From: Macrocystis pyrifera
Taxonomy: Eukaryota; Sar; Phaeophyceae; Laminariales; Laminariaceae
Direction of reading: 5' to 3'
NCBI GenBank assembly: GCA_031763025.1
Contig: JASSKH010000009.1
Coordinates: 620,001-684,000, forward strand
Length of the DNA stretch: 64,000 bases
Shown here: positions 1-64,000 of the stretch, piece by piece
Numbering within the stretch: position 1 is the first letter of the stretch
Layout: every line of letters begins with the position of its first letter
Program-made: the position numbers and the translations under genes
Notes under the pieces: generated by a model
Told to the model about the DNA's origin: nothing
Seen by the model: only the letters and a program-made list of their open reading frames with translations
Database searches by the model: none

Positions 1-200
1 TATCGAGTTCCATTAAATTTCGATAACGATATCCAACACTAAATATGACACACTAGTCTTGAAAGTGCGAGAGCGTGAGGGGACAAAATTGGACGAGCAG
101 TGGAAACGCCGAGCCCCATGTATCACACGTACGATACAAACCACTTGGTACCGCAGACAGTATGAGGTGGACCGCTGAATGAACGCTGCGATCTGTACCA
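1..200. other. Left edge, no gene seen
   Basis: No coding signal is visible. The stretch around 60-140 (GCGAGAGCGTGAG, then a run ending in CACACGTACGAT) resembles 13190-13280. Both lie next to G tracts, so this is probably a dispersed repeat that is too degraded to assign. Confidence 0.3.
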
Positions 201-1410
201 GGGCGGGGGGGGGGGGGGCGTACTCATTTGTTGCTTGCCTTAGTCATTTGACCATTGACCACGCATCCCTTTCGAGACGGAGCACCGTTCCTACTCCTAA
301 TAGAGACACCTCCAACAATTGGGCGCTCATTACGTTGTTTCCATAAATTACATAGAAACTTTTTGCTAAACTTATCCCCTTCCTGCTTGGCCTCCTGTGG
401 CCACCATCTATCTCCTAGGATAGCGATCGTTTTCTCGCTGCTATTCATTGTATCAAACTCCTCCATGTCACATTCGTCTATTTTCCTCATCTCCTCTTCT
501 AACACATCCCGTTCCTCCTTGTATATTTCACATTCTCCTACTATGTGAGTTCTACTCTCTATTGCTTTGCCACACGCGCACATCTGTGCGTCTACTTCCT
601 CCTCTCCCCGGCTACTGGTGTACCTCTTTCTTCTTTCTGGCAGGTCCAGGTCCCCTACACGAAAGCGCAGTTTCAGCGTTTTCGCGAAGTCCATTGGGCC
701 ATGCAAATACGTTTTCATTCCTATTCCTTCCCTCAATCCCCCGTATATCTCCAAGTGTTTTTTTCCGATTCCACCTTGTTTCTCAGCGCTAGCCTTTCCC
801 TTCTTTCTATCCTTTCTTCTACTTCTGCTTTGTACCTCCCAAACTTCCCGGCGGACATCATCTCTACTTGGTTTCCCCCTAGACCCTTCCATACTTTCTC
901 AACTACGCCATCCCATCTTATTCCAGCTCGTCCTTTTGATACTTTCTCCCATACGGCTCTATCAACTATGGCTGGCAACCTCTTTTTTGGCATGTTCCTT
1001 ACTTTATATTGCCAGTTCAACTTTCTCATGTCTCTATTTGTCTTGAGTAGGCGCATTCCCAGTTCTGCTCTTAATACTGTATTACTAGTCGTACTTGAGC
1101 ATCTCAGGATTTTTTTAGCTGCTGTCATTTGTACTGTTTCCAACTGTTTTACGAGTTTGGCGTTCCCTTCCCATACTTCTCCTGCATATTCTAGCTTTGG
1201 TACTATCACATTCATCAAGATACATCTCTTAATCCTAGTGTCAAGGTGCGAGTCTGTTAGGATCGCATCCATCTTGCCTACTTGTGCCTTACCCTTTCCT
1301 ATTACTTTTGCTATATGTGTATCCCAAGAGCAGTATTTTGAGATCTCTACGCCAAGGGATGTATACTGGTCTACGATCGGCAATTCATCTGTACCGGGGG
1401 GGGGGGGGGG
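201..1410 (-). mobile_element. 5'-truncated LINE with poly(C) tail
   Basis: This is the 3' part of a non-LTR retrotransposon on the minus strand. The first part (about 1395 down to 780) reads like the region after the reverse-transcriptase catalytic core: a YTSLGVEI segment, WDTHI, then a stretch ending VPKLEYAGEVWEG, a layout known from Jockey/I-like LINEs. The second part carries a CCHC-like finger (C-x1-C-x8-H-x4-C, around CACGKAIESRTHIVGEC) and ends NGQMTKASNK before the stop. One frameshift near 780-860 separates the two parts. The catalytic RT motifs and any endonuclease are missing, so the copy is dead. Its 3' end (plus coordinate about 219) runs into G(19), which is a poly(C) tail on the element strand. 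The truncated 5' end also abuts a 15-nt C tract (1396-1410). Confidence 0.8.
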
Positions 1411-2700
1411 AGAGGAGAAGAGAAGACAACTGCGACTGACTGAGCATTGAGCACAGCTTGTTGATTAAAAAAAGGGCGCCGAGCTTAAACAACTACAGCA
1501 GTGATATCATGCTCATGCGACTTCACCCGGGGAATAAATAGTTTATCAAAACCATCCTTATATAGGGACAGAGAGGGTATGACAAACAAATGAAAGGCCA
1601 ACGCGCCTTCGGTAACACTCGCCTACGCAGAAATAGTCATACATCATACCTGGTACATACTGGTACCAAAGATGGCAGATACCGGTAACAGGTAATTACC
1701 GGTAACTGAAGTTGGAAGTTAGTAAGTCTAAAATATGAGATAACTTTTGGCGTCCCCTGTCTCCCACAAGAAAAAACTTCATACGCAATGGAAATCCAGC
1801 CAAAATTCCAACAAACGAGCGAAATATCATGCTGTCACGGACATCATCGGTGTATACGGAGTATATACTGACACATGACCTTGACTCTGTGCCTTTAGTC
1901 TTTTGGTCATGCTAAAAAATTGCCGTCGTGAAGTGGCGTATAAAACGTACCTTGAGCTGCATCTCACGGGGAGAGGCATCACTGTGCGGCTTCGGCGACG
2001 ACTCCGGCTGGACAGGAAGCAGGACCCGTGCTTGCATCTGACGGGCTTCTGCGGATTGATCCTCGCTGCTAAAGTGGAACACATAGCACCATAGCACCAT
2101 AGCGTACGAGTAGCACACACAAGAAAGGGCATCATACTCAGAGTCAAACTCGCCATCAACCGAGATCAGTTCAGTGTGCATGGCACACACACGGAAGAAT
2201 ATCGTACGCAGTGTCAACCTCGCCATCAAAATAAGTCAATTAGAGCTTGCACACACGAGGAAGGGCCAAATATCCAGCGTAAAAATCGCCACCAAACGAA
2301 ATCAGATGGGCGTCGCAACAACTACGGCACGATCCCGGCCCAACCCTGCCCCGTCAACCGCACGACAAAAGAGACTGGTCTTGTGATCACGCTGAAGACT
2401 CCAACTTAGTGCTTCATGGGGAGGGGATGGGGGGTGGAGGCACCGCTGACCCTGGCGGGGCGGTGGGCGAATCTTTGCAACATATCACATGTTCTTATTC
2501 AAGTTGGCCCAGCAGTGGAGACACCAAGCACCGTACTTTTAGGACGCCAGCTAAAAAAGACTCTGGTTCGATGGGAAATCTGAAAACATAGTTCGGGAGA
2601 CCCCTATGTACGAGTAACTATATTTTCGCAAATATTCGTGGTAGAAGTACTACCCTCTCCGAGGCTGAGCGGGGGGGGGGGGGGGGTAAGGACGCAAGGA
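1411..2700. other. Intergenic, no gene recognised
   Basis: Short open frames here overlap one another and resemble nothing I know. About 2094-2270 holds weak direct repeats around the phrase GCACACACACGGAAGA / GCACACACGAGGAAGG, spaced roughly 70-80 bp apart. A G(17) tract sits at about 2670-2687 close to the 3' end of the following minus-strand gene. Confidence 0.3.
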
Positions 2701-2707
2701 CCGCCTG

Positions 2708-5532
2708 CTAAGGTGCAGTCGCTAGGATCGTTCTTGGTACTGCCGAAGTTGTTGTGCAATTGGTTCTATATTTGCGCGGAGGGGAGGTAGGAGGGGGAAG
2801 GTGAAGCGGAGGGGGCGGGCGGGCGAAGTTTTGGGCTTCTTGCTTGCCGGGCCGTCTCCTGTGCTTCGTCTTCGTCTTCGCGTTCGTGTTCGCGTTCGTG
2901 TTCGCTTTATTAAGTCCCTTCGTCTTGGGACAAAATATTGGCGCGAAGCTGTCACGCAGAATGTGGCGGTACTTTTCTTGAGCGTCAAACTTCCGAGTCT
3001 CTCGCAAACATTGATAGCAGCACGACGTCACACGGTGCAAGCTACTGCTGTTTAAACACTCTACCCAGTCAGCGCTAACTGGGTACAGCAGTACCGGTAT
3101 AAAGAGTAGGTTATCCCTTCTGATCGACATGTTCGTTACTTTTCGCACCTTGTGAGCGCGCTTTGCGTTGGTCTGACAGACACGAACCGAGCCTTCCAAC
3201 ATTTCCATAATCATAAACATCGGTTACATATTTGGTTGGCGGAATGACGTGCTTGGTGGCTTGATGACCTCGTCAGCCGCGTGTCTTCTTTTCTGCGTCA
3301 GTATCTCGGTCTTAAGCTGAGGACTGCTGTACAGACTTTGGCCTAGCTTCGACATCAGACTTTAAATCTGAATGATTTGTCCCCACAACGGGACCGCACT
3401 TCAAAAAAGGTCAAACTCCTATTAATACATCGAACTCCGACCGCCTGAGATTTGTCTGGGAATGAAATGAAGATGGTTGATGCAATGAGGAGCTATATAC
3501 CAGGTAGCGCGGACTATCAACCATTTTGCCCGACACCGGGTGAAGTCATTGACACTTGCCGCCTTCGTTTGGACCTGGGCTTCATTCACGCTGCACGCCG
3601 GAAACTCCAAACCGTTGTTTGCGGGGCAAAAATAGTTTTCAATATTGCAAGCCAGCAACAACACGCAAACCAGTATACTGCTGTAGTATGTGCCAGGTAC
3701 CTTAACTCGTACACAAACGCAGCCGATTTATGAGAAGGAAGATGATCGCGGGGGGGGGGGGGGTTGCGATTCTTCTGCACAACAGCACTACACTACTCGT
3801 ACGCATGTACGAATTATACGTATTGTCGTGTCATATTCATGTCATAAAAATGCGACATTCTACATTTTTGAAAAATGCGTTTTCGTTGAAGAGTATTGAG
3901 GGAAGTAAATACTGCTGTACTACTGCTGTAGCTCCACGTGGCGTGTGACACCCGGTGACCGGCGACACGTGGTACTCGAGCGAAAAGATAGTTAGTTTTA
4001 GTATTAGTATTAGTATTAGTATAACCCTGACATCGTACTCTGTACCAGCTGCCCTGTCCCAGGTACGTACGAGAGTAGGCTGTCATCTAACCGCTGGAAT
4101 TGCGTACGTACATCCTAAAAGTACCTCTGGTACAGCAGCAGATCTTTATCCGACGAGTTTGTACGTGTGATGCGAATCTGTAGCTTTACTTTTGCGTACG
4201 TACCGGTACTCGTATACCAGTACTGGCATATTGACGCTCTCGGCAACGCTTTACGTACACTGCACAAGTTTACCATACTCGTACGAGTAATTCTACTCGT
4301 ACCAGGTGCATAATACACTCGTGCAGCAGTACACGAGTACGATGCAATTTTTCAAACACTACTCTATGTGGCACCCGTGGCACCTGTAAGTATGAATCAC
4401 AACATCACAACGTATTTTTCAAGACAGGTACGGGGTACAACAGAGTACCGGTACGAGTACAGCAAGCAGTATGTATTGAATGTATTGAAGGCGTCGTCCG
4501 CCAGGCAGGCACCCTAAACAAAACGCACCTGGATATGCCACCCACCAACTCCGAAACATCAGCGCTCGCTATGTAGGGCGCGAGCCCCGTTGCGTCGAAC
4601 GCCTTAGTGAACACCGTATCCGAAGCGGGATCATCATCCATCGACCGAATGCCTGCCATGCGCTTCAAGGGCCGCTCGCTTCTCGACGCCGCCATCGCCA
4701 TCCGCTGCTGCTCCTCCTGCGACTGCTTCTGATTCCGTGGCGACTCGGCATCTTCCCCTGGCCTGACTCTCTTTTTACCGGTTGTTTTAGAGGCGGTCGG
4801 TGGTGAGGCCGGCGGGACCGGGCACAAGTTCTCATGGTGCTTCTTGCGTTTAGGGGCGTCTTTCCCGCGGGGCACTTTGGCGCTGCGCCTGGCTAAGCCG
4901 GAGTCGATCACGTGGGTCAGCGCTCTGCTTCGGGCGCGGCAGGGCAGAGGGCGGGACAGGGGGAGGATATCGGATTTGGTACTGTAACCCGAGAGGCATT
5001 TTGATGCTATCGTATACACTAGGTACTCGTGCGGAAGGAGGGCATAGCCTCAAGGGATGCCGCTCGTGCGCTTCGCAGTGGATTTGTTGGGCTGGGAGAG
5101 TGGAAACGCGGGTAGTGTATAGTGTACTCATGCTGCTGTTGTGTCTATCTGGATGGTTTCTCAAGCTGCAGCCCGCGTTCCCTCGTCATCAAATTCAAAA
5201 AGAAAAAAAGTACCATCGCAGCAAACCGGCACGGCGGCCCACGCGACCCATAGAGCTGAGCACTACGCAATGCTACACCCCTAGACTCACTCGACGAGAT
5301 TGCTGTGCTTCGCCAGGACGCTCTCCAAGTCGCTCTCTGCGATGCAAAGCCCACGCTCTCGAAGGCTTCTACACAGCACCTCCTTGTCAAGGGTCATTTT
5401 GGGAGAAGCGGAACATGGTTGGCCGCCACATTTCTCCTCGAGACAACGCGGAGAATCACTGCCGGCATCAGACAGCAGTTCACTCTTTTCCGGCGACTCC
5501 GTGTCCGATGTGTTACTAGCCGCATTTCCCAT
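2708..5532 (-). CDS. Predicted 4-exon gene, unknown protein with MGNAAS N-terminus
   Basis: Gene model on the minus strand with exons 5532-5291, 4927-4529, 3590-3537 and 3044-2708. Reading phase is maintained across all three junctions. Donors are GA|GTGAGT, CAG|GTGCGT and CG|GTGTCG. Acceptors follow GAAG, GCAG and GCAG. The protein starts MGNAASNTSDTESPEK, where Gly2 followed by small residues fits an N-myristoylation site (inference). Exon 2 is basic and probably disordered (KRKKHHENL, KKRVRPGEDAESPRNQKQ), then more folded (AFDATGLAPYIASADVSELV). The last exon contains CCYQCLRETRKFDAQEKYRH, a short NT/KT repeat (ANTNANTNAKTKTK) and a proline-rich tail. I recognise no family. The start is the first ATG with a long acidic open frame. 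The junction from exon 1 to exon 2 is the best supported. The two 3' exons are less certain because the introns are full of short self-complementary repeats. Confidence 0.45.
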
Positions 5533-5539
5533 CGTCCCC

Positions 5540-6690
5540 AACCTAGCGAGACGTCTGCAGTGTAAGCCTGGGCAGCATGGGGATGTGCCCAACTGGATGT
5601 GTCCGTGCGAGTTTGTCAGACCGACCAAAAGCGACAAGAGAAATCATCAACGGAAACCAATGGGAATGCCTAACCCTAGTCATTCCCATTGACGGAAACC
5701 AAACGGAAAAGGCTCGGGGTTTCCAATATGATCGTTTTACATGCCACTACACGGGATGCGGGGACATGCAACCCGCCCCATGGGCAAAATCATAAAAATT
5801 CAAAATTCAAAATGCGTACCAGGTACAGCAGTAGTACCACGTACGCGCATCAAACCATTGAGGGAGTTACGTACAGCAGTATCATAGCTTGGAGCCCACT
5901 GAGTAGATGGATCCAGGTTCAGTCGGCCCAACACTGGACATGGGCAATTTGTGCCTATATGTACCAAGCGAGGTCCGTGTTGTACTCGTAAGCCATTCTT
6001 GTTTTTAGACTTGTCGCCAATTTGGTAACTGTTGTTGTGCTTCTGTGCGTACGCACACCTGGTACTGCTGCTGTCCTGCAGCAGCAGCTGCTACTGTCCT
6101 CGAGGACAAGAAACGCATACCTGGCACATATCAAACCTGGTACGTATGTAGTACCTGGGACCGATATGGTGCACCAGGTACTTGGTATGGCCGAAGGCAA
6201 GGACTGAGGACCACATCCACTTGTCGCAAGCGACCGCAAGGCGTTGAGCAACGCTATTATTGTTGCCGTTGAAGATGACAATTCGTCTACTTCGCACCCG
6301 GTACGATATTTATGCATCGATTAATCCCGGAAGGGCCAAGGCCGTAGCAGAAGAAACGCTATTAATATATTATCAAGGTCGCGGCCTTTCCCAAACCCCG
6401 TAGCCCTGTGTCCGTGTTATAAACGTCAGGAGGACCCGCTCAGCAGGTGTAACTTCCGCTTCAAATTTGTACCTGGGTGCCTCGACAAAGAGGTGAGACT
6501 GGTTTTTTTGCGAACGTTAGTACGAGGAGACTGTAAATAGCGCGCAAGAGTTGATTAAAGTATATTTGCTGTATTTGCATCATACAACTGTAGTACCGGT
6601 ACAAGTACCGACATCACAAGATGTCCCTCAAGACGCAACTGCGCAGACACGAGCTAATAGTTGCGTTCGTTCAGCGTATACTTCTTACAG
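5540..6690. other. Intergenic region with short palindromic words
   Basis: Upstream flank of the MGNAAS gene. It has many copies of TACCAGGTA / ACCTGGTAC and TACAGCAGTA-like words (for example 5817-5830, 6057-6075, 6115-6180) but no convincing gene. A promoter for the minus-strand gene should lie just above 5532. I cannot define its elements. Confidence 0.3.
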
Positions 6691-9600
6691 TTCCAAGATA
6701 GTATAGGTGTCTCTACCCGTCCCGCGCGAAGACGGCCGCACTATTGCCGTCGTAGGTTTACCGCTGGAATCAGGCGCACGCGACACTCCTGGTCCTCCCA
6801 AATACGACGCTGCCGATGTCATTTCGCACGCATGCATCGACCGCCAATCCACTTTTGAGGCTGACAGCACGACCAGACGCGACTGCCGAGATTTGAGGGC
6901 TGGTACGAGAGTACAGGCCGACCGAATTCAATGCCGGCGCTCCGCTCGACGTCCGCATGCAGGACTGTCTGGAATCTCCCGCTGCGCACTACAGTACTCA
7001 TAAAGGCAACCAATGCCCGAATTTTGACGATTCCGACGTTCCTTCAGACCAGCACAAGGCGGGTTCTTGCCTTGGTTCTCAGCGGCGTAAAGTTTAACCG
7101 ATGCTATGCCCTCGGCGCTCGATAGCGCCCCCCCTGTCCCGGACGAGCTTACGTGGATACGATATGAGAGAACAGACTCCTTTTGCCGCCCCGGCCGTGC
7201 TGACATCACCATTCTCTGTGGACGCACTCAAAATGCCTTCCGGACAAACGAAGGATGCCTCGTAAACCTGGTCAAGGAAGATCGATCAGGAACCACCTGC
7301 TCCTTCCTTAGCTCATTCGGGGACAGCAGGAATGGGCGATACAGGCAAATGTGGCTCATGCTCGGGCCCCGAAGAACGGACTCCGGCAAGGGCAAGACAC
7401 TGGCCAGAACCTGTCTTCCCGCAGAGAGAGAGGGGAGAGAGGGAGAGAGACCCCCCGCCCCCCACTGCCGCGTTCGATGCTTCTCGAGAATAACACAAGA
7501 ACCATTGTTTTTTCTGGTAGCCCTTCTCTTGCTTCTGGCAATGGACGCCTTCCCGGTTCGCCCAAGACGAGATCTCTCATTCGTGCGCCGGACACGCCTT
7601 CACCGCGAACACAAAGCATCTCTTCGACGACCGCCAAACACTACGAAAGTCATCTTATGCGGATGTCCGATCCTCGACCTTACAAGCGATATGGGCGAGA
7701 AGCCCGAAAGAAAGATCTAACGCCGTATACGAACGCGAGCGAGATAATATTGTGCTTGTCGGTTCCTACACCAAGATCATCGAAGATACTGTGCCATGCA
7801 GTCGCATCTCCTGCATACTGCCGGCGGAAATCTCGCGGAAGCCAGCCCTGACAACCCCACTCGGGGAATCGGCCACAGGGCTGACCACCCGTCTGCACGA
7901 CAACCGCCCTTGTGGCGTGGCTTTTTTTTCATGGGCAAGACTCTGCAAACCGTGCGACGTCTCCTCCCCGATGACGCGGCACCCCTGGTGTGCCCTGGTT
8001 TGCCGTCGAACGCGTATACTCTCACGGGGCTCCACCTTTCGAGAGTCGAGACTGGACTTTCGAAGTGGGCCCTTCCACGCGAGTGGCAGCGGCTGTCCAA
8101 AAATGACAAGTCAGCGGTTACCACCCCCTCGGGTTATTCGGAGTTTTCACAGAATATTGTACCTCCTGATCACGGTGATGATATACTTGGTGCGAGACGC
8201 CCGCCGCGGAACTCCTTAGACCTCGTTGCCGGTTAAGTGACGATGCACGACTATTCTTTTACAGCCAAGGTACAGACTCGAGGCGGTCGCCTTGCAGTTC
8301 GGCTGCATTGCCCTCTTGGATACGGGTTGTCGCAGACGTTCATCAGTCATTAATACCGCTGGCGCGGCCTCTGGTGTCTGGATTCAAGACCCGTTTAGAT
8401 CGTCGAGCGGCTTCCGCACGTCACCGCCATTCCAGACCTCATATATATGTTGATTGATCAAGCGTGCAGTTCGCCTGGGCATGCAGCTCTTCCACAACGA
8501 CCAGCCGACGGCAGCCATCACGCCGTTCGGGCGTATGCCATTTCGTACGAGGCGACGTATGCAGTATGTATGCAACAGCCCGCACTTCCTGGACGAGACA
8601 CCTCTATGCATTTTACCGACTTCGCCAAATCACACCACGGCCCAAATGGAGCCGTAGCGTTAGTTTCAGATTGTTCCGCCCCCCGCGGCAAGTTTCCATA
8701 TTCTCTATGCGGGCGACACCAGCATTTCTCGTTCGCGTGGTCCTCAACTCGTTTATGTTCCAAATGGCTCGCAACAGCGATGCCCCTACCTTGCCCGGCT
8801 GCTATTGCGTCGGCACGGATCACACTACCCGGATTTTCGGCTGGTGAGCGCCTTATCGAAAGGCGTTTTCAGTTACTATCAATGGCCAGCGCTGCGGAGC
8901 TAGAGCCTGGAGATTTAGCCCCCCATTGCCCGCTGCTCCGCATACATGTCCAAACTGTTCTACACGATACTCGAGCTCCCGCGCCACTTTGCTGTGTCAC
9001 CAGCGAGCTCCATTCCGAAATTACGGAGCCAGTGACGAGCCCTCCGGTTGACGCGGGCGAATCTGTTTCGCCACTCAGTGCTCCACGATACCTCGACCCC
9101 TTCATTCATCACATTCGAAACGAAACGTCTCCCCAACTGACGTGCCTGCCCCCCCCCCCGCCCCTCCGTGTGGCAAAACAATAGAGAGTAGAACTCACAT
9201 AGTAGGAGAATGTGAAATATACAAAGAGGAACGGGATGTGTCAGAAGAGGAGATGAGGGAAATAGACGAATGTGACATGGAGGAGTTTGATAAACTGAAT
9301 AGCAGCGCGAAAACGATCGCTATCCTAGGAGATAGATGGTGGCCTCAGGTGGCCAGATAGGAAGGGGATAAGATTAGCAAAAAAATTCTATGTAGTATAT
9401 GGAAACAACGTAATGAGCGCCCAATTGTTGGAGGTGTCTCTATTAGGAGTAGGACCGGTGCTCCGTCTCGAAAGGGATGCGTGGTCAATGGTCAAATGCC
9501 TAAGGCAAGCAACAAATGAGTACCCCCCCCCCCCCCCCCCTCCCTCTCGCCCCCACGTGCGCGCCGCCTTTTCCGACCGCCCAACTGCACCTGCTTTGCT

Positions 9601-10345
9601 TGAACGTTCGAGCGCTGACGACAAAAAAAAGTTTTCTGAAAGTAATATACCGCTTACCAGCCCACACGCGAGAAACCGCGTTTGCTTCGCATAGTCCCGG
9701 TTGGATTCCGTCCGTGAGTTCCAAGTTGGGCGATGTTCTCGAGAAATACCTCATCGTGTTCTCCAAGCCTTCAACCGACTCTGGCTTCTGCACCCTGCTT
9801 GCCTTCAATATTGCAATCCGGCCAAACAGCCCTCGGGCTATGCTCTGCCCATACCCTAAATCCTTAGACCTCCACATAAAGTGGACGCAATTCTTGATAA
9901 ATTTCTCGCGACTGGCCACACGCAGCACTCCAAGTCGCCATGAGTGACCCTGGTCGTTGTCATACCCAAGAAACCCGGTGGTGTCCGAGCCACGGCCAAG
10001 TGCAAGAAACTGACCTAAACCAACATCCTTGGCCAGCTCCCAAACCCCCGCGTCGACGGTGTTCTTGACAATCTCGATCTACTGACAGGTCGAGTGTTTC
10101 CTCTCTTCGACGTTGTTCCTTCGTTCCCTAGAAAAACAGTGCACAAAGACAAGACCCCAATCGCTTTTAGTTTTCCGCCCACGCTTCTCCTCGAGTGGCT
10201 AGTCGTGCTCCAAGGGAGCAGCGTGGCGCCAGGGTGATTCGTCAAGCTCATCGGTGAGGTTATCAAAGATCCCGACCGCGTCACCACCTGCCTCGAGAAG
10301 GTCGTGGTAGGGATAATCTTTCCCTGCAAATGTATTTACTTGGCC
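6690..10345 (+). pseudogene. Degenerate Ty3/gypsy retrotransposon (gag-PR-RT)
   Basis: Plus-strand relic with many stops and frameshifts. The protease signature is at about 8310-8345: ALLDTGC, then TFIS after a one-base shift, the pattern of a retroviral-type aspartic protease. Reverse transcriptase lies at about 9540-10330. It begins with a VFSKPSTDSGF lead, then VVVIPKKPGGVR, the GRVFPLFDV segment that carries the first catalytic Asp region, and an LLEWLVVLQGSS segment equivalent to the family's EW-V-PQG. The expected second catalytic box reads TCLEKVVV instead of a YLDD-type motif, and a stop precedes it. The part from 6690 to 8230 is probably gag but has no diagnostic motif. A LINE copy (about 9168-9541) interrupts the element. 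No LTRs were found. Confidence 0.6.
9168..9541 (+). mobile_element. LINE 3' fragment inserted in the gypsy relic
   Basis: Homologous to the 3' third of the minus-strand LINE at 0.2-1.4 kb. It starts within the zinc-finger region (GKTIESRTHIVGEC) and continues through GDRWWPQ and GVSIRS to KASNK and a stop, then ATGAGTAC followed by C(21). An in-frame stop occurs in the middle at 9358. C-rich sequence (CCCCCCCCCCCGCCCC, 9150-9166) also precedes the 5' junction. The copy separates gypsy sequence on both sides, so it is younger than the gypsy element. Confidence 0.8.
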
Positions 10346-10924
10346 CAGGGGCTCGAGTCGTCTGCGTGTGCTCCCTGACAGTCCCTAGCGCAAGCGTCTC
10401 CACCAAGCGTGCTATCTCTTCTCTATCGCCTCCATGTCAGTCCCCTGTTCTTGCGGGACCATCGGGTAGGATACAAAGGAGGTCAACTCGACGTCGGTCG
10501 AGGAGAGGGTAATCGCACACAAATCAAGCAGGCTCGTTTCTTATTGTCGTCATGACCCTACGTATGCCGTCGCGATAGCTTGTAATTTTCTCCGCTTCGA
10601 CGTATGTATCAAAGTGTACTCGAGCACCGTGACCCAATGGCTTGCCTCCATCAATCGACGGTGTTGGCAAACTATTTTACCTTTCCCGTCAAGACTGGCC
10701 GAGACCAACGCGGAACAACACCCGCGAAGGTGTTCTCTACGCCGGGATAACGTCTTATTCCTACGTAACAGCGATGTCGATTGCAATGACCAAAAGGGAA
10801 AAATCAGACACAAATACCCTACCAAGGGGTGAGGTCGACAGCGTCCACACGGCCATAGGGTTAACACCAGCACGGTGACACGGCGACCGGATCACCGTCG
10901 ACGGGACGACGACGACCCCTTCGT

Positions 10925-12400
10925 GTGATATTTTGCGAATTCGTCGCCGGCCTTACGGTGTGGGAAGTGGATACCTACCCCATGCCTCGGCCTGGCCCAC
11001 ACATCGAGGTCTGGATGAAAACACCCGGGTCATTTTCAGAAAGCGTTGATGATGCTTGTCAGTACATTAGGGCTGTTGCAGAAAGCACTGATGGCGTTTT
11101 TATTCAGTGCCGTCGGGCTGGTTCACCGAGGTCACAAGGGATGTATTTGCACATATTGGTACACCGGGACACCAACCACCGGCGAAATCAGCGATGTTAC
11201 CGACCGCATGACCATGCTGGTGGACAGCGGAACGTCAGACCATCACTTTGACGACGCCACTCTACCCAAATTACAAATAACTTGACAGGCCTCACAAGAT
11301 GTCCACCGCAGGAGAGCACTTTATATTAGAAACAGCCATCGGTACGGCTTCCGGGGCAGCAATAGTCCACGCGGACGGCGGCGAACGAGTGGACATTCGG
11401 GGATTGAATGTACCATGGTCGGTACATGGTGTATTTTCTGCATCACCGGTGGTTAAGGCTAGGTTTTCTACTGTCATCGACAGCCGTCCGCGTCTGGAGC
11501 AAAGCCAACATGTCCTGCCACTACAGTACAGCAGCTGAGGATGAGCCAATACCATTTTCTCCTTCAATCAGGCCCTATGCAGAGGCCTCTACTGGTAATA
11601 TGACAGCATGCTTAGCCGTACAGGCACCCGCCAACCTCTGACACAGAAGATGGAGCACGTCAAGTCCGCAAAGTTGGAAGATGCCACGTGACTCCGGCGA
11701 CGACGGTATCAATTACAGTGAATAGCATGTCACCCTGTGGTGTGTGTGCGTTTGTCAAAGACAAATAAGAACGACAGACAGCCAGACGCGTGCGTGCTAC
11801 AATAGGGGCACCATTTTTCGCCCTTGAGCAAATGTGTGCGTGACGGCCTTCCTGAACTGAGGAACTACCCAACCATTTGTATCGCTGATCCCTCTTTTTT
11901 CACAATATAATCATATGATGAACGGGACAGCACCTACGATAGGCCAAGGTGAAGCGTCCGTTTTTTCTCAAAAGAAGTTTCCGAGGGGGGATATACCTAC
12001 AGAGCTCCTCCAGTGTAGAGCGGGAAAAAAAATGATGCTACGTACCCTTACCGTAGCTCACGTCGATTGCGCTTTATACGCTATGTACGCTACATACCCC
12101 AACACAACTGTCCACACCATCCGATCAATCGGTCTTTCCAGCTGGTGTACATCGATCTGCCCGCGGGCCTATACCCCTTCCTGCGCTTGGAGGGTCCCCT
12201 TACGTCAGCACGTTCACGAACCAGCACAGGAAGTTGGAAGAAAATATTTATCATCAAGAAAAAGGGCGACGTTGAAACTTTACTAAAACCATTTGTCCGG
12301 ACCGTCGTCATCCCGCGAGGCCTGCTATTTGAGCGCCCTCGCACGAACAGGGAGGGCAAACACACGACTGGCTGTTTCGAGACGTGCGAACTCGACAGGG
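10925..12400 (+). pseudogene. Degenerate Ty1/copia fragment (PR to integrase)
   Basis: Plus-strand copia-type polyprotein remnant. The protease active-site region reads MTMLVDSGTSDHHFDD at about 11208-11255. It is followed by a GAG-pre-integrase-like stretch (RVDIRGLNVP and VFSASPVVKARFSTVIDS, 11380-11480), then a decayed HHCC region around 11640-11760. The start of the integrase core is at about 12125-12350 (QLVYIDLPAG, IFIIKKKGDVETLL, RPRTNREGKH). In the last block the expected catalytic Asp of the R-T-D motif is Asn. Frameshifts and stops are frequent. RT and RNase H are absent; the sequence breaks off into a (GA)n tract. Confidence 0.65.
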
Positions 12401-12412
12401 AGAGAGAGAGAG

Positions 12413-12469
<57 letters not shown>
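12400..12469. repeat. (AG)n microsatellite
   Basis: About 70 bp of almost pure AG dinucleotide, interrupted once by GGCAGAG near 12413. It marks the truncated end of the copia fragment. Confidence 0.95.
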
Positions 12470-12474
<5 letters not shown>

Positions 12475-12619
12475 CAGCCAGATGTGTGTTGCGACAGGAG
12501 TATATAGCGCCTGTTGCTTATGGGACTCCTGGCTTGAGGTGCTAACTCCACACGAATACTAAGTTAAAACCGACTTTTGATAAATAGGCAGGCTTACCCC
12601 GCCATCCAACTACTAACTA

Positions 12620-12724
12620 TTACGGGGGAACATAGTAATCAGGACCAAATATGCTCACCGAAAATACTGGAATATATAGCTTTTGTGTATATGATGGGGT
12701 CCTGTTTACCATGGTCCCCCGTAA
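12620..12724. repeat. MITE family 1 copy
   Basis: Diverged copy of the 105-bp inverted-repeat element. The ends read TTACGGGGGAACATAGTAA and TTTACCATGGTCCCCCGTAA. The left end is preceded by TA (12618-12619). Confidence 0.75.
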
Positions 12725-12729
12725 AAGGT

Positions 12730-13935
12730 GATCACAAAATCTACCGGTATTGTGCAACACAAATAGGGTGAAGCATGCCTTAATGCCTCATTAGGTAGTT
12801 CTTCAGTTCAGGAGTGTGTTAATCAGTCAGAAATATTGCCTACTATAGCAAGGCCAAAAGTGCTACTATTAATAGTGTACCCTCGCGCCATGCCATCTTC
12901 ATCGAAGCCCCAGCTTCGACATCGATTGAGTCATACGAAGTACCCAAAAAAAACGACGGCGACGAGCCGTTAGCACTCGAGAAGACAGCTCGCCGGTAGA
13001 AGACACTGACGACATCAATCAGTATCACCAATAAATGACGAGGTACCTCTCGCCTTCTGAGGAAGGTGTTGGACGCTTGCTACTCATACGATAGAGGTAC
13101 TGTACATATCACTAACATTTTCTCTGGTTCTTCGTATGGAGGGCTGCATACTCCACCCAACAACCGACTTTTGAGAACCACTATGCGCTCGCGGACAGAG
13201 CGAGAGCGTGAGTTAGCAAAAAGACGATGAAAGTCAACAAGCAGTGGGGATGGTAAACCACGATCACACGTGCGACAAAAACGAAGGTAGGCACCGGGGG
13301 GGAGGGGGGAAGACACTTGTGACCACGGCTTGTTCAGCCATTTTTAGCTGAAAAGTAAAAGTGATGGCTGAAAAAAGGAAGCCCGATACACATCAATAGG
13401 TATCTAGTTATACTGTGATAACGAATAACATACACCGGATCTAAATGTATGGGAGTGCGTTGCTTCTCAGTTGAAGAACTCCGGTCAAAGCGTAACCCCG
13501 ATCGTCCGTAGCACTGTTCTTCAATGCTCACCAGCGTCGATGCCGAGACACCAACACCAACCGGCCAGGAGGCGCCGGCACCCAAAAAAAACTTCGCTTG
13601 AGCGGCACTGCTGTCGTGTCGAGCTATGGCAGGTATTGGTTGCACTTTTCAGCCCGCGAGCATTTCTCGCTGACGGGCTGCCCATCAACCATTGCATCGC
13701 AGCTGAAGGGCTGCGTACCCCAACGTTTTGTGGATCCGACGTGTGTGTCTTACGAATTTGTCATTTAGATGATTAGACCAAAGGCTCAGCTTACAATTGA
13801 TATCGAAGTCATTTGTTCATTGTGAGAGGAAGGCGCCTCAGCAAAACAACTTTAGGTGCTACCAGGTATATGTCAAACCCCTATGGCGTAGCACCCGTCC
13901 GTCGCCGGAAAGGGCCGGCAGTGAACAGCCACCCG
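12730..13935. other. Decayed intergenic DNA
   Basis: No intact gene. A G-rich tract lies near 13296-13310. The stretch around 13480-13780 is partly open but matches no family I know. This may be old retroelement sequence between the two copia relics. Confidence 0.3.
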
Positions 13936-13941
13936 ACACGA

Positions 13942-14182
13942 TGTTGGTACTACAGCAGTAGAGCATGCAGTAGTGACGACGCTGGTGCAGAAGAGCATGC
14001 AGTAGCTAGCGCTGAGGAGAGGTTAGGGTAGAGTAAAAACAGAGTGAACTGTTATCTCACAGCACAGGCGCGTCGAAGCTGCCTGTACTGACGGTTTCAT
14101 ATCCAAGCAAACCGCCATACCATACAGTACAAAACCCAATATCCTACTGAGTCGTCCTTGTACTATACTAATATCTCAACAT
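13942..14182 (-). repeat. 3' LTR of the copia element
   Basis: 241 bp beginning TGTTGGTACTACAGCAGTAG and ending CTAATATCTCAACA on the plus strand. It is homologous to 18948-19188. On the element strand the adjacent internal bases are purine-rich (GAGAGGACA), in the position of a polypurine tract. Confidence 0.8.
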
Positions 14183-14402
14183 GTCCTCTCAAGAACTACT
14201 TTATACCAGTTCGTATTCACGTAATCCAACTCTCCACAAGAGTACAGTAGGACTGCCCTTTTCGATCTTCAAAACAAGAATGAATACCATCAACAACTAC
14301 TGCATGAAATGGCAGCAGTGTAGTCCCTCATTAACCTTCTCCATACGAGTTGCATTAAACCCTTTTGGCGTGATGCCTGATTATGAAAAAAAGAGGGGGC
14401 GT

Positions 14403-15210
14403 TCATTTACCGAATAGCATGAGGCGGTTTGAAATAAACTTTAGCACGTCCATGCTCCTCGTGAAAATTTCGGTCTTTTGGAAGCCTGTCTTAATGTACT
14501 TCACATCCGCTACGTTGGCCACAACTAGAGACCTAACGTGGTACAATTTTTCATCTATGTGCTTCGTGCGAGGCGTAATCTTGTTGCTTGGACTGGTGGC
14601 TACAGCACCCAACTTGATCTTGTTGCTTGGACTGGTGGCTGCAGCACCCAAGTTGTCCTCAACAACCACGGTCGCCTCGCTTTGCCCACTATTAGTCGTT
14701 TTCAGTAAGTGCCTGGGGTGAAGTATCATCAGACACGCTTTCGACAACACCACATACTCTGATTCCAGAGTAGACACCGCCACACCCGTTTGTTTCACCA
14801 ACTTCCAGTCTACTGGGACTCCTGCCAAGTACAAACGACTCCTGTCGTAGAAAATCCCTTATCTATGTCACCAGCGTCGTCTGCGTCAACGTACGCAGTA
14901 AGTTCGTCTCCATTTTCTGCGTCTTCGCTGTAAGTCAATCCAACCGAAGTCGTGCCTTTCAGGTACCTCAAAACCCTCTCAAAACCCTCTTTATTTTGGT
15001 CATCGCTCTCGGATCTGGTTCTGTCGAAGTTCGCGTAAGCACCATAACTGCATGCGCAAGGTCCGGCCTTGCGCACCTGCTAAGATAAATAAGAGATCCC
15101 GCGTCAGACCTGAATAACGTAGTGTCGTCCGTGGACATAACTTCTTCTTCTTCAATCTGCACGGGCTCCGCTTCAGCAGGCGTTCTCGTCGGGTGGGCTT
15201 CAGCCACCCC
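14403..15210 (-). pseudogene. copia RNase H and C-terminal region
   Basis: The N-terminal part reads FRSDAGSLIYLSRCARPDLA and RVLRYLKGT, the conserved RT to RNase H linker of copia elements. It continues VDADDAGD, then VAVSTLESEYV, and ends with RTKHIDEKLYHVRSLV and the tail KYIKTGFQKTEIFTRS. A 39-bp in-frame tandem duplication (copies starting at 14581 and 14620) repeats an ATSPSNKI-type segment. A short duplication near 14965-14990 has doubled the RVLR segment. Frame changes occur near 14830 and 15000. Confidence 0.8.
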
Positions 15211-15299
15211 GTACGTGTCCTAGCGTATGTTTCCTGCGATAAAATAATGGTTCCTGCGTGCACTTTTCAGTGTATTCCCCTACCTAGAAGGAACTTTGC

Positions 15300-15920
15300 G
15301 TCTCGCAGGTCCACCGTCTCAAACATATCCTTCGGTTTCTAGATAACCTGTACAACTTGCTCGTTGTCTGATCCGGAGATCAAAATATCGCCAACATAGA
15401 GAAGAAGAAAACTGTTCCGGGGTCGAGGTAGACACACGGACCAGCGGTGCTGGGGGTAAAACCAATATCCAGCAAGTACGTGTGCATTGTTCCCCACCAA
15501 CCACGGGGGGGAAAGACTGAAACCATGCAGCCACGCCTTCAGTCGCCGCACTTGGCTCTTTCGTTTCTTATGGCTTTCAAATCCTTTGGGAGGAGTGACC
15601 TCCACGTCCGGATCGTCACGCTCTCTATCCTAGCCTGTAAGAATGCGGCGTTGATGTCGACTTGCCTGAGAATGAGACCTTTATTGGCAGCGTTAGCGAT
15701 CGGGACATGAACTCCTGATATGCTACTGGTGCTGCCTTGTCAGCGCCAGTGTCAGCCTCGTGGAAACCTTGCGGCCACCAATCTCGACTTCTGTCGACGA
15801 GGCATTCCGTCCTGGTTGTACTTACATCTGTACAAAAACCTTGACGGAATCGTTTGAATGTCCTGGGGCGGGTCTACCCACTCGAATACATAACGTTCGA
15901 TGAGGGACGTGCGTTCCTCT
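15300..15920 (-). pseudogene. copia reverse transcriptase, mutated active site
   Basis: From about 15900 downward it reads in broken frames VDPPQDIQTIPSRF, then KSRLVAARF, then LILRQVDINAAFL (first catalytic Asp region), then EVTPPKGFESHKKRK. The second box appears as LLYVGDILISG where the family has YVDD; GGC replaces GAC at about 15388-15390. Together with stops, this makes the RT inactive. Confidence 0.8.
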
Positions 15921-16489
15921 GCCATGCTTGCCCATCAGCCTACGGCATCAACCCCGCTCACCGCATCGGCGTAGGTTCGCAGGTCAGTTGGCATGTATCC
16001 GATCTCGCCAGGCTTGCCAGCTCCGATGCTTCTAACATCTTCTCGTGTAATTAGTGCATACTCGACTTGCTGAATACGACGCATCCGCCATCTCGTCTAC
16101 GTTCGTATTGACAGACGATTGCTGCATCGAGACACTGTCGGATGATATACCTTGCTACCTGTTGCTTTTGCGCAGTATAGGATGTTGTTCTGGTGACGTC
16201 ATTGGCGTCTCGGTAGATTCTTGTCGTTGGATTAATTATGCTTCAATATCAGTCCCGACCCCTGGCACCAATACCGTGCTCGGATAGGGAAACGGACTAT
16301 ACCCTACCTTTGGGCGATCCACGTCAAGGGCGCTGTTCTCGGGAAACGATACATCTCCTGAGTTGCCTATTTCATGCGGCCGTTGGATCCCAGAGCCTAT
16401 ACGTCATGTTCTTGGTGTAATAGCCTACCAAGTGCATTTTCTTAGCTCGCGGGGTCAATTTTCCGTTTCTGTGTCGTACCTCTATGTGC

Positions 16490-17100
16490 TTAAAACTTCA
16501 GCGACCCCCACTCGTGCATGTGCTTCATATTGCCGAGTGGTTTACTTTCCCATACCTCGAGAGGAGCCTTGCCTACCAGGACATTCGTCGGCGTGCGATT
16601 CCTCATGTACACCGCAGCTTTGGTGGCTTCTACCCACAGTTTCTCCGAAAGGTGAGGAACTCCCAGAAGTAGGCTGCAAGTAATACCAACTATGGTGCCA
16701 AAACCACGCTCGGCGATAGAATTTCTTTGCGGGATGTACGGTCGGTTGTTCTCAATCGAGACTCCAAGTGACTCCGCCAGCGGTTGGAGCCTTCCCTTGA
16801 ATTCGCCTCCCCCATCGGTTGTTCTCAATCGAGACTCCAAGTGACTCCGCCAGCGCTTGGAGCCTTCCCTTGAATTCGCCTCCCCCATCGCACCTAATCC
16901 TGCCAATGCAGGTACCTTCACGATCAGCAAAATCTTGAATCACCTGGTTTAGGGCATCAGCTGCTTCGTTTTTTCGTCTCAAAAAATAACCACCCACCTC
17001 ATACGCGACATGTCATCCGTGAACATGGCGAGAGATTGGCAGCCTCCGTACGACTCAATGGGATGCTTCTCACACAGGTCAACGTGGACGAGCCCAAGCC
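16490..17100 (-). pseudogene. copia integrase with 73-bp internal duplication
   Basis: The integrase core runs FLRRKNEAADALNQ, RCDGGGEFKGR (second catalytic Asp), ENNRPYIPQRNSIAERGFG (catalytic Glu) and LWVEATKAAVYMRNRTPT. The 73-bp unit beginning at 16742 is repeated from 16815. Because 73 is not a multiple of three, the duplication shifts the frame and places two copies of the GGGEFKGR-LAESLG segment in series. Confidence 0.85.
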
Positions 17101-17174
17101 GTGTGCTGGAGCGGGGGCGATAGAACGGGGGTTGCATACTTTTCCTGCTTTTGGAAACTCCGTAGACTTGGCAT

Positions 17175-17760
17175 TCACTTGTTTCGATGTCGTCCTCTGA
17201 CTGTTGCGCGGAATACGTTTTGTTTCATCTCTTGCGCATCCGGGACTATATGGAGGGTATACATCCGTGGAACCTCAGCTGAAATCGGAAACGCGTGTTT
17301 GCTTTTGCGTAGAACCGGAGGGACGGACAATAGGTCCAGCTTCATCCCTTTTTCGTGGAGCGCTCCTATCGAAAGTATGCTCGTCCCTAGATTGGGAGCA
17401 ATCAGCACTTCCATGCTGATCGGTACCATACCATCCCGTTCATTTCGTAGCCGAAACACGAGAGTTACTTTGGACATTGCGCTCTAAAATCCGCATGACC
17501 CCTTGATGCGCACACTGCAGGCGATTGTGTCCACCACATGTTGACAGAGACGAGATTCGGCGGTCCCCATATTGCTCGGTGCTGCGATCTTGATGAACAC
17601 TGCTGTGTCACCGGGGGGCGTGCTGGTTCCTATTTCCATCATCGCCGGGAATGCGAGATCTTCTTGCATTTCGTCATGGCTCGGGGATTTCGCGCCACTG
17701 CCAGCGACAACCTGAAAGTTCTCTAGGTCGGCGTTCTCGGTACCATAATAGTGCACCAAG
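17175..17760 (-). pseudogene. copia protease and GAG-pre-integrase region
   Basis: The segment APNLGTSILSIGALHEKG (about 17340-17410) matches the post-protease stretch of copia polyproteins, and LYTLHIV downstream fits the GAG-pre-integrase start. The protease DSGA-type active-site motif was not found intact. A stop at about 17485 separates the upstream part. Confidence 0.6.
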
Positions 17761-17869
17761 CTTGCACAGCATATGCCTCTGCGGCACTAACGTTTGTAGT
17801 ATTAGCATGTTGGGTTTCATCGGTCTATTGGTGCGAAAAGCGAAGGGGGCAGTCGCGCAAGCCGTGCTC

Positions 17870-18943
17870 CGTGGAGTTCTAGCAGTAATTGCAACGTCCG
17901 TGGCGGTTCTTTCCGTCATTTCGCCCACGTCCTCGGTTTCCTCGAGCTAGGTTGCCGCGGTTTCTTCTGCGTCCACCACCTGTTCCACCTGTGTTGCCAT
18001 GATCATATTGGTTCCCGTTCAAGCTCGTAGACGTGTAACCGCCGTTGTTGTTTTCGCTCGCGGAGCTATCGGTGATAACATTTCCACGACGTCCTCTTCC
18101 TTGACCTCGACCGTTGTTTCTACGGAAGTTGCGAGATCCTCCGTGTGCTACTATGTTCAGTGCGTGCTCGTGACTGCCTGCATTATTTTCGCCACGCCTC
18201 GCACTTTTGTCTTCAGCGGTAACCTTTTCACGAGTTTTCATGGCATGCTAGGATGTTGCACGAGCTGCTATATCTTCGAACTTCGAGGCGCTGCCATCGC
18301 GCTGCCTATCACAAAGCAGTACTGTCTTCAGCGATTCGTACTTGTCATCAGGGAGAGCTCCGAATAATGCATGCGCCTTGCGAGCGGGGACTACAACACC
18401 ACCGAGCGCTCCCAGTTCGACACAAATGCGGAGCAATTCCTGGATTGCTCGGTCAGGATCATATTTGTCAGCCGCGGTCACTTGCAAATTGGCGAGCTGA
18501 TCGTGCAGTTCCTGCATTCTCGAGTCGCCATCGAGGCGGTATTTGGCCTCGAGTGCCATCACAACACCATGACCATCGCCAAACTCGTCCGTTCCTACCG
18601 GAGCGAAAGCTTGTTGTACAACTTGAGCGGCAACATTAGCCTACCCGTCTCGGCAATCGGCCGTGGCGAGAAGCATTCGCGTAGAAAGCTTACCATTTTC
18701 CTCGTCGAAGCGGCGACAATCTTTGGCGCAATGTGTCCTCTGCGGCTAAGTAGCTTCTTCCTCTATCGCTGCAGCGGCGGTCTCGACGCCCGACATAACT
18801 TTACCGAGCCCTTCCTCGTACATTGGCGAGCGCAGTAGCGTAATCCAACCGTAAAATTGGTCAGGTTCCCCATTGAATGGGGAGTACCCTTTTCGGAAAG
18901 GGGAGCACATTGTTGACTCTGAACCACCACCGTGTAGGCTCAT
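17870..18943 (-). pseudogene. copia gag
   Basis: Gag starts at MSLHGGGSESTM, directly inside the 5' LTR, with FNGEPDQFYGW in the N-terminal part. The middle has a helical stretch (QELHDQLANLQVTAADKYDP), ALPDDKYESLKT and an Arg/Gly/Asn-rich linker. The zinc knuckle reads CNYC, then a stop codon, then EHGLRDC (C-x2-C-x5-H-x4-C as it stands). There are frameshifts near 18245 and 18570-18740. Confidence 0.7.
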
Positions 18944-18947
18944 GAAC

Positions 18948-19188
18948 TGTCGATACTACAGCAGTAGAGCATGCAGTAGTGACGACGCTGGTGCAGAAGA
19001 GCATGCAGAAGCTAGCGCTGAGTACAGGTTCGGGCAGAGTAAAAAACAGAGTGAATTGTTATCTCACAGCACAGGCGCGTCGAAGCTGCCTGTACTGACG
19101 GTTTCATATCTAAGGATGCTGCCATACCATACAGTACAAAACCCAATATTCTACTGAGTCGTTCTTGCACTACAAATATCCTGGCCCA
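18948..19188 (-). repeat. 5' LTR of the copia element
   Basis: 241 bp, beginning TGTCGATACTACAGCAGTAG on the plus strand and ending CAAATATCCTGGCCCA. It differs from the 3' LTR by scattered substitutions and small indels. The gag start codon lies only a few bases inside it, which leaves little room for a standard primer-binding site. Confidence 0.8.
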
Positions 19189-19380
19189 CGACTCCGACAG
19201 GAGCACTGCTTACAGATCGCGAACACGGAGGCGCCACGTGCACGTAGGGGTATGTACACGCGCAATTGTATAAATAGTTACTGCTGTGTATTCAAGAGTA
19301 TCAAATCATTAATCTTTCACTAACCCAGGTCGACAACAATGTTTTGTGTATTTTTCTGTCGGTAAAATAACCCCCCCCCC

Positions 19381-19838
19381 TTCTTGGCCACACCGGAAAT
19401 TAAATTAACTAGTTGAAGCTGTCATCTATATGCAAGAAAATCCGCCTCTAAAGCGGTTCTTAGTAGGATGCAGGTCACCCCACGTCGCTTCGCGCTTGGT
19501 GCAAGCAATGTCTGTCTGGTCGGTGAAAAACCGACATGCTCCGTCCCGGCATTATAGGGATGCGAGGGTCTATGGTCATACGACTACGGCCATGCATGAG
19601 ATCGAGTACACCTCTCCTATCGAGTACACCCCCCCCCCCCCCCCCCCCCTATTTTTTTATCATTCAAGTGACTCGCCGTGTACCTCACAGCGCTTTGCGC
19701 TTGGTGCAAGCATTATCTGCTGTTAGGTGAAAAACCGACGTGCTCCGTCCCGGCATTGTAGGCATTGTAGGGATGCGAGGGTCTACGGTAATACAACTAC
19801 GGCCATGCGTGACATGCGCACAAACCCAACCCCCCCCA
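19381..19838 (+). repeat. RepA copies (two in series) with C tails
   Basis: Copy one (19381-19649) contains the diagnostic blocks GATGCAGGTCACC, GCTTCGCGCTTGGTGCAAGC, CCGTCCCGGCATTATAGGG and TACGACTACGGCCATGCATG, and ends GAGTACAC then C(20). Copy two (19672-19838) is a partial version with a duplicated GGCATTGTA and a short C tail. A C(11) tract at 19370-19380 borders the 5' side. Confidence 0.8.
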
Positions 19839-19869
19839 TCATATTGCGCGCCCTCCTATGAATACCCCT

Positions 19870-20078
19870 TCCTACCCTTCTCGAAAAGGATGCGTGGTCA
19901 ATTGGTCAAATGACTATGGCAAGCAACAAATTAGTACGCCCCCCCCCGTTTTAATGAGCGCCTAACTGTTGGCGGTGTCTCTATTAGGAGTAGGAGCGGG
20001 TGATCCGTCTCGAAAGGGATGCGCGGTCAATGGTCAAATGACTAAGACAAGCAAAAAATGAGTACGCCCCCCCCCCCC
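19870..20078 (+). mobile_element. Two short LINE 3' ends with C tails
   Basis: 19870-19947 and 19954-20078 are independent 3' fragments of the window's LINE. Both contain the stretch encoding RKGCVVNGQMTKAS and the ATTAGTACG / ATGAGTACG junction, followed by C tracts. They lie head to tail right after the RepA copies, so each insertion sits in or beside an earlier C tract. Confidence 0.75.
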
Positions 20079-20089
20079 GTAAATGACGC

Positions 20090-23000
20090 CCCCGTTTGAC
20101 ACGAAGGATTTAACGCCCATAAACACCGGGAACTACGAGGCATGGAGTTGCTCACTATTGCTAGTGCTCTAGTAACATGCGAAGCCGAGGTAGCGCACAA
20201 GATGGGAAACTTGCTGGAACACACACACTGGCAGCAAAGTCTGAACTCCGGTAGGATGACCCACAAGAAGACGAGATGGATGTGTTTCTCGAGTATGCAA
20301 TAGCTACCGGAAACTCCTTATCGAGCACCGTTTTGGATGGGGAGGTGATAACGTGATAACTGTTCCGAAAACTTGTTGTACGAACGCGGTGGAATCGTCA
20401 CGAGCGGTCAACAGTGGAAGTAAGCCGCCGGTCAGTAGATGGACAGCCTCCAAAAACACACCGTGTTTGGCTTCCTGACAGTGTATCCCGCATCAACTCT
20501 CGCGGAACACAAAGTTGTCTGAACCAAAGGGAGCATTTACATGCGTTACAAGGTTCCCATTCGGGACTGCTATGGTTGACTTGAAATCCCGAGGGTGGCG
20601 CAAGCTGATAAAGGAGGAAGCATCAATCAGGCATTCGCTCCTCGTACCACCTACTCGTACGTACACAACGAAAAGCATGAAAAAAAGGTAAAGAAGCCGA
20701 AGAAAAGAAAAGATAGGCACTCACTGCCCAAAAAACCGGGCAAGTAACACCGACTGGCCCAAACGAGTTTGCTGTTACAGTAGCTCTAAATGCGTTTCGT
20801 TCGCCGCTGCGCGAAACGATGCACAAGCGCTTGGGGGAAACTCCCAAGAACGCACGAAAGCCATGAACGGCCGACAAAACGCTTAAATATCGGTTTGTGG
20901 CTCAGAGCGTAGGTGCAGCCGCAGTCGACTCGTGGTACATGTACCCAGCCCGGAATCGCAACCCGATATTTCAGCGTGCAGTCGGACTTAACTTCTTCGG
21001 GGCTTCAAAGGGAAAATTTACCGAAAACATGACACGATCATTGGCCACACGAAGTAAGTAGGCCGGGCTGTGTTACTGCAATACAAGGAGCTGTATGACA
21101 TACGCGCATGAGGATCATACTTGTAATACTGCATGAGCTTCCTAGACGCTTGTTAAGATCGCACTTCTTCTCATTTTTCAGGTGCCTAGACTACAGTACT
21201 GTATATCTGGGCCCCTAAACGGTTGACCTAAATGTACCCACTTTGTCTCGATAAGTCTGCACAGATCGGATAGATCAGATATATTAGGTAGACCAGGTAG
21301 GTCAGTTAGAGAATATACTCACTTCACGAGGCAGATACATGCAATCCTGAAAAGTATGGTCAAGGTCGTGTTGCCAGGGGGAAGCCGTATAATCTGCATG
21401 ACACAGCACGTCTTTCCTGGGTTTGATATGCACTTATTCACACCCTGCACAACGTATCATAACGGCAGGTTAGGATTTAGATCATAATCTATCTGTACAT
21501 CATCTGTCCGATGTGTGTAACTTTGTGTCCCGAGGGAACTGATGCGCAAGAAAGAGTGGTGTACGTAAATCAAATGCGCCGAGTAGTGTCCGGCATCTGT
21601 TTGTTGGCGGCGTCTTTCCGCCTGACCGCGTTTGGCGATCCCATCGCCTCTTCAACTGGGTTTGTAACAGTTATTATTAGACAGGGTGCCGGAAAAAAGA
21701 GTGAGCATTTCAAGCCTGTACTTGGCGCTAGCGTGCCGGACCCCGTACCAGCACGGTTGACAAAAAAAACACAACAAAGATTGAGGAGAAGACACTGAAA
21801 AGTCCGAACATTGGAGCAGTAGTGATGTGCACGCGCCGGACAGACCAGACCACTCTACATATCACAGATCATTGTCGCGGGTCTGTATCAAACTTGCACG
21901 GGGCTCATCTACAAGATCTGAACTATCTGTACATGTTTCCGGAGTAAGGTACGTACTACTAGTGATCTACAGGCAGCAGGTGGTGGTGATGTTATCATTC
22001 GTGTGCCCGGGCTTGTAAACACATTGTATTCTCATCTGGTACGATCTCTGTGATCTGTACACACTCCCACGTGATGATCCGTAGGATATGTGCAGAATTT
22101 TTACCATATCTCTCAACCCACTAATCTTTACCATCCACTGTAGGTCAGGCAGATCATGATCTGTCCGATGTGTGCGATACTGCGCACAGGGAACAACAAC
22201 GTGCCCTGCAAGCGATGCGCCAAGCGTAGCGTGTGCTTCTACAGCCCATCCCTTTAGGGGGCTCAGAACTCACAGACATGTTCACAAAAAAAAGAGATAA
22301 CTTTGCCAAATTGAAACGAAAACAAGCAAATACCTCAGCTGCAAGATCGAAAAAACATAAGAAACTCCTATTTTCCCCCAAGCTTAAGCTGCGTGTGATA
22401 CTTCGTTCGCGCGTGCTATGTACGGTTTTGTATTATAGTGGTGTACAACATAGGCCAGTTTTTGTGCGCAACGAACTCGCTACTCTAATCAGCCGTCTAC
22501 GAGCAGTGTCAGCGAGAAGCGGTACGAGTATGTGATCATGCTGCACCCGTATCGCATGACTCCTCACATTGTAGCTCGGACACGAAAAATGTAAAATAAT
22601 CAGGGCTATTCACGGGTCGGGTCGTCGGGTCAAATCTCGCGGGCCAGGTCGGGTTGGGAAACGGTGACCGGACCCGATCCGTGGGAAATTGAAAGCCTCC
22701 TGACTCGACCCGCCCCGACCCGCCCCGACCCAACCCGACCTAACCCGACCCGTTAGATTTCTAACACTTTCTGACCCGAACCGCGGGTTGGGGCCATGAC
22801 CCGTGAAAGCCCTAAAATATATTAATGGTATTATCCCTGAAATTTGCTATGCACCAACCAAGCAGTGGTCGATGCTGCGATAATCGTCAGTATTCGTTGT
22901 TATCTTCCTCCTCTCAACTCCCAATGGGGTTGTTACGGGTTACGGTGATGTGCTAAGTTAGTGTTGATGGCCGCGGTAGCAATATTAGAAGCCCAACTGT

Positions 23001-23840
23001 GTGCATCGGGTGGAAGCGTGACGTGGTGCCCGAGCAAGGCCCGCATCGACAGCTGCTGCCCCTGCTGCTGCTGCTGCTGCTGTTTGCTGCGATAAGTTCA
23101 CCACTCCCCTGCTCCTTCGATGCATCGGCTGGCGGGAAAAAGGAAGCTCGGCGACCACACCCTCTGTCCTAGACGCGCTTCTTTTTTTAACTCCACCCAT
23201 CTTTGCGGGACAACCTGCTCGGAACTACTGCTAGTAGGCTTGGAGCCGTGCTACGGTATACCAGTAGGAGCTGCAAATAGAGGCTGTACTTTTTCGTACC
23301 CGGTACGTTGGCGTTTCACTTGCCTTACCCATTAATTTGCGATTTTTTTTGTTTCGTGTTTTTCTGTCTCACAGTTTGTGACCACAGAATTGATGTCTCT
23401 CTAGGATAAGGCATCAGCACATACACTGGGTGTACTGTTCGTTTACATCAGGGATACACCACTCAGCTACTCAGTCAGCGCTGACTTCATCGTTTGTCCT
23501 TAGCTCGTGCCCAGCAGGTTTACTCTCAAGTCGTTGGCTCTGACCCCGGGTCCCGTCCATATACTGATGTAGTTGGATAGAAAGGACGGTTAATTGTGAA
23601 GACAACACACACGCACTTTTGAGCCGAATTTTTCCTCATTGGTGGAGCCCCTCAATCATTGTATCAACCATATTAATAGATTTGCCTCGGCGAACCCCGG
23701 CCTCGATCTAAGTCCCCTCCCCTCCTTTTTGTCCCTGGGCAGTGGTGGGATACGTGCTGCTGCCGTGCTCTGGTCTCGTGTGCTCGATCGATGGCCGACG
23801 CTCATCAATAGAAGGCAGTACTACTTCGTAACTGTCAAGG
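20090..23840. other. Long region without a confident gene
   Basis: 20090-20900 has partly open plus-strand frames (for example FDTKDLTPINTGNYEAWS, suggestive of a copia gag start) but many stops. Around 22155-22260 a short exon-like stretch encodes CPMCAILRTG, then PCKRCAKRSVCFYS, a cysteine spacing reminiscent of a zinc-binding cluster. A related sequence (CATCTGTCCGATGTGTGTAA) occurs at 21503. 22615-22800 is a run of GACCC/GGGTC-rich repeats (CCCGACCCGCC). A CTG triplet run lies at 23058-23080. None of this supports a named gene. Confidence 0.3.
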
Positions 23841-23875
23841 GGATTTTTTTCATCATAAGAGCAATCCCACCGTGG

Positions 23876-24170
23876 GAGTACCACTTATTCCCATTGCTGT
23901 CTCTGGAAGTTGCCACACCAGAAATTAAATCAGTTAGTTGATGCTGTCATCCATATGCAAGAAAATCCGCCTCTACAGCGGTTCTTAGTAGGATGCAGCT
24001 CACCCTTCATGCGACTCGCCTAACACCTCACTTCGCTTCGCGCTTTTGATGTAAACAACTTTCTGCCTGGTCGGCGAAAACCCGGCGTGCTCCGTCCCGG
24101 CATTGTAGGGATGCGAGGGTCTATGGTCATACGACTGCGGCCATGCATGATATTGAGTACACCCCCCCCC
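23876..24170 (+). repeat. RepA copy
   Basis: 3' half of RepA with GGTTCTTAGTAGGATGCAGC and CCGTCCCGGCATTGTAGGG, ending TTGAGTACAC and a C tract. It is followed by GCACCACCCCT-type short repeats to about 24300. Confidence 0.8.
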
Positions 24171-24299
24171 TTTCAAGGCACCACCCCTATAAGAAAACCA
24201 TCCCCATAGGGCACCACCCCTGCACGGCGCCACACAGGCAACCATCCCGAACGTGGCTTTGCGCATTGAATGGAAATAAGGCACCACCCCTAAACCCTG

Positions 24300-26115
24300 C
24301 CAGTGCTCAATAAATACCTATTAATAGACACTCAGTCAATGAGATGGATTGTGTGTATAGACTATCAGGCTTACCTTATAATGTTTCTCCATTTTTTTTC
24401 TCGTTGGGTGACTTACTAATAGCACTAATGTTAATAGTAGTTAAGAGTGCCTCGAATGAGGAGCCTCATCCTTTTAGGAGCTGACTCGTATCGTACCACG
24501 GGCCGTTCACAAAAACTCTTCAAGGTCTTTATTAGGAGGGGTTAGACAGGCTCCAAACGAAAGTAGTGGAACAGTGGGGCGACGGGGCGTAGGGGGAGGA
24601 CAGCGCGCGGGACTCGTTGTGCGTACGGGAGAGGGGCGCTTGCCGAAGAGGGAGATGCTCCGGAAGCTACTGTAGTCCTGGGCAAGGGCTATGTACGTAC
24701 AGCGGAGGAGGACAGGAGAAGAAGTGGAAGGGGTCCGGCCTAATGAGTAGCCTACATTTGTTCGGCATCAAGTTCGAAGTAAGGCGCGCTAGCCGCACAG
24801 AAGGCCGGCAGATTGGTGCAGACAAGAAGAAGAACGGAGCGAGCGGAGGTCTTGATGTCGAGATGGCATGACACGGAAAGAGGTGCGGCAGAAATGCGAC
24901 ATGTGAAGGTTGCAACCACGGCACGGGCTGTCGAGACCAACGCGCGCCGGGGGAGGCGGGGGGCGGGTCGCTGTGTCTGCCGGTGTCATGGTAGCTACCA
25001 TCCAAGCCGATGAAGTTTAGTTCTGGCCATCATAATCGTGATGAGTACTTCGGCCGGCTATACTCAGTAGCTACAGGGCCGCTAGAGTTTGGGTTAGGGT
25101 TAGGATACGGTTCCCCATTTCGTGCTCACGCCTACGCTCACTTACATTTTCGGCGTCGCTCTTTGTTCGTTACTCTTTTCTCGCTGCTGAGCTCTGATGA
25201 ACACGACGCGGCTCTCTTTACCTTGTTCTCTGCCATATTTTCCCCTTGTTCGCCGCGGCTCTCTTTGCCTTCTTTTCTGCCATATCTTCCCCTTGATACT
25301 CGTATTTCATCGGCAATTCAAAATTTTGCAGTGCATACTCAGTCCAAACTCAGGTGCGTGCTCATACTCTTATCTCTTTCAGGGGGCTCGTAACGCGAAA
25401 TGTTTGTTTTCATTCGCATTTTCGTACAGCATTTGTTTCCTCTTTGTCTCCTTGTTGACTAGCTGTTCTACTTGCCGCAGGGCCCAGCCGTACGAGTACA
25501 CGCCATACTTTTATCATGGAGAATGACAGACAATTAATTGTCTTCGACGGTCGTTTGTGACCTGTTGTACTCGTGTACGAGTACGCACACGTTCATTATC
25601 ACGTTCCACATAAAATGCACCTGTTGTATTTTACATAGAATACACCTGGTGCAATTTACATAGAATGCACCTGGTGCATTTTATTGTATGAGCGATAAAT
25701 TCCTTACGTTTGCTTTTTCCTCACAGTATTCTAGTGTACACCTGTTACGTTCCGGCATGTACAAGTATATACTACAAGAAATAATGTTTGAGCCTCGGCC
25801 TTGCCTCGTACATAGAAATATTCGGTAGGACCGCGGCTCTTTTTATTTCGTTGCTTCCTTTCCTGTGCTTCAGCCTCTGTGTTGTAGGTCATGGATTAAA
25901 TTTATAGTATATAGCCATACGCTATGAGCTAAGAGCATAGACTACTACAATAGTACGAAAACGTTTGGGTCGGCTCAATACTACACAGTAGTTTATGTGG
26001 TTACCTCCGAACGGTTGATCCTGGAACGAAAAATGCACTACCAGTATTTAATACACGTTTTAGGATGGCAAACGAACTAAAAATGACAGAAAAAACGTAC
26101 ATAAACACCGGCGTT
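24300..26115. other. Intergenic, no gene recognised
   Basis: 24540-25010 is GC-rich with overlapping open frames on both strands but no recognisable domain. 25085-25102 contains GGGTTAGGGTTAGGA, a very short telomere-like tract. 25610-25700 has three near-repeats of the word AGAATGCACCTGGTGCA. Confidence 0.3.
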
Positions 26116-26116
26116 G

Positions 26117-26305
26117 GGGGGGGGGGGGGGGGGGTGTACGGGGGAGGGGTATTCATGTTATGCATACCCGTAGTCGTATGACCATACACTTTCGTAACCC
26201 TACAATGCCGGGACGGAGCACATCAGATTTTTACCGACCAGGCAGACATTGCTTGCACCAAGCACGAAGCGCCGTGAGGTGTTGGGCGAGTCGCATGAAG
26301 GGTGA
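26117..26305 (-). repeat. RepA copy, minus strand
   Basis: Inverted RepA 3' part: a G tract, then the reverse complement of the GTACACC end, CATACCCGTAGTCGTATGA, CCGGGACGGAGCACATC and CACCAAGCACGAAGCG. It is truncated near 26305. Confidence 0.75.
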
Positions 26306-26440
26306 GCTGGGGAAGGAAGGGCAAGGGGAGGGGAGGGGGGGGAGTTGCGGGCCACAAAGTGCACCGGATGACACATTGAAAGGGTCGAAACGGCGGTTCA
26401 GCAAAATAATCAGTGCTGTGGAACCTGCCTGACCGTGCCC

Positions 26441-27531
26441 AACCCCCCGCCCCCCCCCCCCCCCCCCTATACATAGGTTGGGTTGGCGTCGGTTGGCAAC
26501 GACATTGTACAACATGCCGCTCACTATGTGAACTAGACAACTAGGGCACCGTTTTTTTGTTTTTTGGCGGTCGGTCACAGCTGGCGATCGAGTTATAGAT
26601 CATTTGTGCGGGGTGGAGAACCTTGACTCCGCACAAGAGGAATGGTCTTGTCACGTAGTGTTTATGGTAAGGCACTCACGAGGCAGTTACGTAGTACCCT
26701 CATTGCTGTCTCTGGAAGTGGCCACACGGGAAAATTTATGAACTCATTGAAGCTGTCGTCCATATGCAAGTCCGCCTCACCAGCGATTCTTAGTAGGGTG
26801 CAGCTCACTCTTCATGCGACTCGCCCAGCACCTCACGGCGCTTCGCGCTTGGTGCAAGCAATATCTGCCTGGTCGGTGAAAACCCGACGTGCTCCGTCCC
26901 GGCATTGTACGGACGCGAGAGTCTATGGTCATACGACTACGGCCATGCATGTTATCAAGTACACCCCCCCTCCCCCTCCCTATATATATACCTGGTTATA
27001 TAGGTTAGGTTGGCGTCGGTTGGCGACGACGCTGTAAAACACGCCTCTCACTACGTGCGCTAGACAGCTAGGGTACCGATTTTTTTTTCTCCGGCAGTCA
27101 CCACGGCTGGCGGTCGAGTTACATCATATATTTGTGTGGGGAGAACCTTCCCTCCGCACAAGGGGGATGATCGTAGCACGTAGTGTGTGTATGGTAAGGC
27201 ACCCACGAGGCAGTTACATAGTAAATCCATTGCTGTCTCTGGAACTGGCCACATCAGAAAATAAATCAATTCATTGACACTACTGTCATCTACTCACAAG
27301 AATATCCGCCTCACAAGCGGTTCTTAGTAGGATGCAGCTCACCCTTCATGCGACTCGCCCAACACCTCGCGGCGCTTCGCGCTTGGTGGAAGCAATGTCT
27401 GCCTGGTCGGCGAAACCCCGACGTACTCCGTCCCGGCCCGGCATTGTAGGGATGCGAGAGTCTATGGTCATACGACTACGGCCATGCATGATAATGAGTA
27501 CACCCCCACCCCCCCCCGCCGCCCCCGCCAT
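26441..27531 (+). repeat. Two full-length RepA copies, head to tail
   Basis: Copies at about 26441-26970 and 26990-27531 each start near GGTTGGGTTGGCGTCGGTTGG / GGTTAGGTTGGCGTCGG. They run through a T-rich stretch (GATTTTTTTTTCTCCGGC-like), TCCGCACAAG, GCTGTCTCTGGAA, GCTTCGCGCTTGGTG and CGGCATTGTA, and end with GTACACC and C tracts. The second copy begins just past the C tail of the first. The length is about 535 bp. No convincing RNA polymerase III A/B boxes or coding capacity were seen. The element is best described as a SINE-like or other non-autonomous retroposon. Confidence 0.75.
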
Positions 27532-28041
27532 TGGTGTGTATTTGGTATTTGTTATGATCAAGGTCGGAGCCGAAGACGCCACTTGTTATGATCAAGGTCG
27601 GGACACCTTGTATCCCTTGACATGTTTGCCTATGAAGTAGGTACTCGCTGGGACTCACGTGCGTTGTTTGCGTAGATATTTAAGAAGAGCATCTTTACAC
27701 CTTCCGTGCACGTGGAAACTGAGAGCAAATCTCGTGCCTCGCTGGGAAAACCCCTGGTTTCCCATCTAAAATACGCCTTCTAGGTACTACAAATACGATC
27801 CCAATACCTGAACCCGGTAATTACCGGGCTTTTAGCCTCGTTCAATGCAGTACCAGAACACATTTTATAAAATTATGAAATACGTTAGCTGTGAGTTCGA
27901 CTGATTAAGTAGTTGATACTCAACTTTGCACTGCTGCGTAATACGTCTCGTCTATATCCCATTTTTACTGAGTTTTACGAGTGTTACAATAAGCCGAACG
28001 CGCGTATTCTATAGGTAATTCCTTGTTAATACAGGGGACAA

Positions 28042-29190
28042 GTGTCGGAAATAAATTACGGTTACAGCATCGGCGACACGAAGCGGCACGGTGACAGCAT
28101 CGGTCACACGCAGCGGCACGGTTACAGCATCAGCCACACGAAGCCGCGCGTTTTCAGCACCGGCCACACGAAGCGGCACGGTCACAGCATCGGCCACACG
28201 AAGCCGCACGGTCACAGCTCGGCCACACGAAGCGGCACGGTTACAGCATCAGTCATACGAAGCATGACCATTACAGCACCGGCCAGACGAAGCGGCACGG
28301 TGATAGATAGGCCACACGCAGCGGCACGGTCGCGGCATCGACCACACGAAGCGGCACGGTTACAGCATAGGCCACACGAAACGACACGGTCACAGCTCGG
28401 TCACACGAAGCGGCACGGTTACAGTATCGGCCACACGAAGCGGCACGGTTACAGTATCGGCCACGCGAAGCGGCATGGTTACAGTACCGGCCACACGAAG
28501 CGGCACGGTCACAGCATCGGCTACACGAAGCCGCACGGTCACAGCTCGGCCACACGAAGCGGCACGGTTACAGCATCAGTCATACGAAGCATGACCACTA
28601 CAGCACCGGCCAGACGAAGCGGCACGGTGACAGATAGGCCACACGCAGCGGCACGGTCGCAGCATCGACCACATGAAGCGGCACGGTGACAGCATAGGCC
28701 ACACGAAACGACACGGTCACAGCTCGGTCACACGAAGCGGCACGGTGACAGCATCGGCCACACGAAGCGCACGGTGACAGCTCGGCCACACGAAGCGGCA
28801 CGGTCACAACATCGGCCACACGAAGCGGCACGGTGACAGCTCGGCCACACGAAGCGGCACGGTTACAGCATCGGCCACACGAAACGGCACGGTTACAGTA
28901 TCGGCCACGCGAAGCGGCACGGTTACAGCATCGGCCACACGAAGCGGCACGGTTACAGCATCGACCACACGAAGCGCCACGGTCACAGCTCGGCCACACG
29001 AAGAGGCACGGTGACAGCATCGGCCACACGAAGCGGCGCGGTTACAGCTCGGCCACACGAAGCGGAACGCTCACAGCTCGGCCACATGAAGCGGCACGGT
29101 TACAACAATCGGCCACACGAAGCGGCACGGTTACATCATCGGCCACACGAAGCGGCACGGTTACAGCATCGGCCATACGAAGCATGACGG
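28042..29190. repeat. 30-bp minisatellite with 327-bp higher-order unit
   Basis: About 37 copies of a 30-bp unit whose core is CACACGAAGCGGCACGGTTA, with ACAGCATCGGC completing it. Some units are 26-28 bp (the ACAGCTCGGCC variant). A block with an AAGCATGACCATTACAGCAC variant near 28260 recurs near 28590, and the match AAGCCGCACGGTCACAGCTC starts at 28201 and again at 28528, giving a higher-order period of 327 bp. Because 30 is divisible by three, decapeptide frames stay open on both strands (GHTKRHGYSI plus, VTVPLRVADA minus). No ATG starts the plus-strand frame, so coding is doubtful. Confidence 0.9.
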
Positions 29191-30365
29191 TTACTGCATT
29201 ATGGATTATGGCAAGGGGGTGGATCGAAAGTGCACCAAAAGGAATGTATGTGGTCGTACTGCTGTTGCACGTTCTTCCCAGAACACTAAAAACATTAACA
29301 CTACACTCTTCGATTTTTTGGTCGATATACTATAATCAAGACACAAAACGTAAAGTTGAGAGCTTTTCGTACCTGATACTGTCATGCACTCTGTCGGTTC
29401 TGCTGCTCCTGGTGGTGTAGAGATGTAGTGCCTATATGTCCCTTTAAACTGCAGCAGGTGCCTGATACATGTAATCACAGCTCCTTGGCTGCGACCAAAC
29501 TTCTAAGAACGTATTGGTCGACAATATTCGACCCCCTCCAAATGCGCCAGTTATGCTTCGGCAGTTTGTTTTTGTCCGTGCCTGAACGGCAGAGCTTTTC
29601 TCAAAGCAAATGATCACGAGTTGGTTAACCATTTGTCGGATGGGATATGAAATAATACTGGTACAACCAATTTTTATTTTCGAAGAAGAATCGACCACCT
29701 AGAATGCTTTATTTGCCGGTGCTGGCACTGTTGTTGGCTGTTCTTTCTGCTGCCAGATTCCCCCACCCCCAGGCTGCTGGGTCTTTTGACGCGTTCCTTC
29801 CTTTCGCTTTGTGCGTGCTTGGTCTCTTTCTATGCGTCGAGTATCTGATACCTGACCGTAGAGCAGGGCAATCGTTGTCCTGCTGTTCCCTTAGTGTTAC
29901 CATTCACCTGCTAGTATTTCGTGGTTTTGCGTAGTTTTGTGTTGTATTGATCAAACCTGGTACATGATACAGCAGCGCGGAGAGTAGACTTGTCGAGTAT
30001 CTGATACCTGATTCCGGTTACTTTTATAGCGTTCCTTTGTTTTTTATTTCTCGCGTGGTTTGCGTTTTTTGTTTGTCTACGCTTTCTCGTGTTTTGTTTT
30101 CTGGTGAGAACCTACCACGCTGTCCCCAAAGGGTAGGGGTGATGGAGAAACATCAAATACGATCGATATATGAGGTTAATGATTAATGCTCCTGCGCGAA
30201 ATTCAATAGCATGAAGATCGTCACATCATCGCCCCACATGCATTTTTCGTTTTTCTTGTTTTTTTTAGTGTCCATGACCGCGACCACCCCCGGTCAACGC
30301 AGTTCTTTAGCCCCAATTGTGATGGGATTTGAAGCAAAAACGCGTTATTTTTAGGGAGGCACCCC
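29191..30365. other. Intergenic, no gene recognised
   Basis: Short overlapping frames only. 29704-29930 encodes a hydrophobic stretch (LPVLALLLAVLSAARFP) on the plus strand. It could be a signal-peptide-like exon, but no splice context or homology supports it. Confidence 0.25.
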
Positions 30366-30367
30366 CT

Positions 30368-30715
30368 CACTAGCCGGGGGGGGGTGTACTCATTATCATG
30401 CATGGCCGTAGTCGTATGACCATCGACCTTCGCATCCCTACAATGCCGGGACGGAGCACGTCCTGTTTTCGCCGACCAGGCAGACATTGCTTGCACCAAG
30501 CGCGAAGCGCCGTGAGGTGTTGGGCGAGTCGCATGAAGGATGAGCTGCACCCTACCAAGAACCGTTTCAGAACGCGGATATTCTTGTATTTGGATGACAG
30601 CATCAATTAGTTGATTTAATTTCTGGTATGGCCAGTTCCAGAGAGCAATGGGTTTAATACGTAACTGCCTCATGGGTGCGTCACCATATACACACTGCGT
30701 GATACGAACCTGCGG
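30368..30715 (-). repeat. RepA copy, minus strand
   Basis: Minus-strand RepA from its C tail (G tract at 30378-30385) through GCCGTAGTCGTATGACCAT, CCGGGACGGAGCACGTC and GATGAGCTGCACCCTACCAA to CAATGGGTTTAATACG. The 5' third is missing. Confidence 0.75.
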
Positions 30716-31810
30716 GGAAGGGGGCGATTGGTCGAGCCAACGCTCGGCCACCTCGCTCCGCCCGGCGTTACTCTCTTCGTTCGGCCAGTATACGGCTGAA
30801 ATCACACTATACTGATCGATTTTTACGACAGTAGAATCGTTGCCGACCGAGTCAGCTAGCGGCCAGCCTTAATAAACCGCTATGCAGTGTGACGTCTCAA
30901 CAACTCTTCACATCTTATTCGGCTTTAGTATGTCCCGCGGGTACGTAGTCCCGCTGAACACCAGGTCTTCCGAGCGCTACCCGACCTCCCGCGGCACGGC
31001 GATGAATACTGCGAACAGTCCCTTCATTCCGGCATTCCGGGACAGAGTGACTTTCACTAGCTTTGCTCACCGACCGAAAAAATATATATATACAACTACG
31101 TACCATTTCTGGCCGAGAATACACTACTACCCGTTGGGAGTTGGACGTGAGTATCGCGGGCATACTCTACGCGTACCCGTGTGGAGTTGGATTTGAGTAT
31201 CGCGGGCATACACTACGCGTACCCGTTTGGAGCTAGATATGAGCATCACGGGGATATACTACCTGTTTGGAGTTGGACATGAATCTCACGGGAATATACA
31301 ACCCGTTCGGAGTTGGAAGTGCCTGTCAGACGGAAAAACACTACCCGAAAAGAGTGGTGTACCCATGTTCAAGGCACGCCGCGATAAGCCACTGTATTAA
31401 TCGTGGTATTATCTTCAACATGATTTCATCTTTTAGCTACTGAAAAAAGTATCCCACACTAGTTCCAAGTAGCGTTTTTTCTCGTGACAAGCGTATTTAC
31501 CTGGTCGTGTCTCTACTATTAAGGACTTCAACCGGATGATCTCAAAATCGGTGCACCACTGCATGGATTTTGATACAAATGTCAAACGGGTATTATATTC
31601 CAGTTTGATGAACGGTAAGAACACAAATATATATTGCATATTTACTCAGGACTGGCCGTGAAGCGAGGGGAACGAAAGTATCATCATTGAATTTGTCTCT
31701 ATTTCGGCAAAGCCGATAAAGTCGTTATTTTCGATGAACCCGTTCGCTTGAATTCACGAGTGAATTTGGACGGGCGAAGCGAGTCCCAACCACTCTCCCC
31801 CCGAAAACCT
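30716..31810. repeat. Unassigned region with short tandem repeats
   Basis: Between about 31110 and 31350 a roughly 60-bp phrase recurs four to five times with decay (TACCCGTTTGGAGCTAGA, TACCTGTTTGGAGTTGGA, CAACCCGTTCGGAGTTGG, each followed by a GCATCACGGG-like stretch). No gene is supported. Confidence 0.45.
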
Positions 31811-31811
31811 C

Positions 31812-32466
31812 GCTGACGTGCTCCGCCTTTCACTGTAGGAATGCGAGGGTCTATGGACATACGACGACGGCCATGCATGATGATGAGATAATGATATAAA
31901 AAGTACACACCCCCCCCCTCCTGGCCAGTTATGTACCTGGTACATGGTATAGGTTGAGTTGGCGTCGGTTGGCAACGACGCTGCAAAACGCGCTCATCAC
32001 TGCATGAGCTGGACAACTAAGGTACCTTTTTTGCATTTTTTCGGGCGGTCACCATGGACGGCGGTAGACTTAGACTTTGTGCGGGGTGGAGAATCTTGAC
32101 TCCGCACAAGGGGAATGGTAGTGTCACGTAGTGTGAGCCAGATATGTGGTAAGATACCCACGAGGCAGTTGCATAGTATACCTAATGCTGTCTCTGGAAG
32201 TTGCCACACCACAGAACAAATCAATGTATTCGAAGCTGTCATCCACATTCAAGAAAGCCGGCCTCACAAGAGGTTTTTGGTAGGATGCAGCTCACGCTTT
32301 AATTGACTCGCCAAGCATCTCACGGCGCTTCGCGCTTGGTGGAAGCAATGTCTGCCTCGTTGGTGAAACCCCGATGTGCTTCGTCCCGGCGTTGTAAGGG
32401 TGCGAGGGTCTATGGCAATACTTTGCACGACTACGACCATACATGTTATGAGCACACCCCTCCCCT
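31812..32466 (+). repeat. RepA: 3' fragment followed by a full copy
   Basis: 31812-31919 is a RepA 3' fragment ending AAGTACACACC and a C tract. A near-full RepA (31920-32466) follows immediately, with GAGTTGGCGTCGGTTGGCAA, CTCCGCACAAGGGGAATGG and GGCGCTTCGCGCTTGG, ending GAGCACACCCC. Confidence 0.75.
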
Positions 32467-32589
32467 CACGTTAACGTCGAAAAGCAAACCATGTTCAAGT
32501 TGAGCACAAGCTGTAAAGCTGAAAATCACCACACAACACGTCCTACGTCCTAAGCGTACGAAACATATACCTGGTACCTGGTATGGAAA

Positions 32590-32905
32590 GTAGTGGTGGT
32601 GGAGAGCGCATCGAAAGTTTCGATACATCGGACCTTCGAGTTCGACATATCGGATTTTCCAGAGGTCGTATCGACCGCGTTTTGCCCTCCATCCCCTGGC
32701 ATCCCCGTACGTTATATCCGGGTAATCGTACCATACGGAACGACAAGTGTCGATATATCGACTTTATATATCGAAATTGTACAACATCGATTTGGTTTTC
32801 GTTTATCGGTATCGTAACGCGTTCGATATCCGACATCCAGTCGATATCCGACATCCATTCGATATCCGATAATCGATATCCGATATCCATTACTACTGTA
32901 AAACC
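32590..32905. repeat. TCGATA-rich repeat
   Basis: Dense CGATAT/ATCGATA words, including TCGATATCCGACATCC repeated several times at 32820-32890. A related segment (CATCGATTTGGTTTTC/TG, TTTATCG) recurs at 44570-45070, and similar words occur at 1-30. This is probably an old dispersed element. No coding content was recognised. Confidence 0.5.
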
Positions 32906-33090
32906 CAAGGTTGTCCTTATTTTTATGTTGTAACGCTGGCCAACGTGATGTCAGCTATCATCGTCTCTGTGGAATGATAGGGTTTTCGATGTCGTCATGG
33001 CCTCAAGAGCGTCGGCAAAGAAAAGGGTGGCTTTGGAAATGTAGATATCGACGAGATCTTTAGGCTGTTGCATCGCTCGGCCCTTAACCC

Positions 33091-33173
33091 GTTTAGAACT
33101 GCAGTCCCGTTTCGGGGACAAAGCACTCTAATTTCAAGTAGCTTGTCCCCAAAACGGGACTGCAGTCCTAAAC
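33091..33173. repeat. MITE family 2, hairpin copy
   Basis: Inverted repeat: the left arm GTTTAGAACTGCAGTCCCGT, continuing through TTCGGGGACAAAG, pairs with 33142-33173. Related one-armed or decayed versions are at about 3378-3410, 36820-36895, 45405-45490 and 54840-54965. Confidence 0.6.
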
Positions 33174-33276
33174 GGTTTATGGCACTCTCCCCGTTGACAA
33201 TAAATCCAGCATGGAAATTCGTCCGAGGGGAAGGGGTGTGTTATCTTACACCCGTGTGATGAGTGTCATAGTGCTA

Positions 33277-33342
33277 TTACGGGGGACCATAGTAAATAGG
33301 ACCTACGGTATACACAAAAACCTATATATTTACTTATTTTGA
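33277..33342. repeat. MITE family 1, partial copy
   Basis: Left end TTACGGGGGACCATAGTAAA followed by the internal ATATATTTACTTATTTT stretch. The right terminal repeat is missing. Confidence 0.7.
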
Positions 33343-33343
33343 C

Positions 33344-33805
33344 TGTTGTAACATCGCGTCGTACGTTGGTTCGTATATAGTTTGGGGTCAATGAGGCCTC
33401 CTGCTGCTGCGACCAGCCGGAGACTCTCACCCAGGGATACTACTCCCGCGTTGGTTGTCTGGCAATCAACGCGGCACCTCGTCGCAGAGAGTAGATACCC
33501 CGGTAAAATAAACACTAACAAAACTGATGTCGTTGTCGACGGTACACCTCGCTACCAACGATGGGCGGGCGGGATGGTCTGTTTTCTCCTAGCCCCTTTC
33601 TACTTTGTCGTGCTGTTGTAGAGCTGCGATATCGCTCACGGAGTGATACTCAATCACTGTCTCCCCATACAACAATGAGGCTTTCCCGAAAAGGGATCCA
33701 CCCTGCTGGCGTCCCCTTTTTTCTGTTCTAGATTACTGTTGTAACATCATCGCGTCGTACGTTAATTCGTATATAGTTTGGGATTAACGAGGCCTCCTTC
33801 TGCTG
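33344..33805. repeat. Direct repeat pair
   Basis: A 70-bp phrase (TGTTGTAACATCGCGTCGTA, then TTCGTATATAGTTTGGG and GAGGCCTCCT) occurs at 33344-33412 and again at 33733-33810, 390 bp apart. It could be paired short terminal repeats of an unknown element. No gene lies between them. Confidence 0.5.
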
Positions 33806-33810
33806 CGGCA

Positions 33811-34835
33811 TGATATCACACCCATACTTGTTGACACTTCTTCTCTCATCTCGATGTCGTCGCTCGTTTGATGCATATCCTTTTGGCGGCTGCCTGCCTT
33901 CTATTCCTTATTGTCCCCAAACTCGCAGCCTAGTTGAATAGGGGTTCTGCTACCGTTGGTTGTCCCGTGGGAACGTCGTGTACGATTTTCCATATCCCTC
34001 CGATGGTGATACGCGCTGAGGTATTGCGATCGCAGTGTGATGCACCCGGAAAGCGTTTACCTGGTTATCAGCACGCAGTGTTGTAGCGTGTCTCCGTGCG
34101 GTTCTTCCGGAAGTAACATACGCTCATGTCGTGCTTGAGGGGATACTAGCAATAGGTCGTTCGCACGAGTTATATGATGAGGCTGTTGTCGTACACTGCT
34201 ACGGTGCGCGTTAGGTCGCCGGTACGAGGCACGAGCAGATGGTAAGGGTTTTGTCGTATACAGGTACAGAGCTGTAGTGTCGGCCTTCTCGTTAGAAGCC
34301 CGAAATCAGATACTAGGCTAAGATAATGACACCCTTTCAGTGTTATGGGAGAGAGCGAGGAAGGAAGAAAGGGGTGCGAAGGTTGAAGGTTTCTTGTACA
34401 ATTTCCTATAGACGGGGAGCGCCTATAGCCTACTTACTTTCTGAGTTGAAAGGTTAATAATACATACATACGTACATACACACTTGGTATATTTCTCGGT
34501 GATATTTCTTAAAGTCTGTGTTACGAGAGGGCCAACACTGCATCAGTGCTGCACTTCATTTGATTCAACAGAAGGACCAGGGGGGTGTCCCCTCAAGGGC
34601 GCCTCCGGTCACAACTAAACAAACAAAACACTCGTACGTGCTTGCGTCCTTTGAAAAAACATATTTCGTCTTTTTTACAGTAACAACACTATTTCTGGTA
34701 CAATAGCGCCGTATCATGACTCGTTACGCAACACGGCATAGCTCCATTGATATTAATAGCTCCATTGCTGCAGTAATTGTGTGTGTGTGTTTTTTTTGGG
34801 GGGGGCAGGCATGGGATCATCCCCGATTACATATA
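33811..34835. other. Intergenic, no gene recognised
   Basis: I see no coding signal. A (TG)n run (TGTGTGTGTG) followed by G tract lies just before the RepA copy at 34838. Confidence 0.3.
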
Positions 34836-34837
34836 TC

Positions 34838-35378
34838 ATATATGGGTTGGGTTGGCGTCGGTTGGCAACGACACTGTAAAACATGCCGCTCACTACATGA
34901 GCTAGACATCCAGGGTACCTTTTTTTTTTTTTTTTTTTTTCTTCTTTTTGGCGGTCGCCCACAGCTGGTCGTCGAGTTAGATCATTTGTGCGAGGTAAAG
35001 AACATTTACTCTGCACAAGGAAATTGATCGTATCATATAGTGTTCAAGGTAAGGCACCCAAGAGACAGTTACATAGTACTTCCATTGCTGTCTCTGGAAG
35101 TGGGCTACACCGGAAATTAAACTAACTCATTGAAGCTGTCATCCATATGCAAGTCCGCCTCACAAGCGGTTCTTAGTAGGATGCAGCTCACCCTTCATGC
35201 GACTCGCCGGACACCTCACGGCGCTTCGCGCTAGTTGCAAACAATGTCTGCCTGGTCGGTGAAAACCTGACTTGCTCCGTCCCGGCATTGTAGGGATGCG
35301 AGGGTCTATGGTCATACGACTACGGCCATGCATGAGATCGAGTACATCTCTCCTATCGAGTACACCCCCCCCCCCCCG
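34838..35378 (+). repeat. Full-length RepA copy
   Basis: Starts GGTTGGGTTGGCGTCGGTTG, contains a 22-nt T tract and GGATGCAGCTCACCCTTCAT, and ends with the doubled tail ATCGAGTACATCTCTCCTATCGAGTACAC and C(14). It is one of the longest RepA copies here. Confidence 0.8.
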
Positions 35379-37320
35379 ACAACGGTATAGCTTGTTCGTT
35401 ATGGTATCTAGGAGTTGTTGGAGCCCTCGGATCTGCGAGGGGGGGGAGCTAATGATGTGTTTGCATCACGAAATGAAATTGCTCAGCAGAAAGAATGTTG
35501 ATCATTCCGGAGCTCGTGTTTGGTTTACATATACATTCTGCCTGTGGCGGTGTAGGATGCCACGGACGGTCGAACTATTGATAGAGGCCCAGGTAGGCTC
35601 CCCTATCATTATAGTGTACCTGGGAGTTCTCAGCGTTATCGACGAACATCTGTGTTCAAACAGTATCAGCAGTCTGAGAAGCTTCCATTGTTCAAATTCG
35701 TCCATGAGTAGGAGAGGCATGAGGTATGGGGAGTCGTTCTTTGGTAAGAGGCACTTTTTCGTGAGATGGAAAATACGTAAGATTGATCCGGCGCCTGAAA
35801 CAAAAAGGTTGCTTATGCTCTACGCTCTGCCATGAGGGAGATGGGTCGAGCATTAGATCTGAAGTAATGACGTTTTCGGTAGGTCGAAAATCATTCCAGA
35901 AATAGCATCGCAACTGAAAAAAAAGCGGATTTGTTTCTTCAGCAGACTGCCGTGCTCTTGTATTTTTTTCCGGAGGGACCCCTCACTGTCTTCTTTCTGC
36001 AGTGCACATTATCACATGATCATTAATAATGTTCTTCTTACTATTATCACATAGAGCACATGGTGCATGGTTCAGCCCGATACATGCGATTGTCTCGTTT
36101 GTCGTCCACCAGCAATGTGCACAGCGCACAGCAGTTCAACCCGAGGTAATCGAGGTTCGATGCTCTCATCTTTTTTTTGAGGGTATAAGTTGTTTAGTAC
36201 AGAGCAGACGCCTGCCACAGCAGCAGCACGTACAATGATGGGGGTCGTCATACGTAGCACCCTAATTTTTCCGAACCTCGTTTCTTGAGAAGTCCGATTG
36301 CGATCGTCAATAGTAAGTCACCCAAAACTGAATTTGATAAAAAAAAGTAGGCTCAACCCGTTGCACAGTCAGTGCCTCAATGAAAGCACCAGGGTACACT
36401 AACATGTTATACAAAATTGCCTTATTTTAGGGACAGTCCCTTCACCCTTGTAGGAGTTGTTTAGGTCTTAGTCCGTTGGGCTAAAGGTAAAAGGTTAACC
36501 AATCGCCTACCCAATCGAAGCCTCATAACACTCTCTCCCCCCCTGGAACGGACCGGATATACGAGTCGACGCGTGACACCAACACGCGGTGGTTCCAATT
36601 TATGGGGATCCAGAAGTATTTTTTCAGATTCTTGACATGAGGAAATTCACTTTTCTTTAAAAAGCTATTTCATGGTGGACGTGAGATTCGAACTCACGAC
36701 CAATGACTCATGTTCTGCCGTCGTCGCCATTTGTTAAGGTCTTAGTCCGTTGGGCTAAAGGTAAAAGGTTAACCAATCGCATACCCAATCTAAGCCTCAT
36801 AACAGAGCGCAGTCTCTTTAGATCACTTTTGGGGACAATCTACTCAGAATCTGACTGGTTTGTCCGCCAAACGGGACTGCACTCTTAAAAGTGCACTCTT
36901 GACAGTCCAAAAGGGTCAACCCTTTCGCCACTGCAAAAATAGAACTACACTAATTCGTAGTAGACTGCACCAAAAAAGGTCGTTTAGGCAGTTATCATGC
37001 TTACTGTAGGTTAACCCCTTCAGGACTGCACTCCCGTCTCCCGTTTCGTGTGTGTTTTTTTTCTCTTGCCATTTATTATATTTTCCCTTCTTTTCTCTGT
37101 CTCCCCCCAATGATAGGCGTTACTCCGATCCGGGGTCACATAGCAGGCTCTCCCCCTTCCCCCCCCTCCGCACTACGGTTCGTGCCCTCATTAGTCATTA
37201 TATTTTAGCATCGCGAGAAGATTTGAGCCATTTCTTCCCTCGTCGACTCGCGTCGAATTTCGCCCACCCACGTTATATCCATACGCGCTCTGAGCAGTTG
37301 ATTCCTTTTTTTGGTTTGAA
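35379..37320. other. Unassigned region with a tRNA-like sequence
   Basis: 35460-35835 is open in more than one frame but unrecognised. At 36670-36790 on the minus strand there is a perfect T-arm (GTGAGTTCGAATCTCAC) plus an A-box-like TAGCCCAACGG. The acceptor 5' strand that should pair with GTCCACC is missing, so this is a tRNA-like relic and not a callable tRNA. The A-box half is repeated at 36462-36530. Confidence 0.35.
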
Positions 37321-37327
37321 AATACTA

Positions 37328-37401
37328 TTACGAGGGACCATAGTAAGTAGGACAAAATTTTTGTGTGTACCTTAGGTCCTATTTACTATGCCCGCCCGTA
37401 A
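37328..37401. repeat. MITE family 1, short copy
   Basis: Ends TTACGAGGGACCATAGTAAG and TTTACTATGCCCGCCCGTAA. The centre is shortened by deletion. Confidence 0.7.
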
Positions 37402-37797
37402 TAATACTAATAACAAACAAATTATCAACACCGTGGGATGTGACCTCACGGAATCAATCAACTCAATCTACCAATATAAATAGCAGCATTCGAGGGTGTA
37501 TACCACTGAGCCACGGGGGGGACGACCTGTAGCGGGAACGGATCACTTGAATTACAGTAGTAGAGTAATATTTAGGTACATGTACAAGAATAGGTGGAGT
37601 GCTAAAAGGTTAAGGAGGTTTCCTTCCTTCAGTCGAAAAACATTTTCGACCAAAATAAATGCGGTTACCCGTGTCGTGCACGCGCCAGAGAGGAGGTCGT
37701 CTATCACGAGAACCGACCGAAACGGCGTGTGGAGAAAGATCGCCCTCAGTCAGGCGTCGTGAACAATGCTGACGGCTCAATACTGCAGTAAGTAGTA

Positions 37798-37904
37798 CTA
37801 CGGGGGTCCATAGTTAACGGGACCAAATTTTGTTAGTAAAAATAGGTAAATATATAGGTTTTTATGTATACCATAGGTCCTATTAACTATGGACCCCCGC
37901 CAAT
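37798..37904. repeat. MITE family 1 copy
   Basis: Inverted ends CGGGGGTCCATAGTTAAC and ATTAACTATGGACCCCCG with the AGGTAAATATATAGG core. This is the ..CCATAGTTAA subtype, like the copy at 58166. Confidence 0.8.
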
Positions 37905-38014
37905 AGTTGATACACACATTAAACGCTGGCGGAACATACTACTGCTGTAGAAGTGATACGTAAAGGCGTGTTTGGGTCTGTTGTACTTGAAGACACAAGA
38001 AGACAGGTAGCCGG

Positions 38015-38270
38015 GACCCCCCCCTCCCTTGCAAACGGTGGGCGTAAAATACTCCTTTTGTTTGTGGAGACAATGTACGTTATATTAATATTACAGATTA
38101 ATAGTGTAGTGGTGGTACCAAACCCCGACGAGGTGTCGACAGTCTCTCAATTCGGTTTGGATCATGGTTTGCTACGTTGTTCAATGTCTCTCCACAAGGA
38201 AGGATGTTCTTTTCATACGTCCCTGTATGTATGTGCGAGGGGAGGGGAGGGTCCCGACTACCTGCTTATA
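38015..38270 (+). repeat. Dispersed repeat RepC
   Basis: Contains CCCCTCCCTTGCAAACGGTG, GTGTCGACAGTCTCTCA and TTCAATGTCTCTCCACAAGG, and ends GGGTCCCGACTACCTG. The same blocks occur at 47230-47435 and 47585-47715, again next to C/G tracts. Confidence 0.6.
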
Positions 38271-38292
38271 AAATTGAGAAGAGAGACTACTA

Positions 38293-38397
38293 TTACGGGG
38301 GACCATAGTAAATAGGACCTACGGTACACTCAAAAACCTTTATATTTACCTATTATTGGTAACAATATTTGGTCCTATTTACTATGGTCCCCGGTAA
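38293..38397. repeat. MITE family 1 copy
   Basis: Ends TTACGGGGGACCATAGTAAA and TACTATGGTCCCCGGTAA, 105 bp, preceded by TA. Confidence 0.85.
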
Positions 38398-38908
38398 AAA
38401 TATCATACTTGTGTGGGATTAGACTAGAGCATATTCGATTTAATATCTCGGACTGGAACATGTCTTACACGATACGTTGTCGGAGGGAAAAATACATCAT
38501 ACCGTAAAAAGTACCCAGGTACATGTTATTGACACGTATACGTACTGAAAAGACATCGCGTCATCACGTGTGTCGTCTTGGGCGGCGGGGGTCGTTAGTC
38601 CGACTCCATCCTCGAGACAAAAGTAACGCAAGGAATACCTGGTAGGTACGTACAGGTTTTCGAGCGTTCATTTCCACTCTCTCGACTCTCCGCTAGCTAT
38701 ATTTTTCATATATACAACAAGGTATACAGGTACTGGAGATACAGCCAATATTCTAAGCCGTTCAGCCCCCGCCGCCATTTTTTGGAGGGAAATTGGATGA
38801 TATTCACGATACGGCTGTGATAAAACGCCTGCCCTGCCCTATTCGTACGCAGGGTAAACATGGTTAACCTGTCTCTACCCCTGGGTATCGGTAGACTGAA
38901 ACAAAACT

Positions 38909-38909
38909 C

Positions 38910-38943
<34 letters not shown>
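38909..38943. repeat. (TTG)n microsatellite
   Basis: About eleven consecutive TTG units. On the minus strand this reads as a CAA run (poly-Gln or poly-Gln-like), but no gene context is visible. Confidence 0.9.
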
Positions 38944-38944
<1 letters not shown>

Positions 38945-38999
38945 TCTACCCGTCGACATCTGGAGAAACTTGACATTGCGGGGCGACGCAGGGAGAAGG

Positions 39000-39785
39000 A
39001 GGGGTTGATTGATTTTACCACCAAGCCCCAAGCGCCACGCTCCCAAGGGAGGATTAATTAGTGATTGATCACACATATCGGATCACGTACGTACATGGAA
39101 CAGATTGCCTTGTGTTGCTGTGGTACAAACACAGGATCTGGGAGAAGCTTCGGTCGGTGATCAATTTTAGGATCTAATATTTTCAGGGTCTTTGGGGCTT
39201 CACGGGTTTTATGCGAGCATCGGCTTTAATGACGACATAACAAGGCAATTAAGCTCACAACTGCATTGGTTGATTAATGAGGGCGGGTCCTTTCGAAAGA
39301 AAAAAGAAAAAAAAAAAAACGAGTTTTTTTTTGGTAGCGCGTATCAGTACTGTCGATACGTACTCGTGTATGGTTGGAAAGTTAGAATTGTACTCCTTGC
39401 TGTTCCATTCCAACTTTCGATTTTAGGTCCACTGGTATGGGATTACATAAAAAATGAGAGGGCAACATGGTGGGATTTTGTCTTTTTGAATAGTGTTCCG
39501 GTTGAGAGCATTCCACTTTTCTTGGGATTCGGCGGCGTCAGCACGTAGAAAAAAATGAAAAAATGAAAGTTGACGGCAGAACGGTCGTATTAATATAATA
39601 GTAACGTGTTTGGATTGGTCTTTTTTCTTGTACGAACTGTTCAGGACTTTCCATGTTTCTTTCGAGTCGGCGTCGTCCGCACGCAGTAAATAGATGGTAC
39701 CTGGTACCTACCTGGTACGTACCTGGTACGTACGTACCGTACCTTCTATCCGGAAATACCGAGACAATGTTGTTTGTGTACGAAT
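39000..39785. other. Intergenic, no gene recognised
   Basis: 39192-39548 is an open frame on the plus strand with a hydrophobic segment, but it has no recognisable domain. 39690-39740 is packed with GTACCTGGTACGTACC-type words. Confidence 0.25.
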
Positions 39786-39789
39786 TGTA

Positions 39790-39894
39790 TTACGGGGGAC
39801 CGTAGTAAATAGGACCAAATATTGTTAGAAAAAATAGGTGAATACATATGTTTTCGTGTGTACCGTGGGTCCTATTTACTATAGTCCCCCGTAA
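39790..39894. repeat. MITE family 1 copy with TA duplication
   Basis: 105 bp, ends TTACGGGGGACCGTAGTAAA and TACTATAGTCCCCCGTAA, with TA on both sides (39788-39789 and 39895-39896). Confidence 0.9.
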
Positions 39895-39896
39895 TA

Positions 39897-42800
39897 GTAT
39901 TTGCCCCTTCCGGACTTGAAGGCATGCCTTGTTGCACCTGTTACCGTAGGGCCCATTGTAACGAGGATTTTATCTTCATTGCTATTGAATTAAAACAAAT
40001 GAATTCGATCTGATTTGAACACTATTATTTCGGTGAAAGTGAAAGTGCGTGTTTAGGTCCCCGCATCAGGGTCAACGAACACCCGTGACTCGTGGCCAAC
40101 CAACGACGCGAGCGACGGCCCGTGTCCTCCCTGGAGCGCCGCGGCCAGCGGCAGATTATGTTTGCGGCACGACTATTACTAGGAGGATATCGTTCTTGGG
40201 GTGTCTTCGGTGGCTGGCGCAGCCCTGAAGCCCCACGCTGGCAGCAGCGACAGGGACACAGATATCGAAATTCTGGGCGAAGTCGTGACCTGGCCGGCGC
40301 TCGTGTGGTTTGGGAGCCAAACAGGGACGAAAAAACTGAGTGTTCGACGGTCTGTACTTTTTTTAGGCGCCGCGGGTGATCTACTCTGTGCTTCGTAGGG
40401 GCCGTCGGATCTCAGGCTGCGGCTGCGCCGGTGGCCATGCCTCTCGGGAATGGTGGATCTCGCCTTTGGAGCAGTTGACGCCACGGCGCAAGTTTGCGTG
40501 GCCTGCTTCGGTTTCATGGAACACGTCATGTCGAGTTGAACAAACTCCCCGGAATTGAATTGACGCAAAGAGCAAATGCAGTACCAAAAGATTATTATTA
40601 ATAATAGTTGTTGAATTTGGTGTTTTCGAATTTCACTCGAACATGCCTGCTCGGTGATTCACGTTTCGACCGATCAGATCTGCACACACCAAGTCAAACG
40701 ATAATAATATGTTTGAAATTCGAAAACAAAAAAATCTTCGTTAATACGGGCCCTCAGAGCTGCATTCAAGTTTTTCGGGGGCAAAACACTTGGAATTTGT
40801 ATGGGGTAACTATTGCAGCAAGGGTCAAGAGGCCAAAAAGTGTCGAAAACATGTGGCGATTACTATTAATACTGTACGGCATCGATCGGTCATTGACGAC
40901 GCAGCCTTCGTACTCTCACCCTAGGACTGCAGAGGTGTGTGGAGGGGGAAATGGCTTAATTTAATCCTCATGTGACGACAGAGGGGAAAAGTCACCATAA
41001 AATGCGACCATTACAGCAATGCCCACTGCGTAATTTGGGGATGATTCACATAGGTGCCCGGGTGATAAAGGATAATGCAAGGAGTCGGCAAGGGCGCGAG
41101 AGGATTCTACCTGTGGTACCGCTGGGCGTTCACGCTGCTCGCAGACGGCTGGTACGTAGCGCCCAGGCTATGGCAGTTTCATTAATAGTTGCCATCTCTG
41201 CACACCCAAAACCGTTGATATTCACGCATTTGCGGCTCTCGGTTTTGTACTTTGTCCCCGACCATGATCATGTGATGACATATTATCTTTAGATTAAAAA
41301 AAAAATACGACGCTGCTAGTGTGTCAAGCATGCTGTCATACCAGTATACCAGGTATATTCTAACTCCAAAAAACCTACGCACCCGGTAGAAACGCGCGAT
41401 CGAATTGTCACTATTGTCACACCAAGCTTGCAAAGATGAGCTTAGAGTAATTTTTCGATCTCACAGCTTGAAATTTCTTGCCCTAACCCTTCATGTTATA
41501 TTCCACTCCACTCTGGCAAGATATATAATCCACGTCTGGAATGTGGTAACAATATCAAACGAGGATCATGTTTACGGCCACCTTGACACACATTAAGAAG
41601 AGACCGGTCTTCTTGGACGCGTCAAGGCCTTTTTGGGCTTAACATGCTAGGGTTAGGGTAGCGGTCAGCCCAGGGGTCAAACCGTGGTCTCACGGCCATT
41701 GTCCTCAAGCAAGATATTTTTAGTATATGTACAAGAGACAGGTCTTTTGGGACGCGTCAAGGCCTTTTTCGGCCTCAACATACTCTAATAATAGTGCTGA
41801 GTGTAGGGGAGCGGTCAGTCAAGGGGTCAAACCGCAGCCTCCTGGCATATTTAGTTGTACACGCTCGCCCAGGCCTATCGATCACGCTGTTCGCGGTCAG
41901 GCCGTTCGTTCCCAAAAACTTTTTTTTTTTTTGCGGGCGGTCGACTGAATAACCTTGACTTTACTACGTCGACGGCTGACGACGAAAAAAAAAAAAAAAA
42001 AACTACAGTACATAGGTCACACTACGTATCTCAAGTGAACGCAGTAGTGACCCCTCTATAGCGCCAGTTTTGGTGGTGCCGGGTGGGCGCTAGAATGCCT
42101 GTGAAATCGCTTGGCATTTGAGACAGATGGAATTCAACAAGTGTGGCAGTGTGCGGAGCACCGGTTGCCGCCACAGTGCCGGCAATTGTTGGCAGGCGCA
42201 TACCGACTCTATATAGGGACCAATACTGGATAATAGACTAATTTCTCCCCCCCCATACCCATGTATATACCCATGGCCTATGGCAGGTATGTATTTTCGT
42301 GTCCCCGAATTCCCAAAAACGTTCACCAGTAACTGCTAACCAATCCCCTACTAAACAAAATGAACACCTGGTAGTAAATAAAAAAACAAAGCGCCCCAAG
42401 GTTCCCGGGTCCCGAGGGTTCGAGAGTCGAAAAGGGAGCGTCAGAGGTGACCGAAGATGCCATTAACGCGTAAGACCCCGCGGTTTCACCCCTTGACTGA
42501 CCGCGCCCCAGGTAGTCCACTAGCCTCTTTGGAACTCGAGAGGGAAAAGACGAAGTGTGAACAAAAAAAGTGGTGCTTACTGCAGAAGGCACACACGAAG
42601 AAGCCCATCAAGAACAAGCTGGGGTAGAGTAGAGGGGTGTATGTCCGAACAGGAACGGAAAGGGGATGCACAATTACGCGCGCTCAGCACTGCGATACTT
42701 GCAATGCTGTTGCACGCCCTCTTTAGTTCCAAGGCTCTGATGATACAATCGCGCGTGTCGCCCTCTGGGTCGCCACACACCCGGGTTCCTGAAGGGTTTC

Positions 42801-44640
42801 TACGGCAGGAGCGAATAGAGGCATCGACAAGCCCTGCAAGGCCGGTGCCTCGTCAACAGCATGTTTCGTTGGGACTGAAGAGCAATGCAGCGTTGGGGGT
42901 AGTGCTCTTTGGCTCGGTATTCTCTGATTCTCTGACCGATTGAGCTAAAGTGTGAAACCACCAGTTTGTATGGTATTTTGACCGGTGCGTTGTCTTTTGG
43001 TATGCAGCAGTTGCCTATAGAAATGTTGGTCGGGTTTCGCTATATAATACTGTTCTTCGAAGCAATGTTTCGGGTGATATATATTGAGTTCCCTCATGCC
43101 TTATAGGGGCGGTGCCCCAGAAAATTTCTAAGGCACCACCCCACCACCCCTACCGTGGCATTGCTCTAAAATAATACCACGGGCCGTGCGTCCGCTGTTC
43201 AAGTATCAAGAAATCCATAATGGTCAGCGGTATGCGCGTGCAACCTACCTCGTGTATTTTTATCGTACGTGAAATCCAATCTTCGATGTGATACTTTTTT
43301 TTTTGTTTTATAAAGGCGCACGACCTGAGTCGTGCACTACTGTTGTCGCTCGGACCAATTAAGTTTGGAAAGCTGGACACTTTGTCAAGCGTAGAGCCAG
43401 CTATGAATACCTGCATTCTCCCACTCCAAACCCATTGGAGCTGTCTTACGGCCACGGGCTAGACTGCGAAGAGATATTATAGGAGAGCAGCAACAACCAG
43501 GTATACAAGGAACACAGCAGTTCATCTTGGTGCGGGTGTCGGGACCAGGAATGCTCGAATTCAACATAGAAAAAACACCTAGCTTGCACGGTGCGCGTAC
43601 AGGGCTTTGTTGCCGACATTAAAATGTTGAAGGGGTCCAAATGCGAGCGGATGTAGGGGCTGGCCAGCGGCGTGGCGTGCACGCGGGCAAAGGCCCAGGC
43701 TTCTTTCGAAAAACGAAGAGGAGAAACATGCCCTACTGTTGTAAAAAGCGCGTCGATGCTACAGAGTAAATTATTAATATTAATAGTAGCTCCTTGTTAC
43801 GTATCCCTTGCCCCGCTACAAAAATGATCCGATACTACTGCAGTGATTCCAACCAGCCTTTCCGCAAAAGCACGGGTGCCTCTGTAAGGGGGATATGTAC
43901 CCGGCGTACAGTATATGAAAGGTGCTTGTTTTGTCCCACACCACAACGCCATCAACGAGGTGCAATCACTCGTCGGCTACATATCGCCACATAACGCACG
44001 GGCTTCTCGTGTGCGGCAGCATTTAATCAGTCAAACGGCTGTCGCCAAAGGCTACGAACTGCATGCCCACCCACCCACCCACCCAGGGCGCAAGCAAGTA
44101 AAAAAAAAGCTCAGAAGACAAGTCGGTAGTAGTGCAACCGACAGAACGGCATATTTCGACCACGGAGTGGGTCGTGGCGATGAGTTAACGTTAGAACAAC
44201 AACAGCTACAACAACTACCTCACGTAGAAATTACCGAGCATTGACCTTTCAACAAGTATTCCCCTCAACAGTACCCACTCAAATCTTACACTCGAATCTT
44301 GCACCCAAATCTTGCACCCAAATCTAGCGCTGGAGTCACACACCAGGCGTCACGTAGGAGCGTTCTAAGCCTCTGGCAGAACTTTCCTCATAAATTCGCC
44401 AATGCCTTCGAGCTCCTCCTGGCAAGCTGGATAAAAAATGAGGACCGAAAAAATGACGTGCGACGTGGCATGAGCCATACAGTAGGTCAAGGCGTAGGCG
44501 AAAAATACCGAGGATACGGTGATTAGGAGTGAAGATGTATCGATGTTAGTTTTGGATATCGTAAGTGTCGATATACCTGGTATAAAAATATTGCAGTTCG
44601 GTACCAGATATATCGTATCGAGAGTTTCGATATAGGATAC
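39897..44640. other. Gene-poor region with repeats
   Basis: 40090-40570 is GC-rich and open on both strands (plus-strand phrase DIEILGEVVTWPALVWFG) but unassigned. 41597-41700 and 41729-41840 are direct repeats of a phrase containing GACGCGTCAAGGCCTTTTT, and the first holds a TAGGGTTAGGGTAG motif. 42557-42943 and 43915-44244 are open plus-strand frames with no recognisable domain; the latter has a Gln-rich end (EQQQLQQL). No gene can be supported. Confidence 0.3.
41811..42504. repeat. 694-bp segment with 25-bp terminal inverted repeats
   Basis: 41811-41835 (GCGGTCAGTCAAGGGGTCAA, then ACCGC) is the reverse complement of 42480-42504 with one mismatch. A third, direct relative starts at 41666. 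The inside has T and A homopolymers and no gene. It could be a non-autonomous DNA transposon. Confidence 0.45.
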
Positions 44641-44848
<208 letters not shown>

Positions 44849-45229
44849 TGGAGTCCCATGTATCGCTGTTAGGGCTGGATGTCGTACCGAATTTTTCCAA
44901 TTTTTAAAACACCGAATTTCAGTACCTGCATGTTCGTATAGTTATAGGCTGATACCGAACGCTAATTTTCCGAGGCATCGCATACCGGCATTGAATACCG
45001 CAATCGCATCGATTTGGTTTTGTTTATCGACATAATATCGAACTCGATTGTCGTTCGACATTCCGTACACATCACATCATGTATAATATAGTAGTTACGC
45101 TCCGACTCGAGGCGTCGACGAAACCGCGACAGCTTGGCGCCCTGGTAGCTAGCGCGCGCCTCACGAAAGGTTGGTTAACCCCTTGACAGTTGTTGCATCC
45201 ACATTTGTGGAAACAAACTACCGGTACTA

Positions 45230-45341
45230 CTACGGGGGGCCAAAGTAAATAGGTCCAAATAATGCTAGTGAAAATAGGGAAATGGATAGGTTTTAGTGTC
45301 CGCCGTAAGTCCTACCAGGTATTTACTATGGTCCCCCGTAA
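45230..45341. repeat. MITE family 1 copy
   Basis: Ends CTACGGGGGGCCAAAGTAAA and TTTACTATGGTCCCCCGTAA followed by TA. An ACCAGGT-containing insertion lies near the right arm. Confidence 0.75.
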
Positions 45342-45995
45342 TACATGGAATTACGCTTGGCTTGTTGTTGCACCAACGAAAGGGTTAGTTAAGGTCTTCG
45401 ACTACAGTATTTAGGACTGTAGTCTCGTGTTGTGCACAAAACCACTCCAATTCCAAGTACGATGTCCCCAAATAGGGGTTAGAGTCGTAAAGGGGGTGTT
45501 TCTTCGTAGAAATGCAGCGAGCACGGTGTCGGGCGCGTCGGCTACATTCGGAATATAATGCGGATGCGCTCTACAGAGTATTGTTACTCAGCCTGCAGCC
45601 TTCGAGGCCACATGCCTAACAGACATGATGGAAAGTGTTGTTAAGGGTATCCGCCATACTATAAATCGCCCAAGTATCGAGCGGTTTTGCGCCTCCTCAA
45701 GACGTGGCCGCCAAAATTCAAAATTCCGGCCCATTGTTCTGGACGCCACACAAAAAACCCGCTGCAGTACCCATATTCGTCCCATTTGCCGACAATACCG
45801 GCGCAAGGGGGGCATTTTCTTCACTACCGGGGCTACTGTTATCATACTATTAATAATAGGGTCTTGGGTCACTTTTATGATATTAGGGTATTGCGCGGCA
45901 ACACATTGACGAAGGAGGCCAGCATACCAGCAAAATCACGCCGTTGCTGAATCAGTCACGCTGATAGGAGCCAAAGCGGAGCCGGTTCATCACCC

Positions 45996-46375
45996 CGGAA
46001 CACGATGCCACAGACTCACGGCAGCTAATGTACTACAAGAATCATCACAGGAAGACAGCATCGCCCTCACAAGCATCACAAAAAAATAACACTGCCACAG
46101 AAAGACAGCACCGCCACCACAGTGATAACAGAGAGACAGCATTACCCCTCGCCCGAATATCGTCACGGGAAGACAGCAGTACCACAACATATCACCAGGG
46201 AAAGGCAGCATTACTAAAGTACGGCAATCGTCACAAATAGAAAGGCAGCCTTAGTACAACAATCCTCACGAAAGAGGCCGCAGTACCAAAGCACTCATCA
46301 CAGAAAGACAGCATCACCATAACAATTACCACAGAAACGACAGCGCTGCTACTCGCACAACAGTCGTCGAAAACA
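45996..46375. repeat. Degenerate ~36-bp tandem repeat
   Basis: Recurrent phrase CACAGAAAGACAGCA(T/C)CACCA with variable spacers, about ten units, lying just beyond the last recognised thioesterase exon. Confidence 0.6.
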
Positions 46376-46431
46376 AAGAGGTACGTGTATAAAAAGTGCA
46401 TTAAATCGTGGGCTTTATAGCTTCCTCCTAC

Positions 46432-49400
46432 CTGAATGGCCCATGCCCGGGATGGCCTGAAATGTCGCCGTCATGCCAAGCCCCTCCTGTATAAGTTTGT
46501 GACTGAAAACAGCACCAAATGGCAAGAGGCGTACGTATCACCAGTAGATGCGTGAGCGAGGGCGGAGATTGCACATCTAAACGTTTGGTCATCATCGAGT
46601 AGCACCTTGCTATAAAACCAACCCTTTGGCGGGGTTGAGAGAGACAACATCACCAAATCAACGCAGAATACAGCAATTAGCCACACAAAACCAACGCGGT
46701 TTGCTGGGTTAGGGTATGGCATGCTGCAGTGAGTGTTACCACGTATGAACACCATGCAGATGGTGCACAACACGCGCGCAGCAGCACTACTGCCCGTACC
46801 ACAGTAGATAAGCACTCGACAAGACCACAATGCTCACGTTTCTTGCCCCTTACACTATTTAACCGGTGCAAATAACGTACGTCGGCCTCAGCCCCAGAGG
46901 GAACCACTGTAGCACTAAACAGAACTATAAAAAAACTAATGCGCTTTCGCCACAATGTCCGAGTATAGCGCGCCCGCCGCACAATAGCCTACAGCCTTCT
47001 CTACGGCTGCACGCCCTTCGTTGGGAGATAAATTACTCGAAACTAGACAACAATCGTTTCTGCAGTGGGAGAAGGGGTATATAATCTTTTGGGAGTACAT
47101 GCATGTAATAATAAGGTACCGACCAATCAAACCTCTTCGGAGTAGAGCGGGGAAAATAGGCGGTGAAAAGAGGCGCATGACCCAACCCGTTCTGCTTGCT
47201 GCACAGGTGGCCTGGACCTGGACCTGGACCCCCCCCCCCCCTTGCACAATGGGCGTAAAACAATCCTTGAGGAGACGTTGATGAATACCTGTTAGTGCAG
47301 CAAACCCCACAGACAGGGTGTCGACAACCTCTCAGTTCCGTTCGTTCGCCTAATGGTGTGCTACCTTGTTCAATGTCTCCACAAGGATGCTTTTTTCGCC
47401 CAAACTGCGAAGGGGGGGGCGTACCCATCTGTTGCTTGCCTTAAGTCATTTGACCATTGACCACGCATCCCTTTCGAGGCGGGAGGGGGATGTACTCATT
47501 ATCATGCATGGCCGTAGTCGTATGACTATAGACCGTTGGGTTTTCACCGACCAGGCAGACATTGCTTGCACCAAGCGCGAAGGGGGGGGGTCCCGACCAC
47601 CTGTTTGAGCGCCAAATGGTGCGCTATCTTGTTCAATGTCTCCACAAGGATTTTTTTACTCCTACACTGTGCAGGGGGGGGGGGGAGGTCCCGACCACCT
47701 GTGTGGGTGCTCACGCTGATCGTAGACGGTTGACAACACCAAAAGCACACAATTGGTTTGGCCGCTATCATCAACACCCAAAGGGATAAACGACGAGTGC
47801 GGTCTGTCTCATCCGGCGACTACGGAAAACATGAAGCAGCAGCACCAAGTGTCACCATCACTACCATGCTGCTCGCTTGTGGTACAGCCAGCTTCTGACT
47901 TTGCAATTCGTACACGCGCCCTGTTCCGGCAGCTCGGGCTACACCGTGTGGGCGACGCTGAATCTCATCGTAATTTCTTTTTTTTCGACACGTTTTCCAT
48001 CTCAAACTCCGAAGGAATTCGCAAGAGATCCTTAACAGAGGTAATCCATAAGGTAATCGATAGAAGTACTGATAGCTGACAGGAAACCATGTCCCGAATT
48101 ATAAAGAACGTTTGTACAGAAATATTGAAACAAACCGTCCTGATAGAATGGAAGGTGCCTAAGCCGAGTGCAACCGAAACTATAGCGCAAGAATCACCCG
48201 CCTGGGGGGGTTCCGGAGCGAAACATGAGCGTACCGTGGCTCTATCCGCCGCTGCAAGCCCGGCACAAACAATGGACGGGCGTCCGTACTGAATGAATGT
48301 CTACAGAAGTTTAATGTACCTGGTAATCCTGCGTACTGACCTACTGTGTATTGCGCACTGATCTAATGTGTACTGTGCACTGACCTACCACTGTGTACTG
48401 TTCACTGACCTATCTTGACCCCAGGTGAAGCGGACCGTCTCGTCCCTCGTCCCATGGAATTGCGCAACTGGGATGTTCTTCGCCGCGCTGCCGAGAGCTT
48501 CTGGGTACTGCTTGTTCATGGGAACCCACGCGCTGCAACCGACGCACCCTATCCACACCCACCATTATCACCACCATCATCATCACCGAACAACAATCCA
48601 CGGCAAGACGCGACAGAGTTTGTATGAGCGTAAACTGAAAAGGAAAGTAGCGAGCGCTTGCGACATCACGTATATAGTGCAGGCAGCAGGAGCAGGAGCA
48701 GCAGAAAACGACAGTCAAGACGAAAGGTGACAAGCAGCGACAGACGTTGTATCAACAGGTGCTTGGACGAGACAGCAGGACCGAAGCTACAGTAGCTATA
48801 GTAGCGACTGCGATTTCAGGAATATGATGCAGGCAGACACTGGACGAGCGGAGAACGGAGAACGGAGGCCCGAGAAACTCCTCAAGAAATAACACGAAAT
48901 AACCCGCACTCCGCGAGAACGGGGGCGCACACGAGGAGCCACAGCACCACCTTCCGAAACAAAACCCACAGAACGCCATCCTCGACGACCTATATTATCT
49001 GCAGTAGTGACCATTACGGGGGACCATAGTAAACAGTACCTATGGTACACACAAAAACCTATATATTTACCTATTTTTACTAACAAAATTTGGTCCTGTT
49101 TACTATGGTCCCCCGTTCTAGCACGCCTCGACTACATAATAGGGTCACTGCAATGCGCGATAACGGCTGCAGTATCAGGTACTGTAACGCAGAAGCTGGG
49201 CGACAATAGCACCAACAGCCTCCTGAAAAATACAAACCTCCCGAAGAATGAACATCGAATTGCCTGCGAGAGACTCTATATATTACGGAGGCCCACCAGC
49301 CATAGCGCCTCTCTACCAAACCCCGCGGACCACCACTTTGCCCTGGGGTAATATCACGCGCCGAACCAAGAATAGAGTAACCGCGATCAGCGCTGGCCGC

Positions 49401-52400
49401 TGCGGTATCAGCTGTAAAATAATGCAGAAATTGGTCGAAAATTGCAAAAAAAAAGTCTCCTGAACAGTATGAACCTCCTCAAGAACACCGGATTGCCCGC
49501 AAGGGCTTTTCAGGAGGCGCACGTGAAGAGCCACAGCACCTCCCTGTGACTTCCGAAACAAAACCCACAGACGGCCATCCTCGACTGTGTACTTTCCCTC
49601 TAGTAATTTCACGCCCCGACTCAAGCCTAGCGGAAGCATAATCAGCGTTGGCGGCGGCAATATCAGCTACAACTAGTGGGAAACACAGTTCATAGTCGAA
49701 AAGAGCAACAAGAACCGCTTGAACAGTTGAAAACCTCCTCGAGAATAAACACCGAAAGGCCGGGAAGAGACCCCATGAAGACGGGGGGGCACACATGAAG
49801 AGCCACACTACTGCACCTCCCCACGAAAGGCCACAGACCACCAGTCTCGACGACCTTTTCTCCCCAGTAAAGGAGACAGGACGCCCCGGATCAAGAAAAG
49901 CGCGAAACGCGACAAGAGAGAGCTGGCGGCTGCAGTATCAGCTACGGTCGAGCAGAAACTGGTCGAAAAAATACGACAGGAACTTCCTACCCAATAAAAA
50001 TATCCTCGTCTAGAAAGAACCTTCCGTAGAACAAACACCGAAAATTGAGTTCAAGAACTCCATGCAAAAAGAGAGAGGCGCACACACGTATCATGAGAGC
50101 CACAGCACGTACCAGGTACATAAAGAGCCACAGCACCTCGTTCGACAGGCCATAGACCGCGACAGTCGGCGACCGACGCGTTCGACGATAGGGGTGCCAC
50201 TTTTCGGCCAGATTATGTCGGAGTGATGCGGCTTATCTTGTCGTCAGAGAAACTACCCAACATCGATTGTTTTTACGAATCGTTTTCGATGCAGACCAGC
50301 CTTAAGCGCATGGGGTAGCTCATCGGCTTTCGTGCGAATTGGTCCTTGAGGCAAGTTTTTGGGTGCAATACAGAGCTGCTCAGGTAAGGAGCCTCACAAA
50401 ATTTGCGGGTGCATACCTATCGTAGGACGCGTCGACGTCTTTCCCCTAGCAGTATCACGCCCTTACTTGGAAGAATAGCGCCAAACACCAGCAGTGCTAG
50501 CGGCCGCAATATCAGCTACAAGTAGTGCAGAAAATATTCGATTAGAGCATCAAGAACCTCCTGAACGATACGCAAGAACCTGGAAAATGACCACCGAATT
50601 GTAGTCTAGATTATTTCAATCACACTTCGGCTCTTGTGAGGACCCACACCACCTCCCTAAGAAAGCCCACCGTTCACCACTCTCGACGATGTCTTGTCCC
50701 TAGCTATAGTAATATCACGCCCCCACTATAAAAAAAAAAGTGCAAGCACAATCAGCGCTGGCGGCTGCAATATCAGCTACAAGTAGTGAAAAACTGCAGT
50801 TCATAGTTGAAAAGGGCAACAAGAAACTCCTGAGAGCCTCCTCCAGAACAAAAACGTTTTTTTTTCTTGAAAGACACTTTCATGAGCACGCCGGCACACA
50901 TGTACCGCAGTAGAGCCCCACCACCACACCAAGGAAGTCTGCAGACCACCGTCCTCGGCGATCTCCTTTCCCCCTAGCAACACCACGGCTCAACAATAGC
51001 GGGTGCGTGATCAGCGTTGGCGACTGCAATATCGACTGTGAGGTGCGGAAAATAGTCGACAAGAGCAACGAGAACTTCTTGAGCAGTTAGGACTTCCCGA
51101 ATAATAAACACCGGATTGTCTGAAAGAGACTCCATGGACATGGAGGCACACATGAAGAGCCACAGCACCTTAGCAAAGCACACATACCTGCTAATCTCGA
51201 TGACCTATTCTCCTTAGTAATAATAATCACGCTCCCGACTCAAGAAAAGCGCGAACGAACTCAGCGCTGGCAGATGCAATATCAGCTAACGCGGAAAAAG
51301 GCCGAAAAGAGAAACACGAGCCTCCTGATCAACCTGCCGAAGAGCAACAAGCTCTTCGAGACCAAGAACCTCCTCAATGATAAGAACCCCATGTAATAAC
51401 AAACACCGACTTGCCTGCACGAGGCTTCATGAACACGAGGCACATGAAGAGCCACAGCACCTCCCTACGAACTCTGAGAAACTGTCAGCCCCGAAAATCT
51501 CTTTGCCGTACTGATAAAACAACATGCTCCGGATCGAGAATCGCGGCAAACGCAATCAGCGCTGGCGACTGTAACATCAGCCATACAGAGTGAAGAAAAG
51601 AGTCGAAAAGAGTCGAAAAGAGCAGCAAGAACCTTTTAAACGACAAGGACTTTCGAGAAGAACAAACACAGACATGCCGACTAGAGGCTCCGAATACGGG
51701 GGCACACGTGAAGCGCCACAGCACCTCCCTGCCAAAGACCACCGATCGGCAACCTCAACGACTTCTGTTATAAGAGCTACTGCTGTATATCAAGTAGAGT
51801 ACAGAATACTCGAAAAGGGTAGCAAAAACCTCCTGAATGAAAAGAGCCCCCTGACAAAAAAAACACCGAACGCCGGCAAGAGATATCATGACACAGAGAC
51901 ACACAGGAGGAGCCACATCATCTACACACGTACGCAGGTCTGCTGATCACCATCCTCGACGAGTTATTTTACCAACAGCACGCCATGGCTCCACGATAGC
52001 GTGAACGTATGCAGCGCTGGCGGCTGCGACACCAGGTATTGCAGAAATTAGTCGTGAAAATGCAACAAGAAACTCATTGATAAACAGGCACTTCCTGAAC
52101 AAGAACCAGCTAACGAAGAATTACCTGCAAGAGGCTCCGTGGAGCGAAGGCACACATGAAGAGCCACAGCACCTCCCTGGGAAAACCCACCCACAATCAT
52201 CCTCGCCGAGTCCTTTCCCTTAATACGTTCCGCCTCTAGAATTGAGCGGACCCGGTTAGCGCTGGCTTCGAATCCCTGGAAGAGGGGTCGCGACACGAGT
52301 TCGATGGTGTACGATGGCCGGGCGGGTAGGCTAAGATGGCAATCAACAAGAGCGAAGGAAGACATTCTGGCAACCGAGGAACAGGAACGCACGCACGTAC

Positions 52401-55400
52401 GGACAACTACAACCTATCTCACTCTTGACCCATTGCTCATAAATTACATCTTCTGGACAAGAATTAGAGCCGAGATGATGGCTGTGAGCCGACGGTCATA
52501 CAATATCTTCTGGACAAGAGTCGGAGTCGTCTTCACGACAAGAATCGGAGCCGGTCGATCGCGCTCGAGTAAAAAGGAGGGAGGGCGGGAGGGAGGGGCT
52601 GCAGGCGCCTGCAACGCCGACCGCGCCGCTCGAGAAATTAGAGTAACAGCGGCAAGGGAAGATCGGAAAAAAGAGACGCTGATGGAATGACGCCGAGGAA
52701 AGTGCCCACCCACACGCTCTGTGTATAATGCATATGTCGTGTGCGGGCGGTCAGGGGTGACAAAGCGGCATTCCCAGCTACTACGCATGAAGAAACTTAC
52801 GCCACAGGGTGGTAGCTGCCAAGTTTTGCCAGGTTTCCCGTAACGCCAAGAGGTGCATACTATATATATATATACCTCACACAACAAAACACTCGACTCT
52901 TACAGTAGAGAGACAGTTGCACGCCCAAGCCGACGGATAACGCCATGGGGTATGAGGGATCTCATGCATACAATCGTGAAACATAAATGGCATCGCGGAT
53001 ATATTTGGGTAGGTCATCTGTTGAGTCCTGCCAGTTGCTATTGAACCTGAAACGTACCCGGGACATTCTTCACAAAGAGACACGAGCCTGCTGAGTACTT
53101 GCAAGCACTTGGAATGAAATATCTCTGCTGAGCACTTGTAACTAAATACGTCAAGCCCACATACCGGTACCAGGTACCACTCTGTTCGTGAATATAATGC
53201 TCGTTTGGACTCCGATAAGAACATCCAACCGATATTATATTTCCGGCCAGCATGGTATGCTATACTGTGTGAGAGATACACCACAACCACTGAGCTACTC
53301 GTACCTCGAGCTCTGACTACTACTAATAATACCAGTACAAGTGGTAGATATAAATACTGTTAACTTTAACTGGCCACCTGGTATAGTGTATCTGACCAAA
53401 GCACCATCTGGGGTCCGTTTCGGTGTTAAGGGTGGACCTCATATTCACCGAAGGACGAGGGGGGGAATGGAACCCCACATTGTGCTTTCGTTTAAAGATC
53501 GGTGCTTTTGACGGAGACCGCTGAGCTGGCAGTCAACATAGTACACCAAAAGCATTGGGCTGTATCTGATCACGACGGCTAGCTCAGTGGTTTTGACTGC
53601 TACCACAGTGATAATGGCAATGAGAGCCATTAACAGTTCGGTAGTTCGGTAGTACCACTTATTTCATGGCGTATCTCCAACATCCCGAGAAGAAACAATA
53701 GAGTAGTCTAACAGGACGAATAAAGCAGATTGGGACGAGGATCGAACCTTTTACCTCCGAATCCTCTGGGAACTCCGAGCCGAGCCCTTTCAAGTCAGAC
53801 CATCCCGGCATCTCGTACCCACCGTTCAAGGTGATGGGCCTGTCGAGCAGGAGCACGCCACACGTGACATAGGTGTAAGGAACATGCGCTCAACTTAACC
53901 CCCTTGTGCTCCAGATGGAAAAACTACCGGAAAAAAATGACGATTACAGCATTGGCACAAGGCTTCCTTCGACCACGGGGGGAAGTAGTTATGATAACCA
54001 AATATGATATGCGAACTAAAGAGGATACCTGTTTTTTTAGTCCATCGTGCGTTCTGATTACTATATCCCCCCCAATAGTACTTCGTATGGGCCTTGGTGT
54101 GCAAATTACTACCAGTACGCAACAAGGAGTTGCAAGGCGCGCGCCCATCACGAGAATTACAAAATTACCTGTATACTGCTGCCCACCCGTACTAGACGGT
54201 TTTGATACGATACGGCCGCACTAACTTGCGTTGTTCAGGTGGCTATATGGCTAGATATACAATGGGCCCCCACAAGAGTTGAGAGCTTGGGTAGCAGTTC
54301 ATGGCACTGCACACACTAACCCATACCAAGAGTGAACGAGTTGCTCAAACCGGAGCATCTGCCTTTGCCATGTGCTTTTCCTTCGATAACTAGACGATAC
54401 GAGGACAAAATAATACGATTCTGCGAGGGGACGACCTCCCACCCCCCCCCCCCCCCCCCCCCCCAACATGACACGTGGTCTGCAAGCGTCACACAATCTT
54501 AATCTTGTGCACACGCTATGACACGATCGCATGTTCGGTCACCTAGAGTCAGCCGTTGGCAGAATGAACTTCGTGTCCTCCACACCAAACTCCGGCATGG
54601 ACCCCACCCAGCCTTGAGCCTGCGCAAGGGAACATGTTTTACAGTTTTAATAGTATGTATTAGGGATCCTGCTTTCGACTACGCAAGTGATATGGGTCAC
54701 ACCATGCGTCCAGGCTATCGGTGCGGAGGGTGGTGGGCTGTTCGCCGTCCTGAGGTCCCGACGAAGAGCCAACGATATTTGACATGAATACTATGGTATC
54801 ATACCAGTCTTAACACACAAAATCCTTACCCCGACCACTACTGCAAAAAATATCGCACTCTAATTCCAAGTTATTAATTTGCGTGCAGTACTTGAGGGGT
54901 CAAGAGTAAAGGGGGGTATGTTCGCTATACGCTGAACTCCTTCAAACGCGGACCCCTGCTTCGGGGACAACATGTTTGCAGCTACTACTGTACACCAGGA
55001 ACGCATTGTCTTCAATTCAACACCAACAAGTATGAAACAATGACGGCTTATTCGTGCGACAACACCACCAAGCCAAGTGCCTCACCGCCAACATGTCATG
55101 CGCTCTAAAACAAGCATCCAGCAGTGGACCTGCTGACTGTACGTACGGACGCTGGACATGTCGTGCCATTTGTTTTATCGGCTGTCTGAAGCTGACAAGT
55201 TTGTAACGCAGTACAGAGCCAGTGCTAGTGGTGTAGCACCGACAGCTATCAAGGCTGCTGTCAGCGCCTCTGTTGCAGAGGTACACAATCTACCTCATAT
55301 TGGAACGTGGTGCTAATCCAAGTACAGTAGTCCAACGGCTATCGATCTGCTACGGCGGTTCTACAGTAGACTATACCCTATTCTTACCAATACCAGGTAT

Positions 55401-55687
55401 ACAGCCCAGCTACTCCTTGCGTGTACGAGTACGTACGAACATATTTTTACGATTATATACACCTGGGTACAATAGATAAAACATCAGGTGCATCCATATA
55501 TAAACAGCAGCAGCCACCATTGACAAAAAAAAAGAACCAGCTACGTATGTATGTACCAACCTGTTGCCAGGCATTACATGCACTGGATACGTTGTAAAAC
55601 ATCAATGTCATTATTTAGTACCTGGTAGTCTCTTACCGTGTCTCCAAGGCCGTGCAGCCAGACCACCACGTTTTTGTACGCGCCACC
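46432..55687 (-). CDS. Acyl-protein thioesterase / lysophospholipase (alpha/beta hydrolase), six exons
   Basis: Cytosolic serine hydrolase of the APT/LYPLA type (Abhydrolase_2 family), which removes palmitoyl groups from proteins and hydrolyses lysophospholipids; function is from family knowledge. Minus-strand exons: 55687-55637 (VVVWLHGLGDT), 54619-54543 (AQGWVGSM, TKFILPTA), 53839-53755 (PITLNGGYEMPGWSDL, PEDSE), 52275-52125 (GGFSQGGAVALHVC with the catalytic Ser), 48548-48410 (CSAWVP, FHGTRDETV with the catalytic Asp, FTWGQD) and 46502-46432 (AIPGMGHS with the catalytic His). All five junctions are GT-AG and phase-compatible, and the 191-residue join follows the family's motif order without a gap. 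The first N-terminal exon (before the GGAYKN start) and the final helix after GHS were not located, so the model is partial at both ends. Introns are 1017, 703, 1479, 3576 and 1907 bp. Confidence 0.88.
46503..48409. other. Thioesterase E5-E6 intron with repeats
   Basis: This intron holds RepC pieces (47230-47435, 47585-47715), a LINE 3' end (about 47410-47482, minus) and a RepA 3' fragment (about 47487-47580, minus), all bordered by C/G tracts. Open plus-strand frames at 46866-47084 and 48089-48292 are not recognisable. Confidence 0.55.
47410..47580 (-). mobile_element. LINE 3' end and RepA fragment in series
   Basis: Reading plus coordinates: G(8), then the LINE terminus CTGTTGCTTGCCTTAAGTCA and CACGCATCCCTTTCGAG. 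A G-rich joint follows, then RepA in inverse form (GTACTCATTATCATGCATGG, CACCAAGCGCGAA), then another G tract. The two elements are joined through homopolymer sequence. Confidence 0.7.
48830..52124 (-). repeat. Tandem array of ~11 decayed copies of the catalytic-serine exon
   Basis: About 3.3 kb made of a roughly 200-330-bp unit in the same orientation as exon E4 (52125-52275) and ending against it. Each unit has the exon plus flanking intron: GCTGATATTGCAGCCGCCA at its start, a GTGGGTTTT core, GGTGCTGTGGCTCTTCATGT (the nucleotides for GAVALHV), GAGCCTCTTGCAG, then a linker with AACCTCCTGAACAG-like words. Plus-strand landmarks of the ...GAGCCACAGCACC block are near 48930, 49290, 49516, 49790, 50125, 50640, 50890, 51145, 51440, 51700 and 51905. 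Between GTGGGTTTT and GGTGCTGTGG most copies carry indels (for example a TTTCGGAAG insertion, giving GFVSEGGAV), so none keeps an intact GFSQGG. One copy is split by MITE family 1 (49014-49117). Confidence 0.8.
49014..49117. repeat. MITE family 1 inside the exon array
   Basis: Ends TTACGGGGGACCATAGTAAA and TTTACTATGGTCCCCCGT. It interrupts one of the decayed exon copies, so the array existed before this insertion. Confidence 0.85.
52276..53754. other. Thioesterase E3-E4 intron with tRNA-like fragments
   Basis: 53430-53545 (minus) has AGCTCAGCGG and GTGGGGTTCCATTCCCC, an A-box-like and T-arm-like pair. 53575-53595 (plus) has TAGCTCAGTGG, and 53265-53305 (minus) has TAGCTCAGTGGTTGTGG. None folds into a complete tRNA with a paired acceptor stem. 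Confidence 0.4.
53840..55636. other. Thioesterase E1-E3 introns
   Basis: Apart from exon E2 (54543-54619) nothing coding is seen. A C(20) tract lies at about 54443-54464, and a decayed MITE family 2 segment at 54840-54965. Confidence 0.45.
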
Positions 55688-56580
55688 CTGCAATAGCGTC
55701 AGATGGGGGGGGGGGGGGTGGGGCAGTAAGATGCAGGACATTTTATTTATGCACCTGGTATTATATGATACGGTATACCAGGTATACACTAGGCTGAACT
55801 ATTTGACCACGATATAAAACCCTACGGGACTTGAGCGGGACAAAAGTGACCACAAACAAGACGGTCACAGGATCGGCCACTGCTTGGTGATGTGGTGATA
55901 CAGGTGTTGTTCGAAACACAATGCAAGCAGAGCTATGACATGGGGTGCAGCACGATAAGATGACATAACATCATCCTGCTGTACCTCCTACTCGTGTTGC
56001 TACACACCCACAGCAGCAGTCGTAGACGGTTGATAGAACGATACAACCAAACTCATCGTTTTTGGTCACTATCAGGTGTGTCTCTGGGCCCCCCCAAGAG
56101 GATTCATAAACACCTACTCGTATACCAGGTACTGTACCAGTATATGAATAGCACACGTGACACCATGCACCAGCTACATACATATATATGATGAATACAA
56201 CAGAGCTACTCGTACTCGTAGACTCCTAGAGCTCTAGTCTTGTTCTATCATGGTCGTCGTCGAGAACACTCTGACGACTAAACCTCTACAACACCACCCA
56301 AGGCTCCAAAGGCTCTAAAGGCGCAATACGTACTCCAAAGAGAGGGCCATATACATCGAAACCTGCATATGGAGGCCCTACGTAGAGCTCGGGCACCTTC
56401 ATTTTTACTTTATTTTATTTCCCCCAATTCGTGCACTCCTACATATCCCTTGGCTCCATTGATGTGCCCTTCTGTTATTTCAACTTAAATCCGGGGTCAC
56501 ACATTCGCATAAATGCACCCCCCCACCTCCAGCAACATCAACTACGGCCATGATATGAAGTGCCCCCCCCCCCCCCCCCC
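55688..56580. other. Upstream flank of the thioesterase gene
   Basis: The missing first exon and promoter should lie here or further right on the minus strand. I found no convincing start exon. G/C tracts occur at 55706-55719 and 56563-56580. 56010-56090 resembles 47710-47770 (CGTAGACGGTTGA, GGTCACTATCA). Confidence 0.35.
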
Positions 56581-56582
56581 TC

Positions 56583-56667
56583 CTAGCAACAGAGTAGAAC
56601 CCACCCCTTGGGAGGATGTGACGGGGGGGGGGGGAACGGGATGTGTAAGAGATGAGGAAAATCGACC
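56583..56667 (+). mobile_element. LINE fragment (left of an insertion)
   Basis: ACAGAGTAGAACCCAC, GGAGGATGTGA and GAACGGGATGTGTAAGAGAT match, with decay, the LINE segment that encodes ESRTHIVGEC to ERDV. It is bordered by C(19) on the left and has an internal G(10). Confidence 0.55.
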
Positions 56668-57911
56668 ACTACGAGCTGGATTGGCCCAGAGACTGAAAAC
56701 AAGGTTGGACGGGAATATCCACGCGGTTTTTACGAATTTTGATCTGAAATTTTGACACGTGATTTTCAGTAGTATTTCAAATGTAATTGCGACTGTACCT
56801 CTTCTTTTTTTTTTCACAAGTTAGGCCAATATTTGTAAATATGGGAATATTTGTTTTGCGACGAAGGCATGTAAAAAAAACAAACAAGAAGGTGCAGTCG
56901 CAATTTCATTTGTAATACTACTAAAAATCACGTGTCAAAATTTCAGATCAAAATTCGTAAAAACCGCGTGGATATTCCCGTTTTTCTTTTTGTCATCAGC
57001 ATTGTAGGTAGTACTATATATACCACCCCCACATTGTAGGATACCACCCCCCTACGTAGTTTAAACCTTGACGTCTCCCCACCAAGAGCAGCGACAGCAC
57101 CGACAAAGGTAGCACTGGAAAGATGTAGTTAATGTAGATCTCTCTCATAACGTGTTGTTTGGCGATACAGTACAAGTACAGCAGCAGTAGTAGAAATACC
57201 ATATTCTGTCACGTACGGTATGGGTAAAGTTGGGCCTCACAGCCGGTATTTATTGTTAACAAAATCATCTTCTGCGTTCTGAACAGCTGCGTCACACGTT
57301 CTACTGTCACGTAATATTAATACAAACAATACGTACTCAACAACGTACTCTCTGCATGCACTATACATGATACTCGAACAGTAGGGCACACCAAAACTTT
57401 ACCCCTGCCCCCCCCAGCTGGCCGCCGGGCCCAGGATATACTGCTCGTTAAGGAAACCAGATTCCATCTCCAAAATGTTGTGGTGAGCCGGGGATTGACG
57501 TCTTCTGCCATTGGTGTGTGGCTGTGGAAGGGTGGCTGGCAGCCATGCTGTCGCACTCGTGTATGCGAGCTGGGATCACGTCTGTCTCTGTGTGTCTGCT
57601 GCTGATGTCTTCCTGCTGCTGTGTTTTTTGTGTTTTCGAAAAAATAATCTGTGATTCCGCCGAAAAAAAAACACGGTATCATTTTTTTTTTGCTTTCTAA
57701 AACCTATACATGAAGTGCGGCGGGTTCAGTTGATTTTATATACGTCAGCTGGGAGTTGAGAAAAGTGTCGAAGGCGACTTCAGAGATCACGTGCAAACGC
57801 GCTGTGATTGGCTGATTACACCGATATGCCGTTTTCCTCCCGACTCCTCGGCATTGCATAGTTATGACTTGAAGAATGAATGTGAGTCTCTCGGCCAATC
57901 CAGCTCGTAGT
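56668..57911. mobile_element. 1244-bp segment with 27-bp TIRs, inserted in a LINE
   Basis: The left end ACTACGAGCTGGATTGGCCC, continuing AGAGACT (56668-56694), is the inverse of the right end 57885-57911 with one mismatch. LINE sequence lies on both sides (56583-56667 and 57912-58135). No transposase was recognised, so it would be non-autonomous. ACC precedes the left end and follows the right end, a possible 3-bp duplication. Confidence 0.55.
56710..56980. repeat. Long hairpin (about 96-bp arms)
   Basis: Left arm begins CGGGAATATCCACGCGGTTT (56710) and runs to about 56806. The right arm (about 56882-56980) is its near-perfect reverse complement with only a few mismatches. The loop of about 75 bp is AT-rich. 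It lies inside the TIR-bounded segment. Confidence 0.85.
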
Positions 57912-58145
57912 ACCGGGGAAACGACTGCCATCTTAGGAGATAGGAGGTGGCCACAGGCCGTATAAGAGGTTGAGAATAAGATACGCAAAACATGTTCTAT
58001 GCGATATACGTATATATGGACAAAAAACGTAACGAGGGTTAGCTGCGTCTTTGCTAGGAGTAGGAGCGGAGCTCCGTCTCAAAAGGGACGCGTGGTCAGT
58101 GGTTAAATGACCAAGGCAAATAGCAAATAAGTACCCCCCCTCCCC
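57912..58145 (+). mobile_element. Diverged LINE 3' end
   Basis: CCATCTTAGGAGATAGGAGG, TAGGAGTAGGAGCGGAGCTC and GGGACGCGTGGTCAGTGG match the LINE terminus (GDRWW to NGQ). It ends AAATAAGTACC and C tracts. Confidence 0.7.
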
Positions 58146-58149
58146 CGTC

Positions 58150-58457
58150 TCTAAAGCGGTTCTTATTACGGGGGTCCATAGTTAATAGGACCTATGGTAT
58201 ACATAAAAACCTATATATTTACCTATTGTTACTAACAAAATTTGGTCCCGTTAACTATGGACCCCCGTAATAGTAGGGTGCAGCTCATTCTTCACGCGAA
58301 TCGCCCAACAACTCACGGCGCTTCGCGTTTGGTGCAAGCAATGTCTGTCTGCTTGGTGAAATCCCGACGTGCTCCGTCCCGGCATTGTGGGGATGCGAGG
58401 GTCTATGGTCATATGACTACGGCCATGCACGATAATGAGTACACCCCCCCCCCCCCC
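58150..58457 (+). repeat. RepA copy carrying a MITE
   Basis: CTAAAGCGGTTCT, then the MITE, then GTAGGGTGCAGCTCATTCTT through GGCGCTTCGCGTTTGGTGCA and GCACGATAATGAGTACAC to C(18). The LINE copy at 58461 begins directly in this C tail. Confidence 0.85.
58166..58270. repeat. MITE family 1, reference copy with clear TA duplication
   Basis: 105 bp, TTACGGGGGTCCATAGTTAA to TTAACTATGGACCCCCGTAA. TA is present at 58164-58165 and 58271-58272. Other RepA copies read TTCTTAGTAGG at this place, which is the empty site with a single TA. The terminal inverted repeat is about 27 bp. TA target duplication points to mobilisation by a Tc1/mariner-type transposase (family knowledge). Confidence 0.93.
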
Positions 58458-58458
58458 C

Positions 58459-58718
58459 TTTGATACAATGAATAGCAGCGAGAAAACGATCGCTATCCTA
58501 GGAGATAGATGGTGGCCACAGGCGGCCAAACAGGAAGGGGATAAGAGAAGCAAAAAGTTTCTATGTAATATATGGAAACAACGTGATGAGCGCCCAATTG
58601 TTGGAGGTGTCTCTATTAGGAGTAGGAACGGTGCTCCGTCTCGAAAGGGATGCGTGGTCAATGGTCAAAACGACTCAACAAAGGCAAGCAACAAATGAGT
58701 ACCCCCCCCCCCCCCCTC
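58459..58718 (+). mobile_element. LINE 3' end inserted in a RepA C tail
   Basis: Open frame DTMNSSEKTIAILGDRWWPQ and on to GVSIRSRNGAPSRKGCVVNG, ending KASNK and a stop, ATGAGTACC, then C(15) and CTCCCCCCC. A 4-base insertion (CGAC-like) precedes KASNK. Confidence 0.85.
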
Positions 58719-59112
58719 CCCCCCGTTAGGGGTGCTGGATCTATTTCACACCAGTACCCGCTATTAATAAGTGTTACCAATACCTTCAGCAGTATCAACA
58801 GGTATTCATCGGACGATGGGCTCATCACGTTTTTCCTCGTTCACCGATTGGCGTAGAACTTCCGACCGTGAACACCGACGGCAGAGCTACGCAAGTACAC
58901 TCGTGATAGTGCTAGTCCATCGGAAAAAAATATATATATATATACCTGGTATATATTTGCCCGGCAAGCCAGGTAAGCTTTTCCGGCTACCGTCTTTATT
59001 AATATTATTTAGTAGGCATGAATAGTGTTCATGAGGAAAAAAACGTCGTATCATACGTACGAGTAGCCGGGATTCAAACTCGGCATTGCATATACTAACC
59101 GCGTGGAGGGCT
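58719..59112. other. Intergenic, no gene recognised
   Basis: Contains an (AT)n stretch at about 58928-58944 and a TATACCTGGTATATA palindrome. No coding signal. Confidence 0.3.
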
Positions 59113-59440
59113 TAACAGGGGGGGGGGGGGGGGGTACTCATTGTCATGCATGGCCGTAGTCGTATGGCCATAAGCCCTCGCACCCTTACAACACCGGGAC
59201 GGAGCACGTCGGGTGTTCACCGACCAGGAAGACGTTGCTTGCATCAGGCACTAAGCGCCGTGAGGTGTTCGGTGACTCGGATAAAGGGTGAGCTGCATTC
59301 TACTAAGAACCGCTGATGACGCGAACTTCGGCAACTTGTGCACACTTTCTTGCATATATATGGATGACAGCGTGGAACGACTTGGGGGGAGGGGGGGGGG
59401 GGGGGGGGGGGGGTGGGGGGGGGGGGGGGGGGGGGGGGAG
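59113..59440 (-). repeat. RepA copy, minus, with G tracts at both ends
   Basis: G(18) at 59116-59133, then TACTCATTGTCATGCATGGC, CCGGGACGGAGCACGTC and CACTAAGCGCCGTGAGGTGT to GGATGACAGCGTGGAACGAC. It then runs into a second G tract of about 55 nt with three interruptions (59384-59438). Confidence 0.8.
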
Positions 59441-60860
59441 AGTCGCCTTCACATTGAAACATCTTTCGTATACTAATATTACCTGACGGCATCCAGCACA
59501 TCCAGTGCCTGCGCTGATTCTCCATCCGATTCATAGAGAGATACCAAATGCTTCCCACGATACAAGTTCTGTGGTCACAGACTGGTAAATAGCAGAGGTG
59601 GAAAACAGGATCAGTTGGTGCATTCGTATGGACCCTGGTTGTGGTGTACCCTGGTACTGCTGTACCAGGCACCTCTGGTATGTTCCGCCATGCCTTTAAT
59701 GAGTAAAAGTAACCGTTTCATGTGAAGACAAAGAACATTTGCGATTGGGGTGTACATGAGTTCGTACGCTATGTTTACAGCGTATAACCACATCCATCAA
59801 GGATCAAGGTCCTGTTGCAACTTTTGGACTAAAACTGGTGGAAAGTCCCCACGGAAATCCTTCCGTCGCCAAAATATTCCTACAAACCGAAGCAGGAAAA
59901 ACGTACCAGTATGTATGTACCGTAGTAAAACTGATGTTGTACGAACCTGGTACCAGGTACCTGGTATTCGTTCCGGACCACGACGAAATATGAGATATCG
60001 CAGGTAGGTAGGTAGGTACCTGTGCTATCACGGGTTGCTGTCATGTGCAATCGCATAGCCCTACAACGTACGTGTAACCTGGAGTAACCGCTGGTACTAT
60101 TAATAGCTGTAATGTATACCACGTACCAGGCATAACTCGACACGAGGATCATATACGAACACAGAGATCCTCATGCAGTATTATTATCTGTTATTAGTGC
60201 TCATCATCTTACCAGGTACACCGGTAGATATTAATATTAATAGTAGATTAGTATTAATAGTAGATACCTGGTAAATCCTTGGGCTACCCTGACTGCTTTG
60301 CTTTGGCACCAAGGGTCATCAGTATTACGAGTGTCCGTCGCATACATGACAAGACTATTAAATAGTGCGTTTTCAGTACCTGTAGCACCGGTACGTACGT
60401 ACACGTGACAGATGCTCCGCGTACTCTCGTGCAACATGGAAGAGGCAAGCCGAGTACGTACGCACGAGCTCGTAGAGTATTCCAACAGGAAATCAGGAAA
60501 TACAGCGAGATCCGTACATCACAATTAGTACATCAAGAGGCGGGCGCAATGCAAATGCTGCCGGATGTACGATTGCATGTCTCTTTTCACGAGATGGTCG
60601 AGACCGGCTCATAGTCTTTGTACCTACACTACACAGTTAGCATAAGTCCTACTACTCTGTTTGTTGTTGTAGTCCTGAGTCCTGAGGGTATGGGAGCGTG
60701 AATCTTACGGAAGTACAGCAGTACACCTGATGTCTGCGGGTTGTTGGACGGCAAAGCTGGGAAAAGATGAATATTGTACCACCCACAGAATAACTTTGCT
60801 TTTGTTTTACCAGGTACATGGATAGCCCCATCATCGGAGAAACCGACTTGAACAGCAGCA
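59441..60860. other. Intergenic, no gene recognised
   Basis: Very rich in GTACCAGGTAC / ACCTGGTAC words (59645-59670, 59940-59965, 60010-60022). ATTAATATTAATAG repeats lie at 60230-60265. Small open frames only. Confidence 0.3.
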
Positions 60861-60983
60861 CCCGTGCCTATATGTATGCAGCTGCTATTCTGCAACGCGT
60901 GTGTGCTTTGCGTATTCCACTGCTACCAAACGTGCACAGACACGGGACAGACCAAACAGTTACACACAGAAATCAGAAAAAAA

Positions 60984-61195
60984 AAAACAGCCACCTTTGG
61001 CACGAGGGTAGTCCCCTTCCCCCCGAGGCCATCTCCTGCTACCCGGTCCAGCTGCACCCGCGATGAAGTAGACATGCTGAGCTTGGATGCAGAAAGCGAC
61101 GAAGGACAAGATGGGAGGTTCTTGCAAAACGCAGTTATTCGACTTGCACGAACCAGCGAGCTGAACATGAACAGGACACCCACCCCTCTCATCAA
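60984..61195 (+). CDS. Possible upstream exon of the Gly/Ser-rich gene
   Basis: Following AAAACAG at 60978-60984, the plus strand is open and protein-like: TRVVPFPPRPSPATRSSC, then RDEVDMLSLDAESDEGQDG and RFLQNAVIRLARTSELN. A donor is not obvious (AAGC|GTTGTT near 61198 is one option), so assignment to the downstream gene rests on strand and proximity. Unknown function. Confidence 0.3.
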
Positions 61196-61599
61196 GCGTT
61201 GTTATAGCTGTTACAGCACCTCAAGGCTCTAACACAGTAAGGTAAGGTCCTGCCATCTATGGCCCCATTAAACCGAGGGGGGGTGGTAAAAAAACATGCC
61301 CCCGAATGAATCAGAACGCCTTGCAGGCACAAAAAACATAGAAAGATGGTCTCCTCGTGATTCGCAAAATGCGTAAAATTTCGCTGCAACAACCCATCCA
61401 TCCATCAAAACTCTCAGCGTCAAACGCTCAGATCGTGCGGAAATCGCAACAGCAACAGCAGTGTCGATCCACTGAATCGTAGGAGGAGCGAGAGGTCTCA
61501 TCTATTTAGTTGTCTCCTCCCTCTGCGATCGGCGTCTGACAGGGAGGAAACCAGCGGCGTGCTGCTGCCTTGATCTCAAGTTTTCACCTCCTGCAACTG

Positions 61600-64000
61600 C
61601 CTGCGGCATCAATCACCCGGTGCGGGTCGGGCTGGATCCGATTATGATAACTTGCGAAACCGCGTCGAGCAGCTCGTCTGGAGGAATTCTTCTGCCATCG
61701 AATGCGTCGTCGCAATATTCGGTGGAAGACAGCAGCAACGGTGGTGGTGGTGGTGGTGGCGGCGGCGGTGGTAGTGGAAAGCAGCAGCGGCGGCAGCGGC
61801 AGCGGGGGAAGCGGCGGTGGCGGCGGCAGCGGCAGCGGCAGCGGCAGCGGCAGCGGCAGCAGCGGTGGTGGCGGTTGCTCTGACCTCACCGTGGCGACCG
61901 CCCTAAGTACCCACTGTGTGGAAGAACAGGGAGACCATACCAGGTCGTCTGGGTTCATCGTGCACCATCCTCTGCCATCCTCGGACACCCAGATCGTTAA
62001 CCTGCCGCAAGCCTATGTCCCGGACAACTCCGATCCACTGTCATTTTTCTTGGCCAGCGGCAGGAGTGATCGCGATCCTTTCGGATTCGGGGTTGGATCT
62101 GTAGCCGACGGTACCTTCGGTGGGCGCAAGCCCACGAGTGAAGAACTGTTGCTGTTCAGGAGCCACCGACTGCTGCAAGCAGAGGCCGTCTCCGTTGCGA
62201 TTGGACCTTCCCACACCTCGAGCGCCTCGATACGGCAGCGCTTTGCTCTGATCAGCACCGGCCTCGCGCGGCAGGTCCGCATGAAGGTCTTGGAACAAAC
62301 CAACGCGGCCGTTGAGTGCGTTCGAGCTCTCGGAGGCAGCGCGTCCGCCAACCAGCAGCAGGACATGATAAACGCCGAGCGACGCACGTGCCACCGCTTG
62401 CTTGCCGGCATCCTCGACCGCGCCACCTCCTCCCTCAGGGAAATATCGTGCAGCAACAGCAACGGCGTCAGCGGTGGTGCTACGAGCAGCGCGGGGGTGG
62501 ACTCGGAGCTGAGCATGGGGATAGGGCGACAGGGACTGTCCTCGTCTTTGCTGGGCTCTCCCCCTCCATCTGAATCTCAACAGGCGAGATATACTGCTGT
62601 TGGTTTGTCGTCTGCCTGATGTACTGACTGACTTGTGAGTAGAGATTGTTGCCCCATACTCGTATGTAGATTGATATACGGCAGTAAGCACAGCAGCGGA
62701 AGGGTGTGACCTGGCGACCTTCATGTTCTTTTGATTGCTCCTACTACGGCCGCTCGCGTTCCTGCTAATGCCACAACCCCACCCCACCTAGGCTCCGACA
62801 CGAACCTCGACAATAATGGTGCAAACAATGGCACACCGTCTCTCCCAGTTCGAGCTTCCGCCGAGCGATGGTGCGAGTTGGAGATGATTCCTGTGCTATA
62901 TTGTTCTTCAACACCCAGCGAGAAAAAAAATATAATTCCGAATGCGACGACGCGCATCCGTGTCCATCTGGCCAGGTGCTCCCGTTATTTTGTTAGGAGT
63001 ACCTGGTGAATTGGATCATCATACGCGCTATTTTACATCGTACGTGCTGCTGCAGACAACCTGTGGTCGAAATAAAGAGAAGAGCTTTATGTTACATTAT
63101 ACAGAAAATCGCGCTGGTCATCAACATGCAACATGCTACTACGTACGAGGACTTGCAGTATTGTGTACCAGGTACCAAGTAAACAATCGGAAGGCTGCAT
63201 GCGCTTTTTATTTCAAATGGAGAAAGAACATCATTGACAACTGATAATCACGATCATCATCAGATCAGCCGTCGATGCGAAGTCAACTTGAAACACTTGA
63301 GTGAGAGTATTTCAGCCGCTTGCGTGCTACATGTAGTACAGACGGCCGTCGTATAATATTAATAGTAATCAGTATAAACAACGAGAAAAAAACGAAATAT
63401 GTACCAGGTATAAAATAACGAGAAATATGCACCAGGTGTTGTCCAATATTTGTAACTCGCTACGTGTCCCTCCCCATTAGTTTAGTCTTGACTCGCCGAC
63501 CCTTTACCGCCAACTGGCCACTCCTCCCTCTTCTATACGATGTACCAGTACAAGTACCAGGTATGGATACATTAATAGATTAACTATTTATGAAATAATA
63601 CTGGCACTACTCTGTATGGGGTTTAGTTAGAGTTAGGGTGGTACTAATCCACTAGTCGCACATAGACGGCTCGTTTTCAGGCATGCGTGTTCCCTTTTGA
63701 CGGACAGATGGTTTATGAAATGCGCGCCCACGCTGCGATAGCTAACCCGCTTTTCCCACCGGTTCTGTTCCTTGCCCGTGATTTCCATGTTCCCGACCAC
63801 TTTCGACGGCTCTGCCCTTTCAGCTCGCCTCTACCTGGGAAGATGCCACAACCGCCTCGAGCATGAACAGCACGGGGTCTTTGATGACCTCCATGCAGCA
63901 ACTACCGCCCGGCCAGTATCAGCAGCAGCAACAACAGCAGCAGCAGCAGTCGATCATGCACATGCCCTCCGGCATGGGCCGTTCAAGCGTTTTCGCGCTC
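61600..64000 (+). CDS. Unknown protein with Gly/Ser and Gln runs (partial)
   Basis: Main exon up to about 62595, with a Gly/Ser run (about 61770-61875) and then a well-formed globular part: CVEEQGDHTRSSGF, DPLSFFLASGRSDRDPF, SEELLLFRSHRLLQAEAVSV and RRTCHRLLAGILDRATSSLR. A donor at GTTG|GTTTGT (62596/62597) joins in phase to an exon after CACCTAG (62791), which reads SDTNLDNNGANNGTPSLP. A later exon starts after CCCTTTCAG (about 63822), reading LASTWEDATTASSMNST, then QQLPPGQY and a run of nine Gln, and leaves the window. I do not recognise the family. The Gln run suggests a regulatory or scaffold protein, but that is a guess. Its start is uncertain because three frames are open near 61620-61780. 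Confidence 0.5.
61738..61866 (+). repeat. GGN/AGC trinucleotide run in coding sequence
   Basis: GGTGGTGGTGGCGGCGGC, then GGCAGCGGCAGC-type repeats, translated as Gly/Ser. The frame that is open upstream (ending SVEDSSNGGGGG) differs by one base from the frame open downstream (SGGSGSGGSG). Confidence 0.85.
62869..63820. other. Intron of the Gly/Ser-rich gene
   Basis: Non-coding stretch between the 62791 exon and the 63822 exon, AT-richer and with TACCAGGTA words (63167, 63408, 63426, 63553). No other gene was seen. The exact donor (GATG|GTGCGA at 62868 or CCT|GTGCTA near 62890) is unresolved; only the latter is in phase with the last exon. Confidence 0.35.
63919..63950 (+). repeat. CAG/CAA run (poly-Gln) in the last exon
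   Basis: Nine to ten CAG/CAA codons after PPGQY, then SIMHMPSGMGRSSVFA to the end of the window. Confidence 0.9.

Follow-up and report, generated by a model that had tools for sequence, protein, structure and literature searches.

Degenerate tandem copies of the catalytic-serine exon, probably relic pseudoexons, in an intron of an acyl-protein thioesterase gene of Macrocystis pyrifera

When an intron is filled with copies of the exon that precedes it, are these alternative exons, exons on their way out, or a repeat that merely began as an exon? The question is raised by a locus of Macrocystis pyrifera contained in a window of 64,000 nt (assembly GCA_031763025.1, contig JASSKH010000009.1, positions 620,001–684,000, forward strand), in which the original prediction had seen the catalytic-serine exon of a thioesterase amplified inside its own intron. 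All parts of the gene and all copies are given in window coordinates and lie on the minus strand (Table 1).

The host gene encodes an acyl-protein thioesterase and, to judge from the exons that are readable, is complete. The open reading frame containing the catalytic-serine exon, E4, matches PF02230 (E = 1.1e-10), and a relative, P0001, matches the APT2 structure 6bje_A at 7.9e-45. The exons carrying GFSQG, HGTRD, and GMGHS align with brown-algal homologues, and we take the Ser, Asp, and His of the gene to be catalytic, as in the thioesterase family. Like members of PF02230, including the human APT1 and APT2 structures, the gene has Ser, Asp, and His motif exons, and its encoded enzyme shows nothing unusual against that family. 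In the brown-algal homologues P0001–P0006, E4 is joined straight to E5. An overlooked micro-exon in the E4–E5 interval was considered and rejected, as the segment CVGCSAWVP of P0001 is part of E5.

Table 1. Exons of the thioesterase gene, the E4–E5 intron, and the E4 copies, in window coordinates.
Feature	Position	Strand	Remarks
E1, from ATG	60995..61192	-	MRGVGVLFMFSSLVRASRIT...GTTLVPK; homologous to P0001 N-terminus; limits by eye
E2	55637..55687	-	GGAYKNVVVWLHGLGDT; limits by eye
E3a	54545..54619	-	AQGWVGSMPEFGVEDTKFILPTADS; motif scan against P0001; limits approximate
E3b	53755..53839	-	(R)PITLNGGYEMPGWSDLKGLGSEFPEDSE, then GT donor, phase 0; limits by eye
E4, intact catalytic-serine exon	52125..52275	-	GGFSQGGAVALHVC; 151 nt, phase 0 to phase 1, GT donor
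E4–E5 intron	52124-48549	-	3576 nt
E5, catalytic-Asp exon	48410..48548	-	CVGCSAWVPMNKQYPEALGSAAKNIPVAQFHGTRDETVRFTWGQD; homologue alignment; 3' limit by eye
E6, catalytic-His exon	46432..46502	-	HKLIQEGLGMTATFQAIPGMGHS; limits by eye
E7	44365..44426	-	ACQEELEGIGEFMRKVLPEA + stop codon; limits by eye
Copy U1	51795..52027	-	nhmmer match
Copy U2, 5' part absent	51573..51794	-	nhmmer match
Copy U3	51278..51572	-	nhmmer match
Copy U4	51028..51277	-	nhmmer match
Copy U5	50769..51027	-	nhmmer match
Copy U6	50508..50768	-	nhmmer match
Copy U7, split by profile-unmatched stretch ~50184-50419	49934..50507	-	nhmmer match, E = 0.63
Copy U8, sole copy with E4-like GxSxG (GLSWG)	49659..49933	-	nhmmer match
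Copy U9	49404..49658	-	nhmmer match; near-identical stretch in another assembly
Copy U10	49171..49403	-	nhmmer match
Copy U11, split by short terminal-inverted-repeat element ~49018-49114	48830..49170	-	nhmmer match

A search of the 64-kb window by nhmmer with the E4 exon alone returned, besides E4, 11 matches, one per unit, ten of them at E < 0.01 (the other being U7). These degenerate copies share the orientation of E4, are spaced at about 250 bp, and all lie inside the E4–E5 intron; no match was found elsewhere in the 64 kb, and the reversed window, used as a control, gave no E4 match at E up to 10. The amplification of about a dozen copies, their common orientation and ~250-bp periodicity, and the link to the thioesterase gene were therefore correctly predicted. 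A second search of the window, with a profile made from E4 and the 11 units, gave matches confined to 52266-48830. Each unit consists of E4 from codon 4 onward plus about 100 nt of intron, arranged head-to-tail, with lengths of 222–295 nt except for U7 (574) and U11 (341), which both contain inserts. At its default threshold, TRF did not report the 250-bp units, and Rfam and tRNA scans of the whole window gave no matches.

The left breakpoint of the copied piece falls inside E4, at codon 4. In the E4-exon search, seven of the 11 matches start at E4 position 9 or 10, the other four at positions 59, 59, 64, and 95, and none at positions 1–8. The tail leading into the units resembles the intron downstream of E4 (score 55, reached by 0 of 500 shuffles); against the acceptor region upstream of E4, the same tail scored 10, a value reached by 483 of 500 shuffles. 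Judging by this resemblance, the acceptor-like sequence before the copies is derived from E4's downstream intron and not from E4's acceptor. An AG is retained at the start of seven of the 11 units. At the other end, donor position +2 is C in nine copies, A in one, and T in one, so that a GT stands at the E4-homologous place in a single copy, and the consensus donor is GC. The predicted retention of splice-side sequence holds for the AG in these seven units, and that AG is not E4's own acceptor.

To describe the ancestral unit, the consensus of the 11 copies was taken as founder. Right behind the catalytic Ser codon, it carries a TAG stop, the first base of the following Gln codon being T in six copies, C in three, G in one, and a gap in one (posterior for T of 0.9986 under a star model). 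Within the exon, it has 12 + 1 extra columns relative to E4, a net change of +13 that breaks the frame. Because this founder is a consensus of copies 19–32% away from it, its single features depend on how the copies are aligned and presuppose a star-like tree. The lengths of the insertions differ from copy to copy.

None of the 11 copies keeps E4's frame open. Read from codon 4, nine have a stop inside the exon-like part, and in the two stop-free copies, U9 and U10, both the Ser codon and the exon end lie outside E4's frame. E4's frame is still held at the GG just past the Gln codon in six of the 11, and the only stop of U3 is the TAG after Ser; therefore, the founder may have been open until that TAG. 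At the exon end, only U1 and U6 are in E4's frame, each with stops. The motif GAVALHV, predicted to be kept in each copy, is readable in some frame in only four (U2, U3, U4, and U9). The GxSxG core is broken in ten copies, as anticipated, but U8 has a stop-free GLSWG at the E4-homologous place. The copied piece of E4 was thus probably already broken before multiplying, which would make the array a decayed repeat and not a set of alternative exons. In addition, of 47 compared codons, 19 encode different amino acids in founder and E4, and at five of these 19 the founder matches the residue of at least one of six homologues; this weakly suggests that the duplication predates some replacements in E4.

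Divergence among the copies showed no trace of coding. Departures from the consensus at codon positions 1, 2, and 3 amounted to 120/500, 121/502, and 108/500 (24.0, 24.1, and 21.6%; p = 0.57), so no coding-type constraint was seen by codon position among the 11 copies. Exon-like and intron-like parts are equally diverged (349/1502, a count that takes in the two donor bases, and 232/909 or 25.5%, respectively) and therefore no retained constraint is seen. Out of 48 sites each, founder and E4 differ at 14 first, 8 second, and 14 third codon positions, and this absence of a third-position bias is the expectation if the founder drifted. Transitions and transversions among copies stand at 188:185 in well-supported columns. 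The tree of the copies is star-like, with internal branches making up 7.5% of its length; adjacent copies are slightly more similar than distant ones (Mantel r = 0.30, p = 0.033), and the amplification therefore did not take place in one single instant.

Two stretches of the consensus were considered separately. Over GAVALHVC, a run of 31 consensus columns is identical to E4. This run is unusual, as neutral simulations produced its like in 2 of 200 cases with either of two settings; gene conversion is conceivable on this basis, although purifying selection on E4 may be the cause. The claim that the copies conserve the GGTGCTGTGGCTCTTCATGTGTGCC block to a special degree was dropped: the block exceeded column permutations, and its best-window score was reached in 0 of 60 uniform-rate simulations at each of two rates, but simulations with among-site rate variation do reach it (25-column window, 13/200 with mild and 73/200 with stronger variation; 15-column window, 31/200 and 101/200).

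The copies, their breakpoint, the broken consensus, the neutral-looking divergence, and the star-like tree are all read directly from the sequence. We consider it highly probable that the array consists of relic pseudoexons: a truncated duplicate of E4 that was amplified in tandem, decayed, and is removed by normal E4–E5 splicing. The order of events that we infer would begin with a tandem duplication whose left break fell in codon 4 of E4 and whose right break fell about 100 nt into the next intron, yielding a second, truncated E4 that lacked the acceptor. This copy would have decayed, gaining the stop after the Ser codon, the +12 and +1 insertions, and the change of donor from GT to GC, and would then have expanded to about 11 units in a comparatively short time, presumably by unequal exchange or replication slippage, like other tandem repeats. 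The units would have drifted neutrally ever since. The pre-mRNA would be spliced from E4 to E5, with the copies ignored and the array leaving with the intron, and, being so discarded, the array would have no selected function. It is, on this account, a vivid but ordinary relic. Among the earlier readings, a satellite that had captured the exon came closest to this explanation.

It is improbable that low-level splicing of the copies occurs at present, with a role as poison or decoy exons through which thioesterase mRNA would be reduced or regulated. The AG at the start of seven units would serve such a use, and open, phase-compatible candidate exons with GC donors number 102 in the intron against 63 (s.d. 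20) in 100 mononucleotide shuffles, about 1.9 s.d. high. However, candidates with GT donors (120 against 93, s.d. 30, in 100 such shuffles) stay inside the shuffled range, and both the single homologous GT donor and the equal divergence of exon-like and intron-like parts argue against it.

The original prediction favoured a former array of mutually exclusive exons in decay, its members once used in place of E4, which we regard as quite unlikely. Such an array would fit the single orientation and similar spacing of the units, the 151-nt length of E4, which is not a multiple of three and would favour exclusive use, a +12 insertion that preserves the frame, and six copies still in E4's frame just past the Gln codon. 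Against this, neither E4's acceptor nor its first three codons are present in the copies, their consensus already has the stop, the +1, and the GC donor, the codon-position signal is absent, and E4's frame reaches the exon end only in the two stop-bearing copies. Nor was any sequence signal seen in the array for copies used in catalytically dead isoforms. We give equally little credence to a retained splicing decoy, in which copies without usable GT donors would compete with E4 or E5 for splicing factors, or act as rare poison exons, and so tune the thioesterase mRNA; the E4-identical GAVALHVC stretch would then be the part kept for that purpose.

Least likely of all, and very doubtful, is a satellite or element dispersed in the genome, with an E4-like stretch by chance and no special tie to this gene, for although brown-algal introns are described as repeat-rich (PMC12477816), there is no further copy in the 64 kb, the unit is E4 exon sequence continuous with E4's own downstream intron, and, as a weaker point from predicted proteins only, the frame over U8–U9 had one match (193 candidates scored) and the plus-strand frame over U1–U3 none (4 candidates). 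The U8–U9 match is a 95-aa frame from another assembly, identical at 82 of 87 residues, after which its frame differs from that of the window. Viral contigs, scanned for exact occurrences of a 25-nt word from E4, gave no match.

A literature search across titles and the beginnings of abstracts found no report of this locus. If the copies were spliced, decoy exons would have a striking example beyond animals and plants. The array may also preserve, in part, an earlier form of the exon. Several known systems offer comparisons. In tandem exon duplication, as outlined by Ivanov and Pervouchine (2022, PMC9013439), exon homologues beyond the annotated exons lie in introns, and the present locus likewise carries sequence homologous to one of its gene's exons inside an intron; the array here differs from that outline in comprising about 11 units of truncated exon plus intron, old and star-like, with a consensus already broken. 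Mutually exclusive clusters of the Dscam exon 6 type (PMC6071210) likewise repeat a single exon serially, in one orientation, within one gene, whereas here ten of 11 copies lack a GT donor, no E4 frame is open, and divergence looks neutral. Homology searches for mutually exclusive exons should be read with care, since a dozen exon homologues at regular distances may turn out to be a satellite built from one exon that was already dead. The LRR exon arrays of brown-algal ROCO genes, also repeated exons in a brown-algal gene, show exon shuffling, are coding and alternatively spliced, and are reported to be under diversifying selection (PMC11378527); the array described here is non-coding. Its eleven copies have diverged in parallel, and apparently neutrally, from one sequence in a brown-algal intron, and can serve to measure the mutation spectrum. 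Intronic tandem repeats of the minisatellite type are a general known kind, and the array resembles them in its ~250-bp, intronic, tandem, decaying units, but differs in that its seed is recognisable as coming from an exon of the host gene.

A search with E4, the catalytic-serine exon of the thioesterase gene, recovered besides E4 itself 10 copies at E<0.01 and one at 0.63, all of them in the E4–E5 intron and on the strand of E4. No copy was found in the remainder of the 64-kb window, and a reversed-window control gave no match at E up to 10. The array was delimited into 11 units, U1 to U11, of which U2 lacked its 5' part, U7 was interrupted by sequence that the profile did not match, and U11 contained a small element bounded by terminal inverted repeats. 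A possible extra remnant downstream of U11 was weak (its two scores were equalled or exceeded in 15/500 and 14/500 shuffles) and was left out of the unit count. The element in U11 resembles a MITE, and no exact second copy of its ends was present in the window.

The host gene lies on the minus strand, its exons reading from ~61.2 kb (E1) to 44.4 kb (E7), with the motifs GFSQG in E4, HGTRD in E5, and GMGHS in E6; in this family the first is the nucleophile motif and the second holds the catalytic Asp. The ORF around E4 matched PF02230 (E=1.1e-10), and the best protein matches of the encoded thioesterase were the brown-algal homologues P0001 (77% over the joined query) and P0002, followed by proteins of Ectocarpus, Choristocarpus, Pylaiella, and Discosporangium, which makes a brown alga the most likely source of the window. 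P0001 itself matched the structures of human APT2 and APT1. Among other repeats of the window, a 30-bp tandem array reads as short peptide repeats in some frames (e.g., HGYSIGHTKR, GTVTASATRS), but none of the six frames was free of stops across 28000-29300.

Coordinates of E4, its downstream intron, and repeats observed in the window
Feature	Position	Strand	Description
E4	52275-52125	minus	151 nt, phase 0 to phase 1
E4–E5 intron	52124-48549	minus	3576 nt (3570 nt without its last six bases)
Duplicated block in U7	50080-50140		GTGCTGTGGCTCT present twice, flanking GTACCTGGTAC
Insert in U11	49018-49114		GGGGGACCATAGTAAACA at its ends
22-bp tandem repeat	48335-48412		3.4 copies, directly 3' of E5, at start of next intron
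Small tandem array	39697-39733		motif GTACCTGGTAC
30-bp tandem array	28058-29199		1.1 kb, ~38 copies, 83% matches
G run	44645-44751		107 nt, 98% matches
G run	59384-59438		55 nt, 92% matches

The first aligned E4 position was 9 or 10 in seven of the 11 copies recovered by the E4 search and lay further into the exon in the other four. The sequence preceding the unit starts matched the intron downstream of E4 (score reached by 0/500 shuffles) and not the region upstream of it (483/500). The duplicated segment thus had its left end inside E4, at codon 4, and its right end ~100 nt into the following intron. The original prediction took TTGCAGCC for retained splice-side sequence, but it corresponds to the junction of the downstream-intron tail with the truncated E4; an AG was present at this junction in 7/11 units.

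The consensus of the units, representing their founder, differed from E4 by 12 extra columns mid-exon and one near the exon end, by TAG for CAG in the codon that follows the catalytic Ser, and by a GC donor instead of GT (second base: C in 9, A in 1, T in 1). The first base of the post-Ser codon was T in six copies, C in three, G in one, and a gap in one (posterior for T 0.9986, conditional on the MAFFT alignment and a star phylogeny). Read by eye from its right-hand side, the same Gln column gave T 7, C 2, and G 2, so the choice of alignment shifts single copies and leaves the majority unchanged. At the GG that follows the Gln codon, six of the 11 copies shared the frame of E4, whereas only two did at the exon end, and the only stop in U3 was the TAG after the Ser codon. 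The founder may therefore have had an open frame as far as the Ser codon, yet at the time of amplification it could not have stood in for E4 in frame. At the first, second, and third codon positions it differed from E4 at 14, 8, and 14 of 48 sites, respectively, which suggested that drift preceded the burst.

Counted by E4 codon position, the copies departed from the consensus at 120/500 first, 121/502 second, and 108/500 third positions (p=0.57); the counts were 349/1502 in exon-like and 232/909 in intron-like columns. Single copies lay 19-32% away from the consensus. The tree was star-like, with internal branches making up 7.5% of its length, and similarity was only marginally higher between neighbouring copies (Mantel r=0.30, p=0.033). 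Reading from codon 4, nine of the 11 copies contained a stop, and U9 and U10 were frame-shifted. A regular expression for GxSxG found five occurrences in the intron when run over three frames, one of them being GLSWG of U8, at the E4-homologous place and without a stop; U6 had GLS*G there. Open phase-compatible candidate exons with GT donors (120; shuffles 93, s.d. 30) were not in excess in the intron, and those with GC donors (102; shuffles 63, s.d. 20) were ~1.9 s.d. high, many of them overlapping.

A protein search with the frame over U8-U9 found one 95-aa frame on a 3518-nt contig of another assembly, identical at 82/87 residues and thereafter differing from the frame of the window, and a second search with the frame over U1-U3 gave no match. 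The 95-aa match speaks against the array being an artefact of the present assembly and, at the protein level, suggests an indel difference between the two.

The sequence itself shows the breakpoint, a consensus that is broken, divergence that looks neutral, and a tree of star-like shape. The best reading of the array is a history in three steps, whose order and exchange mechanism we infer: a truncated duplication of E4 would have decayed into a pseudoexon, which would then have expanded in tandem through slippage or unequal exchange and drifted neutrally afterwards. The copies are probably ignored by splicing, given their missing splice sites and the direct joining of E4 to E5 in six homologues (P0001-P0006).

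Tandem exon duplications and intronic exon homologues (PMC9013439), as well as mutually exclusive exon clusters (PMC6071210), are well described, and brown algae have spliced LRR exon arrays in their ROCO genes (PMC11378527). The likeness to a mutually exclusive array, proposed in the original prediction, holds for the layout, but the E4 array departs from such clusters in splice sites, frame, and constraint. As introns make up ~46% of the Ectocarpus genome and tandem repeats are fairly evenly spread (PMC12477816), an intronic array is in itself unsurprising; what sets this one apart is a seed traceable to the adjoining catalytic exon.
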